Assembly (NCBI RefSeq): GCF_020164595.1
Contig: NZ_JAIQZE010000005.1
Span: 62,001 to 126,000 of the forward strand
DNA length: 64,000 nucleotides
Reading direction: 5' to 3'
Source of the DNA: Psychroflexus longus
Lineage (GTDB): Bacteria; Bacteroidota; Bacteroidia; Flavobacteriales; Flavobacteriaceae
A program made the translations under genes and the position numbers. Under the pieces are notes generated by a model. That model saw only the letters and a list, made by a program, of their open reading frames with translations. It had not been told where the DNA came from and did not search any database. Each line of letters opens with the position of its first letter. The first letter of the stretch is position 1. Below, piece after piece: positions 1 to 64,000 of the stretch.

Positions 1-1
1 A

Positions 2-73
2 GAACATGAAATGTTACGAAATGAACATGACCAGATGATGGAGATGCATTCTTCAGCTATGGAAGAAATGTAA
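2..73 (+). CDS. C-terminal end of an unknown protein (partial)
   Basis: Only the last 23 codons are inside the window, ending in TAA. The visible tail is rich in Met, Glu and His (for example HDQMMEMHSSAMEEM) and looks helical. A strong terminator follows within 25 bases, which supports this as a real gene end rather than a chance frame. The family cannot be determined from this fragment. Confidence 0.6.
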   Translation, partial: EHEMLRNEHDQMMEMHSSAMEEM

Positions 74-94
74 ATACTCCTTAGAATCGATTTA

Positions 95-125
95 TAAAAA
101 GGCATGTTGACGCATGCCTTTTTTA
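95..125 (+). terminator. intrinsic terminator of the truncated first gene
   Basis: The stem AAAAAGGCATG / CATGCCTTTTTT has a short loop and ends in a T tract. It lies just after the stop codon of the partial gene at the window edge. Confidence 0.8.
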
Positions 126-149
126 GTTTACAGGATTTTAAAAATTATT

Positions 150-288
150 TATTCTGAATTTGCCACTGCTCAATTTAAACCTCCTCGATACATTGCTTAA
201 AGCTTTATAGTTGGCCTGAACCACCAAAACGATAGAGATACATAGGTAGAAGTAGAATAAAGCTGTGATGAGCAGTTTAAAAGAATTT
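150..288 (+). repeat. dispersed intergenic repeat, copy A
   Basis: This copy shares the core CGATACATTGCTTAAAGC (from 186) and further patches with two other places in the window (copies near 6372 and, inverted, near 38986). It contains an 8-bp inverted repeat, ACTGCTCA at 165-172 and TGAGCAGT at 269-276, and AGCTTTAT/ATAAAGCT inside it, so it can fold. No reading frame is evident. The rest of the gap, 289-804, is AT-rich and I see nothing in it apart from a weak promoter-like TAACTTTA at 786-793 ahead of the next gene. Confidence 0.55.
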
Positions 289-804
289 GAATAATATTTT
301 GAACTCTTTCTATTCAAAAGTTTATGGTATAGCTTTTAATCAATTAAATAGCTAACTAAAATTATATTTAAAGACTCTACCAAATTATTGAGAGCATCGA
401 TTTTAAATGATTAATAAATAATTTGAATTCTCTGTTTAAATAAGAATTATTGTAGTTTTATAGAAACTTAACCCTAAAATTTTGACGCATTATTTAGCTA
501 TTATTTTTAATTTCTAAATAAAACTCATCACTAACCAAAATCTAAACCATAACCTATTAAGAAACTAAAGAAAATTTTGGGAGACCATTTTACTGAAGAT
601 TCAATAAGCCTAAAAAATTGCAACAAGTTTAAGAAAATTCGAATCTTAGCTTAAGTTCATAATTAAAGTACACATTATGATAAAATTGATTAATCAAAAA
701 ACGACAAACAGTGACAAACTAAATGCCGTATAAAAGTCGATCAAAAGGCGTTATCAATTTTAAGCTAGCTGATTACATTTAGAGTTAACTTTAAAGCTTT
801 TAAA

Positions 805-1374
805 ATGAATTTAATTGGAAAAAAAATTAGTGAAACCCGAAAACTAAAAGGGCTTACTCAAGAAGAATTAGCCGAACAATCCAACATCAATCTAAGAACC
901 ATTCAGCGGATTGAGAATAGCGAGAGCGAACCAAGAGGAAAAACCTTACAGCTCATCTGTAATACACTTCAAATAGACCTGGAAGAATTAATAAGCATAG
1001 ATCCAGCATTAAAAGAAAATAGCATAACAACTAAGATCATAAATGGACTTTTTCTTTTAATCCTAAATTTGATACTTGTAGCAATTATAGGTTTTCTGAC
1101 TATTGACTCTAATGCTAACACTAACAGTGTTTTTGGAGGAGTTTTGCTAAGCTTATTTATCCCGTTTTTTATTGTTGTTTTTACTCGCGAAATGCCTGGA
1201 GCAGAACGTGTCCTCAAATTTGGTTTTGGGTATATTAGTTATTTACTCTTAGTTACCATCTTTCACGGATTCCCAACAGGCTTTTCAACAGGTTTATTTC
1301 CCTGTTTATTGATAAGCTTGTCGATTTTATATTTTGGTTCAGAATTTATTAAAATTCCGCAACAAACTGATTGA
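805..1374 (+). CDS. XRE-type HTH regulator with membrane C-terminus
   Basis: Residues 5-60 form a Cro/C1-type helix-turn-helix domain (GLTQEELAEQSNINLRTIQR is the typical turn). The rest, about residues 73-185, is three or four hydrophobic segments, so the DNA-binding domain would be tethered to the inner membrane on its cytoplasmic side. This arrangement is common for short regulators of Flavobacteriaceae. The target is unknown. The S41 protease gene starts 42 bases downstream on the same strand and may be co-transcribed. Confidence 0.8.
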   Translation: MNLIGKKISETRKLKGLTQEELAEQSNINLRTIQRIENSESEPRGKTLQLICNTLQIDLEELISIDPALKENSITTKIINGLFLLILNLILVAIIGFLTIDSNANTNSVFGGVLLSLFIPFFIVVFTREMPGAERVLKFGFGYISYLLLVTIFHGFPTGFSTGLFPCLLISLSILYFGSEFIKIPQQTD

Positions 1375-1416
1375 ATAGATTTATTTTTAAACTTTGACTG
1401 TTCCCAAATCTAAATC

Positions 1417-2922
1417 ATGAAAACCTTTTCTACACTCCTTTTCATCTTATCCTTCTTTTTAAGTTTTGCTCAACATGTTGATGATCCCTTGTCTACCAAA
1501 AAGATGAAAAAGGATTTTGAGGTGTTTAAAGAAATTCGGTTGAAGGCCAATTCAGGACTTTATAAATACCATTCCGAAGCTCAAATTGATAGCATTTACC
1601 AATGGGCAGAAGCCGAAATTGAACAGTCCTCCACTTATCTGGATTTTTATAATATTATTTGCCAACTCACCGACTTTGAAGGCAGTTTGCACAATGATAC
1701 TGGCTTGCCAGATAAATACTGGAAAAGTTTAAGAGCAGAAACCTCAGGTTATTTCCCCTATCCGGTGAAATGGATTGATGGCCACTGGCGAATCAATTTT
1801 AAAGACGGCGAGCTTCCTCTGGGCGCAGAAGTTGTTAAAATCAACGGTGAGCCAATGGCAGAAATAGTCAAAAACCTTCATAAATACTACACCACAGACG
1901 GTTATAATATTACTGCCAAAAGAATTGGGTTAAGAACACATTTTTCAAGATATTACAGATGGCATTATGGTCAAACAAATGAATTTGATGTCACTTTCAA
2001 AGCAATCGATTCTAACAGTTTGGAGACCAAAAAACTTGAAAGCGTTAGCTATTCAGACTACTATAAAAACTTTAGAGCAAGACATTCTCTTCCTTATGAC
2101 CAAGTTTATTATGTGGACCTAAAAGAAGATCAGAAATATGGATTTAAAGAAGTCAATGATTCAACAGGAGTTTTAACGCTTCGCTCGTTTTCAATGGGAA
2201 ATGAAACTACCGAAGAGCATAAAACCTATGCTGCTTTTCTGGATAGTATTTTTAGTAAAATCAAAAATGATAAGCTTCAAAATTTAATTGTGGATGTGCG
2301 TTTAAATAATGGTGGCGATGACCCCAATGATCTTCTATCCTATTCTTATTTAACACAACGAAATTTTCAGGAAAACACAGAAGCCTGGATTAGCTTTAGG
2401 AAAATACCGCTAATTAGGTATTATGATATTTGGATTCCAAGATTCATAAGACCCTTCGTTGTAGGCGGATATAACAAACAACTTCAGGAGATTTTTCCCT
2501 TAGAAAAAAAGGGTGCTTATTATCAGGATGACACCAGTAAAGATCACCAAGTATGGCAACCTGAGGAAAACGCATTTACAGGACAAATTTATTTACTTAC
2601 GAGTCCTGCAGTTGCTTCGGCTGGTAGTTTGTTTGCTGCTATGCTGGCCGGTAATGAAAACACCATAACAATCGGAGAAGAAACATCTGGCGGCTATTAT
2701 GGCCATAACGGTCATACTCCCTTTACATATATATTACCTAAGTCCAAATTCACCACTTCTTTTTCAATAGTGAATTTAAAACAAGATGTTCCTGTAAAGT
2801 CCAATCAAATTCGCGGTAGAGGAATTATCCCCGATTATCAGGTGTCTCAATCTCTTGAAGATTTCCTCAACAATGAAGACACACAGATGAGGTTTACTTT
2901 AGAATTGATTGAAAAGAATTGA
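1417..2922 (+). CDS. secreted S41 family (tail-specific) serine peptidase
   Basis: A 501-residue protein with a signal peptide ending near residue 18 (SFAQ), so it acts in the periplasm or at the outer membrane. A stretch near residues 130-150 (GAEVVKINGEPM) resembles the PDZ-like part of the family. The S41 catalytic core is in the C-terminal half: TSPAVASAGS places the probable nucleophile at Ser401, followed by GEETSGG. It is not the processing protease at the right-hand window edge, and its substrate is unknown. It is on the same strand as the HTH regulator just upstream. Confidence 0.8.
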   Translation: MKTFSTLLFILSFFLSFAQHVDDPLSTKKMKKDFEVFKEIRLKANSGLYKYHSEAQIDSIYQWAEAEIEQSSTYLDFYNIICQLTDFEGSLHNDTGLPDKYWKSLRAETSGYFPYPVKWIDGHWRINFKDGELPLGAEVVKINGEPMAEIVKNLHKYYTTDGYNITAKRIGLRTHFSRYYRWHYGQTNEFDVTFKAIDSNSLETKKLESVSYSDYYKNFRARHSLPYDQVYYVDLKEDQKYGFKEVNDSTGVLTLRSFSMGNETTEEHKTYAAFLDSIFSKIKNDKLQNLIVDVRLNNGGDDPNDLLSYSYLTQRNFQENTEAWISFRKIPLIRYYDIWIPRFIRPFVVGGYNKQLQEIFPLEKKGAYYQDDTSKDHQVWQPEENAFTGQIYLLTSPAVASAGSLFAAMLAGNENTITIGEETSGGYYGHNGHTPFTYILPKSKFTTSFSIVNLKQDVPVKSNQIRGRGIIPDYQVSQSLEDFLNNEDTQMRFTLELIEKN

Positions 2923-2971
2923 GATATAAAGCAATTAATAATGAGATTTTAGACTAAAAAAACATCAATCT

Positions 2972-3142
2972 ATGACCCCAACACACAACAGAATTTTAGG
3001 AGCAGTGGTCTTGATCTTAGGACTTGTCGTAAGTAGCTATAAAACAGAGTTAGGAATTCCTGGCTTTTGGACAGGTGTTTTAATGGGTTTAGGAATTAGT
3101 ACTATCCTATTATCAAATTTTCTTTTTCAGAAGAAAAAATGA
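2972..3142 (+). CDS. small two-helix membrane protein (56 aa)
   Basis: Starting MTPTHNRILGAVVL, it has two hydrophobic segments separated by a short polar loop and ends in KKK. The protein at 4944-5111 has the same plan: MT....NRI.G..L...GL at the start, G....G.LMG.G.S.I in the second helix, a lysine-rich end. The shared plan makes it likely that both are translated. Function unknown. Confidence 0.7.
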   Translation: MTPTHNRILGAVVLILGLVVSSYKTELGIPGFWTGVLMGLGISTILLSNFLFQKKK

Positions 3143-3203
3143 TGGATTTCTAAAATGTGATTTTTTTAGTATTTTTAGAGAGAATAAAAACTTCATCCAA
3201 ATT

Positions 3204-3632
3204 ATGACGCGAGTAAAAGCTTTTAAATCCCAAACTATACTTTCTAAATTGATGATAGGCTTCGGGATTTTGTTCCTATTAGTCGGAATTTTTGCAATTG
3301 TAAAACTATTTATAGGTGATTCCGGTACTGAATCCTCTTCGGTTGATTGGACCGGATTCTTGCAGGGATTTCAAGGTTTATTTTTTATAGGCTTAGGCGC
3401 TTATAACCTTAGAAATGAAAAATACTACATTGAATGGGATGACCAACAATTGAAGTTATTCCTTCCGGGTACTAAACAACCTGAAACGATAAATTTTGCT
3501 GACATTGACTCCATTAACATCAGGCTTTTTGAAATTGAACTTTATTTTAAAGATGAAAAGCGAACACTTGATCTTAACACTCTAAAAGATGAAGACTTGA
3601 AAAAAGTGAAGTCTAAATTTGAACCGCTTTAG
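3204..3632 (+). CDS. membrane protein of unknown function (142 aa)
   Basis: Two predicted membrane helices, at about residues 14-34 and 50-67, are followed by a soluble domain of about 75 residues with alternating beta-type segments (YYIEWDDQQLKLFLPG) and a charged helix at the end. The shape resembles small membrane proteins with a PH-like tail, but I do not recognise the family. The gene is 33 bases upstream of a PH-domain gene on the same strand. Confidence 0.7.
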   Translation: MTRVKAFKSQTILSKLMIGFGILFLLVGIFAIVKLFIGDSGTESSSVDWTGFLQGFQGLFFIGLGAYNLRNEKYYIEWDDQQLKLFLPGTKQPETINFADIDSINIRLFEIELYFKDEKRTLDLNTLKDEDLKKVKSKFEPL

Positions 3633-3665
3633 AAGGATTTAAAGTGAAAATTAAAAAACTATAAT

Positions 3666-4046
3666 ATGGGATTATTTTCATCATTGCTCGGTAATGCGGG
3701 AGCAGTAAGTAAACAAGATTTAGAAAAAGACTACGGTCAGTTATTGACCGAAAATGAAAGTATTGAAATCGGTTTTAAGCTGGTAAGGGATACTTTTATT
3801 TTTACCAGCAAACGCTTAATTCTGGTTGATAAACAAGGCCTGACAGGGCGTAAAGTAGAATACCTTTCGGTAGGTTATAAAAGTATAAGTAGATTTAGTG
3901 TAGAAACTGCCGGATCTTTTGATTTGGAAGCAGAATTGAAAATATGGATCTCTAGCGAGCAACATCCAAGTATTTCTAAAAAATTCAATAAAAGCGTCAA
4001 TGTTTACGATGTACAAAAAGTACTGGCGCAACATATTTTAGGCTAG
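3666..4046 (+). CDS. bacterial PH-domain protein
   Basis: A 126-residue protein that matches the bacterial pleckstrin-homology fold: after an N-terminal helix, beta strands containing RDTFIFTSKRLILVDKQG and YKSISRFSVETAGSFDLEAE, and a C-terminal helix (VYDVQKVLAQHIL). Proteins of this family are cytosolic and usually of unknown role. The gap after it (4047-4408) holds no gene that I can see. Confidence 0.8.
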   Translation: MGLFSSLLGNAGAVSKQDLEKDYGQLLTENESIEIGFKLVRDTFIFTSKRLILVDKQGLTGRKVEYLSVGYKSISRFSVETAGSFDLEAELKIWISSEQHPSISKKFNKSVNVYDVQKVLAQHILG

Positions 4047-4408
4047 TTTGAATTGAAGCATTTTAATAAAAGCCCCCAGTTTAATTAGGTTAAGTAAAAG
4101 CCTTGTTATTTATATAATGCTTATAAAATGGATTATAGAAATGCAATTTTTTGATGAATTTATTCCGATTTCAACTCATCCAATCTTTAAACGTTTGTAA
4201 TGATTTTAAAATGAGATTCTTATAAAAGACAGGAATAAAAGACTAAACATTCTTAAATTTTCATTTTCATAAATTAAAATCATTTCGCATTTTTATCCCA
4301 AAATAGAACTAGTCCAAGACACTTTTTTACATAGAGTCCAGAAACTATTTAAACGGGGTGAAGCTGAAAAACCACAAGAGTAGGCAAAAAATTTCTAACT
4401 AATTAAAT

Positions 4409-4822
4409 ATGAAAATTAAACAACTATTATTATTAACCGTTATTGTATTCTCTCTTTCAAGCTGTTCTTACAGACTTGTAGATTTTACAGTTATTAGCTC
4501 AAAAAATGTAAGTTTAGATTTTGATAAATCTGAAGGAAAGCAGGTTGAAGGAAAAAAATCTTATTTTTTAGGATTGGGTTGGAATATAAAAGATGCGATG
4601 GATAGAGCATTAGAGAGTGCAGGTCCAGAGTACGATTTACTAGTAGATGGAGTTGTAAAATATACAGACTATCCATTTGTATTAACAATTTCTGTCGAAG
4701 GAACCGCGATTAGCTCTAGGGCCATGAGAAATAAACTTGGTGATGCTGGATTTCAAGAGTGGTTAAAGGAAAATCAACTCACTTACAATTCTAACACAGA
4801 AGAAATTACTACAGATAATTAA
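4409..4822 (+). CDS. lipoprotein of unknown function (137 aa)
   Basis: The N-terminus MKIKQLLLLTVIVFSLSSC is a lipoprotein signal with Cys19 as the lipidated residue. The mature part begins with a segment of VDFTVISSKN type followed by a conserved-looking GLGWNIKDAMDRALESAGPE stretch, reminiscent of small TRL-like lipoproteins in which a helix follows a glycine-rich turn. That assignment is tentative. The gene ends in a clear terminator. Confidence 0.75.
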   Translation: MKIKQLLLLTVIVFSLSSCSYRLVDFTVISSKNVSLDFDKSEGKQVEGKKSYFLGLGWNIKDAMDRALESAGPEYDLLVDGVVKYTDYPFVLTISVEGTAISSRAMRNKLGDAGFQEWLKENQLTYNSNTEEITTDN

Positions 4823-4858
4823 TTTCTTAACAACTTAATAAGAATTAGTTCTATTTAT

Positions 4859-4888
4859 AGGCGAGTAAAAATTTACTCGCCTTTTTTA
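4859..4888 (+). terminator. intrinsic terminator after the lipoprotein gene
   Basis: GGCGAGTAAA pairs with TTTACTCGCC across a two-base loop, followed by six T residues. Confidence 0.85.
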
Positions 4889-4943
4889 TATATATTCAAG
4901 ATTCAACTAATTCGGATTTATAAAATCCATAAAAACCATTCCT

Positions 4944-5111
4944 ATGACCACTGCACAAAATAGAATAATAGGAATAGTTCTTTTCATAATTGGCTTAATC
5001 ATGACTTTAACCGATGTAAAATTTACGGGCTCAGGGTTTATCGCAGGGGCACTGATGGGCATAGGTGTATCATTAATATTCTTTATTAAAATTGGAACTA
5101 AGAAGCACTAA
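4944..5111 (+). CDS. small two-helix membrane protein (55 aa), paralogue of 2972-3142
   Basis: Starting MTTAQNRIIGIVLF, it has two hydrophobic segments with a polar turn between them and ends in KIGTKKH. The pattern of residues shared with the 56-residue protein 2 kb upstream (NRI.G, GL, G....G.LMG.G.S.I, KK at the end) shows the two are paralogues. Function unknown. Confidence 0.7.
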   Translation: MTTAQNRIIGIVLFIIGLIMTLTDVKFTGSGFIAGALMGIGVSLIFFIKIGTKKH

Positions 5112-5141
5112 GCCTTCTATTTCATTTGATATCTTCACTTC

Positions 5142-6320
5142 GTGAAAGTTTCCAAACGCATTCTTCCTATTATAGTTTTTGATCAGTTTTGTTGTACATC
5201 GCTTTGGTTTGCTGGTAATGCGGTGATGAACGAGCTGGTTGCTAACTTCAATTTGCCGCCCAGCGCTCTTGGGCATTTAACCTCTGCGGTTCAGTTAGGA
5301 TTTATTCTGGGGACCTTAATTTTTGCAGTGTTGAGTATAGCAGACCGGTTTTCCCCTTCCCGGGTCTTCTTCTTTTCTGCACTCCTTGGCGCAGGATTTA
5401 ATTTGGCTATTGTTTGGGAAGGCAATACCATGTTGAGCTTACTAGCCTTTAGGTTTCTGACAGGTTTTTTTCTAGCTGGAATCTATCCAGTTGGAATGAA
5501 AATAGCAGCCGATTATTACGAAAAAGGCTTGGGTAAATCCCTTAGTTTTTTAGTAGGGGCTTTAGTCCTAGGCACAGCTTTTCCGCATTTGCTCAAAGAC
5601 ATGACGGAAGGATTTCTTTGGAAATCAGTTATGATCGTGACTTCTCTATTAGCCGTTTTGGGAGGTGTGTTGATTTTGCTTTTAGTACCAGACGGTCCTT
5701 ACAGGCAATCAGGTCGTAACTTAAAATTTTCCGCTTTTTTTAAAGTCTTCCATAATCGCAATTTCAGGGCTGCAGCTTTTGGCTACTTTGGACACATGTG
5801 GGAGTTATATGCCTTTTGGGCTTTTGTGCCTATTCTATTACAAATCTATAAGTCGTCGCATCTAGAGATCACCTTCAATGTTTCATTAGTATCATTTCTC
5901 GTCATAGCTATTGGAGGATTATCCTGTGTTTTAGGCGGCTATTTGTCTCAAGGTTTCGGTACAAAACGGATAGCATTCTTAGCCTTGCTTTTATCCTGCG
6001 TATGCTGTTTGGTTTCTCCATGGATGTTGGGCACCGAAAGTGAAATTCTATTTATAGGATTTTTACTGCTGTGGGGCATGGTTGTCATAGCAGATTCACC
6101 ACTTTTATCCACACTAGTTGCTCAAAATGCACCAGCCGAAATCAAAGGCACAGCGCTCACAATTGTCAACAGCATAGGTTTTGCCATTACCATTGTGAGC
6201 ATCCAGCTCCTCAATATTTTGAGTGTATGGACAAGTAGTAATTTCATTTATATTCTTCTGGCTATAGGACCTGTTTTGGGATTGATTGCTTTGAGGAAAA
6301 CAAGTAAAGTATCCAGTTAG
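5142..6320 (+). CDS. major facilitator superfamily transporter
   Basis: A 392-residue protein of about twelve hydrophobic segments in two halves. The loop after helix 2 carries a divergent form of the family signature (SIADRFSPSR), and FRFLTGFFLAGIYPVGMKIAADYY is typical of MFS helices 4-5. It would sit in the inner membrane; the substrate cannot be read from the sequence. The start is GTG at 5142, 30 bases after the preceding small gene. Neighbours give no clue to the substrate. Confidence 0.85.
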   Translation: MKVSKRILPIIVFDQFCCTSLWFAGNAVMNELVANFNLPPSALGHLTSAVQLGFILGTLIFAVLSIADRFSPSRVFFFSALLGAGFNLAIVWEGNTMLSLLAFRFLTGFFLAGIYPVGMKIAADYYEKGLGKSLSFLVGALVLGTAFPHLLKDMTEGFLWKSVMIVTSLLAVLGGVLILLLVPDGPYRQSGRNLKFSAFFKVFHNRNFRAAAFGYFGHMWELYAFWAFVPILLQIYKSSHLEITFNVSLVSFLVIAIGGLSCVLGGYLSQGFGTKRIAFLALLLSCVCCLVSPWMLGTESEILFIGFLLLWGMVVIADSPLLSTLVAQNAPAEIKGTALTIVNSIGFAITIVSIQLLNILSVWTSSNFIYILLAIGPVLGLIALRKTSKVSS

Positions 6321-6335
6321 GTCATTAATCCCTTT

Positions 6336-6520
6336 TTATTCTGAATTCGTTCCCGTTAGCTTACTAAATCACGATACATTTCTTAAGGCTTTGTACTGGC
6401 TTTTAAGATCCAAAGCCATAGAGGTTGCAGCTGAAAGTTAAAAACCGCTAACCTTGTGACCTTTGTGCCTCTGAGGTAAAGACTACAGCCGTGAGGAGAT
6501 TAACCAGAATTTTACCAAAT
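6336..6520 (+). repeat. dispersed intergenic repeat, copy B
   Basis: It shares CGATACATT.CTTAA.GCT (from 6372) with copies A and C, TTTAAGATCC with copy C, and the left and right flanks TATTCTGAATT and GCNGTGANGAG with copy A. It is the longest copy and also contains CTTTGTGCCTCTGAGG. It fills most of the gap between the MFS gene and the deacetylase-like gene. Confidence 0.55.
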
Positions 6521-6587
6521 ATTTAAAAGCCATTAGAGGCAAGAAGAAACTCAAAAGCATTTATTTTGAATTTCTTTAAAATTGGCT

Positions 6588-7496
6588 ATGCTCAAAATTG
6601 CATTTCATCCCATTTACAAACACCCCTTGCCTGAGGGCCATCGCTTTCCGATGGAAAAATACGATTTGTTACCCAAGCAATTGCTTCACGAGGGGACTTG
6701 TAAACAAGATAATTTTTTCCAGCCAGAGATTCGAGAAGAAAATGAAAAGTACATTCAGTTGGTACATACGCCAGAGTATTTGAAGGAATTATACAGCATT
6801 AGCATTGAGCCTAGAAAAGCCAGAAAAATAGGATTTCCACTTTCGGAAGTATTGGTAGAACGCGAACGCATCATCACCGATGGTACGATCAAAGCTTGCA
6901 ATTATGCCTTGGAGCATGGAGTTGCGATGAACATTGCCGGTGGTACTCACCATGCTTACTCAGATCATGGCGAAGCTTTTTGTATGCTCAACGATCAGGC
7001 GATTGGCGCGCAGTATTTACTCCAGAATAAATTTGCAAAACAGATTTTGGTAGTCGATCTCGATGTGCACCAAGGAAATGGGACGGCAGAGATTTTTCAA
7101 AACGACGATCGGGTGTTTACCTTTTCCATGCATGGCAAAAGCAATTACCCGTTCAAAAAAGAAGTGTCCGATTTGGATATCCCCATGGAAAACGACTGCG
7201 GTGATAAGGTCTATCTCAAAACCTTAAAAAACACTTTGCCAAACCTCATCGACCGAATAAAACCTGATTTTATTTTCTTCTTGTCAGGCGTTGACATTTT
7301 GAGTACGGATAAATTGGGAAAACTAGGTTGTTCAGTGGAAGGCTGCAAAAAAAGAGATGAATTTGTCTTTGAGCAATGCCTCAATTATGAAATTCCTGTT
7401 GAAGTGAGTATGGGTGGAGGCTACTCCAAAGATATCAAAACTATCATCGACGCGCATGCCAATACTTACAGGACAGCGCAAAACATGTACTTTTAG
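6588..7496 (+). CDS. histone deacetylase-like zinc hydrolase
   Basis: Members of this arginase/deacetylase-fold family remove acyl groups from lysine side chains, polyamines or acetoin-pathway proteins. Visible motifs: GGTHHA (the active-site histidine pair), DLDVHQGNGT with likely zinc ligands Asp159 and His161, and SGVDILSTD with the third ligand Asp236. With 302 residues it is a single catalytic domain without extensions. The first ATG (6588) is preferred to a TTG two codons upstream. No neighbour indicates the substrate. Confidence 0.85.
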   Translation: MLKIAFHPIYKHPLPEGHRFPMEKYDLLPKQLLHEGTCKQDNFFQPEIREENEKYIQLVHTPEYLKELYSISIEPRKARKIGFPLSEVLVERERIITDGTIKACNYALEHGVAMNIAGGTHHAYSDHGEAFCMLNDQAIGAQYLLQNKFAKQILVVDLDVHQGNGTAEIFQNDDRVFTFSMHGKSNYPFKKEVSDLDIPMENDCGDKVYLKTLKNTLPNLIDRIKPDFIFFLSGVDILSTDKLGKLGCSVEGCKKRDEFVFEQCLNYEIPVEVSMGGGYSKDIKTIIDAHANTYRTAQNMYF

Positions 7497-7603
7497 TCTG
7501 TAGTCACTAGTTTCAAGTCGGTAGTCAAAAAATGATTAATTAATAATTTTTAATTTAAAATGATAATTAGCTGAGTTAGTAACCGATGACAATAATTTTG
7601 AAA

Positions 7604-8074
7604 TTATTTGTGTTTCCAACTAAAACCCTTCAGCATCAAAGCCGTTCTCAAAATATCCTTTTGACTCACTATACCAATAATTTTTCCATCTTCTAAGACG
7701 GGAAAGCGACGTCTTTTGGATTTTAAAAACAATTGCGCAGCGTCAAAAAGATTTACATCGGGTGACATTACATCGACTTCTCTGGACATGTATTTCTCTA
7801 CACTTGTGTCCTCCATGGGCATGTTGTAATACCGACTTTCAGAAATTTGTTTGACGCAGTCTCCTTCAGAAATGATTCCAATAACCCGTTTTTGATCATC
7901 GACCACTGGACCACCAGATATTCTGAATTTGATAAGCATATCCACAACTTCAATGATACTTTGATTCTTATTAAAAAGAATCATGCTTTGAGACATGCAA
8001 TCCCTAACGGTAATTTTTTCTGCTTGTACATTGGCTTCACCCACTTGATTACCTTGAAAACTTTTAATGCCCAT
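7604..8074 (-). CDS. CBS-domain-pair protein
   Basis: A 156-residue protein made of two tandem CBS domains. The first covers about residues 22-82 (VRDCMSQSMILFNKNQSIIEV, then GPVVDDQKRVIGIISEGD), the second about 92-150 (VEKYMSREVDVMSPDV, then RRFPVLEDGKIIGIVSQKD). Such stand-alone pairs bind adenine nucleotides and act as energy sensors. It stands alone on the minus strand, and the effector it would control is not apparent. Confidence 0.85.
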   Translation of the reverse strand: MGIKSFQGNQVGEANVQAEKITVRDCMSQSMILFNKNQSIIEVVDMLIKFRISGGPVVDDQKRVIGIISEGDCVKQISESRYYNMPMEDTSVEKYMSREVDVMSPDVNLFDAAQLFLKSKRRRFPVLEDGKIIGIVSQKDILRTALMLKGFSWKHK

Positions 8075-8227
8075 AATTTTTAATTTGACATTAAATTAAT
8101 CATTAAAATGTTGATATATCAATTTTAAAGGTTAAAAAATAGAATATAATCAAATTAAACTGATAAAATTTTAAATTAAAGTCATTTACATCGCAGCTAA
8201 TAACCCTGTTTTAATGTGGAAAATTGT

Positions 8228-9808
8228 TTATTTCCTCCCCGGCTGCTTGATTTCATAACCAGATTTAGTTTTGTCTTCTTTCACCATTTGCTTTACATCT
8301 TCCAGCAATTGTTGAGCATCGTAAATGATTCCGTCTTTGATGGTGTATTTCACACCGCCAACTCGAGTCACTTCATTGTCTTCAGTTAATTTGATGGCGC
8401 CAGTGCCGTAAAGCACTTTCAAATTTTCTAATGGGTTTTCTTCGACGATTACAAAATCAGCTAGTTTCCCTACTTCAACGGTTCCAATTTTATCTTCCAT
8501 GCCTAGCGCCTCCGCTCCGTTGAGTGTGGCTGACATCATAATTTCCAAAGGATGAAATCCAGCTTCTCTTAGTAGTTCCAATTCACGAACATATGCAAAA
8601 CCATAGAGTTGAAATATAAATCCAGAATCAGACCCCGTGGTCACTCGGCCACCTCTGTTTTTGTATTCGTTGACAAAGGTCATCCACAGTTGATAGTTTT
8701 TTCTCCAGGTCGTTTCTTCTTCGGTTCCCCAATAATGCCAATGTGAGCCGTGTGAAATTTTACTAGGCTGGTAGAATTCCCAAAGCGAAGGCAATGTGTA
8801 TTCCTCATGCCATTCTGCTCGGCTGGTTCTCATCAAATCTCGGTTAGCCTCATAAATATTAAAAGTAGGATCTATGGTAAAATCCAGCTCCAGCAATTCA
8901 TTCATGACTTCGTTCCATTTGTCGGAATATGGCGGAGCTGCTTGTTCCCACAATTCGCCTGCACCTGCAAATCGGTCTTGTTCGTTGTTATAATTGTAAT
9001 CTAGTTTATAATGCTGAACAGTTCTGTCTGTAAACAAAGCTTCTGGTAAGCCATACCAGTGCTCCATGCTGGTAAGACCAGCTCTTGCAGAATTCAGTAC
9101 ATTCCATCGGGCAACGTTCATTTGAGCGTGGTGCATAGCAGAACGCAATCCCAATCTTTTATTTTCTTCAAGTGCAGTTTGCATAATTTCTGGTCTGGCG
9201 CCGAAAAATTTAATGCCATCTGCTCCTTTTTTAGCATTTTCATTCACCCATTCTTTAGCCATTTTAGGCGAACTTATTTCTTTTTCACTCCCTTGTCCGA
9301 AGGCTGTGTAAGCCAAAATTCTTGGGGCTGTGATTTCGTTTTTAGCAGATTTTTTCTTGTGTTCCAGCACCCAGTCCAGTCCATTGCCCGCTGAAGGATC
9401 ACGGATGGTTGTTATCCCGTGCCCCATCCAAAGTTTAAAAACATACTCCGCAGGAGTGCCTTGAGCTTCCCCGCCAATATGCCCGTGCATATCTACAAAG
9501 CCTGGCATCAAATACATGCCGGAAGCATCGAGTTCCTTACCCCCAGATTTGAGCTGAGGTCTATTATCTTCTTTAATCTCTACCCCGGGATATCCCACGG
9601 TTTTAACTTCAGTAATTTTATTTTGCTCCACGACAATATCAACAGGTCCTGTGGGTGGTGCACCATTTCCATTGATTAGCGTAACTCCGCGTATAATCAG
9701 TTGTGACCAAGGGCCCTCTCCTTCAGCTCTCTCTGGAGCACTTTCGATTTGTGACCAAGCCGTAACTTGAATTAACAAAACACATAGCGATAGTAATAGC
9801 TTTTTCAT
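8228..9808 (-). CDS. secreted amidohydrolase (imidazolonepropionase-like metal hydrolase)
   Basis: A 526-residue protein with a signal peptide cut after about residue 20 (TAWSQ), so periplasmic. It follows the amidohydrolase plan: an N-terminal beta sandwich, GFVDMHGHIG with the HxH metal ligands, GADGIKFFG with the likely carboxylated lysine, SAMHHAQ and SMEHWYG with further histidines, TTGSDSGF with the catalytic aspartate, and the C-terminal GTVEVGKLADFVI that closes the sandwich. Relatives include prolidase-like and beta-aspartyl dipeptidase-like enzymes; the substrate is open. It is monocistronic. Confidence 0.85.
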   Translation of the reverse strand: MKKLLLSLCVLLIQVTAWSQIESAPERAEGEGPWSQLIIRGVTLINGNGAPPTGPVDIVVEQNKITEVKTVGYPGVEIKEDNRPQLKSGGKELDASGMYLMPGFVDMHGHIGGEAQGTPAEYVFKLWMGHGITTIRDPSAGNGLDWVLEHKKKSAKNEITAPRILAYTAFGQGSEKEISSPKMAKEWVNENAKKGADGIKFFGARPEIMQTALEENKRLGLRSAMHHAQMNVARWNVLNSARAGLTSMEHWYGLPEALFTDRTVQHYKLDYNYNNEQDRFAGAGELWEQAAPPYSDKWNEVMNELLELDFTIDPTFNIYEANRDLMRTSRAEWHEEYTLPSLWEFYQPSKISHGSHWHYWGTEEETTWRKNYQLWMTFVNEYKNRGGRVTTGSDSGFIFQLYGFAYVRELELLREAGFHPLEIMMSATLNGAEALGMEDKIGTVEVGKLADFVIVEENPLENLKVLYGTGAIKLTEDNEVTRVGGVKYTIKDGIIYDAQQLLEDVKQMVKEDKTKSGYEIKQPGRK

Positions 9809-10060
9809 AATTTAATTTTTTTCAAAAAATAAAGGTAAGAAAGTTTATGAGCATGAAAACCAATCCCTCCACTAGTAACTGTTCTTGAAAATTTATAATA
9901 AATCGAAGATTGAATTCATTATGCATTATTATTTCTTTTGATTTTAATACTACTGACTTAAAGGTTTTGCGATAATTTTTAAGACATTTAAGTTAAGTTA
10001 ATAGATTAGTAATCAGCTTGAAGTTAACTTTGCACCTCAAGACAAGAAGAAAATTTTAGA

Positions 10061-11839
10061 ATGGCTAAAAGAAAAAAGGAATCTGACCTTCCCAAAGTAA
10101 AACTGAACAAAGAAAACCTTAAGAAATCTTTACGCCTCTTTTCCTACATCGGACCCCACAAATGGAAGCTGATCATCGGGATGATTTTCCTGGGATTCAC
10201 AGGTCTTACAGCTTTGCTTTTTCCAAAATTGATGGGGGATCTCATCGAGACTGCAGATTTTAATGCCGATGAGATCAATAGAATGGGACTTATTCTGCTA
10301 GGACTCTTTACAGCTCAAGCTGTGTTTTCCTTTTTCCGGGTCGTTCTATTTGTGAATGTGACCGAAAATATGCTTTCTGCTATAAGACAAGATACTTACA
10401 ATACCTTGGTAAAAATGCCAATGCAGTTCTTTTCCTCTCGACGCGTTAGCGAATTAAATAGTCGCGTAGCCGCAGATATTTCTCAAATTCAAGATACTTT
10501 TACCACAGGCATTGCCGAGTTTTTAAGGCAAATGATCATTGTGATTGGCGGAATAACGGCCCTATTCTTTACTTCAGTTAAACTGTCTCTGTTGATGTTG
10601 GCAACCATTCCCATATTTGCTATAGTTGCTGTGTTTTTTGGTAAATTCATCAAAAAATTATCTAAGGAAACTCAGGATAAAGTAGCCGATTCCAATACCA
10701 TTGTAGGAGAAAGTTTGCAAGGCATTGCCAATGTAAAAGCTTTTACGAACGAAGCTTTTGAAATGCTGAGGTACAAATTTGCCGTTAACGATATCAAGAA
10801 AATAGCCATCAAAGGAGGCTTGGCACGTGGCGCTTTTTCATCATTTATCATCTTCTGTATTTTTGGGGCTATCGTGCTTTTAGTATGGTACGCTGTCAAA
10901 CTTCAGAATGTTGGAGAACTGACTCAATCCGAATTGATCACCTTTATTCTTTATACGATATTCGTTGGCGCCTCCATTGGAGGATTACCGATCCAATACG
11001 CGCAAATTCAAAAAGCAATTGGCGCCACAGAACGGGTTTTTGATTTGATAGATGAAGAGCCGGAAGTGATTATAGAAAACTCCACACCTCAGCCTATTCA
11101 CGGTAAACTGAGTTTTAAGAATCTAAAATTTGCCTATCCTACCCGACCAGAACTCACTGTTCTAAAAAACATAAGCTTTGAGGCCAAAGAAGGCGAAACT
11201 GTTGCTATAGTTGGTCCTAGTGGAGCTGGAAAATCTACGATAGCCTCTTTGATTTTAAGATTTTATGAGCCTCAGGATGGACAGATGTTATTGGATGATG
11301 TGCCAGCTTCAGAATTTACCTTGCACGATTTAAGAAGCCAGATGGCTATTGTCCCGCAGGATATTTTACTTTTTGGAGGAACCATAAAAGAAAATATTGC
11401 TTACGGAAAGCCTGAAGCAAGTAATGAAGAGATATTGGAAGCCGCCAAAAAAGCCAATGCTCACGAATTTATCATGTCGTTTCCAGAGCAATATGAAACC
11501 ATTGTAGGTGAACGTGGCGTTCAGCTTTCTGGAGGTCAGCGTCAACGAGTGGCAATTGCCAGGGCCGTTTTGAAAAATCCGGTGATTTTAATTCTGGATG
11601 AAGCGACAAGCTCGCTGGATTCAGAATCTGAAAAGCTGGTACAAGATGCGTTAGATAAGTTGATGCAAGGCAGAACGTCTTTTGTAATTGCTCACCGCTT
11701 ATCCACGATCAAAAATGCAGAACAGATATTAGTTTTAGAAGACGGAGAGATAATTGAAAGAGGAACTCACGCTGATCTTTTAGAAAAAGAAAATGGATTG
11801 TATCACAAATTGATTCAGTTGCAAATGGAGCTCAACTAG
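10061..11839 (+). CDS. ABC exporter, fused membrane and ATPase domains (MsbA-like)
   Basis: A 592-residue half-transporter. Residues 30-320 form the six-helix membrane domain of the type IV exporter family, and residues 345-590 the ATPase domain: Walker A GPSGAGKST (385-393), Q loop IVPQD, signature LSGGQRQ (from 489), Walker B VILILDEA, and H loop AHRLST. It would act as a homodimer in the inner membrane. Relatives export lipids or drugs. A promoter-like TAACTTTG lies at 10025-10032. It is not in an operon. Confidence 0.88.
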   Translation: MAKRKKESDLPKVKLNKENLKKSLRLFSYIGPHKWKLIIGMIFLGFTGLTALLFPKLMGDLIETADFNADEINRMGLILLGLFTAQAVFSFFRVVLFVNVTENMLSAIRQDTYNTLVKMPMQFFSSRRVSELNSRVAADISQIQDTFTTGIAEFLRQMIIVIGGITALFFTSVKLSLLMLATIPIFAIVAVFFGKFIKKLSKETQDKVADSNTIVGESLQGIANVKAFTNEAFEMLRYKFAVNDIKKIAIKGGLARGAFSSFIIFCIFGAIVLLVWYAVKLQNVGELTQSELITFILYTIFVGASIGGLPIQYAQIQKAIGATERVFDLIDEEPEVIIENSTPQPIHGKLSFKNLKFAYPTRPELTVLKNISFEAKEGETVAIVGPSGAGKSTIASLILRFYEPQDGQMLLDDVPASEFTLHDLRSQMAIVPQDILLFGGTIKENIAYGKPEASNEEILEAAKKANAHEFIMSFPEQYETIVGERGVQLSGGQRQRVAIARAVLKNPVILILDEATSSLDSESEKLVQDALDKLMQGRTSFVIAHRLSTIKNAEQILVLEDGEIIERGTHADLLEKENGLYHKLIQLQMELN

Positions 11840-11980
11840 CTTTAAATGTACTAAGTCATTAATTGAAATTCAAACCAAAATTCTAACTGGATTAAATTCA
11901 GAAAAAAATCATTTCAACAAAGTATTGCCTTAATGTAATTTTATAATTTAGAGTCTTTTAATTCTCAATACACAATCACT

Positions 11981-13216
11981 ATGTCACCATTAAAAACGTC
12001 TTTTCCAAAAGGTAAAATGAAAATTGTTATTTTGGAAAGTATAAGTCAATCGGCTGTAGAATCTTTTAAAAAGGCTGGGTATACTCAAATCGAACAGTAT
12101 CCTGGTGCTTTATCTGGTGAAGAATTGGATGAAGTTTTGAAAGATGCAAAAGTGGTTTGTGTGAGGTCCAAAACGCAACTGACGGAGGAGGTTATTCAAA
12201 AAGCCAAAAAGTTAGTCGCCATTGGTTGTTTCTGTATTGGTACCAATCAGGTTGATCTGGATGCTGCTAATAAAGCTGGTGTCTGCGTTTTCAATGCGCC
12301 GTTTAGCAACACGAGGTCTGTGGCAGAGTTGGTGATTGCCTCTGCTATTATGTTGATAAGACGTATCCCAGACAAAGATAAAGCGGCTCACGCCGGAGAA
12401 TGGGATAAAGATTCTACCAATGCCCATGAAATTCGAGGCAAGAAACTTGGCGTTGTAGGCTATGGTCATATTGGTTCTCAGGTCTCGATTTTGGCCGAAG
12501 CCATGGGATTGAAGGTGTTTTATTATGACGTGGAAAATAAATTACCACTGGGAAATGCCGAAGAAGTCACCGATCTTAAAACTCTAATTGAAGATTGTGA
12601 TTTGATCACGCTTCATGTGCCAGGAACCAATGGAACCAAAAATCTTTTTGATAAACAAGTTTTGAGCTGGTTTAACAAGGGGCAGATGTTGATCAACATG
12701 AGCCGTGGTAATGTAGTAGACATTGAAGCTTTGAAAACAGCTTTGGAAGATGGACGAATTGGTGGAGCAGCCGTTGATGTTTTTCCTGAAGAGCCAAAGA
12801 ACAAAGCTGAAAAGTTTTCTTCACCACTTCAGAATATTTCTAATGTTATTCTGACGCCGCACATTGGTGGTTCGACAGAAGAAGCCCAATGGAATATCGG
12901 TCTGGATGTGTCAGCAAAATTGATAAAATACATTGAAAGTGGTTCAAGCATTGGTAGTCATTCCATTCCAGAACTGTCCTTACCAAAAATGGAAGACACA
13001 CATAGAATACTCCATATTCATAAAAATGTTTCCGGAGTCCTTTCTGAAATTAACTCCAAGATCTCAAAGCTGGATGTAAACATCCTGGGACAGTATCTGA
13101 GCACTAATATTGATGTAGGTTATGTTGTACTGGACATTGCTAAAAACGACTCTCTAGACACCTTAAAAGAGCTGAGGCAAATAGAACATACCATAAAAGT
13201 AAGGATACTTTATTAG
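11981..13216 (+). CDS. serA: D-3-phosphoglycerate dehydrogenase
   Basis: This enzyme oxidises 3-phosphoglycerate to 3-phosphohydroxypyruvate, the first step of serine synthesis. At 411 residues it is as long as E. coli SerA. Features: catalytic-domain start at KIVILESIS, Rossmann motif GVVGYGHIGSQ (about 156-166), MSRGNVVD with its active-site arginine region, HIGGSTEEAQ with the catalytic histidine, and a C-terminal ACT domain (about 335-411, ILHIHKNVSGVLSEINSKI) that gives serine feedback. The rest of the serine pathway is not nearby. Confidence 0.92.
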   Translation: MSPLKTSFPKGKMKIVILESISQSAVESFKKAGYTQIEQYPGALSGEELDEVLKDAKVVCVRSKTQLTEEVIQKAKKLVAIGCFCIGTNQVDLDAANKAGVCVFNAPFSNTRSVAELVIASAIMLIRRIPDKDKAAHAGEWDKDSTNAHEIRGKKLGVVGYGHIGSQVSILAEAMGLKVFYYDVENKLPLGNAEEVTDLKTLIEDCDLITLHVPGTNGTKNLFDKQVLSWFNKGQMLINMSRGNVVDIEALKTALEDGRIGGAAVDVFPEEPKNKAEKFSSPLQNISNVILTPHIGGSTEEAQWNIGLDVSAKLIKYIESGSSIGSHSIPELSLPKMEDTHRILHIHKNVSGVLSEINSKISKLDVNILGQYLSTNIDVGYVVLDIAKNDSLDTLKELRQIEHTIKVRILY

Positions 13217-13239
13217 TAAAAAAATATTTAACTGAGTAC

Positions 13240-13881
13240 TTATCTGGTCTTTAACCAGCCAGTAATACTTAGTCTTTCCTCGTTGAGGACTTCTTTTACT
13301 TCATGTTCAAGAACCTGGCTTTCAAAAATGACAACTCTTCCTGGTAACGGATATATTGTGATTTCTTCTTTTCCTTTTGGATATAAGATGAGTTCTCCTC
13401 CATTGGTCGTTTTCCAAGAATTATCGTTGAGGTAGCACACCATAGAAAGCTTACGTCTATCATCATTTTGAAAGGTATCTATATGCTTTTGATAAAAAGT
13501 TCCTTTGGGATAGACTGCATAATGAAACTCTTGATGTAAAAGTCCCATAAAACAAGTTCTGTTCAAATAGTCTTTAAAATGATGAATCTGTTGAAAAAAA
13601 CGCTTTTCTACTGAATTTGCTTTGAGTTCGTCTATCCATTGGATATAATCTCCACGGATGCTTTTTTCGATTGATTCATTTACCCTATTTCCAATAGCAG
13701 CCTTTTTAAGATTGCTTTGATTGTATAAAGTTTTAAGTTCAATTCTTAAAAGGTCTACCAGAGATTCTTCAAGAAAAGTATCACATATGGAATAGCCTTG
13801 TTCTAAAATATCAGAAATAATGAGCTCATAAAGAGGGTTTTCAACTGAAGAAATAGCCTCTGTCAAAAGTGTTTTAGTCAT
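13240..13881 (-). CDS. 2-oxoglutarate/Fe(II)-dependent dioxygenase (prolyl 4-hydroxylase type)
   Basis: A 213-residue protein whose C-terminal half has the double-stranded beta-helix signature: HIDTF (HxD iron ligands), then GGELILYPKG, the distal histidine in LEHEVKEV, and the 2-oxoglutarate-binding arginine in ERLSITGWLK. The N-terminal half is helical. It is cytosolic with no signal peptide. Relatives hydroxylate proline or other protein residues, for example on ribosomal or elongation-factor proteins; the target here is unknown. It converges with serA, 23 bases away. Confidence 0.8.
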   Translation of the reverse strand: MTKTLLTEAISSVENPLYELIISDILEQGYSICDTFLEESLVDLLRIELKTLYNQSNLKKAAIGNRVNESIEKSIRGDYIQWIDELKANSVEKRFFQQIHHFKDYLNRTCFMGLLHQEFHYAVYPKGTFYQKHIDTFQNDDRRKLSMVCYLNDNSWKTTNGGELILYPKGKEEITIYPLPGRVVIFESQVLEHEVKEVLNEERLSITGWLKTR

Positions 13882-14231
13882 CTGAGATCGTTAAAATATA
13901 ATTTTCAAATTTAGTTTTTTAATACTTTAGGCTGTTCTAATTTTTTGATTCTTCGCTGAGGATTTTTTTCTTGATTTTCAAACTCAAAATTCAATGCTAT
14001 TTTCATTGCTAAATAACCTTACTTGTTTCTTGGGAAATGATTTTGCCTAACAGAACCTCTAAAAGCTCACTTGATATTCGTATTCTTTTTTTGTTTGCCC
14101 TCTAGCACTAGACTATTGGTCAGAGAAAACCATCAATTATTTTTTTCACTTAGAAGTATTGAGAGACTTTTTGAAGACTTGAGAATCAAAAATGAATGTA
14201 ATCCCGTAACCTTATAATTTTATAATTCCAG

Positions 14232-14239
14232 TATCTTTG
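14232..14239 (+). promoter_or_regulatory. -7 box of a putative queD promoter
   Basis: TATCTTTG matches the Bacteroidota -7 consensus TAnnTTTG and lies 17 bases before the queD start; a good -33 TTG is not obvious. Apart from this the gap 13882-14256 holds nothing I can support. Confidence 0.4.
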
Positions 14240-14256
14240 CAGCAATATTTGAGATT

Positions 14257-14709
14257 ATGGCAAAAATTAGAATTACCAAACAATTTACGTTCGAAACTGC
14301 TCACGCTCTTTACGGTTACGACGGGAAATGTAAAAATGTTCACGGGCATAGTTACAGTCTGGATGTGACTGTTATAGGAAATCCTATAACCGATATAAGC
14401 AATGTCAAATGTGGAATGGTGATTGACTTTGGCGACCTCAAACGAATTGTGAAAACCGAGGTTGTAGACGTTATGGATCACGCTATTCTACTCAATAAAA
14501 ACACGCCGCATATTGAACTCGCAGAGTATTTAAAATCTTCCGGACATAATGTTGTTCTTGTAGATTATCAACCCACAAGTGAAAATATGATAGCTGATTT
14601 TGCTGAAAAGATTTCTAAAAAGTTAGCTAAAGACATCAAGTTACATTCCCTCAAACTTAGAGAAACCGGAACTGCTTTCGCAGAATGGTACGCCAGTGAT
14701 AATAGTTAA
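14257..14709 (+). CDS. queD: 6-carboxy-5,6,7,8-tetrahydropterin synthase
   Basis: QueD converts dihydroneopterin triphosphate to carboxytetrahydropterin in the queuosine (preQ0) pathway; 6-pyruvoyl-tetrahydropterin synthase is the homologous alternative. At 150 residues it is a single T-fold subunit. Visible motifs: zinc-binding His in FETAHAL, KCKNVHGHSY with the catalytic Cys and two more zinc histidines, DHAILLN, and RETGTAFAEWY with the pterin-binding glutamate. It overlaps the convergent PBP gene by four bases. Other queuosine genes are absent from the window. Confidence 0.88.
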   Translation: MAKIRITKQFTFETAHALYGYDGKCKNVHGHSYSLDVTVIGNPITDISNVKCGMVIDFGDLKRIVKTEVVDVMDHAILLNKNTPHIELAEYLKSSGHNVVLVDYQPTSENMIADFAEKISKKLAKDIKLHSLKLRETGTAFAEWYASDNS

Positions 14710-17030
14710 AAGTCTATTTCAAATTCTGTGGTCTCTTCTTTTTCTTCGCCTGTTTCATCTTCAGAAAATTCGTCACAATCAACTTGAATACTAAGATTAT
14801 CGGGTCTTTCAAACTTTTCTTTTGAAACATCCAAGCTTTCATCCGCATAAATATCCTTCATGTACATCCCCCAGATAGGTAAAGCTAAGGTTGCTCCCTG
14901 ACCGTAAGCGATAGTTTCAAATCTTACACTTCTGTCTTCACCGCCTACCCAAACGCCTGTAGCAAGGTTGGGCACCATTCCAATAAACCAACCATCACTT
15001 TGGTTTTGTGTGGTTCCTGTTTTTCCTGCGATATCATTCTCAAAAGCATAAGGATATCCGGTCACAGCTCTTTTATAAGGTTCGCTATTTTTAGCATAAT
15101 CAGAATTTGATTTTAGTCGTCTACCAGAACCAGATTGAGTAACCCCTTCTAATAACTGTATAGTAACATAAGCTGCTTCTTCACTTAAGACATCACGACT
15201 TTGCGGCTGATGTTGGTAAAGAATAGTTCCGTTTTTATCTTCTATACGCTGTATGGCATAAGGCTTTACGTAAACGCCTTTGTTGGCAAATGCACTATAA
15301 GCCGAAACCATGTCGTAAACACTTATATCTGCAGTACCCAAAGCTATAGCAGCAACAGGTTGTATTCGTGATGTATCAATGCCTAACTTGTCAATTAAAT
15401 TGATGACACTTTCGGGACCAGTCCTGTCAATTACTCTGGCTGTGATAGTATTGATAGATTCGGCCAAAGCTTGTTTCAAAGTCTTTATACCTCCATAATC
15501 ATCATCACCGCCAGCGTTGGAGGGCGTCCAGTCTTCGGTAACACCATGTTTTCCTTTAGGTATGGTATAAGGTGTATTAGGAAATTCCTTACACGGCGAA
15601 TAATGCAATTGATCTATTGCAGTAGCATACACAAATGGTTTGAAGGTAGACCCCACTTGACGTTTTGCCTGTTTAACATGCTCGTATTTAAAAAACTTAT
15701 AATTTACACCACCTACCCAGGCTTTTATCTCTCCGGTTTGTGGAGTCATGGACATCATTCCAGTATTCAAAAATGATTTGTAATATCTGATAGAATCCTT
15801 TGGAGTCATTAAGGTATCAATTGGGCCATTCCAAGAAAATAAGCGCATTTCGCGTTTTCTGTTAAAGGTAGCCATGATAGAATCTTCTTCAATTCCTCTT
15901 CGCTTCATTCTTTTGTAGCGGTCAGAATTTCTCATTCCCTTTTTAAGAATGCTTTCTATTTCTGAAGCATCAATACTTCTGAAGGGAGCTGTTTTGTTAT
16001 TTTGATTTTGACGATCAAATTCTTTCTGCAGATTTTTGAGATGTTTCTCAACTGCTGTTTCAGCATAGGCTTGCATTTTATAATCTACCGAGGTGTAGAT
16101 TTTTAATCCATCTCTATACATACTGTAAGAACTCCCATCTGGTTTCGGATTATCCTCAATCCAGTCTTTCATAAATTCCTGGACGTAAGCTCGAAAGTAG
16201 GTCGCAATACCATCGTCGTGCTCTTCTGGAGAAAAGTAAGTTACAAGCGGTAAATCCTGTAGAGAATCTTTCACTTTTTGATTAATAAATCCATTTTTCT
16301 CCATTTGTTTTAAGACCTGATTTCTTCTTTGTTCAGAATTCTCTTTGAACTGGTCTTTTACAGGATTATAAAGAATAGGATTTTTCAACATAGCTACCAG
16401 TGTAGCAGATTCTTCTACCGTAAGATCTTTAGGTTCTTTTGAAAAATAAATTCTTGAAGCAGAACGTATCCCAACAGCCTGATACAAAAAATCAAACTTG
16501 TTTAGGTACATCGTGATAATTTCATTTTTGGTGTATTGTTCTTCTAGTCGAATTGCAATCACCCATTCTTTTACTTTTTGAATTATCCTATTGAAAGTTC
16601 CACTCTTGTTGGGGTCTGTAAACAAAAGTTTGGAAAGTTGTTGTGTAATTGTACTTGCACCACCTCTTTTACCAAGATAAATAGCAGCTCTCAAGGTACC
16701 TCTGGCGTCTATACCGGAATGGCTGTAAAATCTTTCGTCTTCGGTTGCAACAAGAGCGTTGATGAGATGATCTGGAAGATCTTCGTAATTGATGGGAGTT
16801 CTGTTCTCTTTAAAGTACTTTCCAAGAGTTTGCCCGTCCGCAGAAATTACTTCTGTAGCAAGATTTGTTTCTGGATTTTCAAGTTCTTCAAAAGTAGGCA
16901 TAGGTCCTAACGCACCCCAACTAGCCAGAAGGAAAATAAAGATAACACTTAGGATTCCTACAAAGAATACTATCCAAAAGCCAAGTATATATTTCTTGAA
17001 TCCCTTTTTTGGTGTTGATGTTTTACTCAT
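14706..17030 (-). CDS. class A penicillin-binding protein (PBP1A-like)
   Basis: A bifunctional peptidoglycan glycosyltransferase/transpeptidase of 774 residues. There is one N-terminal membrane anchor (about residues 13-35). The GT51 domain shows ATEDERFYSHSG with its catalytic glutamate and GASTITQQLSK; the transpeptidase domain shows STFK with nucleophile Ser461, the SIN-type motif (ESINT) and KTGTT near residue 670. The acidic C-terminal tail (DETGEEKEETTEFE) is typical of the flavobacterial form. It is the last gene of ricT-gldH-PBP on the minus strand. Confidence 0.93.
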   Translation of the reverse strand: MSKTSTPKKGFKKYILGFWIVFFVGILSVIFIFLLASWGALGPMPTFEELENPETNLATEVISADGQTLGKYFKENRTPINYEDLPDHLINALVATEDERFYSHSGIDARGTLRAAIYLGKRGGASTITQQLSKLLFTDPNKSGTFNRIIQKVKEWVIAIRLEEQYTKNEIITMYLNKFDFLYQAVGIRSASRIYFSKEPKDLTVEESATLVAMLKNPILYNPVKDQFKENSEQRRNQVLKQMEKNGFINQKVKDSLQDLPLVTYFSPEEHDDGIATYFRAYVQEFMKDWIEDNPKPDGSSYSMYRDGLKIYTSVDYKMQAYAETAVEKHLKNLQKEFDRQNQNNKTAPFRSIDASEIESILKKGMRNSDRYKRMKRRGIEEDSIMATFNRKREMRLFSWNGPIDTLMTPKDSIRYYKSFLNTGMMSMTPQTGEIKAWVGGVNYKFFKYEHVKQAKRQVGSTFKPFVYATAIDQLHYSPCKEFPNTPYTIPKGKHGVTEDWTPSNAGGDDDYGGIKTLKQALAESINTITARVIDRTGPESVINLIDKLGIDTSRIQPVAAIALGTADISVYDMVSAYSAFANKGVYVKPYAIQRIEDKNGTILYQHQPQSRDVLSEEAAYVTIQLLEGVTQSGSGRRLKSNSDYAKNSEPYKRAVTGYPYAFENDIAGKTGTTQNQSDGWFIGMVPNLATGVWVGGEDRSVRFETIAYGQGATLALPIWGMYMKDIYADESLDVSKEKFERPDNLSIQVDCDEFSEDETGEEKEETTEFEIDF

Positions 17031-17047
17031 AATAATTTAAAAAAACA

Positions 17048-17545
17048 TTAATTTTCAGTCGGTTTGATGGTTTCCAAATGTACACCAAAGTCCATTATTC
17101 CGTGCAATGTATCCAGCGCTTCTACTTTTTCAAACTTACGCATGGCGTGCTTTACTTCTAAAGTATAATCTCCTTTTTCAGTAAAAATTACATTTGATTT
17201 ATACCACAATTTACTCTCTTTTACACTTCCGAAACCTTTGCCCATTAACTCTCCGTCAGATTCAGCCATTTCATATTCCAAAGTATCTCCAATTTGTTTC
17301 CCATTGGGAAATGAAATGTTGGCGATGAGGTATAGATTGTTGAATTCATAATCCTGGTTCACTCTTGTCACAAAAAATAAATCGTATGGTTTGATGGTGT
17401 CTGGTGCTTGAATATCAAACATCAAAGTATCACTTTTGAACCAGCCATAATCAAAACTTTTATAATCAGAATACATGACATTATCCTGACAGCTGACTAA
17501 AAACACACAAAAGCCAACCAGAAAGCAGAGTTTATGAGTTTGCAT
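17048..17545 (-). CDS. gldH: gliding motility lipoprotein GldH
   Basis: GldH is a lipoprotein needed for gliding and for the type IX secretion machinery of Bacteroidota. The start used here (ATG at 17545) gives a clean lipoprotein signal, MQTHKLCFLVGFCVFLVSC; an in-frame ATG 24 codons upstream would bury it behind a charged extension. The mature part contains SDTLMFDIQAPDTIKPYDLF and ISFPNGKQIGDTLEYEM, typical of the family. It overlaps the end of ricT by 14 bases and precedes the PBP gene by 17, so the three are probably co-transcribed. Confidence 0.88.
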   Translation of the reverse strand: MQTHKLCFLVGFCVFLVSCQDNVMYSDYKSFDYGWFKSDTLMFDIQAPDTIKPYDLFFVTRVNQDYEFNNLYLIANISFPNGKQIGDTLEYEMAESDGELMGKGFGSVKESKLWYKSNVIFTEKGDYTLEVKHAMRKFEKVEALDTLHGIMDFGVHLETIKPTEN

Positions 17546-18695
17546 TGTTTCTTTTCGACTTCTTATTTTTATTTGACTTTCTCTTATTTTTAGGCTTATT
17601 TCGTTTTGGTTTGTCAAAACGAGTTAGGCTATCCTGACCAAACGAGTTGGAAAATTCTGTCTTTTCAGGAGTAACTTCAGTAGTAAATTCCTCAAGACTT
17701 GCCACAGGTTTTTTCTCCCGTTGAGCTTTCAAAATCACTTTTACAGCATCTGTATCCAGTTCAATCCAGTTGTTGTATTCTTTTTCATAAGCATACCATA
17801 GTTTGCCTTTGAAAATGTCGATTTTTTGACAAACGGCATCACCTTTTTGGGTCGTCAGTTTTTGATCTTGTCTTGGAAAGTCTTTCAGGGCTTCAAGATA
17901 AGTGTCCAATTCGTAATTGAGACAACATTTCAATTTTCCACATTGTCCAGCAAGTTTTAGAGGGTTCAAGGACAATTGTTGATATCTCGCCGCCGAAGTT
18001 TTTACCGTTCTAAAATCGGTCAACCAGGTAGAACAACACAGCTCACGACCACAGGAACCAATTCCGCCAAGTCTTGCTGCTTCTTGTCTAAAGCCTATTT
18101 GGCGCATTTCAATCCGAGTTTTAAACTCGTAGGCAAATTCTTTTATCAGTTGTCTAAAATCAACGCGTTCTTCAGCCGTATAATAAAAGATAGCTTTAGA
18201 ACCATCCCCTTGAAATTCGATATCGCTTATTTTCATTCTCAAGTCCAGGCGTATAGCTATTTGCCTAGCTTTGACCTTCATCTTGTCCTCGCGTTCTCTC
18301 GCAGCTTGCCAAACGTCTATATCCTTTTGAGAGGCTTTTCTATAAACTTTGCCCACTTCTTTTGAAGTTGGGTCTGTATTTTTCTTTTTCATCTGTACCC
18401 TTACCAATTCCCCGGTAAGTGTGACGATGCCAATATCATGACCTGGAGAAGCCTCAGTGGCTACAATGTCTCCAATAGAAAGCGTCAAATTTTCGGTATT
18501 TCTAAAAAATTCCTTTCTACTATTCTTAAATCTAACCTCGACACAGTCAAAAGCCTTTTGATTTCCTGGTAGCTCAACATCAGACAACCAGTCAAAAACC
18601 GTTAGCTTATTACATCCATCTGTTCCGCATGTCCCGTTATTTTTACAGCCTTTAGGTTGACCATCCTTTCCGGTCGAGCAAGTGCTACATCCCAT
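17532..18695 (-). CDS. ricT: PSP1/RicT family protein (YaaT-like)
   Basis: A 387-residue protein with a cysteine-rich start (CSTCSTG, CKNNGTCGTDGC), a PSP1 domain at about residues 45-280, and the family cysteines GSCGRELCC and GQCGKLKCC. In Bacillus the homologue belongs to the RicAFT (YaaT-YlbF-YmcA) complex, which carries iron-sulfur clusters and affects RNase Y and phosphorelays. The role in Bacteroidota is less clear. The C-terminus is a Lys/Asn-rich tail of about 30 residues. It is first in an operon with gldH and a PBP gene. Confidence 0.87.
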   Translation of the reverse strand: MGCSTCSTGKDGQPKGCKNNGTCGTDGCNKLTVFDWLSDVELPGNQKAFDCVEVRFKNSRKEFFRNTENLTLSIGDIVATEASPGHDIGIVTLTGELVRVQMKKKNTDPTSKEVGKVYRKASQKDIDVWQAAREREDKMKVKARQIAIRLDLRMKISDIEFQGDGSKAIFYYTAEERVDFRQLIKEFAYEFKTRIEMRQIGFRQEAARLGGIGSCGRELCCSTWLTDFRTVKTSAARYQQLSLNPLKLAGQCGKLKCCLNYELDTYLEALKDFPRQDQKLTTQKGDAVCQKIDIFKGKLWYAYEKEYNNWIELDTDAVKVILKAQREKKPVASLEEFTTEVTPEKTEFSNSFGQDSLTRFDKPKRNKPKNKRKSNKNKKSKRNNANS

Positions 18696-18874
18696 AAATT
18701 ATATATATTGAAGCGTTTCTTAGTTTAAAACGCTGAAGATTAATTATTCTTATTTAGAACTTCAAAGATACCAAATAATTACTAGAGACCTTATATTGCT
18801 TTTTTGGACTTATTCTGAATTTGATAGCGTGTAGATTAAGTTTTTTCGATCTTTGCTTCAAAAATTAAGTTAGA

Positions 18875-20029
18875 TTGAAACACCCTATATACATCAACAG
18901 TTTCGGATCTATTTCTGCTTTAGGGCATAATCAGGAAACTATATTGAACAATTACCAAAATGACACTGTTCATTTTTCAAAGTTGGAATGGGAAAATACT
19001 TCTGTTCTCGGCGCTAGTCTTCCTATATCCTCTTCAAAAGAAATTGATAAACTTTCTAAAGAAAATACCAGATATAAAGATCTGGACAAGTCTGTGCTTA
19101 TGGCCATTTTTACGGCTAGAAAAGCAATTTCAAAGCTTGACTTTAGACCAGAATCCACAGGGATTAATATCGGTTCTTCGCGTGGAGCTACAGCTTTATT
19201 TGAACATCATCACAAAGATTTTTTGGAAGGCAAGAAATTATCACCTTTAACCTCTCCAACCACCACTTTGGGAAATATTTCGTCTTGGGTAGCTCAGGAT
19301 ATTGGCGTTGAAGGGCCAAACATAAGTCATTCTATTACTTGCTCTACAGCCTTACATGCCATGTTGAACGCCAAAGCCTGGCTTCAGGCGGATATGTGCG
19401 ATCTGTTTTTAGTTGGAGGCTCAGAAGCGCCCTTGACAGAATTTACCATTGCTCAAATGCAAGCTCTGAAGCTTTATTCAAAACTAAACACTGAATTTCC
19501 TTGTGAAAGTTTAAAACTCAACAAACTTCAAAATACTCTTATTCTTGGAGAGGGCTCTGCTACGGCAGTGATGTCAAAATCATCAGAAAATGCTTTAGCG
19601 CAAATCACAGGATTTGGTTATGCGACGGAGCAAATCACTCACAACATTTCCATTTCTTCGGATGCCAAATGCTTTCAAAAATCCATGACAATGGCATTGG
19701 AAGAAGCAGGAAGAAGTTCTTTAGATGCCATAGTTTTGCATGCCCCAGGAACAAAAAAGGGAGATCAAGCGGAAGTGAGCGCCATTCAAAAAACATTTGA
19801 AACTTCACCTTTCCTCACCACTAACAAATGGAAGTTGGGTCATACGTTTGGGGCTTCAGGCATGTTGAATGTCGAGATGGCTTTGTTGATGCTGAAGACT
19901 GGTGAGTTTTTCGAAAATCCATTTTATAAGCAAACAAAATCTTCAAAACCCGTAGAATCTGTTTTGGTGAATGCTGTGGGTTTTGGAGGAAATGCGGTGA
20001 GCATTTTGCTAGAGAAACCTATACAATAG
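18875..20029 (+). CDS. beta-ketoacyl synthase (FabF-like), next to bioB
   Basis: A thiolase-fold condensing enzyme, 384 residues, slightly shorter than FabF. The catalytic triad is visible: Cys156 in TCSTALHA, His289 in LHAPGTKKGDQAE (the usual HGTGT position, here HAPGT), and His323 in KLGHTFGASG. The start codon is TTG at 18875, with GATCTTTG (close to a -7 box) upstream. bioB follows 80 bases downstream, which suggests a part in making the pimeloyl precursor of biotin; that is inference from position. Confidence 0.82.
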   Translation: MKHPIYINSFGSISALGHNQETILNNYQNDTVHFSKLEWENTSVLGASLPISSSKEIDKLSKENTRYKDLDKSVLMAIFTARKAISKLDFRPESTGINIGSSRGATALFEHHHKDFLEGKKLSPLTSPTTTLGNISSWVAQDIGVEGPNISHSITCSTALHAMLNAKAWLQADMCDLFLVGGSEAPLTEFTIAQMQALKLYSKLNTEFPCESLKLNKLQNTLILGEGSATAVMSKSSENALAQITGFGYATEQITHNISISSDAKCFQKSMTMALEEAGRSSLDAIVLHAPGTKKGDQAEVSAIQKTFETSPFLTTNKWKLGHTFGASGMLNVEMALLMLKTGEFFENPFYKQTKSSKPVESVLVNAVGFGGNAVSILLEKPIQ

Positions 20030-20109
20030 AAATTAATTTGACTCAAATATTTTTCAGAATAGATAATACAACTTGTTTTTTCTATTTTTGGGTTATTAAA
20101 TAAAATACA

Positions 20110-21198
20110 ATGACAAGAAACGACTGGACCAAGGAAGAGATTTTAGAAATTTATAATAAGCCTTTAATGGAGTTGCTTTACGAAGCGGCTACTGTTCATA
20201 GAATACACCACGACCCCAACAAAGTACAAGTGTCTACTTTGCTGTCTATAAAAACAGGAGGTTGCCCGGAAGACTGCGGCTATTGCCCGCAAGCGGCCCG
20301 CTACCACACCGATATTGAAGGCAATGACTTGATGAGCGTTTCGCAGGTGAAAGCGCAAGCTTTGAGAGCAAAAGCTTCTGGAAGTTCAAGAGTGTGTATG
20401 GGTGCTGCATGGAGAAATGTAAAGGACGGAGAGGAGTTTGATAACGTTTTGGAAATGGTGAGAACCATCAATAAATTGAATATGGAAGTCTGCTGTACCT
20501 TGGGTATGGTGACAGAAAATCAGGCACAACGTTTGGCAGAAGCTGGACTTTACGCCTACAACCACAACTTAGATTCTTCAGAAGAATATTATAAAGAAGT
20601 CATTTCCACCAGAGGTTATCAAGATAGATTGGATACAATCGGTAATGTAAGAAAAAGCAATGTGACCGTTTGTAGTGGAGGAATCATTGGTATGGGTGAA
20701 TCTTTGGAAGATAGAGCAGGCATGTTGGTGGCGCTGGCTACTTTAAATCCACAACCAGAATCTACACCGATTAACGCTTTGGTTCCTGTTGAAGGAACAC
20801 CGCTGGAAGAGCAACAAAAAGTATCCATCTGGGAAATGCTGCGTATGGTAGCCACCACCAGAATCGTCATGCCAGAAACTCAAGTAAGACTTTCTGCAGG
20901 TAGAACGGACATGAGTAGGGAAGGCCAGGCGATGTGTTTCTTTGCCGGTGCGAATTCTATTTTTGCAGGAGATAAATTGTTGACCACGCCAAACCCTGAT
21001 GTGAATGAAGACATGGAAATGTTTAAGCTTTTAGGTCTTGAACCACAAAAACCTTTCGAGAAAAAATCTCAGCCACAATCGGTTTCAGCCGAAGAATCTC
21101 AATACAAACCACTTGGTGAAAAGCCAAAATGGTCAAGACCTGGACATACGATAGAACGTAATGTTGAGGCAAAACAAAAAGCTAAGACTAAAGCTTAG
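20110..21198 (+). CDS. bioB: biotin synthase
   Basis: A radical-SAM enzyme that inserts sulfur into dethiobiotin. The CxxxCxxC cluster motif is at Cys52, Cys56 and Cys59 (GGCPEDCGYCPQ), and the later cysteines and the YNHNLDSS and RLSAGR motifs of BioB are intact. At 362 residues it is a little longer than E. coli BioB; the extra length is a low-complexity, Lys/Gln-rich C-terminal tail after about residue 315. It is downstream of a ketoacyl synthase; bioA, bioD and bioF are not in the window. A terminator follows. Confidence 0.95.
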   Translation: MTRNDWTKEEILEIYNKPLMELLYEAATVHRIHHDPNKVQVSTLLSIKTGGCPEDCGYCPQAARYHTDIEGNDLMSVSQVKAQALRAKASGSSRVCMGAAWRNVKDGEEFDNVLEMVRTINKLNMEVCCTLGMVTENQAQRLAEAGLYAYNHNLDSSEEYYKEVISTRGYQDRLDTIGNVRKSNVTVCSGGIIGMGESLEDRAGMLVALATLNPQPESTPINALVPVEGTPLEEQQKVSIWEMLRMVATTRIVMPETQVRLSAGRTDMSREGQAMCFFAGANSIFAGDKLLTTPNPDVNEDMEMFKLLGLEPQKPFEKKSQPQSVSAEESQYKPLGEKPKWSRPGHTIERNVEAKQKAKTKA

Positions 21199-21226
21199 CA
21201 CCTTATAAACTTACCTAAAAGTTACA

Positions 21227-21268
21227 ATAAGCTTCATTTTGGCAGATCCCGAAATGAAGCTTATTTTT
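21227..21268 (+). terminator. bioB terminator, reaching the next gene's start region
   Basis: AATAAGCTTCATTT pairs with AAATGAAGCTTATT around a ten-base loop, followed by a short T run. The hairpin ends only about eight bases before the ATG of the next gene (21276). Confidence 0.8.
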
Positions 21269-21275
21269 GTATGTT

Positions 21276-22154
21276 ATGAATCCTAACAAAAAACTCAACC
21301 TACAACCTGTAGATAGGGTAGCAACAATTTCTCCGCAAGATTTTGTTGAGAAGTATGTGAAGCCTCAAAAGCCTGTCGTCATTGAACAACTCACACATGA
21401 CTGGCCAGCTTATGAAAAGTGGTCCCTTGCCTATCTAAAAGACATTGCTGGTGAGGTAGAGGTACCTTTGTACGATAACCGTCCAGTTTCTGCAAAAGAC
21501 AAATTCAATGAGCCTCATGCAAAAATGAAACTCAAGGACTATGTAGATCTTTTGAAAAAAGGACCTACCCAATATAGAATCTTTCTCTTTAATTTAATGA
21601 AGGAAGTTCCTGAGCTTCAGGAACATTTTAAAATGCCAAACCTTGGAATTAAGTTTTTAGAAAAACTCCCATTTCTGTTTTTTGGAGCTGAGAATTCTTC
21701 AGTGTTTATGCATTATGACATCGACTTTGCTAATATTCTTCATATTCATTTTGAGGGTAAAAAGCGTTGTATTATTTACCCGCCTTCAGAAACTAAATTT
21801 CTTTATAAAGTCCCCAATGCGCTGATTAGTTTAAACGAAATAGATTTCAATAATCCTGACTTAGAAAAGTTCCCCGCTTTAAAACTAGCTAAAGGTTACG
21901 AAGCTTATCTAGAACATGGAGAAGCCTTGTATATGCCAGAAGGTTATTGGCATAACATGACTTACTTAACCCCAGGATTTTCCATGAGTTTGAGAACTTT
22001 ACCAAAAAGTGCTAAAAATTTAGGTAAAGCGCTCTACAACTTAACCATTATGAGAGGTTTTGAGAATGTTATGCGAAAATTTAAAGGAGAGGATTGGATT
22101 GACTACAAAAATAAGAGGGCATATCGTCGACAAAATGAGCGATTAGAAAAGTAA
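21276..22154 (+). CDS. JmjC-like cupin (2OG-Fe(II) oxygenase)
   Basis: A 292-residue cupin-like protein of the type related to JmjC hydroxylases (FIH family). After an N-terminal region (PQDFVEKYVKPQKPVVIEQL) the core shows HYDIDFANILHIHFEG with the HxD iron ligands, then KRCIIYPPSE, and ALYMPEGYWHNM with the distal histidine. It is cytosolic and probably hydroxylates a protein or a small molecule. The first ATG at 21276 is used; an in-frame TTG three codons upstream lies on the preceding terminator's T run. It converges with recX with no spare base. Confidence 0.82.
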   Translation: MNPNKKLNLQPVDRVATISPQDFVEKYVKPQKPVVIEQLTHDWPAYEKWSLAYLKDIAGEVEVPLYDNRPVSAKDKFNEPHAKMKLKDYVDLLKKGPTQYRIFLFNLMKEVPELQEHFKMPNLGIKFLEKLPFLFFGAENSSVFMHYDIDFANILHIHFEGKKRCIIYPPSETKFLYKVPNALISLNEIDFNNPDLEKFPALKLAKGYEAYLEHGEALYMPEGYWHNMTYLTPGFSMSLRTLPKSAKNLGKALYNLTIMRGFENVMRKFKGEDWIDYKNKRAYRRQNERLEK

Positions 22155-22646
22155 TTACATGGGGAGTAACTCATTGATTACATCATAAATCAACTCCGTT
22201 TCGTAGCCTTTGTAAGCCAGATGCTGATACAACTTTTGCCTCTTTTTATAGTCATTTGGCTCTTTTATGGTTTTCAGTTTTTGTTCAGATAAGTCTCTGA
22301 GTGTGTTGAGATAATCATCCTCATCAATTTCAGACAGACCAGCTTTAAGATTATATGCAGATATGTCTTTAGCTTTCAATTCTCGGGTTATTCTTAAACG
22401 CCCGTATTTCTTTATTCTGAATTTGCCACGTGCATAACTTCTGGCAAAGCGTTCTTCATTAAGAAAATCTTCTTCAATAAGTTTGGTAATAATGTAGGCT
22501 TTAGCATCTTCATACATCTCGAGGTCATATAGTTTCTGTTCCACCTCCTGATGACATCTATCCTGATAAACGCAGTAATTCATCACCTTTAGAAGAGCTT
22601 CGTCTACGGTTAATGATTTCTTGGGTTTAAAATTTTCTTTCGGCAT
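22155..22646 (-). CDS. recX: regulatory protein RecX
   Basis: RecX binds RecA filaments and limits their activity. The protein (163 residues) has the three-helix repeats of the family: CVYQDRCHQEVEQKLYD, ITKLIEEDFLNEERFARSYARGKF, and KKYGRLRITRELKAKDIS. The start is ATG 22646 (MPKENFKPKK); the longer frame to 22700 would begin inside the rng terminator. recA itself lies 22 kb away. It is downstream of rng but separated from it by a terminator. Confidence 0.88.
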   Translation of the reverse strand: MPKENFKPKKSLTVDEALLKVMNYCVYQDRCHQEVEQKLYDLEMYEDAKAYIITKLIEEDFLNEERFARSYARGKFRIKKYGRLRITRELKAKDISAYNLKAGLSEIDEDDYLNTLRDLSEQKLKTIKEPNDYKKRQKLYQHLAYKGYETELIYDVINELLPM

Positions 22647-22681
22647 TTTCAGTAAAATAGAATTGCAAAAATACAAAAACA

Positions 22682-22716
22682 AAAAGCCCCATACTCTCAA
22701 TGGAATATGGGGCTTT
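22682..22716 (-). terminator. rng terminator
   Basis: AAAGCCCCATA and TATGGGGCTTT form an 11-bp stem with a loop of about ten bases. It lies 19 bases downstream of the rng stop and upstream of the chosen recX start, and this argues for the shorter RecX. Confidence 0.8.
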
Positions 22717-22734
22717 AAATTTTATTTCAACAAC

Positions 22735-24276
22735 TTATACTTTGATAACTGATCCATCTTGATCGTAGAAATGATATTCTAAGTAATTGTAAGCATCTCT
22801 CGGTTGGATTTTAACCCACTTTTTGAAATCAAAAAACCATTTGCTTCTCGGAGAAGGAAAGCCTTTCATAAGATAGGCAGCTATAAAAGGATGTGCTGTA
22901 AGCGTTATCTTTTTATTTCCTTTCTTTAAGATCTTTTGCAGATCCGCATTGATTTTGTTTACAATTACGATTGGAGCTTCAATTTCACCATCAGAATTTG
23001 GATCCTTTTCACTAGTCTTAATGTTCATCTCTGGACGAACACGCTGTCTTGTGATCTGGATTAAACCAAATTTACTAGGGGGCAAAATTTTATGTTTTGC
23101 TCTATCATCACTCATCTCATCTTTAAGATGTTCATAAAGTTTTCTTCGGTTGTCTGGGTTGTTCATGTCGATGAAATCCACGACTATGATTCCTCCCATG
23201 TCTCTTAATCTCAACTGACGTGCAATTTCTGTGGCACTTATCATGTTGACTTCGAGTGCTGTATCTTCTTGATTTTTGGCCTTATTACTTCTATTTCCAC
23301 TATTGACATCGATCACGTGCATAGCTTCTGTATGCTCTATGACTAGGTAAGCTCCTTTCTTCATGGTTACGGTTTTTCCAAAAGACGTTTTGATTTGTCT
23401 TTCAATTCCATACTTTTCGAATATGGGAACTTTTGAGTTATAGTGAGAAACAATAGATTCACTGTCTGGAGATATTTTTCCGACATAATCTTTTATTTGT
23501 GTAAATGTAACATCATCATCTACGCTTATCGATGTAAATGAATCGTTGAACATGTCTCTTAATATTGATGAAGCTTTATTAAGCTCACCCAAAACTTTCG
23601 AGGGTTGATGTGCTTTGCTTAGCTTTTTACACATATTCTCCCATCGTTTCATCAAATTTTGAAGGTCTCTATCTATATCAGCTACTTTTTTGCCTTCTGC
23701 AACAGTTCTGATAATGACACTAAAACCTTTGGGTTTAATACTTTTTACTAATCGTTTGAGTCGATTTTTTTCTTCTTTGCTTTCAATTTTTTGTGAAACT
23801 GAAACTCTATCCGAAAAAGGAACCAAAACAATATAGCGCCCTGCAAGAGAAAGCTCGCTGCTTAATCTAGGGCCTTTTGTGGAGATAGGTTCTTTTACTA
23901 CTTGTACAAGAACAGATTGGTTGGAGTGTAGCGTATCTGCTATCGATCCATTTTTATCGATTTCTTCTTCAAAAGGAAAATCTCTCAATGAGAAATTTTT
24001 CAATTGATTGGAGGTCGCTTTTTTCACAAACTTCAACATTGTTTTGACGTTTGGACCCAAGTCATGGTAATGCAAAAAACCATCTTTTTCATAACCTACA
24101 TTGACAAATGCAGCGTTAAGGCCTGGCAAAGCTTTTCTTATTTTAGCTAAGAATATGTCACCAACAGAGAAATCGAAACCTTCTGTTTCTTTATGGAGCT
24201 CTATGAGTCTTCCATTTTTTAATAAGGCAAAATCTACAGCGTCGGAACTAGAACGTACTATTAATTCCTTAGTCAC
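22735..24276 (-). CDS. rng: ribonuclease E/G family endoribonuclease
   Basis: A 513-residue RNase G-type enzyme. The N-terminal S1 RNA-binding domain (about 35-110: VGDIFLAKIRKALPGLNAAFVN) is followed by the RNase H-like and DNase I-like catalytic parts, with EHTEAMHVIDVNSGN and GGIIVVDFIDMNN carrying the metal-binding aspartates. It has no long C-terminal scaffold, which distinguishes it from RNase E. It acts on rRNA precursors and mRNA. It sits just downstream of the tiny basic protein and HU on the same strand. Confidence 0.92.
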   Translation of the reverse strand: MTKELIVRSSSDAVDFALLKNGRLIELHKETEGFDFSVGDIFLAKIRKALPGLNAAFVNVGYEKDGFLHYHDLGPNVKTMLKFVKKATSNQLKNFSLRDFPFEEEIDKNGSIADTLHSNQSVLVQVVKEPISTKGPRLSSELSLAGRYIVLVPFSDRVSVSQKIESKEEKNRLKRLVKSIKPKGFSVIIRTVAEGKKVADIDRDLQNLMKRWENMCKKLSKAHQPSKVLGELNKASSILRDMFNDSFTSISVDDDVTFTQIKDYVGKISPDSESIVSHYNSKVPIFEKYGIERQIKTSFGKTVTMKKGAYLVIEHTEAMHVIDVNSGNRSNKAKNQEDTALEVNMISATEIARQLRLRDMGGIIVVDFIDMNNPDNRRKLYEHLKDEMSDDRAKHKILPPSKFGLIQITRQRVRPEMNIKTSEKDPNSDGEIEAPIVIVNKINADLQKILKKGNKKITLTAHPFIAAYLMKGFPSPRSKWFFDFKKWVKIQPRDAYNYLEYHFYDQDGSVIKV

Positions 24277-24425
24277 GCTTTTTAGATTTAGTTAGTCTGT
24301 AATAATTTACAAACTAGAATTATACATAAGTAATCCTGATAATTCTTTTTCAGAAAAGGATTACAATTAAAATTAATATAGAAATTCAATGTTCTGAACT
24401 TCAATGTCAAAGAACGTATTGAATA

Positions 24426-24452
24426 GGAAAAAGTAGTTATGAAACTACTTTT
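24426..24452 (-). terminator. terminator overlapping the end of the tiny basic gene
   Basis: AAAAAGTAGTT and AACTACTTTTT pair perfectly. The 5' side includes the gene's own stop codon, and on the minus strand the stem runs into a T tract. Confidence 0.75.
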
Positions 24453-24534
24453 TCTTGTGACGGTTAGCTCTACTTCTCTTTTTTCTTTTGTGAGTAGCTA
24501 CCTTATGTCTTTTTCTTTTTTTACCGCTTGGCAT
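24445..24534 (-). CDS. tiny highly basic protein (29 aa), ribosome-associated type
   Basis: An ATG at 24534 opens 29 codons, 19 of which are Lys, Arg or His (MPSGKKRKRHKVATHKRKK at the start). It is conserved in kind across Bacteroidota, where such proteins are usually labelled AURKAIP1/COX24-domain or bS22-like and thought to be part of the small ribosomal subunit; I make that match from memory of the motif. It lies 27 bases downstream of HU and upstream of rng, all on the minus strand, and ends in a terminator. Confidence 0.75.
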   Translation of the reverse strand: MPSGKKRKRHKVATHKRKKRSRANRHKKK

Positions 24535-24561
24535 AGGCTTGTTTTTTATAGATTATTAAAT

Positions 24562-24852
24562 TTATTTTACTTCAACGTTGTGTTTTACTCCTTCCACAAA
24601 TATTTTTGCAGGTTTAAATGCTGGAATATTGTGAGCCGGAATCTTTATTGTAGTATTCTTTGAGATATTTCTACCCGTTTTTTCTGCTCTAGTTTTTACG
24701 ATAAAGCTACCAAAACCTCTTAGATATACATTATCTCCACCTTCTAAAGAATTCTTTACCTCATCCATAAAGGTTTCTACAGTAGCTTGGACTTCATTTT
24801 TCTCTAAACCGAGTTTGTCTGAAATGTTAGCTACAATATCTGCTTTCGTCAT
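24562..24852 (-). CDS. hup: HU family DNA-binding protein
   Basis: A 96-residue HU/IHF subunit: MTKADIVANISDKLGLEKNEVQATVE forms the N-terminal helices, GDNVYLRGFGSFIVKTRAEKTGRN the central strands, and TTIKIPAHNIPAFKPAK the DNA-binding arm with its proline. It bends DNA as a dimer and is a major nucleoid protein. A -7 box lies 50 bases upstream on the minus strand. HU, the tiny basic protein and possibly rng may share transcripts. Confidence 0.9.
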   Translation of the reverse strand: MTKADIVANISDKLGLEKNEVQATVETFMDEVKNSLEGGDNVYLRGFGSFIVKTRAEKTGRNISKNTTIKIPAHNIPAFKPAKIFVEGVKHNVEVK

Positions 24853-24901
24853 AATTCAAAAATGTTTGTTCAGGATTAATCTTAGATTTTTTTTGAGTTT
24901 G

Positions 24902-24909
24902 CAAATATA
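24902..24909 (-). promoter_or_regulatory. -7 box of a putative HU promoter
   Basis: On the minus strand TATATTTG matches TAnnTTTG exactly. The best upstream TTG is only about 13 bases away, so the -33 element is uncertain. Confidence 0.45.
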
Positions 24910-24986
24910 AGTAATTAATCCGCAATAAATAAACACAATGCTCTAAATAGTAGGCGGATATGAATTATACTTGCAAAAAACTTGAA

Positions 24987-26057
24987 ATGAATTTCTCTAA
25001 GCGTCTGCTAGATTGGTACAAGATAGAACATAGAGATTTACCCTGGAGACATACCAAAGATCCTTATGTCATCTGGTTAAGTGAAATCATATTACAACAA
25101 ACTCAGGTCAAGCAGGGCTTACCGTACTTCGAGAAGTTTGTTTCAAAATTTCCAACCGTCCATGATCTTGCAAATGCCAGCGAAGATGAGGTTTTGAAAT
25201 TGTGGCAAGGACTAGGGTATTATTCAAGAGCAAGAAATCTTCACCATACGGCCCAATTTGTTAGTAAAACCTTAAATGGAGAATTTCCAGTTAATTTCAA
25301 AGCGCTTAAGACTTTAAAAGGAGTTGGAGATTATACAGCTGCTGCCATTGCTTCTTTTGCTTACGATGAACTTGTGGCAGTAGTTGATGGCAACGTACAA
25401 CGTGTGCTTTCCAGATATCTAGGCATAGACACACCCATCAATTCAACAGAAGGAATTAAAGAGTTTAAAACTAAAGCTCAGGAATTACTGGATTCTTCAA
25501 ACCCTTCAATTTACAATCAGGCGATCATGGAGTTTGGGGCGTTGCACTGCAGGCCTAAATCTCCGAAGTGCATGTTTTGTGTTTTTCAGCAAGATTGTGT
25601 TGCTTTTCAACAAGGACTTCAAGAAGAACTGCCGGTCAAACTGAAGAAAACCAAAGTAAAAAAACGATACTTCAGTTATTTAGTACTTACAGATTCAGAA
25701 GAAAACACAATCGTTCAAAAAAGGAGTGGATCTGGAATCTGGCAAGGTCTCTACGAATTTCCTCTTATTGAGTCTGAAAAAGAACAAGACGAACCCATTT
25801 CTAGTGATATAAACGAACTGACTGGGCTGCCTTCTAAAAGCATTGAAGGAGTGAAAATTTATAATGACGATCCTGTCATCCATCTTTTATCTCATAGAAA
25901 AATTATGGCAACGTTTATTGAAGTGAAGATAAATGGGCTATTGTCTGACATGAAATTTTCCAAAACCTATGAAATTCATAAAATAAAAGATTTGAGTCAA
26001 CTTGCTGTGCCTGTGCTTATTCAAAATTTTATAGAATCTGAATTTCCCATGGCATAA
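24987..26057 (+). CDS. mutY: A/G-specific adenine DNA glycosylase
   Basis: MutY removes adenine opposite 8-oxoguanine. Features: the helix-hairpin-helix segment TLKGVGDYTAAAIASFAY, the catalytic aspartate in VVDGNVQRVL, the iron-sulfur loop CRPKSPKCMFCVFQQDC (C-x6-C-x2-C-x5-C), and a C-terminal NUDIX-like domain (about 225-350) that recognises 8-oxoG. The start MNFSKRLLDWY (24987) is preferred; an upstream in-frame ATG at 24960 lies within a promoter-like stretch. It begins the mutY-ssb-gldE-gldD block. Confidence 0.93.
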   Translation: MNFSKRLLDWYKIEHRDLPWRHTKDPYVIWLSEIILQQTQVKQGLPYFEKFVSKFPTVHDLANASEDEVLKLWQGLGYYSRARNLHHTAQFVSKTLNGEFPVNFKALKTLKGVGDYTAAAIASFAYDELVAVVDGNVQRVLSRYLGIDTPINSTEGIKEFKTKAQELLDSSNPSIYNQAIMEFGALHCRPKSPKCMFCVFQQDCVAFQQGLQEELPVKLKKTKVKKRYFSYLVLTDSEENTIVQKRSGSGIWQGLYEFPLIESEKEQDEPISSDINELTGLPSKSIEGVKIYNDDPVIHLLSHRKIMATFIEVKINGLLSDMKFSKTYEIHKIKDLSQLAVPVLIQNFIESEFPMA

Positions 26058-26090
26058 TTCTTTTTCTTACATTTACATAAATTAAAAATT

Positions 26091-26543
26091 ATGGCAGGAA
26101 CACTCAACAAAGTCATGCTTATTGGTCATACTGGCGATGAAGTAAAGATGCATTATTTTGAAGGCGGAAATTGCATTGGGCGCTTTCCTTTGGCCACAAA
26201 TGAAGAGTATATCAATAAAGCGACCAACGAAAAAGTAAGCAATACCGAATGGCACAATATTGTTGTGAGAAACAAAGCTGCTGAAGTTTGCGAAAAATAC
26301 CTTAAAAAAGGGGATAAAGTATATATTGAAGGCCGTATCAAAACCCGTAAGTGGCAGGACGATAAAGGTATGGATAGATATTCTACAGAAATACAATGCC
26401 TGGAATTTACCTTCCTGACTCCCAAAGATGGAACAACTTCTGAAAGTGCGGGAAACTCCCAAGCTCCTCAATCTAAGCCTAATTCTAAACCTTCCCCAGC
26501 TCCAAAAATGGAGGAAGAGGAGGAAGATGATTTACCTTTTTAA
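26091..26543 (+). CDS. ssb: single-stranded DNA-binding protein
   Basis: A 150-residue SSB: an OB fold over residues 1-108 (LNKVMLIGHTGDEVKMHYFEGG, EWHNIVVRNKAAEVCEKYLKKGDKVYIEGR), then a Pro/Ser/Lys-rich linker and the acidic tip EEEEEDDLPF that binds replication and repair partners. It is 33 bases downstream of mutY and 19 upstream of gldE. The adjacency of ssb and gldE is a flavobacterial hallmark. Confidence 0.95.
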   Translation: MAGTLNKVMLIGHTGDEVKMHYFEGGNCIGRFPLATNEEYINKATNEKVSNTEWHNIVVRNKAAEVCEKYLKKGDKVYIEGRIKTRKWQDDKGMDRYSTEIQCLEFTFLTPKDGTTSESAGNSQAPQSKPNSKPSPAPKMEEEEEDDLPF

Positions 26544-26562
26544 AACAAAAATTCTTTAAATT

Positions 26563-27906
26563 TTGGAACCCGGTCCCTCGAGTTACATCTTTTTTTCTGT
26601 ATTAGAATTTTCAGATGTATTAAAAATTATCTTTTTCTTTATTCTGCTTATAAGTTCTGCACTTATTTCAGGCTCTGAAGTAGCTTTGTTTTCTCTTAAA
26701 CCATCAGACTTTGATGTGAAAGAAGGAAATGTGTCCAAGCAGGAGCAAATCATTATTAACCTACTAGATAAACCCAAAAAGTTATTAGCTACAATTTTGA
26801 TAGCCAATAATTTTATAAACATCGCTATTGTTCTTTTGTATGCCTCTATAAGTGAGACTTTTTATGGGGATAGCACTACCTTATTTTTTGGTATTAGTCT
26901 GAAGTTTTTGATTGATGTAGGCTTGGTTACTTTTCTTATCCTGATGTTTGGTGAAATTTTACCAAAAGTCTATGCCAACAGAAATAATGTTGTATTTGCA
27001 CATTTTATGGCAGTGCCTCTTAGTATTTTGGATAGATTATTTACTCCTTTAAGTTTGCCTATGAGGTCGGTGACTAACTTGATACAAACCAAATTCGGGA
27101 AGCAAAAAAGTAATCTAAGTGTCGATCAATTATCTCAGGCTTTAGAGCTTACCAGCGAGGAAGACACCTCCAAAGATGAAAAGAAAATCCTTCAAGGTAT
27201 TGTTTCCTTTGGTAATACAGATACCAAGCAAGTGATGAGACCTAGACTCGATATTTTTGCGCTTAATGTTGAGCAACCTTTTTATGAAGTCATAGAAGAA
27301 ATCATGGAAAATGGTTATTCCAGAATTCCCGTTTACGAGGACAATGTAGACAACATTACAGGCATATTATACATTAAAGACTTACTGCCACACCTTCAGA
27401 AGGAAAATTTTGAATGGCAACCTCTTGTTAGAGAACCTTATTTTGTGCCAGAAAACAAAAAACTTGATGATCTTCTTGCCGATTTTCAGGAACAAAAAAA
27501 CCACCTAGCTATTGTAGTAGATGAATATGGTGGAACAAGCGGTTTGATATCCCTGGAAGATATTATTGAAGAAATAGTTGGGGATATAAGCGATGAGTTT
27601 GATGATGAAGATGTCATCTATTCTAAAATTAATGAATCCACATATGTGTTTGAAGGTAAAACACCATTGAAGGACTTTTACAAAATACTAAAGCTAGAGG
27701 AACCTAAAATTGAAGATTTTGAATCCAATAAAGGGGAAGCAGAAACTCTTGCAGGTTTTGTACTAGAGTCTTCAAAAGGTTTTCCTAAGAAAGGCCAAGT
27801 TATTGCCTTTAGCAACTTTGATTTTACCGTTGAAGCACTTGATAGTAAAAGGATAGTTCAGCTAAAAGTGAAGATCAACAAGGACAAAATTTTAGATAAT
27901 GCATAG
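26563..27906 (+). CDS. gldE: gliding motility-associated protein GldE (CNNM/CBS/CorC type)
   Basis: A 447-residue membrane protein: a CNNM/DUF21 membrane domain (about residues 12-190, LLISSALISGSEVALFSL), a CBS pair (about 210-330, TKQVMRPRLDI and VVDEYGGTSGLISLEDI), and a C-terminal CorC/HlyC domain. It resembles magnesium/cobalt efflux proteins. In gliding bacteria it lies beside gldD and supports gliding. The start codon is TTG at 26563. It overlaps gldD by eight bases, showing translational coupling. Confidence 0.9.
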   Translation: MEPGPSSYIFFSVLEFSDVLKIIFFFILLISSALISGSEVALFSLKPSDFDVKEGNVSKQEQIIINLLDKPKKLLATILIANNFINIAIVLLYASISETFYGDSTTLFFGISLKFLIDVGLVTFLILMFGEILPKVYANRNNVVFAHFMAVPLSILDRLFTPLSLPMRSVTNLIQTKFGKQKSNLSVDQLSQALELTSEEDTSKDEKKILQGIVSFGNTDTKQVMRPRLDIFALNVEQPFYEVIEEIMENGYSRIPVYEDNVDNITGILYIKDLLPHLQKENFEWQPLVREPYFVPENKKLDDLLADFQEQKNHLAIVVDEYGGTSGLISLEDIIEEIVGDISDEFDDEDVIYSKINESTYVFEGKTPLKDFYKILKLEEPKIEDFESNKGEAETLAGFVLESSKGFPKKGQVIAFSNFDFTVEALDSKRIVQLKVKINKDKILDNA

Positions 27907-28456
27907 GATTTTTTTAATTCTCACATTGGTAATTATTTGCTCGTGCACCGACTCTACACAGCCCAAACCCTCTGGCTTTTTAGCTTTAGAGTACAAGCAA
28001 GCTCAATATAGTAGAGTGGATCCAGATTGTCCCTTTTCTTTTGAAAAAAATGATTTTTCAGATTTAGAAAAAGACAATCCAAATCAGCCTTGTTGGCTCA
28101 ACCTCAACTACCCTGGGATGAACGCCAAGATATACCTAAGCTATTCACCTGTAGAGAATAATTTAAGGGAGTTGCTTATTGATGCTCAAAAGCTTCCCGA
28201 AAAGCACACTATCAAAGCGGATCTTATTGAAGCCAGCATTTATGAAAATAAAACAAATCAGACCTTTGGAAATTTTTATAATGTGGAAGGCGACGCTGCT
28301 TCACCAGCTCAATTCTATATCACCGATAGCACTTCCCATTTTTTGACCGGATCTTTATACTTTGAAGTAAAGCCCAATTACGACTCTATACTTCCCGCGG
28401 CCAATTATCTCAAAAATGACATGAGACATTTGATGGAAACTTTGGAGTGGGAGTAA
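27899..28456 (+). CDS. gldD: gliding motility lipoprotein GldD
   Basis: A 185-residue lipoprotein (lipobox at ICSC near residue 16), essential for gliding and chitin use in Flavobacterium johnsoniae. Family features: GFLALEYKQAQYSRVDPDCPFSF, the CWLNLNYPGMNAKIYLSY segment, and a C-terminal FLTGSLYFEVKPNYDSILPA. It overlaps gldE and ends the mutY-ssb-gldE-gldD block. The following gap, 28457-29021, is AT-rich; I see no gene or clear structure in it. Confidence 0.92.
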   Translation: MHRIFLILTLVIICSCTDSTQPKPSGFLALEYKQAQYSRVDPDCPFSFEKNDFSDLEKDNPNQPCWLNLNYPGMNAKIYLSYSPVENNLRELLIDAQKLPEKHTIKADLIEASIYENKTNQTFGNFYNVEGDAASPAQFYITDSTSHFLTGSLYFEVKPNYDSILPAANYLKNDMRHLMETLEWE

Positions 28457-29021
28457 GTTTCGAGCTGTATTGATCCTAAGAGTTTTTTAATTCCTCTACT
28501 TATTTTATATACTTATTCGTTACCGCAATTAAAAGAATTAATGCAACCGAAAAATATTAAGATAGTTTTGATGAATTTAATCCATTAAGATTTGTTTTTT
28601 GAGATAAAAGCTAACTACTCAAAACATAAAGCTGATTTTTTTGATAACCTTAAGTATCTAAAAAAAAGCAAAGTGTTGGTAGTTAAACTATTAAAGGACT
28701 CATTGAGATAAATAAAGAATACTTCTTGTTTGATAAACGAGGCTTACTATTATAACAGAAACAGCGTGTAGAATAGCAAATAAGAATTACACAACCTTCA
28801 TTTTTTATGAAGACATGTTAACTAAGGCAAATTAAAGTCTAATTTTAATGTCAATACATTTCAAACAAGTGAGCTCAATATCTAGCTCTAAAAAGAGAGA
28901 TTTTTTCACTCAAATAAAAGTTATTTTTATATTCATAACAGTGAATTTTGTAGAAAATCATATATTACTGAATTAATGTTAATTGACGATGAAAAATTAA
29001 CATGCTAATTAATACTTATAA

Positions 29022-30636
29022 ATGAACTCTGTAATAAAAATTTCAATTCTTTATTTATTAATTTTTTTCTCAATTCAGCGGGGTAAATGCTCAGGATATT
29101 GAATTTGTAAAGGGAAGGCTTATTAACTCTAAAGATAAATCACCTATCCCATTTGCTACCTTACTCATTAAGAATAAGTCAAAAGGTGTAATATCTAATA
29201 GTGACGGAGGGTTTAAAATACCTTTTGAACTTTATAAGAAAGACACTCTACTTATTTCTTCTATAGGGTATGCTTCAAAAGAAATAGCAATAAGTAGTCT
29301 TGATAAGAGTAAAATAAATCTCATTGTTTTATTAGAACAAATAGAACAATTAGATGAAGTATTACTTGTAGATGCTCCCAGGAAAAAGAGAAAAAGAAAT
29401 GCTAAGAATATTGTCAATTTAGCTATTAAAAATATTACTAATAATTATTCATTTTCTCCATATTCTTATATAGGTTATTATAGAGATTATCAAATAAAAG
29501 AAAAAGAATATCTGAATTTGAATGAAGCCTTATTGGAAGTTTTTGACCCTGGCTTTGGAGTTGCTGATTTAAAAGGAACTCAAACACGGATATATCAAAA
29601 TAAAAATAATAATAACTTCCAAACTGACACAATTGCATCATAACCATATGATTACGATAACAAAAGTAAATTTATTACATCTGGCAGTATTAATAATAGA
29701 GGCGGAAATGAGTATACAATACTTCGTATACATGATGCTGTACGCAATTACAATATAGATAGCTACGACTTTGTAAACCAGTTGAACAAAGACTTTATAA
29801 AAAATCATGAGTTCAAACATTTACAATCTACTTCCATTGACGGTATTCCGCTTTATTCAATAAGCATTTATAGAAAACAAGATAGTATAGAAGTACTTGG
29901 TGAAATATTTATAAGTAAAGGCGATTTTAAAATTTATAAAATGGATTATGCCGTTTTTGATCTATCAAAAGCAAAAGAGACCAAAATTGGGAAGTTAGTT
30001 TATGAGATAAAAGTAGAATACAAACCGTATAAAGGTAAAATGTATCTAAATTACATCTCTTTTAATAATGCATTTGAAGTCCTTCAACCACCAGCATTTT
30101 TTCCTATAGATGCGAAAATCCATTATAAGAAAGAAGTTGTTTCCAACTATACCAATCTGAATTTCAATAAAATGGAGCTTGAATTTAATAATACCCCAGA
30201 TATAAAAAATGTTCTAAGAAAAAGAAATTACCAAGTACGGTATGAAGGTGAGAAATTGAAAATTGTCAATGTAGAGTTAAATAAGGATATGGTTGTACTA
30301 TACCTAGATGAAGAATTAAAGGTGCCTTCATGGAAGTTAAGAAATTCATCTATAGAGGATTATGTAAGCGTAAAAATCAAAAAAATAAAGGACACTTATG
30401 GTAATTTGATAAATGAACAGAAATACAAAGATTATTATCAATTCAGAGAGTTTTTTGTTCAAGAACTAAAGGTCAATTCAAACATCCCAGCAGATGATTT
30501 ATACATGCAAAAAAATAAATCAATATTCAATAATCAACCTATAGCTCCTTTTGAGAATACTGAAGATTATTGGCTTAAAACTCGACTCAAGAAAGAGAAA
30601 ATTTTTGAAAATGTAAAAAAAACAGTTGAATTATAA
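29022..30636 (+). pseudogene. carboxypeptidase-regulatory-domain outer-surface protein, broken
   Basis: Read as one frame with two repairs, this is a protein of about 537 residues: a signal peptide (MNSVIKISILYLLIF... then NAQ), a CarboxypepD_reg-like beta sandwich (VKGRLINSKDKSPIPFATLL, GVISNSDGGFKI, LLISSIGYASKEI) and a long C-terminal part. The frame opened by ATG 29022 is lost within the signal peptide; one T too many in the T7 run near 29061-29068 explains this. A TAA at 29641-29643 then interrupts the frame in its middle. The segment 29644-30636 is open again. Such proteins are often linked with TonB-dependent uptake systems; none is adjacent. Confidence 0.75.
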
Positions 30637-30740
30637 GCTAATTATATGAGATAACAAACTCATTTCATTTACAGCGATTTAGTTCTTAAATTGTAACAGT
30701 AAATACGTTTTTATTTCAACTCTTTTCGACAACACAAATT

Positions 30741-30958
30741 ACATATTAAAAGCCATAGAAAACGTTGGGGAGAACTCGAAATCCTTCAGCATAACAGTTT
30801 TTCGGTGTCTGAGGAATTAATTAATCCTAATTAACGAGACCACAACAGTGGACGTTTAGAAATTATTTCCCTTTATCAGCTAGTAGAATTGAACATAAAG
30901 AAGAATTCTGATTTTGAAGATTTCATAAGACTGAGTGTTCTAATTATAAACTATTTAT
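30741..30958 (+). pseudogene. possible remnant of a short HTH regulator
   Basis: One frame with a single internal TAA reads like the second half of an XRE-type regulator: SHRKRWGELEILQHNSFSVS, then after the stop GRLEIISLYQLVELNIKKNS and DFEDFI. The spacing and hydrophobic pattern resemble the end of an HTH domain, but the match is weak and there is no convincing start. It fills the gap 30637-31012. Confidence 0.25.
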
Positions 30959-31012
30959 AAAGTCTCTGCTGTTATTCGAGATAAAGCTAGATTTATGCAA
31001 AATTTATATCTC

Positions 31013-31804
31013 ATGAAAACACCATTAGTTTATTTAGCCATTAGTGTAATTACACTGATAGGCTGTAAAAATTCAAATTCTAGTCAAGAAGAAGCTCAAA
31101 GCGAAGAAGTCGCTGAAAATTCAGAAAAGGTAAGTAGCAAATTTGATATTACACCTATTTCCCATGCCACAGCAGTTTTTGAAATAGACAACACCATTTT
31201 CTATATCGACCCTGTTGGTGGAGCAGAAGCATTTGAAGGTCAGCCTAGCCCAGACATGATTTTAGTTACCGATATTCACGGAGATCACTTCAATATGGAA
31301 ACTTTGGAAGCGGTGGCAACATCAGAAACCAAAATTATTGTGCCACAAGCAGTTGCAGATAAAATTGAAGGTTCACTTACCAGTCAGTTAGTGATTTTAA
31401 AAAATGAAGAAACCAAAACCTTAAGCGGCTTCAACATAGAAGGAATCGCTATGTATAACCAAGGAGATGAAGATAAAGTTTATCATACCAAAGGAAGAGG
31501 AAACGGTTATGTAATTGAAAAAGGAGATATGAGGATTTATTTTTCTGGCGATACTGAAGATGTTCCAGAAATGAGAGCTTTAAAAAATATAGACAAAGCT
31601 TTTGTCTGTATGAACCTTCCGTACACCATGAATGTAGAAACTGCAGCCGAAGGTGTCCTTGCATTTCAACCCAAAGAAGTTTATCCTTATCATTATCGAG
31701 GACAAGGAGGTTTATCTGATGTAGATAAGTTCAAGTCTCTGGTGAACCAAAGCAATGAAAACATACAAGTCAATCTTTTGAATTGGTATCCAACCCAAGA
31801 ATAA
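31013..31804 (+). CDS. MBL-fold metal-dependent hydrolase, lipoprotein
   Basis: A UlaG-like metallo-beta-lactamase-fold protein of 263 residues. The start at 31013 gives the lipoprotein signal MKTPLVYLAISVITLIGC; the frame opens six codons earlier. The mature part begins with a Glu/Ser-rich linker, then ISHATAVFEIDN, FYIDPVGG, the metal-binding DIHGDHF, IYFSGDTED and YPYHYRGQGG. It would act at the periplasmic face. Substrate unknown. It is flanked by decayed genes on the left and an EamA transporter on the right. Confidence 0.82.
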   Translation: MKTPLVYLAISVITLIGCKNSNSSQEEAQSEEVAENSEKVSSKFDITPISHATAVFEIDNTIFYIDPVGGAEAFEGQPSPDMILVTDIHGDHFNMETLEAVATSETKIIVPQAVADKIEGSLTSQLVILKNEETKTLSGFNIEGIAMYNQGDEDKVYHTKGRGNGYVIEKGDMRIYFSGDTEDVPEMRALKNIDKAFVCMNLPYTMNVETAAEGVLAFQPKEVYPYHYRGQGGLSDVDKFKSLVNQSNENIQVNLLNWYPTQE

Positions 31805-31825
31805 AACTTAATTAATATAATTCTA

Positions 31826-31860
31826 TTTTCAGGCTTTGATGTGAATCAAAGCCTGAAAAG
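31826..31860 (+). terminator. terminator after the MBL-fold gene
   Basis: TTTTCAGGCTTTGAT pairs with ATCAAAGCCTGAAAA around a four-base loop. The following T run is short, so efficiency may be modest. Confidence 0.7.
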
Positions 31861-31924
31861 TTTTAACCCTACTTTATTAAAAGTCTCTAAGAATAAAACT
31901 CACTTTTGCAAAAAATAAATTGAT

Positions 31925-32836
31925 TTGAATGCACATTCCTTAAAGTGGATCTTTCTTTTTTCTCTGGCTTTGCTTTGGGGAAGTTCTTTCATTCTCATCA
32001 AAAAAGGTTTAGTCGGGTTTTCGCCATTACAACTTACCGCCTTACGAGTCTTAATTACAGGTGTTTTTTTAGGTATTATTGGTTTTAAAAAAGTAAGGCA
32101 AATTCAAAAATGGCAGTGGAAATGGATTGCTATTTCTGGCTTTATCGGCACTATGTTTCCCACCTTGTTATTCTCTTATGCTGAAACTGAAATTGATAGT
32201 GCTATCGCTTCTATTCTGAATTCAACAGTGCCTTTACTAGCGCTTGTAACTGGTATTATATTTTTTAGTAATCAGTTTATCAAAAAACAATTTATTGGAG
32301 TCGTTATCGGGTTGGTGGGTTCAGTGCTTTTGATTTTAGCTGGTGCTTCTCTCAATCCCAACCAGAATTATTGGTTTGCAGCTTTACCTGTTATTGCCTC
32401 GCTTATGTACGCTTTCAATGCTAATATTTTGAAATCTTATTTAGAAAAAATTTCTGCACTTGGTATTGCAACAGGTTCATTTCTGATTTTAATTCCGTTT
32501 GCTTTAGGCATTTTAGTATTTACAGGTTTTTTTAATGCTGAATTTTTAGCTCAAGATGAGGTACAAACTTCATTGCTTTACGTTACGATTCTGGCCCTTT
32601 TTGGGACTGCTTTGGCCAAAATCATATTCAACAGACTTATTCAATTATCCAATGCTGTATTTTCCACTTCGGTAACTTATTTGATACCAGTAGTGGCTTT
32701 ATTTTGGGGATTTCTGGATGGAGAGCAATTTAATCTACTTCAGCTTGCTTCTGGTGGCGTGATTCTTCTTGGGGTTTATATTTCTAACCGAAAGAAAAAA
32801 CAGAAAAAGGAAAATGTTGAGTCATTAAAGTCTTAA
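31925..32836 (+). CDS. EamA family (DMT) transporter
   Basis: A 303-residue inner-membrane protein with ten predicted helices in two EamA repeats: LLWGSSFILIKKGLVGFSPLQ in the first and SNAVFSTSVTYLIPVVALFWG near the end of the second. The C-terminus is a basic tail (SNRKKKQKK). The start is TTG 31925. Members export amino acids or metabolites; the substrate is unknown. Its last codons recur as a fragment at 36059-36124. Confidence 0.85.
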   Translation: MNAHSLKWIFLFSLALLWGSSFILIKKGLVGFSPLQLTALRVLITGVFLGIIGFKKVRQIQKWQWKWIAISGFIGTMFPTLLFSYAETEIDSAIASILNSTVPLLALVTGIIFFSNQFIKKQFIGVVIGLVGSVLLILAGASLNPNQNYWFAALPVIASLMYAFNANILKSYLEKISALGIATGSFLILIPFALGILVFTGFFNAEFLAQDEVQTSLLYVTILALFGTALAKIIFNRLIQLSNAVFSTSVTYLIPVVALFWGFLDGEQFNLLQLASGGVILLGVYISNRKKKQKKENVESLKS

Positions 32837-32962
32837 GAGTTTTGAGTTAAGTTTAAACAAGACGAATTTTCTTAATTCTAATAGAGCTTAGAAATAAATA
32901 CGATTTTAATTGTCAACTTAAATTAACGGACTGACCTAATAGCACAAATAGAAAAGTTGATT

Positions 32963-35679
32963 CTACTCGTGCTTTTTTCTTCGAAAAAACTTAAATATTT
33001 CCATCACAAAAATCATTGGTACAGCTAGCGCCAATACATACAACCACTCGTTAAAACTAATTGGCTCAGTTCTTAAGATATCTTGCATAATGGGAATTTG
33101 CATGCTCAAGATGTGAATTCCCTGAGCTAACAAAACTCCAAAAACAAGTACGACATTTCTTTTTAGTGGTACTCTGAAAGTTGAAACTCGCTCGGAACGA
33201 CAGTTAAATACATGAAAGTTTTGCATAAAAACCATTAGCAGCAGAATAATATTGCGTGCATGTACTTCATTCATTTGGGTGAACGTGTTTAAATAATACC
33301 AGAGCCCAAAAGCAATTAATCCCATAGCTCCACCTGAAACTACGGTTTGACTAATCATAAGCGGGTTGAATATTTTTTCTGATGGTTTTCTTGGTTTTCG
33401 CTCCATGGCATCTGGTTCTCCGCCTTCAAATGCAAGGGAAACATCTTGTATGCCGTTAGTAACTAGGTTGAGCCAAAGTAACTGAACTGCAAGTAGCGGC
33501 AGTGGCAATCCAGCAGCAATCGATGCGAGAAAAGGGATGATTTCTGCAGCTCCCGTTGAAATCAATAGATAAATTACTTTTCGCACATTATCGAAGGCAA
33601 ACCGGCCTTCTTCTACGCCTGCAACAATCGATGAAAAGTTATCGTCTACGACAATCATTGACCCCACTTCTTTTGCTACATCAGTACCCGAACCCATAGC
33701 TATGCCAATATTGGCGCGTTTAAGAGCAGGAGCATCATTCACGCCGTCACCTGTCACGGCAACAAATTCATCTTTATGAATCAACACCTCTACAATTTCA
33801 AGTTTTTGGGTTGGAGAAACTCTGGCAAAAACAGAGGTTGATGCTACCAATTTTTCAAATGCAGGATGATCTACTGCTCCTGCTTCAGTTAGCATTTGTC
33901 CAGTTACAACTGGAGTTGTTGTGTCGGCTATTCCCAACTCACGTGCTATGGCACCAGCTGTTGCTGGGTGATCTCCGGTGATCATGATTACTCTAATGCC
34001 AGCTTTATTGCATTGCTCTACAGATGTTTTTGCCTCCGGTCTTAGCGGGTCAATAAAGCCTACAAGTCCGTAAAATGTGAGTTCAGGGATATCTTTATTG
34101 TCATAAATTTCCTTTTTCTGAAAATTAGGGTATTCACCACTGGCAAAGGCTAATACACGATAACCATCTTTAGCAACTTGTTCTGCATCAGCAAGTATCT
34201 TGTTTTTGTCAATAGCTTCGATTTTACCATTCACGGACATCAAAGAACAAAAGTCGAGAACGGTTTCTACAGCGCCTTTTAGTCCTACAATTACCGAGTT
34301 GTTGATATTGTAAAATGATGCAGCGAATTTTCGTTCGGATTCATAAGGGATCTTTGCTATGGGTTGTTCTTTTCTTATCCATTCCTAGGGATCGATTCCA
34401 AGCTTGTAACTCATGCCAAGAAGGGCAACGTCCATGGCATCTCCATAATACGTCCACTTATTATTTTCATTAATTAAAGAAGTTTCGTTTGCAAAAACAG
34501 CAATTTGGGTAAGTTTTGATAATTCATGATTTCCAGAAAATTCAATTTGCTCGTTTTCATTATTGATTACTGATCCCACTCCGTTATAACCCTCGCCTTC
34601 AATAGTGAATCTTTTTCCATTCGCTAGTGCAATAAGTTTAGCCGTTTGCTCATTTACAGTTAGCGTCCCCGTTTTATCACTCGCAATCACAGTACAACTG
34701 CCCAAACTTTCAACTGCCGTCAACTTGCGAACAATTACATTTCGCTTGGCCATTCGTTTCGTCGCGATGGATAAGGCCACCGTTAAGGCTACAGGTAAAC
34801 CTTCTGGTATTGCTGCTACTGCCAGGGCGACCACAAAAAAGAAGATCGCAGTCATATCCATACCTTGCAGTCGGAGTATAACAGCTAAAACAATACTCAG
34901 TACGATAATAAAAATGCTGATCTGCTTGATGAATTTCTCCATACGCTGCACCAAAGGTGGCTTAGCAGAAGCTGATTCCGTCACATCCTTCGAAATTTTA
35001 CCCACCTGCGTGTTTGTGCCAGTGCTTACCACAACGCCAATACCTCTTCCTTTTAGTACTGTAGCCCCAGCAAAAGCCATATTCGTTCTTTCGGCAACGC
35101 CAAGATTTTCTTGTAATATGCTGGTTTGTTTTTTTGCTGCTATGGATTCACCGGTAAGAAAACTTTCGTCTATTTCCAACTCAGATACTTCAACTAACCT
35201 TATATCGGCAGGAACTTTCATTCCTGATTCAATAAGTATAATATCGCCTGGTACAATCTCTTCTGAAGGTATTTCTGTTTCTTTCCCCGCTCTTCTTACT
35301 CGTGCCTTAACTTTCATTAGTTTCCGAAGGCTGCTGGCGCTTTTCTCCGCATTATATTCTTGGTAAGCTCCCAAAGCACTATTGATGAAAATTACTAGAA
35401 AAATAAATAAGGCATCTTTTCCTCTCCAATGGCAACCGATGCCACAGCTGCTGCAATAAGTATAAAGATCAGTGGATTTAATAACTGATGCAAAATGATC
35501 TGCAAGAGTGTTATTCTTCGGCCTTGAGGAAGTTTATTTTCTCCGTAAAATTGAATTCGTTTATTGACTTCTTCCTGGTTCAATCCTATGTCTGAAGTTT
35601 TTAACTCGCCGTAAATTTCTTCTTTGTCGTAGGCATGCCAATGTTTTTTATCTAGGGTGTTTTGGAGGTTCATGTTCAT
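32963..35679 (-). pseudogene. P-type (calcium/cation) ATPase, disrupted
   Basis: Three adjoining frames make up one P2-type ATPase of about 905 residues: 35679-35395 (N-terminal domain, QNTLDKKHWHAYDKEE), about 35405-34385 (actuator domain with TGES, PEGLP, phosphorylation site DKTGTLT) and 34384-32963 (hinge TGDGVNDAP, last membrane helices). The first break is a frameshift explained by one A missing from a run near 35410 (GEEK should continue DALFIFL). The second is an in-frame TAG at 34385-34387, with the frame open on both sides. All catalytic motifs remain, so decay is recent. It might be a functional gene carrying sequencing errors. Confidence 0.85.
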
Positions 35680-35981
35680 TCTTTTTATTTCATTGACAAG
35701 CCCTTACTTTTTTCATGATTACAACCAATGGTTTTCATCGTAATGAAAATACGACTTTATCTGAAATAGATTTGGTTGAGCTTTAGCTTAAATGGCAATA
35801 GAGTAGAAGATTTAAACTACTAATCAGTCTTCAGTAGTAACCTGAAACCAGACTGTATGCTCAGGTTAACTTAGAAGCATAAAGAAATATATCTAAAAGC
35901 ATCATGTAGGTTTAAAACAAAATCCCCTTTAACTCTCTTAAAGTTGGAGAAGATTTATAAGTTAATTATTAGTCATGGTGT

Positions 35982-36059
35982 TTACTTAAACTTCAAGACC
36001 AGTGAGCGGCCTTTTTTGAATTTTCGGTTGCCTTCGGGTCTGCCGGATCTTAGGCATTT
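35982..36059 (-). pseudogene. fragment of trhO: last 25 codons and stop
   Basis: On the minus strand this reads GRPEGNRKFKKGRS...LKFK and stops, matching 22 of the last 25 residues of the intact TrhO at 39076-40104. The similarity goes on past the stop through the terminator region (35914-35981 against 39006-39075), so the fragment is a DNA duplication and not a separate gene. It ends abruptly at 36059, where the EamA fragment begins. Confidence 0.85.
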
Positions 36060-36124
36060 TTGGAGTGTATATTTCTAACAGAAAGAAGAAGGAGAAAAAG
36101 ACTCAGGTTTTGGAGAAAGCATAG
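36059..36124 (+). pseudogene. fragment of an EamA transporter: last 20 codons
   Basis: It reads GVYISNRKKKEKKTQVLEKA and stops. The intact EamA gene at 31925-32836 ends GVYISNRKKKQKKENVESLKS, ten identical residues followed by a similar basic tail. It abuts the trhO fragment head to head. The rest of the gap 35680-36212 has no gene that I can see. Confidence 0.75.
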
Positions 36125-36212
36125 AGGATCTACATTTCTACAAATCCTCTTTTAATTATTACACAAGTAAAATTTATATGTTGATGATAATCTCTGTAAA
36201 TCATTTTTATGA

Positions 36213-38584
36213 TTAATAAGGGCTATTTTCATCTAAAACAAGAATCTCAGATACTAAAACACCAGTGTCTGTAATTCCCTCAATAAAAAGCTTAAGAGGA
36301 GTATTGGCCGGATTATAAATGGTGAAGTTTAAATTCCCATCATTATCTATTTCACAATTTGGAATCCAGTCTATAACGCCATAGTCCTTAAAAAAATCTC
36401 CGTTATACACATTGTATTTTGGAACGTAAAAATTTTTATTCTCAGCAAAAGCTAACGGAAATTCAAACTGTTTGAAAGGCCCTCTTTTATTCTTGTTGAC
36501 AAAATCCAGAGAAGTATAAATTTTTATAACCCCTCCAGCTCCTAAAAAGCCTTCTCCATAGCCATTCTCATTCACAACTATATAATCGACAATATTCATA
36601 TTATAAGCGTAAAAATAATTTTGATCTACAATCAGTTGATCGTCCAGGTAAATTAATGGACTTGGGTCATTTACAAAGGACCTTGCAACCCTAGGAACTA
36701 TTTCAAAGGATCCTGAGGTTTCCCTAGCAGAATAATCCGGTAAATACGCATTGACGTAATTTGCAAAGGTCAGATTACTATTTCTCTTTGTATCATCAAA
36801 AGCATAGACCTTTGTGAAAATATCCTTCTTAAGACTTTCAATTTTAGTTTCCCTCTTTTTAGCTTTTATGAAGACTTCATCAAGCTTTTGGGTTTTATTG
36901 ATATCAATCAGGCTAAATTCTGATTTAGATATATTTAAAGGAATGGCAGACTGATTGGTTTGCAATACTTTTAATGGATTCTCAAAATCAGGAATTCCTG
37001 AAGGATAAAATTCTGTATCCAAATCGGACTTCCACACTTTCCCTCTTCTATTCATCGTTCCAATGCCCAGCATTTCGCTTTCCGTGGGGTAAAGATTTGA
37101 GACTACAAAACTATCTTGATCTTCAGATAAACTTACATTCACTCCACTATTCTGTTCAAGAGGGTATACCACATACTCCTTTTGTCTTTTTTATTTTGAT
37201 TTGCTTTTAAGACAATACCATCTTCAAAGGCATATTTATCAGTCACATTATTATTAAAGATATAACCCCAATTGTAACTACTCCAACCCTGGGTCAGCAA
37301 TAAATTGTCTAAATCGTACCTTTTTCTAGTATCTATATTTGTAAAATAGTAGTGAGCATTTTCAATATAGCTTCTTAGGTAAGGCTGCAGGTAGGTATAG
37401 GAAATAATATTGTGGTGTCTTTGATATGATTTAGTCGTTTCCGGCAGTATTGAAATACTTATGTTGGATTTTTCAGTTGATGAATTTGCCAGATCCATTA
37501 AAGGTATACTAATTCGTGTTGAATCCTTATATCTTGTAGTAATGGGAGTACCGGTATTAATAAGGTTGACTCCCTTGTAATTAAAAACCATTCGTTCTAA
37601 AACAGGAGTATTGTTTTCATCAAATAGGGTAAGGATATTTACTCCGGGAAACAATTCCTCATGATCGACTATTTTCAAGAGACTTTTTTCTTTAAACGTG
37701 ACAGGTGTGCCTTTTGATCCTTTGCCATTATGAACGGTGAGCTTGTAAGCCTTGCCTTTGATATCTTTTAAAGTGCTTTGATTGGTTCTAAGTTCAATGG
37801 CTAGAAGCTTTGGAGAATTATTGACATGAACTGAAATGCCTTTAGGCTTGATGTCGTCGATTTTATAATTATAGATTTTACCAAGGTGATTAATCTCTAC
37901 TTTATAGGTTTGATCTAAGCTAGGAGTCAGCTGAAATTTACCAATGCCTAAGGCATTAGTTTGAAATGATACCAAAAGCTGATTATTAGAATCATAGATT
38001 TTTCCCTCCACATTCTGAACTCCATAACCTTCATGGCTTTTAATGATAACTCCTACACTGGTTTTAACGGAATTAACAAAGAACCCGCCTTCAGGTAAAA
38101 ACTGCGCATCTAGTTTTTGTGTGGTTACAGTTTTTTGGATGCTGCTTTCTTCTTCAGGATCAATGACTCTAAAAGATTCTACAAAAGCACTGGGTTCATC
38201 AAAATTCCTCATCCAATTGGTGTACGCCTTAAACGTATACTGACCAGAACTGAATAAGCTATCTATGGTAAAGACATTGCTTGTGAAGCCATTATCTACC
38301 TTTACCAGCTTGCTTTTAATGATATTATTACTGGCATCAGTAATGACACAATAAAGGTTTTTAGTAGATTCTGACGGAACTTTTAAGTCCTTATCGAGAA
38401 CATAGCCACTAAACCCGATCATTTCTCCTTTTATATAAGTGCTTTTATTTAAATGACAATAAGTGACCTCTCTGTAAAGAGAACTATAATCGTCGAACGA
38501 TGATATAATCTTATCTATTTTTTGTTCTTGGCTAATTAGCAGGTTACTAATTAAAAAAATCGTGATGAATACTAGTTTTTTCAT
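36213..38584 (-). pseudogene. MG2/TonB-plug-like outer membrane protein with a frameshift
   Basis: Two frames, 38584-37139 and 37172-36213, join into one protein of about 790 residues. It has a signal peptide (MKKLVFITIFLISNLLISQEQ), an alpha-2-macroglobulin MG2-like domain near the start (YCHLNKSTYIKGEMIGFSGY), further beta-sandwich domains, and near the end a plug-like segment (PLIYLDDQLIVD ... GGVIKIYTS). The break lies in an A run near 37172: one extra A would join DKK to EYVVYPLEQN. Both halves are otherwise open, so this may be a recent lesion or a sequencing error. Such proteins assist TonB-linked uptake at the outer membrane. Confidence 0.7.
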
Positions 38585-38884
38585 GGCTTAAAGATTAATT
38601 AGAAAGACAAAGTGAAACAAATTGACCTATTAAGATCATATACACATAAATATATATAACATTCTAGGATATAAATAAGCTTTTAAAATAAAAAACCCTT
38701 TGAAAGATTTAATTTACAGATAGTTAGTGAGGTTACAGATGGTTTATTAATTTAGTCTCAGCCTAATATGAGTCACCAGATTTATAAAAGTTTCACTAAT
38801 GAAATTAATAGTTTGAAACTGTGATTGAAGCACGCTAGCTTTCCATTTCAGTTAGGAAAATCAAAAATTAATGAAGGGCAAAGA

Positions 38885-39004
38885 GATTTTCTACTTCGTA
38901 TTTTCATCTCTTATTGCTCGGTCTTTAGCTGTCATATTTAATACACAGGATCTTAAAGTTAGCAGAGAGCTTTAAGCAATGTATCGCAACTCTTCAAGTT
39001 AGCC
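38885..39004 (-). repeat. dispersed intergenic repeat, copy C (inverted)
   Basis: On the minus strand it contains CGATACATTGCTTAAAGCT (38986-38968), then CTTTAAGATCCTG, GACAGCTAAAGACCG and GAAGTAGAA, which line up in order with copies A and B. It ends two bases before the region of similarity shared with 35914-36059. The remaining gap, 38585-38884, shows nothing I can support. Confidence 0.5.
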
Positions 39005-39006
39005 CA

Positions 39007-39045
39007 AAACAAAAACCCCCCTTAAACATTAAAAAGCTTAAGGGG
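39007..39045 (-). terminator. trhO terminator
   Basis: On the minus strand CCCCTTAA and TTAAGGGG form a stem followed by GG and TTTTTGTTTT. A degenerate copy is seen at 35914-35948, next to the duplicated trhO end. Confidence 0.8.
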
Positions 39046-39075
39046 ACTTATCAGTATATGTATGAGTTTAAATAT

Positions 39076-40104
39076 TTATTTAAACTTCAAGACCGGCGAG
39101 CGGCCTTTTTTGAATTTTCTGTTGCCATCGGGTCTGCCAGATCTGAGGCGTTTTTGCTCTTCATAGGGCAAGTGCACAATGTCCTGGCATTGGATAGAGC
39201 AGCAGCCGTCCATTTTCTTCGCGCAGTCCTCACATTGGATAAACAGTAAATGGCAGCCGTCGTTGGCGCAGTTCACGTGAGTATCGCAGGCTTTTCCACA
39301 CTGGTGACATTTGGCAATAACATCGTCGGATATTTTCTCGCTACGGCGATCATCAAACACGAAGTTTTTGCCGAAGAATTTGTTTTCGAGATTCTTGTCT
39401 TTTACCTGCCTGGCGTACTCGATGATGCCACCCTCCAGCTGATAGACTTTTTTGAACCCCTTGTGTTTGTAGTAGGCACTGGCTTTTTCGCAGCGAATGC
39501 CCCCGGTGCAGTACATCACCAAATTTTTGTCTTCTTTGTGGTCTTTAAGGTCGGCTTCGATGATGTCCAGCGACTGGCGAAAGGTATCCACATCTGGAGT
39601 GACGGCGTTTTTGAAATGGCCAATTTCACTTTCGTAGTGGTTACGCATGTCCACCAAAACCGTATTGGGGTCTTCAATCAGTTCGTTGAACTTTATCGCA
39701 TCCACATGCACGCCTTTATTTGTGACATCGAAGGTGGCGTCGTTAAGCCCGTCGTGTACAATTTTGGGCCTAACTTTTATCTTGAGTTTCAGGAAAGATT
39801 TATCGTAGTGCTCGATGGCGATATTGAGGCGAACGTCCTTTAAGAAATCGATGCTATCCAAAAATGTTTTGAAGTCTTCAAACTTTTTGGCGGGTACAGA
39901 AAGCTGAGCATTAATGCCTTCATGAGCTACGTTGATACGGCCAAGAACATCCAGTTTGTTCCAGTTCAGGAACAGAAAGTCTCTAAAAGCTTTGGGATCT
40001 TTGAGTTGGTGGTACTTGTAAAAAGAAAGGGTAAAGCGCTCTTCACCAGCTTGTTCTATAAGCTGCTCCCTTTCCTTTGAACTTAGTTTATTGTACAGTT
40101 GCAT
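39076..40104 (-). CDS. trhO: tRNA uridine(34) hydroxylase, rhodanese type
   Basis: TrhO (YceA) makes 5-hydroxyuridine at position 34 of tRNAs in an O2-dependent reaction. The 342-residue protein has an N-terminal alpha/beta domain (YKYHQLKDPKAFRDFLFLNW), a central rhodanese domain with the active-site Cys in MYCTGGIRCEKASAYY, and a C-terminal Cys-rich part (CHQCGKACDTHVNC, CEDCAKKMDGCC) typical of the longer family members. The gene is visibly richer in G and C than its neighbours. A duplicate of its last 25 codons lies at 35982-36059. Confidence 0.92.
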   Translation of the reverse strand: MQLYNKLSSKEREQLIEQAGEERFTLSFYKYHQLKDPKAFRDFLFLNWNKLDVLGRINVAHEGINAQLSVPAKKFEDFKTFLDSIDFLKDVRLNIAIEHYDKSFLKLKIKVRPKIVHDGLNDATFDVTNKGVHVDAIKFNELIEDPNTVLVDMRNHYESEIGHFKNAVTPDVDTFRQSLDIIEADLKDHKEDKNLVMYCTGGIRCEKASAYYKHKGFKKVYQLEGGIIEYARQVKDKNLENKFFGKNFVFDDRRSEKISDDVIAKCHQCGKACDTHVNCANDGCHLLFIQCEDCAKKMDGCCSIQCQDIVHLPYEEQKRLRSGRPDGNRKFKKGRSPVLKFK

Positions 40105-40170
40105 GCTATACTAATATTTTAAGGTTAAAAGAAAAAAATTGAAAATGCAAAGTTAGGTTTTTCATTTAAC

Positions 40171-40200
40171 AAAAAAGCCCTGAAAATTCAGAGCTTTTTC
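40171..40200 (-). terminator. terminator of the methionine operon
   Basis: GAAAAAGCTCTGAATTTTCAGGG on the minus strand folds into a stem and is followed by CTTTTTTG. It lies 35 bases after the stop of hom and before trhO. Confidence 0.75.
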
Positions 40201-40234
40201 AACACATATATCTATGGCAAAGAGATACAAAAAA

Positions 40235-41413
40235 TTAGTCTGGAAACACAGCGACAAAGACTTTAGCTGATTGGGCTTCAAATTGCTCTTTTAAATCTTT
40301 GATTGATAATTTTCCAATTTTATACTGAAGGTGCTTCCGGGTTCCACAAAGGATCTCAGTTTTAAATTTAAATGGCACTAGATCTTCTTTATCGTAGGAG
40401 GATATATAAACTTTGATCTGTTGGGCTGGATTAAATTCAGAACTACTAGTCTCAGCTTTTGAGTATGAATAAGTATAATCCCTCAATAGTGAAACCACAT
40501 CCGAAAGCACTGCGCTTGCAGTCGGAATGCTCCCTGCTCCTTTGCCTTGTAGAAGTTGTTGCTGAGCAAATTCAGCATCGATTTGCACGGCATTATTTTC
40601 GAATTCAATTGAGGTTAGTAAATTATTATTTTTGATAAATTGAGGAGCCACAAAAGCGTTCAGTCCATCGTCATTGAGTTCAGAATGTCCCAAAACTTTT
40701 ATACTGAAGTTTTTTTCTTTTGCAAATTCAATATCCTCTGGTTTGACGTGTCGTATGCCTAAATTCAAAATATCTTCAGGTGTATTCAAAACTCCAAAAG
40801 CGTGATAATTGCTAATGATGAGTTTGAATTTGGAATCCCAGCCATCGATGTCCAAAGTTGGATCCGATTCTGCAAAACCGTGTTTTTGAGCATCGGTGAT
40901 GATTCTATCAAAAGGCTGTGGGTTTTGAAACAAACGTGTCAATACATAATTACAGGTTCCATTACTGATAGCCCTCAGCGATTTTATGGAGTCCTGACCA
41001 AAAGATTCTTCCAGTGTCCTTATCACAGGAATGCTTCCGCAAACCGATGCTTCGTAAAGTAAACTCACATTCTGTTTTTGGGCTAAAGAAGTAAGTTCCT
41101 GAAAATGTTCAGCGAGCATCTTTTTGTTGGCAGTAATGACATGCTTTCTTTTTTCTAAAGCTTTTTTCACAATTGAATAAGCAGCATCGGCGTCATCAAT
41201 CAATTCCAAAACAAGGTTGATGTCCTCATCTTCCAAAATATCCTTGGGTTGATAGCTGAAGTGCTCTGCGTTTTTAGATCTTGGTTTATCAGGATTTTTG
41301 ACAACAATAGTCTTAAGCTTTATGTTTGGAATTGTTTTTTTCTTGAGTAAATGATAAATTCCAGAACCTACACTTCCAAATCCAAATAATCCAATAGTAA
41401 GTTGTTGTGGCAT
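40235..41413 (-). CDS. hom: homoserine dehydrogenase
   Basis: Reduces aspartate semialdehyde to homoserine, the branch point to methionine and threonine. The 392-residue protein has a Rossmann start GLFGFGSVGSGIYHLL, the ITANKKMLAEH and SVCGSIPVIRTL segments, and NGTCNYVLT and GWDSKFKL with catalytic residues. It has no aspartokinase part and no obvious ACT domain. It is last in metY-osmC-metX-hom, three bases after metX, so the SAM riboswitch should control homoserine supply too. Confidence 0.9.
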   Translation of the reverse strand: MPQQLTIGLFGFGSVGSGIYHLLKKKTIPNIKLKTIVVKNPDKPRSKNAEHFSYQPKDILEDEDINLVLELIDDADAAYSIVKKALEKRKHVITANKKMLAEHFQELTSLAQKQNVSLLYEASVCGSIPVIRTLEESFGQDSIKSLRAISNGTCNYVLTRLFQNPQPFDRIITDAQKHGFAESDPTLDIDGWDSKFKLIISNYHAFGVLNTPEDILNLGIRHVKPEDIEFAKEKNFSIKVLGHSELNDDGLNAFVAPQFIKNNNLLTSIEFENNAVQIDAEFAQQQLLQGKGAGSIPTASAVLSDVVSLLRDYTYSYSKAETSSSEFNPAQQIKVYISSYDKEDLVPFKFKTEILCGTRKHLQYKIGKLSIKDLKEQFEAQSAKVFVAVFPD

Positions 41414-41416
41414 TAG

Positions 41417-42427
41417 TTATAATTTAAAATGTTTTCGTAATACTAATTTTATGGTTTCAACTTCAATTAAAAATCCGTCGTGTCCATAGGATGAATCGAT
41501 GATCTCTAGAGCTGAATCACTTATATGTTCAGCTAAAAATTTTTGTTCTTCAACAGGGAAAAGCAAATCGCTTTGAATCCCAATGACCAAAGTTTTGGCT
41601 TTGATTTTTGCAAGTGCTTTTTCACAGCTGTTTCTATTTCTACCTACATTATGGCTATCCATAGCTTTGGATAAGTACCAATAGGATTTTGCATAAAATC
41701 TCTTGGAAAGCTTTTCTCCCTGGTATTTTTGATAAGAGGATGCTCTAAAATCATCTACCGCATTTTCTTCATCTATTTGAGTGGATTGATAGGTGTTGTA
41801 GTTTCTATAACTCAGCAAAGCAATAGCTCTTGCAGCTTCTAGTCCTTTTTTTCCAGCAATTTTATCGTTGTTATAGAAAGTAGGATCCGACTCAATCGCC
41901 ATGCGTTGTGTTTCATTTAAAGCAATTCCCCATGAAGAATGCTTGGGGCTGGTAGCCAGTAAAACCAGCTTTTTTATTTTATCTGGTTTTTGAATAGCCC
42001 ATTCCATAGCTTGCATGCCTCCCATTGATCCGCCCATCAAATATTGGATTTCTGAAATTCCCAGATCTTCACTTAAGATGTCTAAGGTTTTGGCAATGTC
42101 CCGAATACTGAATTTTGGGAAATCCAATCCATAAACTTCATTCGTTTCAGGATTAATGCTTTGAGGAGAAGTGCTGCCATAACAAGAGCCTAGTATATTT
42201 GCACACACTACAAAATACTTATCCAGATCAATTCCATTCTTTTTGTCGAAAATACCAGGCCACCATTCTTCTGGATGTGCATTTGCCGTAAGAGCATGGC
42301 AAATCCAAATAACGTTGGAGCCTTCAGCATTGAGTTTGCCTAGAGTATTATAAGCTAACTCAAACTCTGGTAGAGTCTGACCGTTTTCTAGTTCGAAAGG
42401 ATGTTGATATGAAAATACCTTAGGCAT
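41417..42427 (-). CDS. metX: homoserine O-acetyltransferase
   Basis: An alpha/beta-hydrolase-fold enzyme that acetylates homoserine with acetyl-CoA. Of 336 residues; nucleophile elbow [12 protein letters not shown], later the aspartate in [10 protein letters not shown] and the histidine in [10 protein letters not shown] lid region lies between. It overlaps the OsmC gene by eight bases and makes the substrate of MetY, encoded in the same operon. A succinyltransferase cannot be fully excluded but the family is MetX. Confidence 0.92.
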
Positions 42428-42884
42428 AAGCTTCCTCCTTGTAGGATGATTTTTTAATGTGATAATTGATGGGAGTTTCGTTACTCAAATTATCATTAAT
42501 AGGGCAGCGTTGTTTTACATTTTTCAGCAGAAAATCAACACTTTCCTGAGTGGCATTCGTGACAAAATCAATATCAACATCCAAAGACTGAAACCCAGCC
42601 CTACCTTCTTCCGAAAGTCCTAAAAACTTGGAAGCGTCTATATTACCATTGATATTGATTTTCATATCGTAAATTTTGATCCCTAGGTCTTTAGCTGCCA
42701 GATTGATGACTACATTAAGACACCCTGCATAGCCTGCCAATAAATACTCAACAGGGTTGGCAGCTAAATCTTTTCCGCCAAGTTCGTTGGGCTCATCTAC
42801 CAAGAAATTGAATTGTCTTGATGTTCCTCGATATAAGGTTGAATTAATACTCGATCCGTTTATTGAAAAGTTTGAAATACTCAT
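42420..42884 (-). CDS. OsmC-family protein
   Basis: A 154-residue OsmC/Ohr-fold protein. One cysteine is in the central helix ([15 protein letters not shown]) and the second in [10 protein letters not shown], the spacing of the redox-active pair of the family, which reduces organic hydroperoxides with thiols. It is placed between metY and metX, with 13 bases to metY and an overlap with metX, so it is translated with methionine genes. What it does there is not known; a link to thiol or sulfide handling is inference. Confidence 0.88.
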
Positions 42885-42897
42885 AATTCTGAATTTT

Positions 42898-44268
<1,371 letters not shown>

Positions 44269-44296
44269 TTAAGATGGAAATTTTTGGGAAGTAAGC

Positions 44297-44344
44297 CTAT
44301 GCGCACATATAGCAACAGCACGACATAGGCGTGTGCATTCGCAT
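44297..44344 (-). CDS. putative Met/Cys-rich leader peptide (15 aa)
   Basis: On the minus strand, between the riboswitch and metY, ATG at 44344 opens MRMHTPMSCCCYMCA followed by TAG. Four residues are Met and four are Cys, three of them in a row, in the leader of an operon that makes methionine from a sulfur donor. CCTATG and CATAGG inside it can pair (44295-44330), so a stalled ribosome would change the RNA fold. A second in-frame ATG is at 44338. Translation is not proven. The stop lies 94 bases before metY. Confidence 0.45.
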   Translation of the reverse strand: MRMHTPMSCCCYMCA

Positions 44345-44438
44345 CGTAGATAAATAAGAAAGTAAAATTGATTTCAATTCATTTAAGAATTGAAAGAGTA
44401 CGGTAGTAATTAAAAGATAGAAATTCATAGTCTTATAA

Positions 44439-44535
44439 TTTATATTTCCCTTCTTGGGCAGGAATTAGCACCTTTCAACACTTTGTTGAGGTTGCCGAGG
44501 GTCGCGGAGCCTGTCTCTCGCCTCTTCTTTATAAA
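44439..44535 (-). ncRNA. SAM-I (S-box) riboswitch
   Basis: On the minus strand the sequence has the S-box hallmarks in order: AGAGGCGAGAGACAGGCTCC, GACCCTCGGCAACCTC, an extensible hairpin (CAACAAAGTGTTG), and AAGGTGCTAATTCCTGCCC. The closing P1 helix is TTTATA with TATAAA. It binds S-adenosylmethionine and should lower expression of metY-osmC-metX-hom when SAM is high. A leader of about 240 bases separates it from metY; I see no classical terminator with a T tract there, so the output step may be translational or involve the leader peptide. Confidence 0.92.
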
Positions 44536-44565
44536 TCATACACCGAAAAATGGCAGATGATGATG

Positions 44566-44594
44566 CAAATATAGAATAGGATTTTAATTTACAA
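44566..44594 (-). promoter_or_regulatory. promoter of the methionine operon
   Basis: On the minus strand TTG (44594-44592), 18 bases and TATATTTG (44573-44566) fit the Bacteroidota consensus. The predicted transcript starts about 25-30 bases before the SAM-I riboswitch. Confidence 0.75.
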
Positions 44595-44655
44595 AGACAA
44601 GGAAAAGGTTTTTTTGTTAAAAAAAGTTAATTCAAGACATTTCAATTTTTTAAAT

Positions 44656-44685
44656 GAAAAAAGCCCTGTTTTTCAGGGCTTTTTC
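44656..44685. terminator. perfect terminator hairpin with no annotated gene before it
   Basis: GAAAAAAGCCCTG and CAGGGCTTTTTC form a strong stem with a T-rich loop. On the minus strand it is followed by TTTTTT, on the plus strand by CTTTTTC. Neither flanking gene (metY reading away, recA starting at 44969) needs a terminator here. Confidence 0.8.
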
Positions 44686-44857
44686 AAAAATGTTGTAAAA
44701 AACAACAAGGTTTGGCTAATTCGTTGTTATACATTTTTAATCCTTTGTATTAAATCAAAAATTTAACAACGTCAGCCCCCGTCGATTTTACAGCTGGAAA
44801 CAGTCATAAATGAGACTGAAATCCCATGTGTATTGGTTATAGATGTCTTTTTAAGAA
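44656..44857 (-). ncRNA. candidate small RNA between the methionine operon and recA
   Basis: This stretch has no gene but is structured. On the minus strand, a promoter-like TTG, 18 bases, TATTATTTG (44891-44862; one base longer than consensus) would start an RNA of about 200 bases. It contains CAGTC/GACTG, CGTTGTTA/TAACAACG and TTGTTG/CAACA-type hairpins and ends in a perfect intrinsic terminator. It matches no RNA family I recognise, and the promoter assignment is tentative. Confidence 0.35.
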
Positions 44858-44968
44858 ATTTCAAATAATAGTCTTTATGAATAGATACCAAATACTTGGA
44901 ATGGTTGCGTAACTTAATTTCAATATTAAAAAGAAATACTATTTTTACAAAAAAGAATTCAATAAAAC

Positions 44969-45991
44969 ATGGCAAAAGAAAATAGCGAGAAAGATGCAAA
45001 GTTAAAAGCGCTTCAATTGACTTTGGATAAGCTAGACAAGACTTATGGAAAGGGAACCGTAATGAAAATGAGCGACCAGGCAGTACAGGATGTGGAGGCG
45101 ATTTCTTCTGGGTCTTTAGGATTGGATTTAGCCTTAGGAGTTGGTGGTTACCCAAGAGGAAGAGTTATAGAAATATACGGACCAGAATCTTCAGGTAAAA
45201 CAACATTGACGCTTCATGCAATTGCAGAAGCACAAAAAGCTGGCGGGATTGCCGCTTTTATCGATGCTGAACATGCCTTTGATAGAGCTTATGCTAAAAA
45301 CCTAAATATAGACATAGATAATCTCATTATATCACAACCAGATCATGGTGAGCAAGCTTTAGAAATTACTGAAAATTTGATTCGTTCTGGAGCGATTGAT
45401 ATTATTGTGATTGACTCCGTTGCGGCTCTTACTCCTAAAAGCGAGATTGAAGGCGAAATGGGAGATTCCAAAATGGGTCTCCACGCCAGATTGATGTCTC
45501 AGGCATTGAGAAAAATGACCTCTACCATCAGTAAAACAAACTGTACTGTGATTTTCATTAACCAGTTAAGGGAGAAGATTGGAGTGATGTTTGGAAATCC
45601 AGAAACTACGACTGGTGGTAATGCTCTTAAATTTTATGCTTCTGTAAGGTTGGATATCAGACGTTCTACGCAGATCAAAAACTCCAATAGTGACGTCATG
45701 GGTAATAAAACCCGTGTGAAAGTGGTAAAAAACAAAGTAGCACCTCCATTCAAAATGGCAGAGTTTGATATCATGTATGGAACAGGAATCTCCAAAATAG
45801 GTGAAATCATCGATATTGGTGTTGATTATGAGATCATCAAAAAAGCGGGGTCTTGGTTTAGTTACGAAGACACCAAACTAGGGCAAGGTAGGGATGCTGT
45901 TAAAACTCTACTTCTTGATAATCCTGAATTGATGGAAGAGCTGGAAGTAAAAATAGTTGACGCTATAAAGTTGGCTAAATCTGAAGATTAA
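44969..45991 (+). CDS. recA: recombinase RecA
   Basis: A 340-residue RecA: Walker [10 protein letters not shown] near residue 71, [11 protein letters not shown] region (DAEHAFD), Walker [11 protein letters not shown], the DNA-binding loops ([21 protein letters not shown] and [21 protein letters not shown]), and a C-terminal domain ending KSED. It drives homologous recombination and the SOS response. It is monocistronic, with its own terminator. Its inhibitor RecX is encoded at 22.2-22.6 kb. Confidence 0.97.
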
Positions 45992-46012
45992 GCTCATTTA
46001 AATACGATTTCC

Positions 46013-46041
46013 AAAACCGATGATTCATCATCGGTTTTTTT
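46013..46041 (+). terminator. recA terminator
   Basis: AAACCGATGA pairs with TCATCGGTTT around TTCA, followed by a run of seven T. Confidence 0.85.
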
Positions 46042-46066
46042 ATGCTTTAATTTTTTAAACTGCGGC

Positions 46067-46093
46067 GCAACCTTTCTACAATTCAATCGTCTC
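46067..46093 (+). promoter_or_regulatory. ECF-sigma-type promoter before the lipoprotein-sigma operon
   Basis: GCAACCTTT (46067-46075) and CGTCTC (46088-46093) resemble the -35 AAC and -10 CGTC elements of ECF sigma factor promoters and have a suitable spacing. The operon downstream encodes an ECF sigma factor, so self-activation is plausible. No TAnnTTTG box is seen here. Confidence 0.5.
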
Positions 46094-46110
46094 CTAATAA
46101 ACACTTCTTA

Positions 46111-46539
46111 ATGAAATATATCAGTAAATTATTCATTGTCTTTTTTATAGGTTCAATTGTTTCTGTCAGTTGCAGTGTAGATGATGATGAGAATTTATTT
46201 CAAACGTCCCAAGTATCCCCTATCTTAGATGCAAATGTTCCTGATACAATGGTTATGGGAGAAACCTACACTCTTGGAATCACATATCAAAAAGATTCAG
46301 ACTGTCATAGATTTTCCAATTTTGATGCTGTGAATCAAGGGGATAGTTTGTATTATGTCCGAGCAATAACTATATTTACTCAGGCTGCTAATTGCAATCA
46401 AGATTCTTCAGGGGATCAAAAAGAAGTTGATTTCACCAACAACTTTGAGTCTGATTTTACTTTCAAGTTTTTGAATGCAAGAGACAGCTTAGGAGATTTT
46501 ACTTATCTTGATAAAGATGTAATAGTGATAAAAGACTAG
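46111..46539 (+). CDS. lipoprotein of unknown function (142 aa), sigma operon
   Basis: The signal MKYISKLFIVFFIGSIVSVSC is a lipoprotein signal (Cys21). The mature part begins with an acidic SVDDDE linker that often marks outer-membrane export in Flavobacteriia. It has beta-type segments (DTMVMGETYTLGITYQ) and two more cysteines (DSDCHRF, AANCNQD) that could form a disulfide. The stop codon touches the sigma factor start with no gap. Family unknown. Confidence 0.8.
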   Translation: MKYISKLFIVFFIGSIVSVSCSVDDDENLFQTSQVSPILDANVPDTMVMGETYTLGITYQKDSDCHRFSNFDAVNQGDSLYYVRAITIFTQAANCNQDSSGDQKEVDFTNNFESDFTFKFLNARDSLGDFTYLDKDVIVIKD

Positions 46540-47094
46540 ATGGAATTAAAGAATCTAATAAAGCGCTGCAAAAAGAACGACATAGCTTCTCAGAAACTTT
46601 TGTACGATATTTTTGCTGATGTGCTTTTTAGTATTTCTTTAAAATATTCAAGAAATTATTCTGAAGCTGAAGACAACTTGCAGGATGCTTTTATTCAAAT
46701 TTTTGAAAAAATCCATCAGTTTAAGCATAAAGGGTCTTTTGAAGGTTGGCTGAAGCGAATCACTATTAATATCTGTTTACAGCGCTACAGAAAGCAAAAG
46801 GTATTTGAGCTGGTAAACGAAGAAGCTCTAAAAGCTGAAGATGTCTACGTAGAAGATAACAGCTATTCTTTACAATTTCTTCTAGATTGTATCCAAAGCC
46901 TTCCGGATAGATATAGAATGGTATTTAACCTCTACACGCTCGACGGATTTTCTCACAAAGAAATCGCATTAAAACTTCAGATTACTGAAGGGACTTCAAA
47001 ATCAAATCTTTCTAGAGCAAAAGATATTTTACGCCGTAAAATTACTGAGTCCAATATTGATGAAGCTTATTCCCGAAAAATTGACCATAATTAA
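46540..47094 (+). CDS. ECF-type RNA polymerase sigma factor
   Basis: A 184-residue sigma-70 family protein with only regions 2 and 4: LLYDIFADVLFSISLKYSRN and EAEDNLQDAFIQIFEKIHQFKHKGSFEGWLKRI in region 2, and LPDRYRMVFNLYTLDGFSHKEIALKLQITEGTSKSNLSRAK as the region 4 helix-turn-helix. It directly adjoins the lipoprotein gene upstream and the putative anti-sigma/barrel gene downstream (no spacer on either side), so the three are co-expressed. Confidence 0.92.
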   Translation: MELKNLIKRCKKNDIASQKLLYDIFADVLFSISLKYSRNYSEAEDNLQDAFIQIFEKIHQFKHKGSFEGWLKRITINICLQRYRKQKVFELVNEEALKAEDVYVEDNSYSLQFLLDCIQSLPDRYRMVFNLYTLDGFSHKEIALKLQITEGTSKSNLSRAKDILRRKITESNIDEAYSRKIDHN

Positions 47095-48486
47095 ATGAAG
47101 TCTTCCAAACCCATAGAGCGATTATTTCAAGAAGGTTTAAATGACCTTCAGGCTTCGCCTTCTTCAAAGGTTTGGAAAGGCATCGAAGGGAAATTGTCAG
47201 GGAGAAAGAAAAAAAGATTTGCACCCTTTTGGTGGCAGGTTGCATCTGTTGCTGCTATTTTATTAATTTTTAGTTCTATTGGGGCTTTCTATTTTCGGAA
47301 TGCAGAAACTAAATCATCTGTTTTTTCAAAAGAAAATTCAGAAGTCAAAAAGAATCCAAATTCAATAGAAGTAATTCCGGCTCAGTATAGATTTACTTCC
47401 GTAAACACCGCACTTTCATCATTTGAAAATAATGTAGAAAATAGTTTGGCTTTTCAGCTTGAAGTTACCAAATCTACCATTCAATCCTCAAAGCTTGCTG
47501 ATGCTGAAGGAAATAATGCCGAAAACTCTCAGGTTACTGAAATTTCATCGTCATACGTAAATCAGTTGGCTAAGGCAGAGTTGAAGTTCCTACCCAATTT
47601 AAGAATTGCTTCAAATCTTCTGAGCAACGAATTGAAAGAAGATTTGATCTTAGGCGATAATGTGGAGAAAAAATCTTTATTCGATGCTATAGAAGAAGAG
47701 CATCTTTTAGCAGTCGAAGACAATAAACAAATTTATAAGCCTTGGGAGCTAACACCAAATGTAGCTCCGGTTTTCATGAATTCCTTTAGTGGCGGTAATC
47801 CTATAGAACCCAGTCTTCAAGGAAAGACAACCAGCAATCCTAATGTTTCATTTGGAATTAATGTAGCCTATGCTATCAACAAAAAGATCAAAATAAGAAC
47901 AGGAGTTAATCAGGTAGCGATGGGTTATAATACTCAGGATGTTATTTTATCAACAACTTCGTCTTCTTTTAGTTCCGATAATTCTAATAATCCCAATATC
48001 AAAAATGATATTCTTACAGAAGTGACTTTGGTTTCTGCTGCAAACAGAAGAGTTGGAGCCCGAAATGCTACAATGAATGATCCCATAAATTTATCCTTTT
48101 TGAGTCCAACATCAGAATTTAATTCTATTGGTTCAATAAATCATGAATTGGGGTTTGTAGAGGTTCCTATTGAAATTGAATACGCAATTATCGACAAAAA
48201 AATCGGCTTGCATGTGCTTGGAGGAGCGAGTACTTATTTGCTGAATAATAACGAAATATTCTTTGAGGAAGGAGGGCGTTCTTCCAGTATTGGTGAAGCA
48301 GAAAACCTTAATTCCTTCAGTTTTAGCGCCAATTTGGGTTTAGGTCTGGATTATAATTTTTCTGAAACTTTATCTTTAAATTTAGAACCCAAATTCTTGT
48401 ATCAAATAAATACTTTTCAAGACACCAATTCTAGCTTTCAGCCTTATTTCTTCGGAATATATTCCGGTATAAGATTCAAATTTTAG
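47095..48486 (+). CDS. membrane-anchored protein with C-terminal beta-barrel-like domain; putative anti-sigma factor
   Basis: The 463-residue protein has a cytoplasmic N-terminal segment of about 45 residues (RLFQEGLNDLQASPSSKVWKGIEGKL), one membrane helix (about 49-68, VASVAAILLIFSSIGAFYF), a Ser/Asn/Glu-rich linker to about residue 220, and a C-terminal part from about 250 that looks like an outer-membrane beta-barrel (FGINVAYAINKKIKIRTGVN ... NLEPKFLYQINTFQ ... YSGIRFKF). The N-terminal part and its place right after a sigma gene suggest it holds the sigma factor; the rest would contact the periplasm. This is inference. Confidence 0.75.
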   Translation: MKSSKPIERLFQEGLNDLQASPSSKVWKGIEGKLSGRKKKRFAPFWWQVASVAAILLIFSSIGAFYFRNAETKSSVFSKENSEVKKNPNSIEVIPAQYRFTSVNTALSSFENNVENSLAFQLEVTKSTIQSSKLADAEGNNAENSQVTEISSSYVNQLAKAELKFLPNLRIASNLLSNELKEDLILGDNVEKKSLFDAIEEEHLLAVEDNKQIYKPWELTPNVAPVFMNSFSGGNPIEPSLQGKTTSNPNVSFGINVAYAINKKIKIRTGVNQVAMGYNTQDVILSTTSSSFSSDNSNNPNIKNDILTEVTLVSAANRRVGARNATMNDPINLSFLSPTSEFNSIGSINHELGFVEVPIEIEYAIIDKKIGLHVLGGASTYLLNNNEIFFEEGGRSSSIGEAENLNSFSFSANLGLGLDYNFSETLSLNLEPKFLYQINTFQDTNSSFQPYFFGIYSGIRFKF

Positions 48487-48515
48487 AAATAATTATTCAA
48501 AATAGAGTTGGCTTG

Positions 48516-48545
48516 TTGCTTATGTAAGTAAAAAAATTAACTTTG
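48516..48545 (+). promoter_or_regulatory. promoter with very short or no leader
   Basis: TTG (48516-48518), 19 bases and TAACTTTG (48538-48545) fit the consensus. The -7 box ends only five bases before the ATG of the SPOR gene (48551), so transcription would start at or next to the start codon. Confidence 0.7.
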
Positions 48546-48550
48546 TTTTT

Positions 48551-49498
48551 ATGAGAGTAGAAGAGTATATAGAACAGTTATTATACAGATACGATTGCGT
48601 TATTGTGCCTGACTTTGGAGCCTTTATTATCCAAAAAAACAATGTCCAATACTATTCTCATTTACATAAATTCACACCTCCAACAAGAAAAATCACCTTC
48701 AATAAAGCTATTCGAAACCATGACGGTTTATTAGCTGAATCGATCGCAAAAGGTGAATCTATGGATTTTGAAAGTGCTAAGCAAAAAATCCAACTATTCG
48801 TAGACGATTTTGAATCAGCTATAAAAGCAGACAAAGCAATAGAAATACCTGCACTTGGAAGATTCAATCTTGATAAAGAGAATAAATTATCTTTTGAGCC
48901 AAATAATCAAGTCAACTTCTTCGTGGATTCATTTGGTTTAGGTGAGTTTACAATCGATAGAATTGCTGAGGAAAAAATTATAGAAGAGACTATTGTTGAT
49001 GAAAAAGTCAAGACCTTAAGTCCTGAAAAGGAAGCTTCCGACCAAGTAAAACGCAAGCCTTATCTCAAATATGCTGCTGTAGGAATTATTGCAATTGGCA
49101 TAGCCGGCTTTGCGGGTCTATATCAATACAATAATTATGTTATTTCCTATAATGATTCTGAATCTCAAAAAGCCGAATCACTATTGCAGGAGCGCATTCA
49201 AAGTGCAGAATTCAATTACACTTTGACTGAGCTTCCTTTGAATGCTACTCAAATAGAGGAGGTAAGACCAAAGTATCATGTTGTAGCTGGCGCTTTTAGA
49301 GTTAAGAGCAATGCCTACAAAAAAATAGAACTTCTTAAACAGAAAGGATATGATGCTTCATTGATTGGTAAAAACTCATACGGTTTACATCAAGTTGCCT
49401 TTGCTAGCTTTGTTGACAGAAATAGAGCACTGGCTCAATTGAGAAAAATAAAAGCTTTAGAAAACCCAGAAGCCTGGCTTTTCGTCAAGCAACTTTAA
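48551..49498 (+). CDS. HU-CCDC81 and SPOR domain protein
   Basis: A 315-residue protein. The N-terminal part (about 1-120) matches the HU-like CCDC81 domain found in Bacteroidota (IEQLLYRYDCVIVPDFGAFI, NDKAIRNHDGLLAESIA). One membrane helix follows (about 176-196, YAAVGIIAIGIAGFAGLY), then a periplasmic linker and a C-terminal SPOR domain (about 240-315, YHVVAGAFRVKSNAYKKIELL) that binds denuded peptidoglycan at division sites. So it could link the cytoplasm or nucleoid to septal cell wall. Confidence 0.85.
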   Translation: MRVEEYIEQLLYRYDCVIVPDFGAFIIQKNNVQYYSHLHKFTPPTRKITFNKAIRNHDGLLAESIAKGESMDFESAKQKIQLFVDDFESAIKADKAIEIPALGRFNLDKENKLSFEPNNQVNFFVDSFGLGEFTIDRIAEEKIIEETIVDEKVKTLSPEKEASDQVKRKPYLKYAAVGIIAIGIAGFAGLYQYNNYVISYNDSESQKAESLLQERIQSAEFNYTLTELPLNATQIEEVRPKYHVVAGAFRVKSNAYKKIELLKQKGYDASLIGKNSYGLHQVAFASFVDRNRALAQLRKIKALENPEAWLFVKQL

Positions 49499-49500
49499 GC

Positions 49501-49529
49501 TTGGGTTAACACTACAAACCCTATATTTG
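49501..49529 (+). promoter_or_regulatory. thioesterase gene promoter
   Basis: TTG (49501-49503), 18 bases and TATATTTG (49522-49529), 13 bases ahead of the ATG. Confidence 0.7.
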
Positions 49530-49542
49530 CAAAAAATATTAC

Positions 49543-50058
49543 ATGGAAGTAAAGTATCCTGAAGATTCCAAAACCACGCTCACAGATCTAGTTTTACCGA
49601 GTGAAACTAACCCTTTAAATAATCTTTTTGGTGGGGAGCTTTTGGCTAGAATGGATCGAGCTGCAAGTATCGCGGCTAGAAGGCATTCCAGGCGTATTGT
49701 CGTAACAGCATCTGTAAATCATGTGGCCTTTAATAAAGCCATCCCTTTAGGAAGTGTAGTTACTGTGGAGGCCAAAGTGTCCAGAAACTTTAAAACTTCA
49801 ATGGAAATCTTTATAGATGTTTGGATAGAAGATAGAGAAAGCGGAAGGAGATCCAAAGCTAACGAAGCTATCTACACCTTTGTAGCTGTTGATGATATGG
49901 GTAATCCTGTTCCTGTTCCAAAACTGGAGCCTCAAACCAAGCTAGAAGTAGATAGATATGAAGCTGCATTGAGACGTAAGCAGTTGAGCTTAGTCTTGGC
50001 AGGTAAAATGAAACCGGAAGACGCCACAGAGCTTAAAGCTCTATTTGTAAACAAATAA
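49543..50058 (+). CDS. acyl-CoA thioesterase (hotdog fold)
   Basis: A 171-residue single-hotdog protein of the YciA/cytosolic acyl-CoA hydrolase type: NPLNNLFGGELLARMDRAASIAAR contains the catalytic Asn/Gly/Asp region, then VTASVNHVAFNKAIPLGSVV and SMEIFIDVWIED. It hydrolyses acyl-CoA to free acid and CoA, and oligomerises. It has a short Lys-rich C-terminal helix. It is followed 11 bases later by a small membrane protein gene on the same strand. Confidence 0.88.
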   Translation: MEVKYPEDSKTTLTDLVLPSETNPLNNLFGGELLARMDRAASIAARRHSRRIVVTASVNHVAFNKAIPLGSVVTVEAKVSRNFKTSMEIFIDVWIEDRESGRRSKANEAIYTFVAVDDMGNPVPVPKLEPQTKLEVDRYEAALRRKQLSLVLAGKMKPEDATELKALFVNK

Positions 50059-50069
50059 ATTAAAAGACT

Positions 50070-50507
50070 ATGTACGAAGTTATACAGATTGTTCACTCTT
50101 ATTGGGCTTATTTAGTTTTGCTAATATTGACATTAGCAACTTTCAACGCCATTATCAAAACACTTGGAAAAAAGTCATTTGGTCCTCAAGATTTTAGAAT
50201 ATCGCTTTTTACACTTATCGTTTCTCACATACAATTACTTATAGGGATTGTCCTTTACTTTGTAAGTCCTTATTTCAATGTATTACTAGAAAAAGGAATG
50301 GGAGGCGTAATGAAAAATGACACAGTTAGATTGTATGTTATCGAGCATCCACTTACGATGATTATAAGTATTGTATTGATAACGGTAGGTTATAGTAAAC
50401 ATAAAAAGAAACTGGCTTCTAATAAGAAATTTAGAACCATCGCTATTTTTTATGCCTTAGCATTATTACTTATGCTTTCAAGAATTCCCTGGAATGCTTG
50501 GTTTTAG
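50070..50507 (+). CDS. four-helix membrane protein, cytochrome b-like
   Basis: A 145-residue protein with four membrane helices (about 12-32, 47-70, 92-112, 125-142). Conserved-looking histidines are in or near the helices (VHSYWAYLVL, SHIQLLIG, EHPLTMI), which would suit haem or metal coordination, and flavobacterial homologues are often labelled cytochrome b. I cannot confirm haem binding from this. It probably shares a transcript with the thioesterase. Confidence 0.7.
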   Translation: MYEVIQIVHSYWAYLVLLILTLATFNAIIKTLGKKSFGPQDFRISLFTLIVSHIQLLIGIVLYFVSPYFNVLLEKGMGGVMKNDTVRLYVIEHPLTMIISIVLITVGYSKHKKKLASNKKFRTIAIFYALALLLMLSRIPWNAWF

Positions 50508-50578
50508 AATGTAGGTTGGATAAATTTTATTCTTAATTATGTGAATTAAAATAATCACTTTCAAAATTTAAAAAACAC

Positions 50579-50618
50579 AAAAAAGCCCTTTGAAATTAAT
50601 TTCAAAGGGCTTTTTTAA
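50579..50618. terminator. bidirectional terminator between the membrane protein gene and rpmA
   Basis: AAAAGCCCTTTGAAATT and AATTTCAAAGGGCTTTT form a long perfect stem with A and T runs on either side, so it serves both converging transcripts. Confidence 0.85.
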
Positions 50619-50636
50619 TCTATAGAAGTTTGTTAC

Positions 50637-50897
50637 TTAAGCTTCAGTTGGAGTGACATAGACAAAAGATTTATCATCTTTAGTTCTTTTAAAATGTACT
50701 GTTCCATCTACCTTAGCATGTAAAGTGTGGTCTTTTCCAGCGTATACATTATCACCAGGTTTGTGAGCTGTTCCACGTTGTCTTACAATGATATTTCCAG
50801 CAACAGCAGCCTGACCACCAAAAATCTTCACGCCAAGACGTTTCGATTCTGATTCTCTTCCGTTTTTTGAACTTCCAACACCTTTCTTATGTGCCAT
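50637..50897 (-). CDS. rpmA: 50S ribosomal protein L27
   Basis: An 86-residue L27: [20 protein letters not shown] at the start, [21 protein letters not shown] in the middle, GTVHFKRT near the end. It supports the peptidyl transferase centre. It is 22 bases downstream of rplU in the usual order. Confidence 0.97.
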
Positions 50898-50919
50898 GAT
50901 GTTTAGTTTTTATATTATG

Positions 50920-51432
50920 TTACTTACTTAATAATTCGATGAGTTCAGCTTTTTTCAAAGCAGAATATCCTTCTAGGCCTCTATCTTTAGCCATTTCCTT
51001 AAGCTCTGCAACTGTATGCTTGCTCAAGTCTGTAGTTTCTGTTTCTTTAGACTCTACTTTTTTGTCTACTTTTGCTTCCTCTTTTTTCTTAGAAGCTGAA
51101 GCAGGCTTTGAAGATCCTCCAGAAACAGAGATATCTTCAATATGGATTTGTGTAAGATACTGGCGATGACCATTTTTCTTACGGTATCCTTTTCTTCTTT
51201 TCTTTTTGAAGACAATTACTTTGTCTCCTTTCAGGTGCTTAACGACTTTTGCGCTAACAGATGCACCATCTATAGCTGGGGCGCCTAGAGTAATGTTGTC
51301 TCCGTCTGCATGTAAAAGAACTCTGTCAAAAGATACATCAGTACCCTCATCTTCTTTTAGACGGTGAACAAACACTTTCTGGTCTTTCGCAACTTTAAAT
51401 TGCTGCCCTGCTATCTCTACAATTGCATACAT
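50920..51432 (-). CDS. rplU: 50S ribosomal protein L21 with C-terminal extension
   Basis: Residues 1-104 are L21 (MYAIVEIAGQQFKVAKDQKV, KKRRKGYRKKNGHRQYLT). Instead of ending there, the protein continues for about 65 residues: a Ser/Lys/Glu-rich linker and a small helical domain (KHTVAELKEMAKDRGLEGYS, KKAELIELLSK) of the Rho-N/SAP kind that binds nucleic acid. E. coli L21 is 103 residues. The extension is a flavobacterial feature. A consensus promoter lies upstream; rpmA follows. Confidence 0.95.
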   Translation of the reverse strand: MYAIVEIAGQQFKVAKDQKVFVHRLKEDEGTDVSFDRVLLHADGDNITLGAPAIDGASVSAKVVKHLKGDKVIVFKKKRRKGYRKKNGHRQYLTQIHIEDISVSGGSSKPASASKKKEEAKVDKKVESKETETTDLSKHTVAELKEMAKDRGLEGYSALKKAELIELLSK

Positions 51433-51467
51433 AGTGTTTAGTTATTTAATTTTTACTAAATAGTTTG

Positions 51468-51497
51468 CAAATATACTATTTTAAAAATAACTGTCAA
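51468..51497 (-). promoter_or_regulatory. rplU-rpmA promoter
   Basis: On the minus strand TTG (51497-51495), 19 bases and TATATTTG (51475-51468), the exact Bacteroidota consensus with ideal spacing, 35 bases before the rplU start. Confidence 0.8.
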
Positions 51498-51517
51498 TAA
51501 AATATTTTTTGAAATGA

Positions 51518-51958
51518 TTATTCTTTCAATTTATGTTTAAAGAGTTGCATAAAGGAAAGAGTGAGTACTACAGTTGTAGCCAATCCGGAAAGCAATACAG
51601 TGAAACCAAACACACCAACACCTATATCATAAGATTTTGAAAAGTTCTCAGCAATTTTGCTTATGAAATCTGGGTCCACCTCAGTAACGTATACCGACAT
51701 GAAAACGGTAAATATAATTGTAGCCAAAAACCCAGTAACTATTCCAGCCTGGAATCCTTCAGTGTAGTTGTAATTTGATTTTAATTCAATTCTCTTGTAT
51801 CTAATAGCTTCAAAAATGGCAAAACCAGTGATGACTCCATTAAATAAACTGAAAAAAGGATTAGTGTGAAATCCAAATAAGGATAAGACCAAAAAGTATG
51901 CTATTAAAGAAGAAGCCAGGGCAATGCCAAATCTTACAGAAAGTACAAATCTACTCAT
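51518..51958 (-). CDS. DUF4199-type membrane protein
   Basis: A 146-residue protein with four hydrophobic helices: ALASSLIAYFLVLSLFGF, FFSLFNGVITGFAIFEAI, AGIVTGFLATIIFTVFMSV and GVFGFTVLLSGLATTVVLTL. The pattern, with a YTEGFQAGIVTGF turn before the third helix, fits the DUF4199 family of Bacteroidota. Function unknown. It stands alone upstream of rplU on the same strand. Confidence 0.75.
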   Translation of the reverse strand: MSRFVLSVRFGIALASSLIAYFLVLSLFGFHTNPFFSLFNGVITGFAIFEAIRYKRIELKSNYNYTEGFQAGIVTGFLATIIFTVFMSVYVTEVDPDFISKIAENFSKSYDIGVGVFGFTVLLSGLATTVVLTLSFMQLFKHKLKE

Positions 51959-52120
51959 GAGATAATTTTATTTGCTAATATATTAAATTTAAGGACGGAT
52001 AAGAATTTTCCATCAACATTAATAATGTCTTAAGGAATGCAAAAATATAAATTCGGTTAATAAATATCGTAACAAATAAATTAATTTTAGACTAATAAAT
52101 TATAACTAAAACAATTAAAA

Positions 52121-53434
52121 ATGACTAAAACTATTATGTTATCCGTTTTTGTTTTTTTTATCACGCTGGCTAATGCCCAGAAGGTAGAATTTACAGAGTA
52201 CGATTTGGACAATGGTTTGCACGTGATCTTGCATCAAGATAACACGGCTCCCGTTGTAATTACGTCTGTTATGTACGATGTGGGAGGAAAAGATGGTCCT
52301 CGCGATCGAACAGGATTTGCTCACTTTTTTGAACACTTATTATTTGAAGGTACAGAAAACATCGCTCGTGGAGAGTTTATGAAAATCATACCTGCAAACG
52401 GTGGTACTTTTAATGCCAACACTTCTCAGGATCGTACTTATTATTACGACATTTTCCCTTCTAACAAACTTGAATTAGGTTTATGGTTAGAATCTGAGCG
52501 TATGCTTCATCCGGTGATCGATGAAAAAGGAGTTGAAACTCAAAATGAAGTTGTTAAAGAAGAGAAGCGCCAAAGATATGATGCACCTTATGGAAAATTA
52601 TTAGAAGTTATAGGTGAAAACGTTTTTGAAGCTCATCCGTACAAAGACACCAACATTGGTGAAATGGAGCATCTAGATGCCGCCACATTAGAAGAGTTTA
52701 CTGCTTATTTCGACAAATATTATGGTCCTAATAACGCTGTACTTGTTGTTGCTGGTGATATCGACAAGGATGAAACTATTAAAATGGTGAAAGATTACTT
52801 TGGAGAAGTGAAATCACGTCCAGAGGTAGTTAGAGACTTTCCTGAAGAAGAACCTATAACAGAGACTAAAAAAGTCACTGCTTATGATGCAAATATCCAG
52901 ATTCCTGCTGTTATCGCAGCTTACAGACTTCCAGGTCAGGCTACTAGAGATGCATTTGTACTAGACATGATTTCTGCTTACTTAAGCGGTGGCAAAAGCT
53001 CAGTACTTTATAAAAAATTAGTTGATGAGCAGAAGCAAGCCTTACAGGTTCAAGCTGTAAATCTAGGTCAGGTTGACTACAGTATTTTCGCACTTTTTGC
53101 TCTTCCACAAGGTGATGTCGCTTTAGATACTCTTCTAGAAGAAATGGATGAAGAGATTGCAAAAATTCAAAACGAATTAATTTCAGAACGTGATTATCAA
53201 AAACTTTTGAATCAATTTGAGAATCAATTTGTAAGCTCAAATTCAAGCGTTGCTGGTATTGCTAGCTCTTTAGCAACATATTATATGTTATATGATGATG
53301 TAAATCTGATAAACAATCAACTAGATTTATATCAGTCTATTACAAGAGAAGAAATTAGAGATGTGGCAAAAAAATACTTGAGCCCTAACCAAAGAGTTGA
53401 AATCGAGTACTTACCCAAAAAAGATGATAATTAA
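52121..53434 (+). CDS. M16 zinc metallopeptidase, catalytic partner
   Basis: A 437-residue periplasmic peptidase with a signal peptide (MTKTIMLSVFVFFITLANAQ). The inverted zinc motif HFFEH is at His68-Glu71-His72, with the distal glutamate in EVVKEEKRQ. Two M16 halves are present. It is followed one base later by a second M16 gene without the zinc motif, as in mitochondrial processing peptidase pairs. Confidence 0.9.
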   Translation: MTKTIMLSVFVFFITLANAQKVEFTEYDLDNGLHVILHQDNTAPVVITSVMYDVGGKDGPRDRTGFAHFFEHLLFEGTENIARGEFMKIIPANGGTFNANTSQDRTYYYDIFPSNKLELGLWLESERMLHPVIDEKGVETQNEVVKEEKRQRYDAPYGKLLEVIGENVFEAHPYKDTNIGEMEHLDAATLEEFTAYFDKYYGPNNAVLVVAGDIDKDETIKMVKDYFGEVKSRPEVVRDFPEEEPITETKKVTAYDANIQIPAVIAAYRLPGQATRDAFVLDMISAYLSGGKSSVLYKKLVDEQKQALQVQAVNLGQVDYSIFALFALPQGDVALDTLLEEMDEEIAKIQNELISERDYQKLLNQFENQFVSSNSSVAGIASSLATYYMLYDDVNLINNQLDLYQSITREEIRDVAKKYLSPNQRVEIEYLPKKDDN

Positions 53435-53435
53435 G

Positions 53436-55502
53436 ATGAAAACATTACAACAAAAATTAGTCGCTTTTATAGGTGTTGCTTTGATTACTTTTGGAGCAAG
53501 TGCCCAAATAGACAGGTCTCAGATGCCCGAGGCAGGACCTGAGCCAACCATCAACTTAGAAGATCCAAAGGAATACAAATTGAAAAATGGTATTACTATA
53601 ATGGTGGTTGAAAATAATAAACTACCACGTGTATCATACCAATTGAGTATAGATAATAAACCTTATAAAGAAGGAGATAAAGCTGGGGTAGCTAGTCTTT
53701 TATCCGCTATGCTTGGTAATGGAACTACAACAATTCCAAAAGATGAATTCAATGAAGAAGTTGACTTTTTAGGGGCAAATATCAATTTTGGTTCTAGTGG
53801 AGGCTTTGGTAGTGGATTAAAAAGGTATTCCGACCGTATCGTCGAATTGATGGCAGATGCAACTATAAATCCATTATTGACTGAAGAAGAATTTCAAAAG
53901 GAAAAAGACAAGCTTATTGAAAATTTAAAGACTCAGGAAAAAGATTTAAGTTCAGTTTCCAGTAGAGTTGTTAGTGCTTTAGCTTATGGGAAAGACCATG
54001 TATATGGTGAGTTCCTGACTGAAGAAACAGTTAACAATGTGACCTTCGAAGACGTAAAGGATCTCTATCGAGTTCGCTTTGCTCCAAACGATGCTTATAT
54101 TGTTGTTGTTGGTGACATCAAGCCAAAAGAAGCAAGAAAGCAAATCAAAACGTATTTTGGAGATTGGAAAAAACAAGATTTACCTGAAATTCCAGAACCT
54201 CAGTTAACTGAAAACACTCCAACAACGGAAATCAATTTTATTGATTTACCGAACGCATCACAATCTGAAATTTCAGTTACAAATACTGTGAGTTTAAAAC
54301 AAAGTGATGAAGATTATTTTGCTGCATTGATGGCCAATAATATTCTTGGTGGAGGTGGAGAAGGTTATTTGTTTAAAAACCTTCGGGAAGACAAAGGTTA
54401 TACTTATGGTGCATACTCTAGCTTAGGTGCTAGCCGCTATGGTGTTTCTAGATTTAATGCAAGTGCGAAAGTTCGTAATGCAGTAGCAGATAGCGCTGTG
54501 GTTGAATTTATAAAAGAAATAGACCGTATCCGAACTGAGCCAGTAGACCCTGAAACATTGGAAAATGCAAAGGCAAAGTATGTGGGAAATTTTGTTATGG
54601 CCTTGGAACGTCCCCAAACTATAGCAAACTATGCGCTTAACATTAAACGCAACAATTTACCAGACGATTTTTACGCTACTTACTTGGAAAACATAAACAA
54701 CGTAACAGCTGAGGATGTTCAAAGTGTTGCTAATAAATACTTCAAGGTTGATAATGCTAGAATTGTTATTGTAGGGAAAGGAAGTGAAGTTGTGGAAAAC
54801 TTAGACAGGTTAGAGTATCCTATTAATTATTTCGATAAATATGCGAATCCAATTGACAAACCTGAATTTAAAAAACCTCTGCCAGAGGGGGTGTCTGTCG
54901 AAACAGTCTACAATGATTACATTCAAGCTATAGGAGGTAAAGAAGCAGTTTCTAAGCTAAATTCTATGGTTATGAAAGGTAATGCAAGTTTCCAGGGAAT
55001 GTCACTTTCTTTAACAAGAAAATCAACCACCGAAGGAAAACAATCCGAAGAAGTTGCTATGAATGGCAACACACTTAGTAAACAAGTTTTCAACGGAGAT
55101 AGTGGATACTTAATGATGAGAGGTCAAAAAATAGACCTTAATGAGCAACAAATCAAGGATACCAAAGTCACTTCAGGATTGTTTCCGGAGCTAAACATCA
55201 ATGAAGGTGCAGAACTTGTGGCTATTGAAACTGTGAATGATGAGGAGGCTTATGTTATTCAATTGACTGATAATGTAAGAGAATTCTACAGCGTTGAAAC
55301 AGGACTTAAGCTGGCAACTGAAACTACAGCAGAACAAATGGGTCAAAAAATGACTTCAACTGTTTCTTATTTAGATTATGCTGAGAAAAACGGCGTGATG
55401 GTTCCAATGACTTTTAGTCAAAACTTAGGACCACAAACAGTAGATTTCAATATGGAAGAAGTGATGTTTAATAAAGGTGTTAGCGAAGCTGATTTCCAAT
55501 AA
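53436..55502 (+). CDS. M16 family protein without zinc motif, partner subunit
   Basis: A 688-residue protein with signal peptide MKTLQQKLVAFIGVALITFG...ASAQ. M16 folds span about 30-470, but the place of HxxEH reads LSAMLGNGTTTIP, so it cannot bind catalytic zinc. The R/Y pair of the family (FKNLREDKGYTYGAYS) is kept. A C-terminal domain of about 200 residues follows, with strands like SFQGMSLSLTRKSTTEG, similar to outer-membrane lipoprotein-sorting-type folds. The start at 53436 is chosen over an upstream frame that overlaps the first M16 gene. Confidence 0.88.
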   Translation: MKTLQQKLVAFIGVALITFGASAQIDRSQMPEAGPEPTINLEDPKEYKLKNGITIMVVENNKLPRVSYQLSIDNKPYKEGDKAGVASLLSAMLGNGTTTIPKDEFNEEVDFLGANINFGSSGGFGSGLKRYSDRIVELMADATINPLLTEEEFQKEKDKLIENLKTQEKDLSSVSSRVVSALAYGKDHVYGEFLTEETVNNVTFEDVKDLYRVRFAPNDAYIVVVGDIKPKEARKQIKTYFGDWKKQDLPEIPEPQLTENTPTTEINFIDLPNASQSEISVTNTVSLKQSDEDYFAALMANNILGGGGEGYLFKNLREDKGYTYGAYSSLGASRYGVSRFNASAKVRNAVADSAVVEFIKEIDRIRTEPVDPETLENAKAKYVGNFVMALERPQTIANYALNIKRNNLPDDFYATYLENINNVTAEDVQSVANKYFKVDNARIVIVGKGSEVVENLDRLEYPINYFDKYANPIDKPEFKKPLPEGVSVETVYNDYIQAIGGKEAVSKLNSMVMKGNASFQGMSLSLTRKSTTEGKQSEEVAMNGNTLSKQVFNGDSGYLMMRGQKIDLNEQQIKDTKVTSGLFPELNINEGAELVAIETVNDEEAYVIQLTDNVREFYSVETGLKLATETTAEQMGQKMTSTVSYLDYAEKNGVMVPMTFSQNLGPQTVDFNMEEVMFNKGVSEADFQ

Positions 55503-55525
55503 ACTTCTTTTTATAAACCAAATTA

Positions 55526-55552
55526 AATCCCGCTATTCAGCGGGATTTTTTA
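55526..55552. terminator. bidirectional terminator between M16 genes and hemD
   Basis: AAATCCCGCT and AGCGGGATTT form a stem around ATTC, with T residues after it; the A run on the other side serves the minus strand. Confidence 0.8.
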
Positions 55553-56197
55553 TTTTAAAAGTTTTACAGTCTTTACAATAACGCTTTCTACGCTAGTTTT
55601 AGTCGAGACAAAAACAGATTTAGAATAGAGTTTTGCCTGTTGAGCAGTCGTAGATCCAATACAAATAATTTTAGCTCTTGAGTTTCGATTTCCTTCAAAA
55701 AAGCTATCTACTCCAGACGGGCTAAAACATAAGACTGCATCAAAATCTCTATGGAATGTTTTTGGCATTTTAGTGGTATTGTAAACGAAAATCTCTGCCA
55801 GAGAAACGTTTGCTTTTTTAAGTGCTTTAGAAAGTTCTGGTCTACGCTTTTTGCTTCCGAAAAAAGTAAAAGTCAATTCAGAATAGCTCTTAATAATTTT
55901 TTTTCCTAATTCTATTCCACTTTCAGCAATGACCTCCACTTTAAATCCTAAGGATTTCAATTTCAAAGCTGTCTTCTCACCCACACAAAAGCAAGTGTCA
56001 ATTTTAAAATCTTTAATGATGTCTACAGTCGTTTGGCTTGTAATGATTGCATTCTGATATCTCTCTTCTGAAATAGAAGCTGTAAATTTCAATGCTTTAA
56101 TTTGTATCGCATTGTATTCAGTAAGACTTATGTCTGCGTTGAGAAGCAAATTTTTTTGAGAGGGATTAAGTAGTTTTGTAGAGAGTACAGAAGGCAT
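55550..56197 (-). CDS. hemD: uroporphyrinogen-III synthase
   Basis: A 215-residue protein that cyclises hydroxymethylbilane to uroporphyrinogen III. The family is weakly conserved; typical parts seen are FTASISEERYQNAIITSQTTVDII, CFCVGEKTALKLKSLGFKV and the segment DAVLCFSPSGVDSFFEGN, followed by IICIGSTTAQQAK. It starts one base after hemC ends and is the third gene of hemA-hemC-hemD. Confidence 0.88.
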   Translation of the reverse strand: MPSVLSTKLLNPSQKNLLLNADISLTEYNAIQIKALKFTASISEERYQNAIITSQTTVDIIKDFKIDTCFCVGEKTALKLKSLGFKVEVIAESGIELGKKIIKSYSELTFTFFGSKKRRPELSKALKKANVSLAEIFVYNTTKMPKTFHRDFDAVLCFSPSGVDSFFEGNRNSRAKIICIGSTTAQQAKLYSKSVFVSTKTSVESVIVKTVKLLK

Positions 56198-56198
56198 A

Positions 56199-57107
56199 CT
56201 ACAACACTTTGCGAAGTTCTTTCATCAATCGGTCACCACCTTGATTTAATACAAGTTCTGCACAGCGTCTTCCAAAACCTTCGACTTGGTTTAAAGCTGT
56301 AGATTCTTCAATGACATAACTTTCTTTTCCTTCCAAACTAAATAATCCAGCTTTTAGGTTTAAAACATCATTCTTGATGGTTGCTAAAGCGCCAATAGGA
56401 GCTGTGCAGCCTCCTTCTAATGCTTTTAGGAACTCACGTTCAACTTTCACGGCTAAAGCCGTCTCCAGATGATTTATAGGTTTTAAAGCAGTTTTACAAG
56501 TGGAGTTTGACTCCATGGTGACCACCAGCATTGCTCCTTGAGCCGGCGCTGGAATCATCCAATCTAATTCGACGTGATTTTCTGGCTTCAAATTTATTCT
56601 TTCGAGACCAGCCGCAGCAAAAATAGCACCCGCCCAATCATGATCTTCAAGCTTTTGCAAACGTGTATTTACATTTCCTCTAAGATTGACGACTTCATGA
56701 TTTGGATACTTGCTTAACCACTGTGCCTTTCGTCGCAAACTTCCCGTAGCAATAGTTTTTACCGAAGAAAAATCATCTAGGCCTTTATGAATAAGAATAT
56801 CACTGGTATTAGCACGTGGAAGCACTGCTGCTTCTACAACACCTTTGGGTAGTGCCGTTGGTACGTCTTTCATGGAATGCACTGCAATATCAATATCGCC
56901 TTTGATAAGAGCAACATCTAGTGTTTTAGTAAAAATCCCAGTGATTCCCATTTCGTAAAGCGGTTGGTCCAAATTGAGATCTCCAGTCGATTTTACAGGT
57001 TTCAAAACAGGATTATAACCTTCACGCTCAAGAAGTGATTTTACTTTATGAGCCTGCCACAAGGCTAATTCACTATCACGAGTTCCTATTCGTATAGTTT
57101 TTGACAT
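56199..57107 (-). CDS. hemC: hydroxymethylbilane synthase (porphobilinogen deaminase)
   Basis: Polymerises four porphobilinogens. 302 residues: IRIGTRDSELALWQAHKVK at the start, TKTLDVALIKGDIDIAVHSMKDVPT, ATGSLRRKAQWLSKYP and the cofactor-binding cysteine in FLKALEGGCTAPIGALA. It follows hemA by 31 bases. Confidence 0.95.
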   Translation of the reverse strand: MSKTIRIGTRDSELALWQAHKVKSLLEREGYNPVLKPVKSTGDLNLDQPLYEMGITGIFTKTLDVALIKGDIDIAVHSMKDVPTALPKGVVEAAVLPRANTSDILIHKGLDDFSSVKTIATGSLRRKAQWLSKYPNHEVVNLRGNVNTRLQKLEDHDWAGAIFAAAGLERINLKPENHVELDWMIPAPAQGAMLVVTMESNSTCKTALKPINHLETALAVKVEREFLKALEGGCTAPIGALATIKNDVLNLKAGLFSLEGKESYVIEESTALNQVEGFGRRCAELVLNQGGDRLMKELRKVL

Positions 57108-57138
57108 ATAAAATTAATTTAGGAAGGGGGTGATTTAA

Positions 57139-58395
57139 CTATTCAGATTCAGTTTCTAACTCAAACACCTTTTTGAGTAAAGCAATACTGTCTTCTGTAG
57201 AGCCGTTGGCGCTTCTTAAGTGACTAGCGAAACTCCGAGTGATTTTATGTATAACACGGTCACTGATAATTTCGGCTTGTTCTTTATCAAACTGATTGTT
57301 TTTTTTGCTTTGGTAATCTAATTCTTCATCTTGGAAGATTTTGAATTTTTCTTTCAAAGCTTTTATGGTTGGTGCAAATTTTCTAGTGTCCAACCACTCA
57401 TTGAATTCAGTTTTAACGTCCTCAATAATAGCTTCAGCATCAGGAATAAAAGCTTTTCTTTTAGCTAAAGTTTCATCAGTAAGTTTAGACAAATAATCTA
57501 AGTGAAGCAGCTTCACATTGTTCATGCCTTCAACATCTTCAGCAACATTTTTAGGGATAGAGAGGTCAAGAATCAGGAGTTCTTTTTTTGGATAAATCAA
57601 TTCTTTAGTAATAGTTGGAGACTGCGCTCCAGTAGCAACAATAAGTATATCTGTAGAACGAATTTCTGATTGTAGTTCTGAAAAATCTTTTACGATTAAA
57701 TTGAACTTTCCAGCGATTTCCTCAGCTTTATCCTTTGTTCTGTTGATTAATGTAATGTTTTTATTGCTGGTATGCTTCACCAAATTTTCACAGGTATTTC
57801 TACCTATTTTTCCAGTACCAAACAGCAAGATTTTTCTATCCGATACCTGCTCTATGTGGTCTAAGATATATTGAACTGAAGCGAAAGAAACGGAAGTAGC
57901 ACCCGATGAAATTCTGGTTTCATTCTTAATCCTACGGCTCGCTTGAATTACTGAATTGACCAATCTTTCCATGAAATGATTGATCATGCCTTTTTTCTTT
58001 GATAAGGAGAAAGCAGATTTGATCTGACTTATAATCTCAAAATCACCTAGAATCTGACTGTCAAGACCGCCCCCAACTCTAAACATGTGATTAATAGCTG
58101 TTTCATTTTCTAAAACATAACCACTTTTTGAAAAAGTCTTCTGATCACCAATGCTAAATTCGCATAGCAGATCTATAAGAATATTATGGTCATCTGCAAA
58201 AGCGTAAATCTCTGTTCGATTACAAGTAGAAGAAGTCACTACAGAAGTAAGACCAATGTACTTGGCCTTATCCAGTAAAGCTTTTCTTTGGTCAATGTTT
58301 AAATTGAATTTACCTCTTGTATGAGCATCGGCTTTTTGATAACTGATACCTATGACATAGAAGTTCTTATGTTTTGAGACGTTGTATTTTTGCAT
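57139..58395 (-). CDS. hemA: glutamyl-tRNA reductase
   Basis: First enzyme of the C5 pathway of haem synthesis. 418 residues; the nucleophile cysteine is in SVVTSSTCNRTEIYAF, followed by HMFRVGGGLDSQILGDFEIISQ, the NADPH-binding ILLFGTGKIGRNT and a C-terminal dimerisation helix. It heads hemA-hemC-hemD and faces an AraC-type gene across 200 bases. Confidence 0.95.
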   Translation of the reverse strand: MQKYNVSKHKNFYVIGISYQKADAHTRGKFNLNIDQRKALLDKAKYIGLTSVVTSSTCNRTEIYAFADDHNILIDLLCEFSIGDQKTFSKSGYVLENETAINHMFRVGGGLDSQILGDFEIISQIKSAFSLSKKKGMINHFMERLVNSVIQASRRIKNETRISSGATSVSFASVQYILDHIEQVSDRKILLFGTGKIGRNTCENLVKHTSNKNITLINRTKDKAEEIAGKFNLIVKDFSELQSEIRSTDILIVATGAQSPTITKELIYPKKELLILDLSIPKNVAEDVEGMNNVKLLHLDYLSKLTDETLAKRKAFIPDAEAIIEDVKTEFNEWLDTRKFAPTIKALKEKFKIFQDEELDYQSKKNNQFDKEQAEIISDRVIHKITRSFASHLRSANGSTEDSIALLKKVFELETESE

Positions 58396-58523
58396 TCTTT
58401 GATTCCAAAAAATATGGAGTACAAAACTAGAGCATAAGCATAATTAAAAATAACGCTCAAAGTTCCTTTTTTGTCGTTTGACGTATTTTTATCTTAAACA
58501 TGATAAATATCAGTACAATTAGG

Positions 58524-58531
58524 TATTTTTG
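58524..58531 (+). promoter_or_regulatory. -7 box of a putative AraC gene promoter
   Basis: TATTTTTG fits TAnnTTTG, 66 bases before the ATG; no good -33 TTG is seen at the right distance. Confidence 0.35.
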
Positions 58532-58597
58532 TAACAATAATCACCAATTGAAGGATTATTAATTAGAACCGTTCTAAATAAAATATAACAATATACA

Positions 58598-59482
58598 ATG
58601 CTACCATCAGAAAAAAATATCGCTAGAGGTTCGGAACAATTTATTGAAATTGAAGAAGGGATATCCATCTTGTCTGTAAAAAATGATTCTGAACATGAAG
58701 AATGCATCACTCATAATATAAGTGCAGATTTTATTCAGTTTCATTTCTGCGTAAAGGGTGAGATCAAATTTAATTTTAATGAAGGAAGTTATGCTTTGAA
58801 TATAAAAGAGGACAGCTCATTATTGCTTTACAATCCTGAAAGAGATTTACCGATTAATCTTGAAGCATCTTCACAATCCTGGTCGGTGTCTATTTTGATT
58901 TCTATCAAAAAGCTTCACACTTTATTTTCAGCTGAAGCCAACTATATTGATTTCTTAACTGAAGATAATCGAGATAAGAAGTTTTATAAAGAAGTAGCCG
59001 TTACTCCAGCGATGGCAGTCATTTTATCTCAAATACTGAATTTTAATTTACATCCTTCGGTTAGGAAAATATACCTAAAGGGTAAAGCTTATGAATTGAT
59101 AGGACTTTACTTTAACCGACCTGCAGAAGCGGATATTGAACAATGCCCATTTTTGGATGATGAAGATAATGTGAAGAAAATAAAACTGGCAAAAACCATT
59201 ATCCTTCAGCGTATGACAGAGCCTCCAACTTTGAAGGAACTTGCCGATGAGGTAGGTTTAAGTCTTAAAAAACTGAAAGAAGGCTTTAAGGAAATTTACG
59301 GCGATACCGTATTCTCTTTTCTCTTTGATTATAAAATGGATTACGCTAGAAAGTTACTGGAAAAAGGACAGCACAATGTCAACGAAGTCGGGCTAAGTAT
59401 TGGTTACAGTACTGCAAGTCATTTTATATCTGCTTTCAAAAAAAAATTTGGGACCACTCCCAAAAAATATATCCAGGGATAG
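58598..59482 (+). CDS. AraC family transcriptional regulator
   Basis: A 294-residue regulator. The N-terminal 180 residues form a sensor-like domain (ISADFIQFHFCVKGEIKFNF is typical of AraC-type cupins). The C-terminal part holds two helix-turn-helix motifs (TLKELADEVGLSLKKLKEGF and VNEVGLSIGYSTASHFISAF) and ends KKKFGTTPKKYIQG. It is divergent from hemA, so it may control haem synthesis or iron use; that is inference from position. Confidence 0.9.
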   Translation: MLPSEKNIARGSEQFIEIEEGISILSVKNDSEHEECITHNISADFIQFHFCVKGEIKFNFNEGSYALNIKEDSSLLLYNPERDLPINLEASSQSWSVSILISIKKLHTLFSAEANYIDFLTEDNRDKKFYKEVAVTPAMAVILSQILNFNLHPSVRKIYLKGKAYELIGLYFNRPAEADIEQCPFLDDEDNVKKIKLAKTIILQRMTEPPTLKELADEVGLSLKKLKEGFKEIYGDTVFSFLFDYKMDYARKLLEKGQHNVNEVGLSIGYSTASHFISAFKKKFGTTPKKYIQG

Positions 59483-59566
59483 CCCCTCGTTAAGGGTTTA
59501 AATTTAAGGTCATTTGAGATGTGATATAATAATTATTTCTGCCCAAACCTCTTAAAGGCGCATGAT

Positions 59567-60229
59567 TCATTTAACAATCACTCTTCTGTTGGTGATTTCA
59601 AAACCAGAAAGGACGTCACGGCAAAATCTGTAACCTTCCAGATCAATAAAATAGGTTTCTACGACAGTTCCCTTTAAATCTTTTAAACTCCCTAATAATA
59701 AAAAATGGACTGTTGGGGAAGTATACAATGGCTTTTCAGTTGATGTATTGATATTGATAAGAATATTGTAAGATTCATATCGATGAGCTAGAGTATCTTT
59801 TGGCTTAATCCGAATATGTTTTAACTTCTTATCATTTACTGTTGTATCCTTTACTTTATCCAGCTTGAAACCACTTCTCGCTTGTTTTATGGATTCCGAA
59901 ACATTAGGAACACCTCTTCTAAATCCCATCAAAATATTATTTGCTCCCAAAAAATTATCTTTCACAAATTGATTGAATGCTGTGTAACTTCCATAGTTGG
60001 TTAAGTCTACGTAAACAACTTCGCTTTCCGAATTATTAAAATTTAAAAATGAGCTGTTATCTGTGTTGTTACTAAAAAAAACTTTGTCATAAATTATTGT
60101 ACCAATGGGATGTTCACATTCTTGATGTTCAAAGTAATGTATTCTATTGAAAAATAATTTGTCTTGACTGTTCATCTTATGGCTTAGCAGAAGCATAAGA
60201 ATAGTTACAAGGATGAGTTTTATTTTCAT
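59567..60229 (-). CDS. secreted protein of unknown function (220 aa)
   Basis: MKIKLILVTILMLLLSHKMNSQ is a signal peptide. The mature protein has features of a secreted enzyme or binding protein without a recognised motif: a cysteine in HQECEHP and another in YRFCRDVL, and mixed beta segments (VVETYFIDLEGYRF). It starts six bases after the end of the glycosylase gene, suggesting one transcript. I cannot name a family. Confidence 0.75.
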   Translation of the reverse strand: MKIKLILVTILMLLLSHKMNSQDKLFFNRIHYFEHQECEHPIGTIIYDKVFFSNNTDNSSFLNFNNSESEVVYVDLTNYGSYTAFNQFVKDNFLGANNILMGFRRGVPNVSESIKQARSGFKLDKVKDTTVNDKKLKHIRIKPKDTLAHRYESYNILININTSTEKPLYTSPTVHFLLLGSLKDLKGTVVETYFIDLEGYRFCRDVLSGFEITNRRVIVK

Positions 60230-60235
60230 GAGAAA

Positions 60236-60832
60236 TTATTTGACTGAAACAAATTTAGAATCTTTATCGTAAAATCTCCAGGGCAATTCAGCATCTTCAC
60301 CCGAATAGTCTATGCCAATTCGCGTTGTTTCTTTAATATTTGATGGCTTATACCCAATATCATCTATCCATATATTGTCACTTGTTACACTTTGGGTATT
60401 ATGTGATTTTGAAATCCCCAAGGCTTTAGAGATATTTCCAGGACCGGAGGTCAATGTTTTATCCACTTTAGATTTTCCACGACGTTCTTGCATGATGTCT
60501 ATACCGAGAGTAGGTTCTATAGCTCTTACCAGAATTGCATCCGCATTTCCCTTAGTATTTGTAACAATATTGAAGAGGTGGTGAATGCCATAACATAAGT
60601 AAATATAAGCAATTCCTCCAGACTCGTACATCACTTTTGTGCGTTTGGTAAATCTGCCAAGATGAGCGTGGCACGCTTTATCTCCTTGACCTGCGTAAGC
60701 TTCGGTTTCGGTTATAATTCCAGAAGTGATGACGCCATTAATATGGGTGGTTAATTGTTTACCGATCAAATCTTTGGCGAGAAAAACAACATCGTCATTC
60801 TCAAAATAAGTTTTAGAAAGTGGTTGAGGCAT
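60236..60832 (-). CDS. mpg: 3-methyladenine DNA glycosylase (AAG/MPG type)
   Basis: Removes alkylated purines. The 198-residue protein has the family's FLAKDLIGKQLTTHINGVI, ITETEAYAGQGDKACHAHLGRFTKRTKVMY with the catalytic Glu/Tyr region, GIAYIYLCYGIHHLFNIVT, and DAILVRAIEPTLG. The start MPQPLSKTYF (60832) is used rather than an ATG five codons upstream, because homologues begin close to this point. It is first in a pair with a secreted-protein gene. Confidence 0.9.
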   Translation of the reverse strand: MPQPLSKTYFENDDVVFLAKDLIGKQLTTHINGVITSGIITETEAYAGQGDKACHAHLGRFTKRTKVMYESGGIAYIYLCYGIHHLFNIVTNTKGNADAILVRAIEPTLGIDIMQERRGKSKVDKTLTSGPGNISKALGISKSHNTQSVTSDNIWIDDIGYKPSNIKETTRIGIDYSGEDAELPWRFYDKDSKFVSVK

Positions 60833-60887
60833 AAATCTAAATTTCAATATAAAATAAGTAAATTTAGAGATGAAAGAATTGATTACT

Positions 60888-61424
60888 ATGAAAACTTTAA
60901 TGTTCTGTTTTATAATAACTATAGCTATGGCGCAAGATTTTACGATTTACGACTTCACCACAAGTCAAGACCTTAAAGACTGGCAAATTGTTAACGATGG
61001 GGTCATGGGCGGATTGTCTCAAAGCTCAATAAGCCTTGGTGAAGAAGGAAATGCTGTTTTTGCAGGTAATGTATCTTTGGAAAACAACGGAGGTTTTGCT
61101 TCTGTAAGACATGAAACTAATATATCCAACGTTCAAAACTATTCCCATGTCAACCTAAGAGTAAAAGGTAAACCCTCTACCTACCAGTTTAGAATTAAGA
61201 AAAGTCAGAACGATTCTCATTCTTACATTCAGGAATTCAAGGTGACTTCAGAATGGCAAACTATCCAGCTAAAACTTTCATCCTTTTACCCAAGATTTAG
61301 AGGGAGAAGTTTAAATTTGTCCGACTTTGAAGCTGATGTCATCCGTGAAGTAGCCATACTAATCGGAAATGGAAAGAAAGAGGAATTTAAACTAGAAATT
61401 GATAAAATATATTTATCCAAATAA
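60888..61424 (+). CDS. CIA30-like protein, exported
   Basis: The CIA30 domain resembles mitochondrial complex I assembly factor 30 and has a galactose-binding-like beta sandwich. Here a signal peptide (MKTLMFCFIITIAMAQ) precedes it, starting at 60888; the ATG six codons upstream adds only a polar stub. Features: DWQIVNDGVMGGLSQSSI, NNGGFASVRHE, YVNLRVKGKPSTYQFRIKK-type strands and a closing VAILIGNGKKEEFKLEIDKI. Exported bacterial members have no proven role. Confidence 0.85.
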   Translation: MKTLMFCFIITIAMAQDFTIYDFTTSQDLKDWQIVNDGVMGGLSQSSISLGEEGNAVFAGNVSLENNGGFASVRHETNISNVQNYSHVNLRVKGKPSTYQFRIKKSQNDSHSYIQEFKVTSEWQTIQLKLSSFYPRFRGRSLNLSDFEADVIREVAILIGNGKKEEFKLEIDKIYLSK

Positions 61425-61430
61425 AAATTT

Positions 61431-61703
61431 ATGAACGAAGCCGATAAAAAATTTGTTGACAATTGGGATAAAATCAAAAGTCAGGGAAAAGCAAAATATA
61501 TAATCAAACACGGAGTTGGATTTGGGATTCTGATATTTGCTGTTAACCTGGTGATTAACTACTGGGATAAGTGGGGACAACTTAGCAATACTGATTTTTT
61601 TGTTCAATTGATGATTTCCATAGTAGTAGGAGGCGGGATTTATGGTTTCTTTTCCTGGCACCTGAACGATTATATCTATCGCAAGAAGATTAGAGATAAT
61701 TAA
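61431..61703 (+). CDS. small membrane protein (90 aa)
   Basis: Two hydrophobic helices (about 29-47, GVGFGILIFAVNLVINYW, and 57-76, VQLMISIVVGGGIYGFFSW), a charged N-terminus and a basic end (YIYRKKIRDN). It begins six bases after the CIA30-like gene and so is probably in the same transcript. Function unknown. Confidence 0.75.
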   Translation: MNEADKKFVDNWDKIKSQGKAKYIIKHGVGFGILIFAVNLVINYWDKWGQLSNTDFFVQLMISIVVGGGIYGFFSWHLNDYIYRKKIRDN

Positions 61704-61720
61704 TGTTTTAAATATTTTGC

Positions 61721-61790
61721 CTCTCGATGACGCTCGAAGGTACACACTATTAGTATAGATGTTTTTGTTGGGTCGAGCGCAGTCGAGACC
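61721..61790. repeat. imperfect inverted repeat, REP-like
   Basis: CTCTCGATGACGCTCGAAGG (61721-61740) and GGTCGAGCGCAGTCGAGACC (61771-61790) are inverted partners with 13 of 16 central bases complementary and a loop of 30. The GC-rich arms stand out in this AT-rich gap. I see no other copy in the window. Confidence 0.5.
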
Positions 61791-61870
61791 TCATATCAAC
61801 TTTATACTTAAAATGCGTTTCATTTCTAAATTCTGAAAGTTGTTATAGTAAGTCAAACTCAAATCTTAAT

Positions 61871-63466
61871 TCACTCAGGAATCATCGCCTTCAGGTCTTC
61901 TAGAGTATTAGCGTCTTCAATTTTTTTATCTTGACGCCAGCGTAAAATTCTGGGGAATCTTGTGGCGATACCACTTTTATGGCGTTTGGATTCGGCGATA
62001 CCCTCAAAAGCGATCTCAAAAACATGCTCGTGTTCCACGCTTCTCACAGGGCCAAAACGTTCAATCGTGTTTTTCTTGATCCACGCATCCACTTTCTTAA
62101 ATTCTTTATCGGTGAGTCCAGAATAGGCTTTAGCAAAAGTGACTAACTCTGTTTTATCATCATTCCACAAGGCGAAGGTATAATCAGTAAACAGATTACT
62201 TCTTCTTCCGTGTCCGCGCATGGCATATGTAAGCACAGCATCAATACTAAAGGGATCTGACTTCCATTTCCACCAATCTCCTTTTTTACGACCAACGCCA
62301 TAGCTGGAATCTGCTCGCTTTATCATAAGCCCTTCAGACCTAATTTCTCTAGCTTTCTCTCTTTCCTTTGCCATTTCTTCCCAGGATGAAAATCGCATGG
62401 TTTCAGACAGGTGAAAGGGTTTTACTTGTGAGGAATATTCAGCAAAAAGCTGATCTAGGATTTCCCGACGCTTTTCGAAAGGTTTAGAGCGAATGTCTTC
62501 CCCATTATATTCCAGAATGTCGTAAGCCTTTAAGATCACAGGTAGCTTTTTCAGAAGCGCTTTACTCACATTTTTACGCCCTATCCTGGTTTGCAAATCC
62601 TTGAAATCCCCAATATCGTCTCCGGGATAAGGTAGAATCTCTCCATCGAGAACAGTACCACTGGGCAAAACTTCAGTGAATGCTTCAAATTCTGGATACT
62701 TGTCTGTTACCAATTCCTCACCACGGCTCCACACAAAAAGCTGACCTTTCCTGACGATGAGTTGTGAGCGGATACCGTCCCATTTGTGTTCTGCGATCCA
62801 CTCCGCTGGATTCCCAAGTTCGGAAGCATCGTCTTCGATGGGGTAAGCTAGATAAAATGGATATGGCTTGGAAAGAAAATCAGCTTCATTTTCTTCTAGA
62901 ATTAATTCAGAATAGGAAATTTTATTCGGATCCCAATTGCCCATCAGCTTGAAGGCCAAAATATCTTCATCGATTTCAGTTGCTTTGGACAGTGCGCGCG
63001 TCATCAACTTCTGACTCACACCAATTCTAAATCCTCCAGTGATCAGTTTTGTGAAAACAAAACGTTCGTAATAATTGAGCTGACTCCAATTCTCGATGAG
63101 GTATTCCTTTTTCTCTTCTTCTGATTTTGGTTTGAGTTGAAGTATTTCCTGGAGATATTGGCTTAAACTTTTTTCGGTGGTTTTGACTTTTTCCGGAACT
63201 ACTAATGCAATGGTTTCTGCAAGGTCGCCGACAATGTGATAGGATTCTTCAAAAAGCCACAAAGGAATGTCTGCCAATTCTGAAGCGTAATCTCTTATCA
63301 AAGTGCTGTTCACAGGTCTTGGAGGTCGTCTGTGAGATAAAATCGCGATGGTCCAGACTTTATCAGAGTCTGAAGCTTTCAGAAAGTATTCACTCAAGGC
63401 TTCCACCTTTCTATTGGTTTTGTTTGTACTATCTATAGTTTTTACCAATTGAGCAAAATCCTTCAT
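61871..63466 (-). CDS. ATP-dependent DNA ligase
   Basis: A 531-residue ligase of the single-polypeptide type. An N-terminal helical domain (to about residue 200) is followed by the adenylation motif EHKWDGIR with Lys228 as the AMP-accepting residue, then DGEILPYPG, SEGLMIKRADSSYGVG, WWKWKSD and an OB-fold domain. In Bacteroidota this ligase usually serves repair and is often found with an exonuclease and a helicase; neither is seen here within the window. It is distinct from the NAD-dependent LigA. Confidence 0.9.
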   Translation of the reverse strand: MKDFAQLVKTIDSTNKTNRKVEALSEYFLKASDSDKVWTIAILSHRRPPRPVNSTLIRDYASELADIPLWLFEESYHIVGDLAETIALVVPEKVKTTEKSLSQYLQEILQLKPKSEEEKKEYLIENWSQLNYYERFVFTKLITGGFRIGVSQKLMTRALSKATEIDEDILAFKLMGNWDPNKISYSELILEENEADFLSKPYPFYLAYPIEDDASELGNPAEWIAEHKWDGIRSQLIVRKGQLFVWSRGEELVTDKYPEFEAFTEVLPSGTVLDGEILPYPGDDIGDFKDLQTRIGRKNVSKALLKKLPVILKAYDILEYNGEDIRSKPFEKRREILDQLFAEYSSQVKPFHLSETMRFSSWEEMAKEREKAREIRSEGLMIKRADSSYGVGRKKGDWWKWKSDPFSIDAVLTYAMRGHGRRSNLFTDYTFALWNDDKTELVTFAKAYSGLTDKEFKKVDAWIKKNTIERFGPVRSVEHEHVFEIAFEGIAESKRHKSGIATRFPRILRWRQDKKIEDANTLEDLKAMIPE

Positions 63467-63472
63467 ACACCT

Positions 63473-64000
63473 TTAGTCTGTCGTTTGGGTTTCTTCTGAT
63501 TTTGATTTTAGAAGTCTATTGATGTAGGAGTCATTTTCGTTAGAAATTTTTTCAGCGAGATCACTTCCAAACAACTGTCTCGCCATGGTAGCTTTCAGAT
63601 ACTTTTCTAACACATGACTAGTGCTCCCAAAATTGTAATTCATATTGTAATCTCCCAGATATCGGGTGTATTCATCTAAAACCTCTTCAGTAATAAGCTT
63701 TCTTTTTAAAAAGTCATTTTTAGAAAGTGAATTATAAAACTTTCTGTTTTCATCTAGTAAATCGAAAATGAATCTGTCCATAACTCCACCATTGTACATG
63801 AATTTTATGTCCTGTACAGCTTGAGATGAATCTCTAGCCACGAAAATATCTGGGATAATTCCACCACCACCATAAACAACTTTGCCTTCTGGAGTTTCAT
63901 ACCTCAATGAGTCATCTGTGGTGATACTATCTTTACTCATGAGTTCCCCATTGGAGTAGCGTTCCATGTATTTAGAATAATAGGCATCGCTATTTCCATT
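63473..64000 (-). CDS. S41 C-terminal processing peptidase, C-terminal part (cut by window edge)
   Basis: The frame stays open to the window's edge; 175 codons are seen. YETPEGKVVYGGGGIIPDIFV is the hallmark just after the catalytic Ser/Lys pair in Bacteroidota processing proteases, followed by the helical C-terminal domain and a Ser/Lys/Glu-rich end. The N-terminal half, the PDZ domain and the catalytic residues lie beyond the edge. It ends six bases before the DNA ligase gene, so the two may be co-transcribed. Confidence 0.85.
   Translation of the reverse strand, partial: NGNSDAYYSKYMERYSNGELMSKDSITTDDSLRYETPEGKVVYGGGGIIPDIFVARDSSQAVQDIKFMYNGGVMDRFIFDLLDENRKFYNSLSKNDFLKRKLITEEVLDEYTRYLGDYNMNYNFGSTSHVLEKYLKATMARQLFGSDLAEKISNENDSYINRLLKSKSEETQTTD

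Follow-up and report, generated by a model that had tools for sequence, protein, structure and literature searches.

Upstream of metY in the window (the whole stretch of 64,000 nucleotides of Psychroflexus longus DNA that was analysed), a SAM-I riboswitch aptamer is followed closely by a leader ORF that ends in a block of Met and Cys codons, and the aptamer, the leader, the spacing between them and the codon content are conserved in the genus and recur at other Bacteroidota metY genes. Judged from these comparisons, the locus rather probably encodes a composite leader RNA with two inputs, in which SAM would gate translation of the Met/Cys leader and the ribosome on that leader would then sense charged tRNA. 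Such a pairing of SAM-I and leader would probably allow the SAM level to be assessed together with Met and Cys supply before the gene is switched on. A broader reading is given an even chance: that SAM-I here controls not the gene directly but the reading of a second, ribosome-based sensor of Met-tRNA and Cys-tRNA, with SAM and Met/Cys weighed together, and that the two sensors stand in both orders at Bacteroidota metY genes, with different modes of termination, as if the combination had arisen more than once. The features of the window locus are as follows.

44566..44595, minus strand: promoter-like site TTTG-N18-TATATTTG, upstream of the aptamer (script pattern match)
44437..44537, minus strand: SAM-I riboswitch aptamer (Rfam RF00162, 72.4 bits, E 5.4e-15, gathering score 44.4)
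44297..44428, minus strand: leader ORF of 43 codons and TAG, MNFYLLITTVLFQFLNELKSILLSYLSTMRMHTPMSCCCYMCA, with its ATG at 44428, 8 nt after the aptamer
44297..44344, minus strand: Met/Cys-rich leader tail MRMHTPMSCCCYMCA-stop, proposed control codons (from codon content and phylum-wide enrichment)
44295..44330, minus strand: hairpin I, GCCTATG...CATAGGC, covering the leader stop and some of the Met/Cys codons
44237..44269, minus strand: hairpin II, between leader and metY, without a U-tract
42898..44202, minus strand: metY, O-acetylhomoserine aminocarboxypropyltransferase (NCBIfam TIGR01326, 667.7 bits, cut-off 495.1)
42420..42884, minus strand: gene for an OsmC-like protein, next after metY (NF041052, 78.8 bits, below the cut-off of 95)
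41417..42427, minus strand: metX, homoserine O-acetyltransferase (NF001209, 333.1 bits, cut-off 331)
40235..41413, minus strand: hom, homoserine dehydrogenase (NF004976, 333 bits, cut-off 205)

The covariance-model match to RF00162 covers the full model (1-108), and the aptamer also scored 86.3 bits with model R1, in the survey entry that corresponds to the window locus (L140). Downstream of the leader the gene order is metY-osmC-metX-hom, and the divergent neighbour of the locus is recA. The promoter-like pattern, which follows the Bacteroidetes -33/-7 type of consensus, has six matches on both strands of the 64 kb. The sequence-only reading had placed a short Met/Cys-rich frame ending in a stop codon between the aptamer and metY, and the frame is there, at 44344-44297 on the minus strand; its length was misjudged, since what was described as a 15-codon ORF is the in-frame end of the 43-codon ORF, and a frame confined to 15 codons is ruled out by the open sequence reaching up to the AUG at 44428. 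The last 15 codons hold four Met and four Cys; apart from the start codon, the other 27 contain neither. Pairing across the end of the frame was likewise confirmed, as GCCTATG with CATAGGC.

Several other elements were seen in the window in passing. Within the leader body, at 44372-44395 on the minus strand, there is an A/T-rich hairpin (TTTCAATTC...GAATTGAAA), and similar palindromes occur in several of the group-A relatives described below. Between the divergent metY and recA, at about 44656-44686, the hairpin AAAGCCCTG/CAGGGCTTT, flanked by runs of T on either strand, resembles a bidirectional terminator, with no obvious transcript ending there. A DUF805 RNA (RF03081, 64.6 bits) lies at 4326-4390 on the plus strand, just before a 137-codon ORF (4409-4822) that appears by eye to encode a small lipoprotein, and at 32963-35374 on the minus strand what appears by eye to be one cation-transport ATPase is split into two ORFs (426 and 329 codons), possibly by a frameshift or a misassembly.

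A leader survey covered metY upstream regions and 109 SAM-I loci at other genes. The metY set comprised 188 Bacteroidota loci, which are among the best matches to the window MetY and not a random draw, and which include 5 near-duplicates and two Psychroflexus rows (L060 and L061). With a tail counted as rich when at least 5 of its last 15 residues are Met or Cys, a cut chosen after the scores had been seen, a rich-tail frame occurs in the last 450 nt before metY in 73 of the 188 regions, against 1 of 1880 dinucleotide shuffles (71 of 183 once near-duplicates are removed). A stricter cut of at least 6 leaves 65 of 188 against 0 of 1880, and 600-nt regions give 80 of 188 against 9 of 1880; a chance frame is ruled out by the shuffle comparisons at both region lengths. 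Using R1, a covariance model built in this analysis with matches accepted to E 0.05, SAM-I was found within 600 nt of metY at 124 of the 188 loci. At this length the loci fall into five classes: SAM-I then leader then metY (40), leader then SAM-I then metY (20), leader only (20), SAM-I only (64) and neither (44). Rich tails include ...RMCMCCCCCC in Pontibacter (L107), ...QPCCMCCCCCCC in a Cyclobacteriaceae MAG (L074), ...YMRMCMCCCC in Marivirga (L082) and ...LMCCCMCCCMC in a Flavobacteriales MAG (L063); a leader-first example is ...REMMCMCCYMQTLH in Balneola (L130). Both Cys codons are used in the 40 SAM-then-leader loci (TGT 132, TGC 106). In a Marinilabiliaceae-like set (L083, L085, L087, L088, L090 and L092) the leaders are dominated by Met (MMMCMMMTR, MMMGRMSMA), and SAM-I was not found there.

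Conservation within the genus was followed in 27 Psychroflexus genomes, 18 of which have a metY ortholog (at least 68% identity), the best MetY matches in the other nine reaching 44% identity or less. At all 18 loci the SAM-I aptamer is present (one genome, G017, has a second one, L168) and the leader frame is open, at 29-47 codons, with 5 to 9 Met or Cys in the last 15 residues. Together the tails contain 67 Met and 52 Cys in 270 residues, and the leader bodies 10 Met or Cys in 452. The expectation that relatives would keep the frame and its Met/Cys codons thus held for the open frame and the rich tail but not for Cys as such: no tail has fewer than two Met, Cys is optional, single Cys positions vary even within the genus, and poly-Cys as a constant feature is ruled out by tails ranging from 2 to 7 Met and 0 to 5 Cys. 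Three groups were distinguished by eye, namely group A (ten genomes, with tails such as MRMHTPMSCCCYMCA), group B (G001 and G006, with the Met-only tails VMMMSMRMQ and MMMSMYMRMRMQ) and group C (six genomes, for example MRMCC, IRMQMCC and MCCCQNMCC). Across eight genome pairs, substitutions in the last 15 codons number 5, 15 and 23 at codon positions 1, 2 and 3, which counts in favour of the two-input reading. The leader body is unconserved (24 one-change codons silent, 46 not, in the same number of pairs), which counts against it.

The distance from aptamer to leader bears on how the two sensors relate. In the SAM-then-leader class the AUG lies 7-10 nt behind the aptamer at 34 of 40 loci (the outliers being L069, L078, L082, L102, L125 and L236), and in Psychroflexus at 15 of 18, the remaining gaps being 1 nt (G005), 4 nt (G001) and 13 nt (G006). 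When a slightly wider interval of 6-11 nt is compared between classes, an AUG is found there at 34 of 40 SAM-then-leader, 24 of 64 SAM-only and 1 of 20 leader-then-SAM metY loci. Of 109 SAM-I loci ahead of other genes, taken from Flavobacteriaceae and the order it belongs to, just 1 has such an AUG, and the frame it opens is two codons long; these 109 are the best-scoring matches fetched out of a larger set. A near-fixed, short distance of this kind makes the two sensors look coupled and not just consecutive. It weighs against the most serious competing account, in which riboswitch and leader are two independent layers, the riboswitch acting by its own means (for example on RNA stability or through Rho) and the leader being a separate tRNA attenuator behind it. 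Such independence agrees with the existence of leaders alone (20 of 188) and aptamers alone (64 of 188), and also with the 20 loci where the leader precedes the aptamer, at which the aptamer would not be expected to gate the leader start. With the 7-10 nt gap so regular in both samples, and a near AUG so rare at other SAM-I loci, it is regarded as unlikely, though it is the strongest of the alternatives.

The same control loci bear on the tail. Their best tail score was 3 of 15 in 108 of the 109, and L225, scanned separately, had a best of 3; a rich tail as a general trait of SAM-I loci in Flavobacteriaceae and its order is thereby ruled out. Upstream of metH-type genes (L037, L040, L042, L045, L050 and L057) a tiny frame whose first residues are MTYRY was seen repeatedly, about 25 nt behind the SAM-I aptamer. 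Among the 24 SAM-only metY loci with a near AUG, 18 have an ORF start 6-9 nt behind the aptamer (L066-L068, L070-L073, L075-L077, L089, L094, L103, L230, L231, L233, L235 and L245); these come mostly from Algoriphagus and its kin, and also from Belliella, Mongoliibacter, Echinicola, Lunatimonas and one Pontibacter, and none of the 18 has a tail of 5 Met/Cys, although seven have 3 or 4. Loci of this type, keeping aptamer and nearby ORF start with a poorer tail, lend themselves to an account in which the upstream ORF is there chiefly to be translated under riboswitch control, for instance to protect the leader RNA from Rho, and the Met/Cys tail adds little. That account is considered improbable in view of the Met/Cys tails at the 40 SAM-then-leader loci, which are far above shuffles, and of where the block sits: it abuts the stop codon, 27 of the 40 leaders end in Met or Cys, and a median of 0 codons follows the last of these residues, against 4 in the leader-then-SAM class.

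Hairpin I is nearly invariant in the ten group-A genomes and, because of that, has no covariation support. As it overlaps part of the tail, the Met/Cys letters could be read as a by-product of a conserved RNA hairpin in a frame that is not translated, but the tails of groups B and C and of the wider phylum differ in sequence while still drawing on these two amino acids, and either Cys codon is used, and this explanation is given very little credence. Equally hard to credit is a role for the peptide as such, for instance in binding metals or thiols or as an arrest peptide, since the Cys/Met runs, which could bind metal and in many leaders end at the stop codon, vary from all Met to nearly all Cys among relatives on unconserved bodies, unlike an arrest motif. 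Hairpin II has four pairs kept with changes on both sides in the same ten genomes; occlusion of the metY start by it was judged unlikely because the hairpin ends at 44237, ahead of the metY start at 44202. The fold of the window leader RNA as a whole is somewhat better than that of shuffled sequences (z -1.7), 3 of 100 of which did equally well.

The classes also differ in how transcription might be ended. Where the leader comes first, its stop lies 83-116 nt before the aptamer at all 20 loci, and all 20 have an intrinsic terminator between leader and aptamer (shuffles 4 of 60); leader-only loci have one in 12 of 20 (shuffles 2 of 60). At 24 of these 32 terminator-bearing loci, complementarity between the 5' terminator arm and the end of the leader reaches p<=0.05 by mononucleotide shuffles, and by sequence these loci have the layout of a classical attenuator. 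In a blunter test, of the leader end against all downstream RNA, p<=0.05 was obtained at 8 of 20 leader-only, 3 of 20 leader-first, 8 of 40 SAM-then-leader and 2 of 18 Psychroflexus loci, with p=0.16 at the window locus. An intrinsic terminator within the next 200 nt was found at 2 of 40 SAM-then-leader loci, no more commonly than in shuffles (3 of 120), so that the step from a stalled ribosome to metY is left unexplained by a canonical terminator in this class. None was found at the window locus either, for which reason the leader is said to work like an attenuator and is not classed as a classical one. Psychroflexus overall has terminators at 2 of 18 loci, behind the Met leaders of G001 and G006. 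In G001, by eye, TGTCTA can pair with TAGGCA and the terminator arms can pair with each other; the leader end can pair with the terminator arm over at least 11 bp, also in the minimum-energy fold. On this model G001 would have an attenuator of four segments, and a leader left untranslated could bring about termination; under that scheme SAM and charged tRNA would both switch metY off.

For the window genome, Rho is a candidate. A Rho gene is present, and the 94 nt between the leader stop and the metY start contain 18 C and 7 G. Behind the leader, C is at least 1.5 times G at 18 of 18 Psychroflexus loci, against 8 of 43 window genes. The sequence is thus compatible with Rho termination at the window locus, which is offered as possible only and is kept as a guess because the same skew precedes metY at 28 of the 44 metY loci that have neither aptamer nor leader.

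The two-input scheme preferred here can be set out in steps, in which sensing of tRNA rests on comparison and gating by SAM on geometry, and the step to metY is one that we infer. The SAM-I aptamer would sense SAM. P1, the helix that closes it, ends 8 nt short of the leader AUG, within the space needed by a starting ribosome, and SAM binding should therefore reduce translation of the leader. A ribosome that does read the terminal Met/Cys codons would, going by their content, stall at or near the stop when Met-tRNA or Cys-tRNA is scarce; once stalled it would hold hairpin I open and shield the sequence immediately downstream of the stop, so that transcription would tend to continue into metY. 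Completed translation of the leader, or a leader left without a ribosome, would allow premature termination, and in the window genome this may occur by Rho or by hairpin refolding, which are proposed because no intrinsic terminator was found. The metY-osmC-metX-hom run would then reach full expression only when low SAM coincides with a shortage of Met or Cys. That a Met/Cys leader stands in series with SAM-I as a second layer of control had been suggested from the sequence alone, with a 15-codon peptide in mind; comparison supports the second layer, and it is the leader of 43 codons that would carry it.

If this is correct, a single RNA would distinguish a sufficient level of SAM from a sufficient supply of methionine and cysteine for making protein, and the riboswitch would have translation of a second sensor as its output. 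Bacteroidota would also gain widespread Met/Cys leader ORFs with natural variants that can be compared (both orders, leader only and aptamer only).

The individual parts have precedents. Attenuators of the trp, his and tnaC type carry their control codons within a leader ORF, and the leader-first metY loci are like them in showing leader, antiterminator-like and terminator parts; we know of no metabolite aptamer ahead of the leader in these attenuators. Cysteine leader peptides of Actinobacteria cys operons were reportedly described by Canestrari 2020, and tandem sensors in one leader RNA are said to be the subject of Sherlock 2018. In the accessible text on Actinobacteria cys operons, a short leader ORF has a run of Cys codons near its stop and no obvious terminator, and the authors suggest Rho (PMC1262725); phylum and genes differ from the present case, and that portion of the paper mentions neither a riboswitch nor Met codons (PMC1262725). 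The uORFC-8-2 motif of Rhodobacterales cysS, an upstream ORF with two tandem Cys codons and a terminator, is interpreted by its authors as a ribosome-mediated attenuator and, as far as the available section goes, differs from the metY leader in having no SAM sensor and in preceding a tRNA synthetase gene (PMC8632094). At Sinorhizobium meliloti metA a SAM-II riboswitch controls translation; of two AUGs in the same frame, separated by a terminator, the second is the start codon of MetA, and amino-acid control codons are not mentioned in the part of the article at hand (PMC9373788). Two sensors also share a leader RNA in the TPP plus thiS motif (PMC6429828), and tandem attenuators do so in Salmonella mgtCBR (PMC3641672). 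In the portions available for these tandem systems, that of Sherlock 2018 included, SAM-I is not combined with a leader peptide that senses tRNA.

By sequence and structure score the window aptamer is a plain member of the SAM-I (S-box) family, RF00162, upstream of a methionine gene; what departs from that family is that, at many Bacteroidota metY genes, a Met/Cys leader ORF comes after the aptamer with a short and almost constant spacing. Already known are SAM-I aptamers as such, leader peptides rich in Cys, translational control by SAM-II at metA and tandem sensors. As had been supposed from the sequence, no earlier description of SAM-I directly ahead of a Met/Cys leader peptide was recognised in the literature searched, which lay mostly outside subscription journals, and the arrangement is therefore held to be a new variation on known parts.
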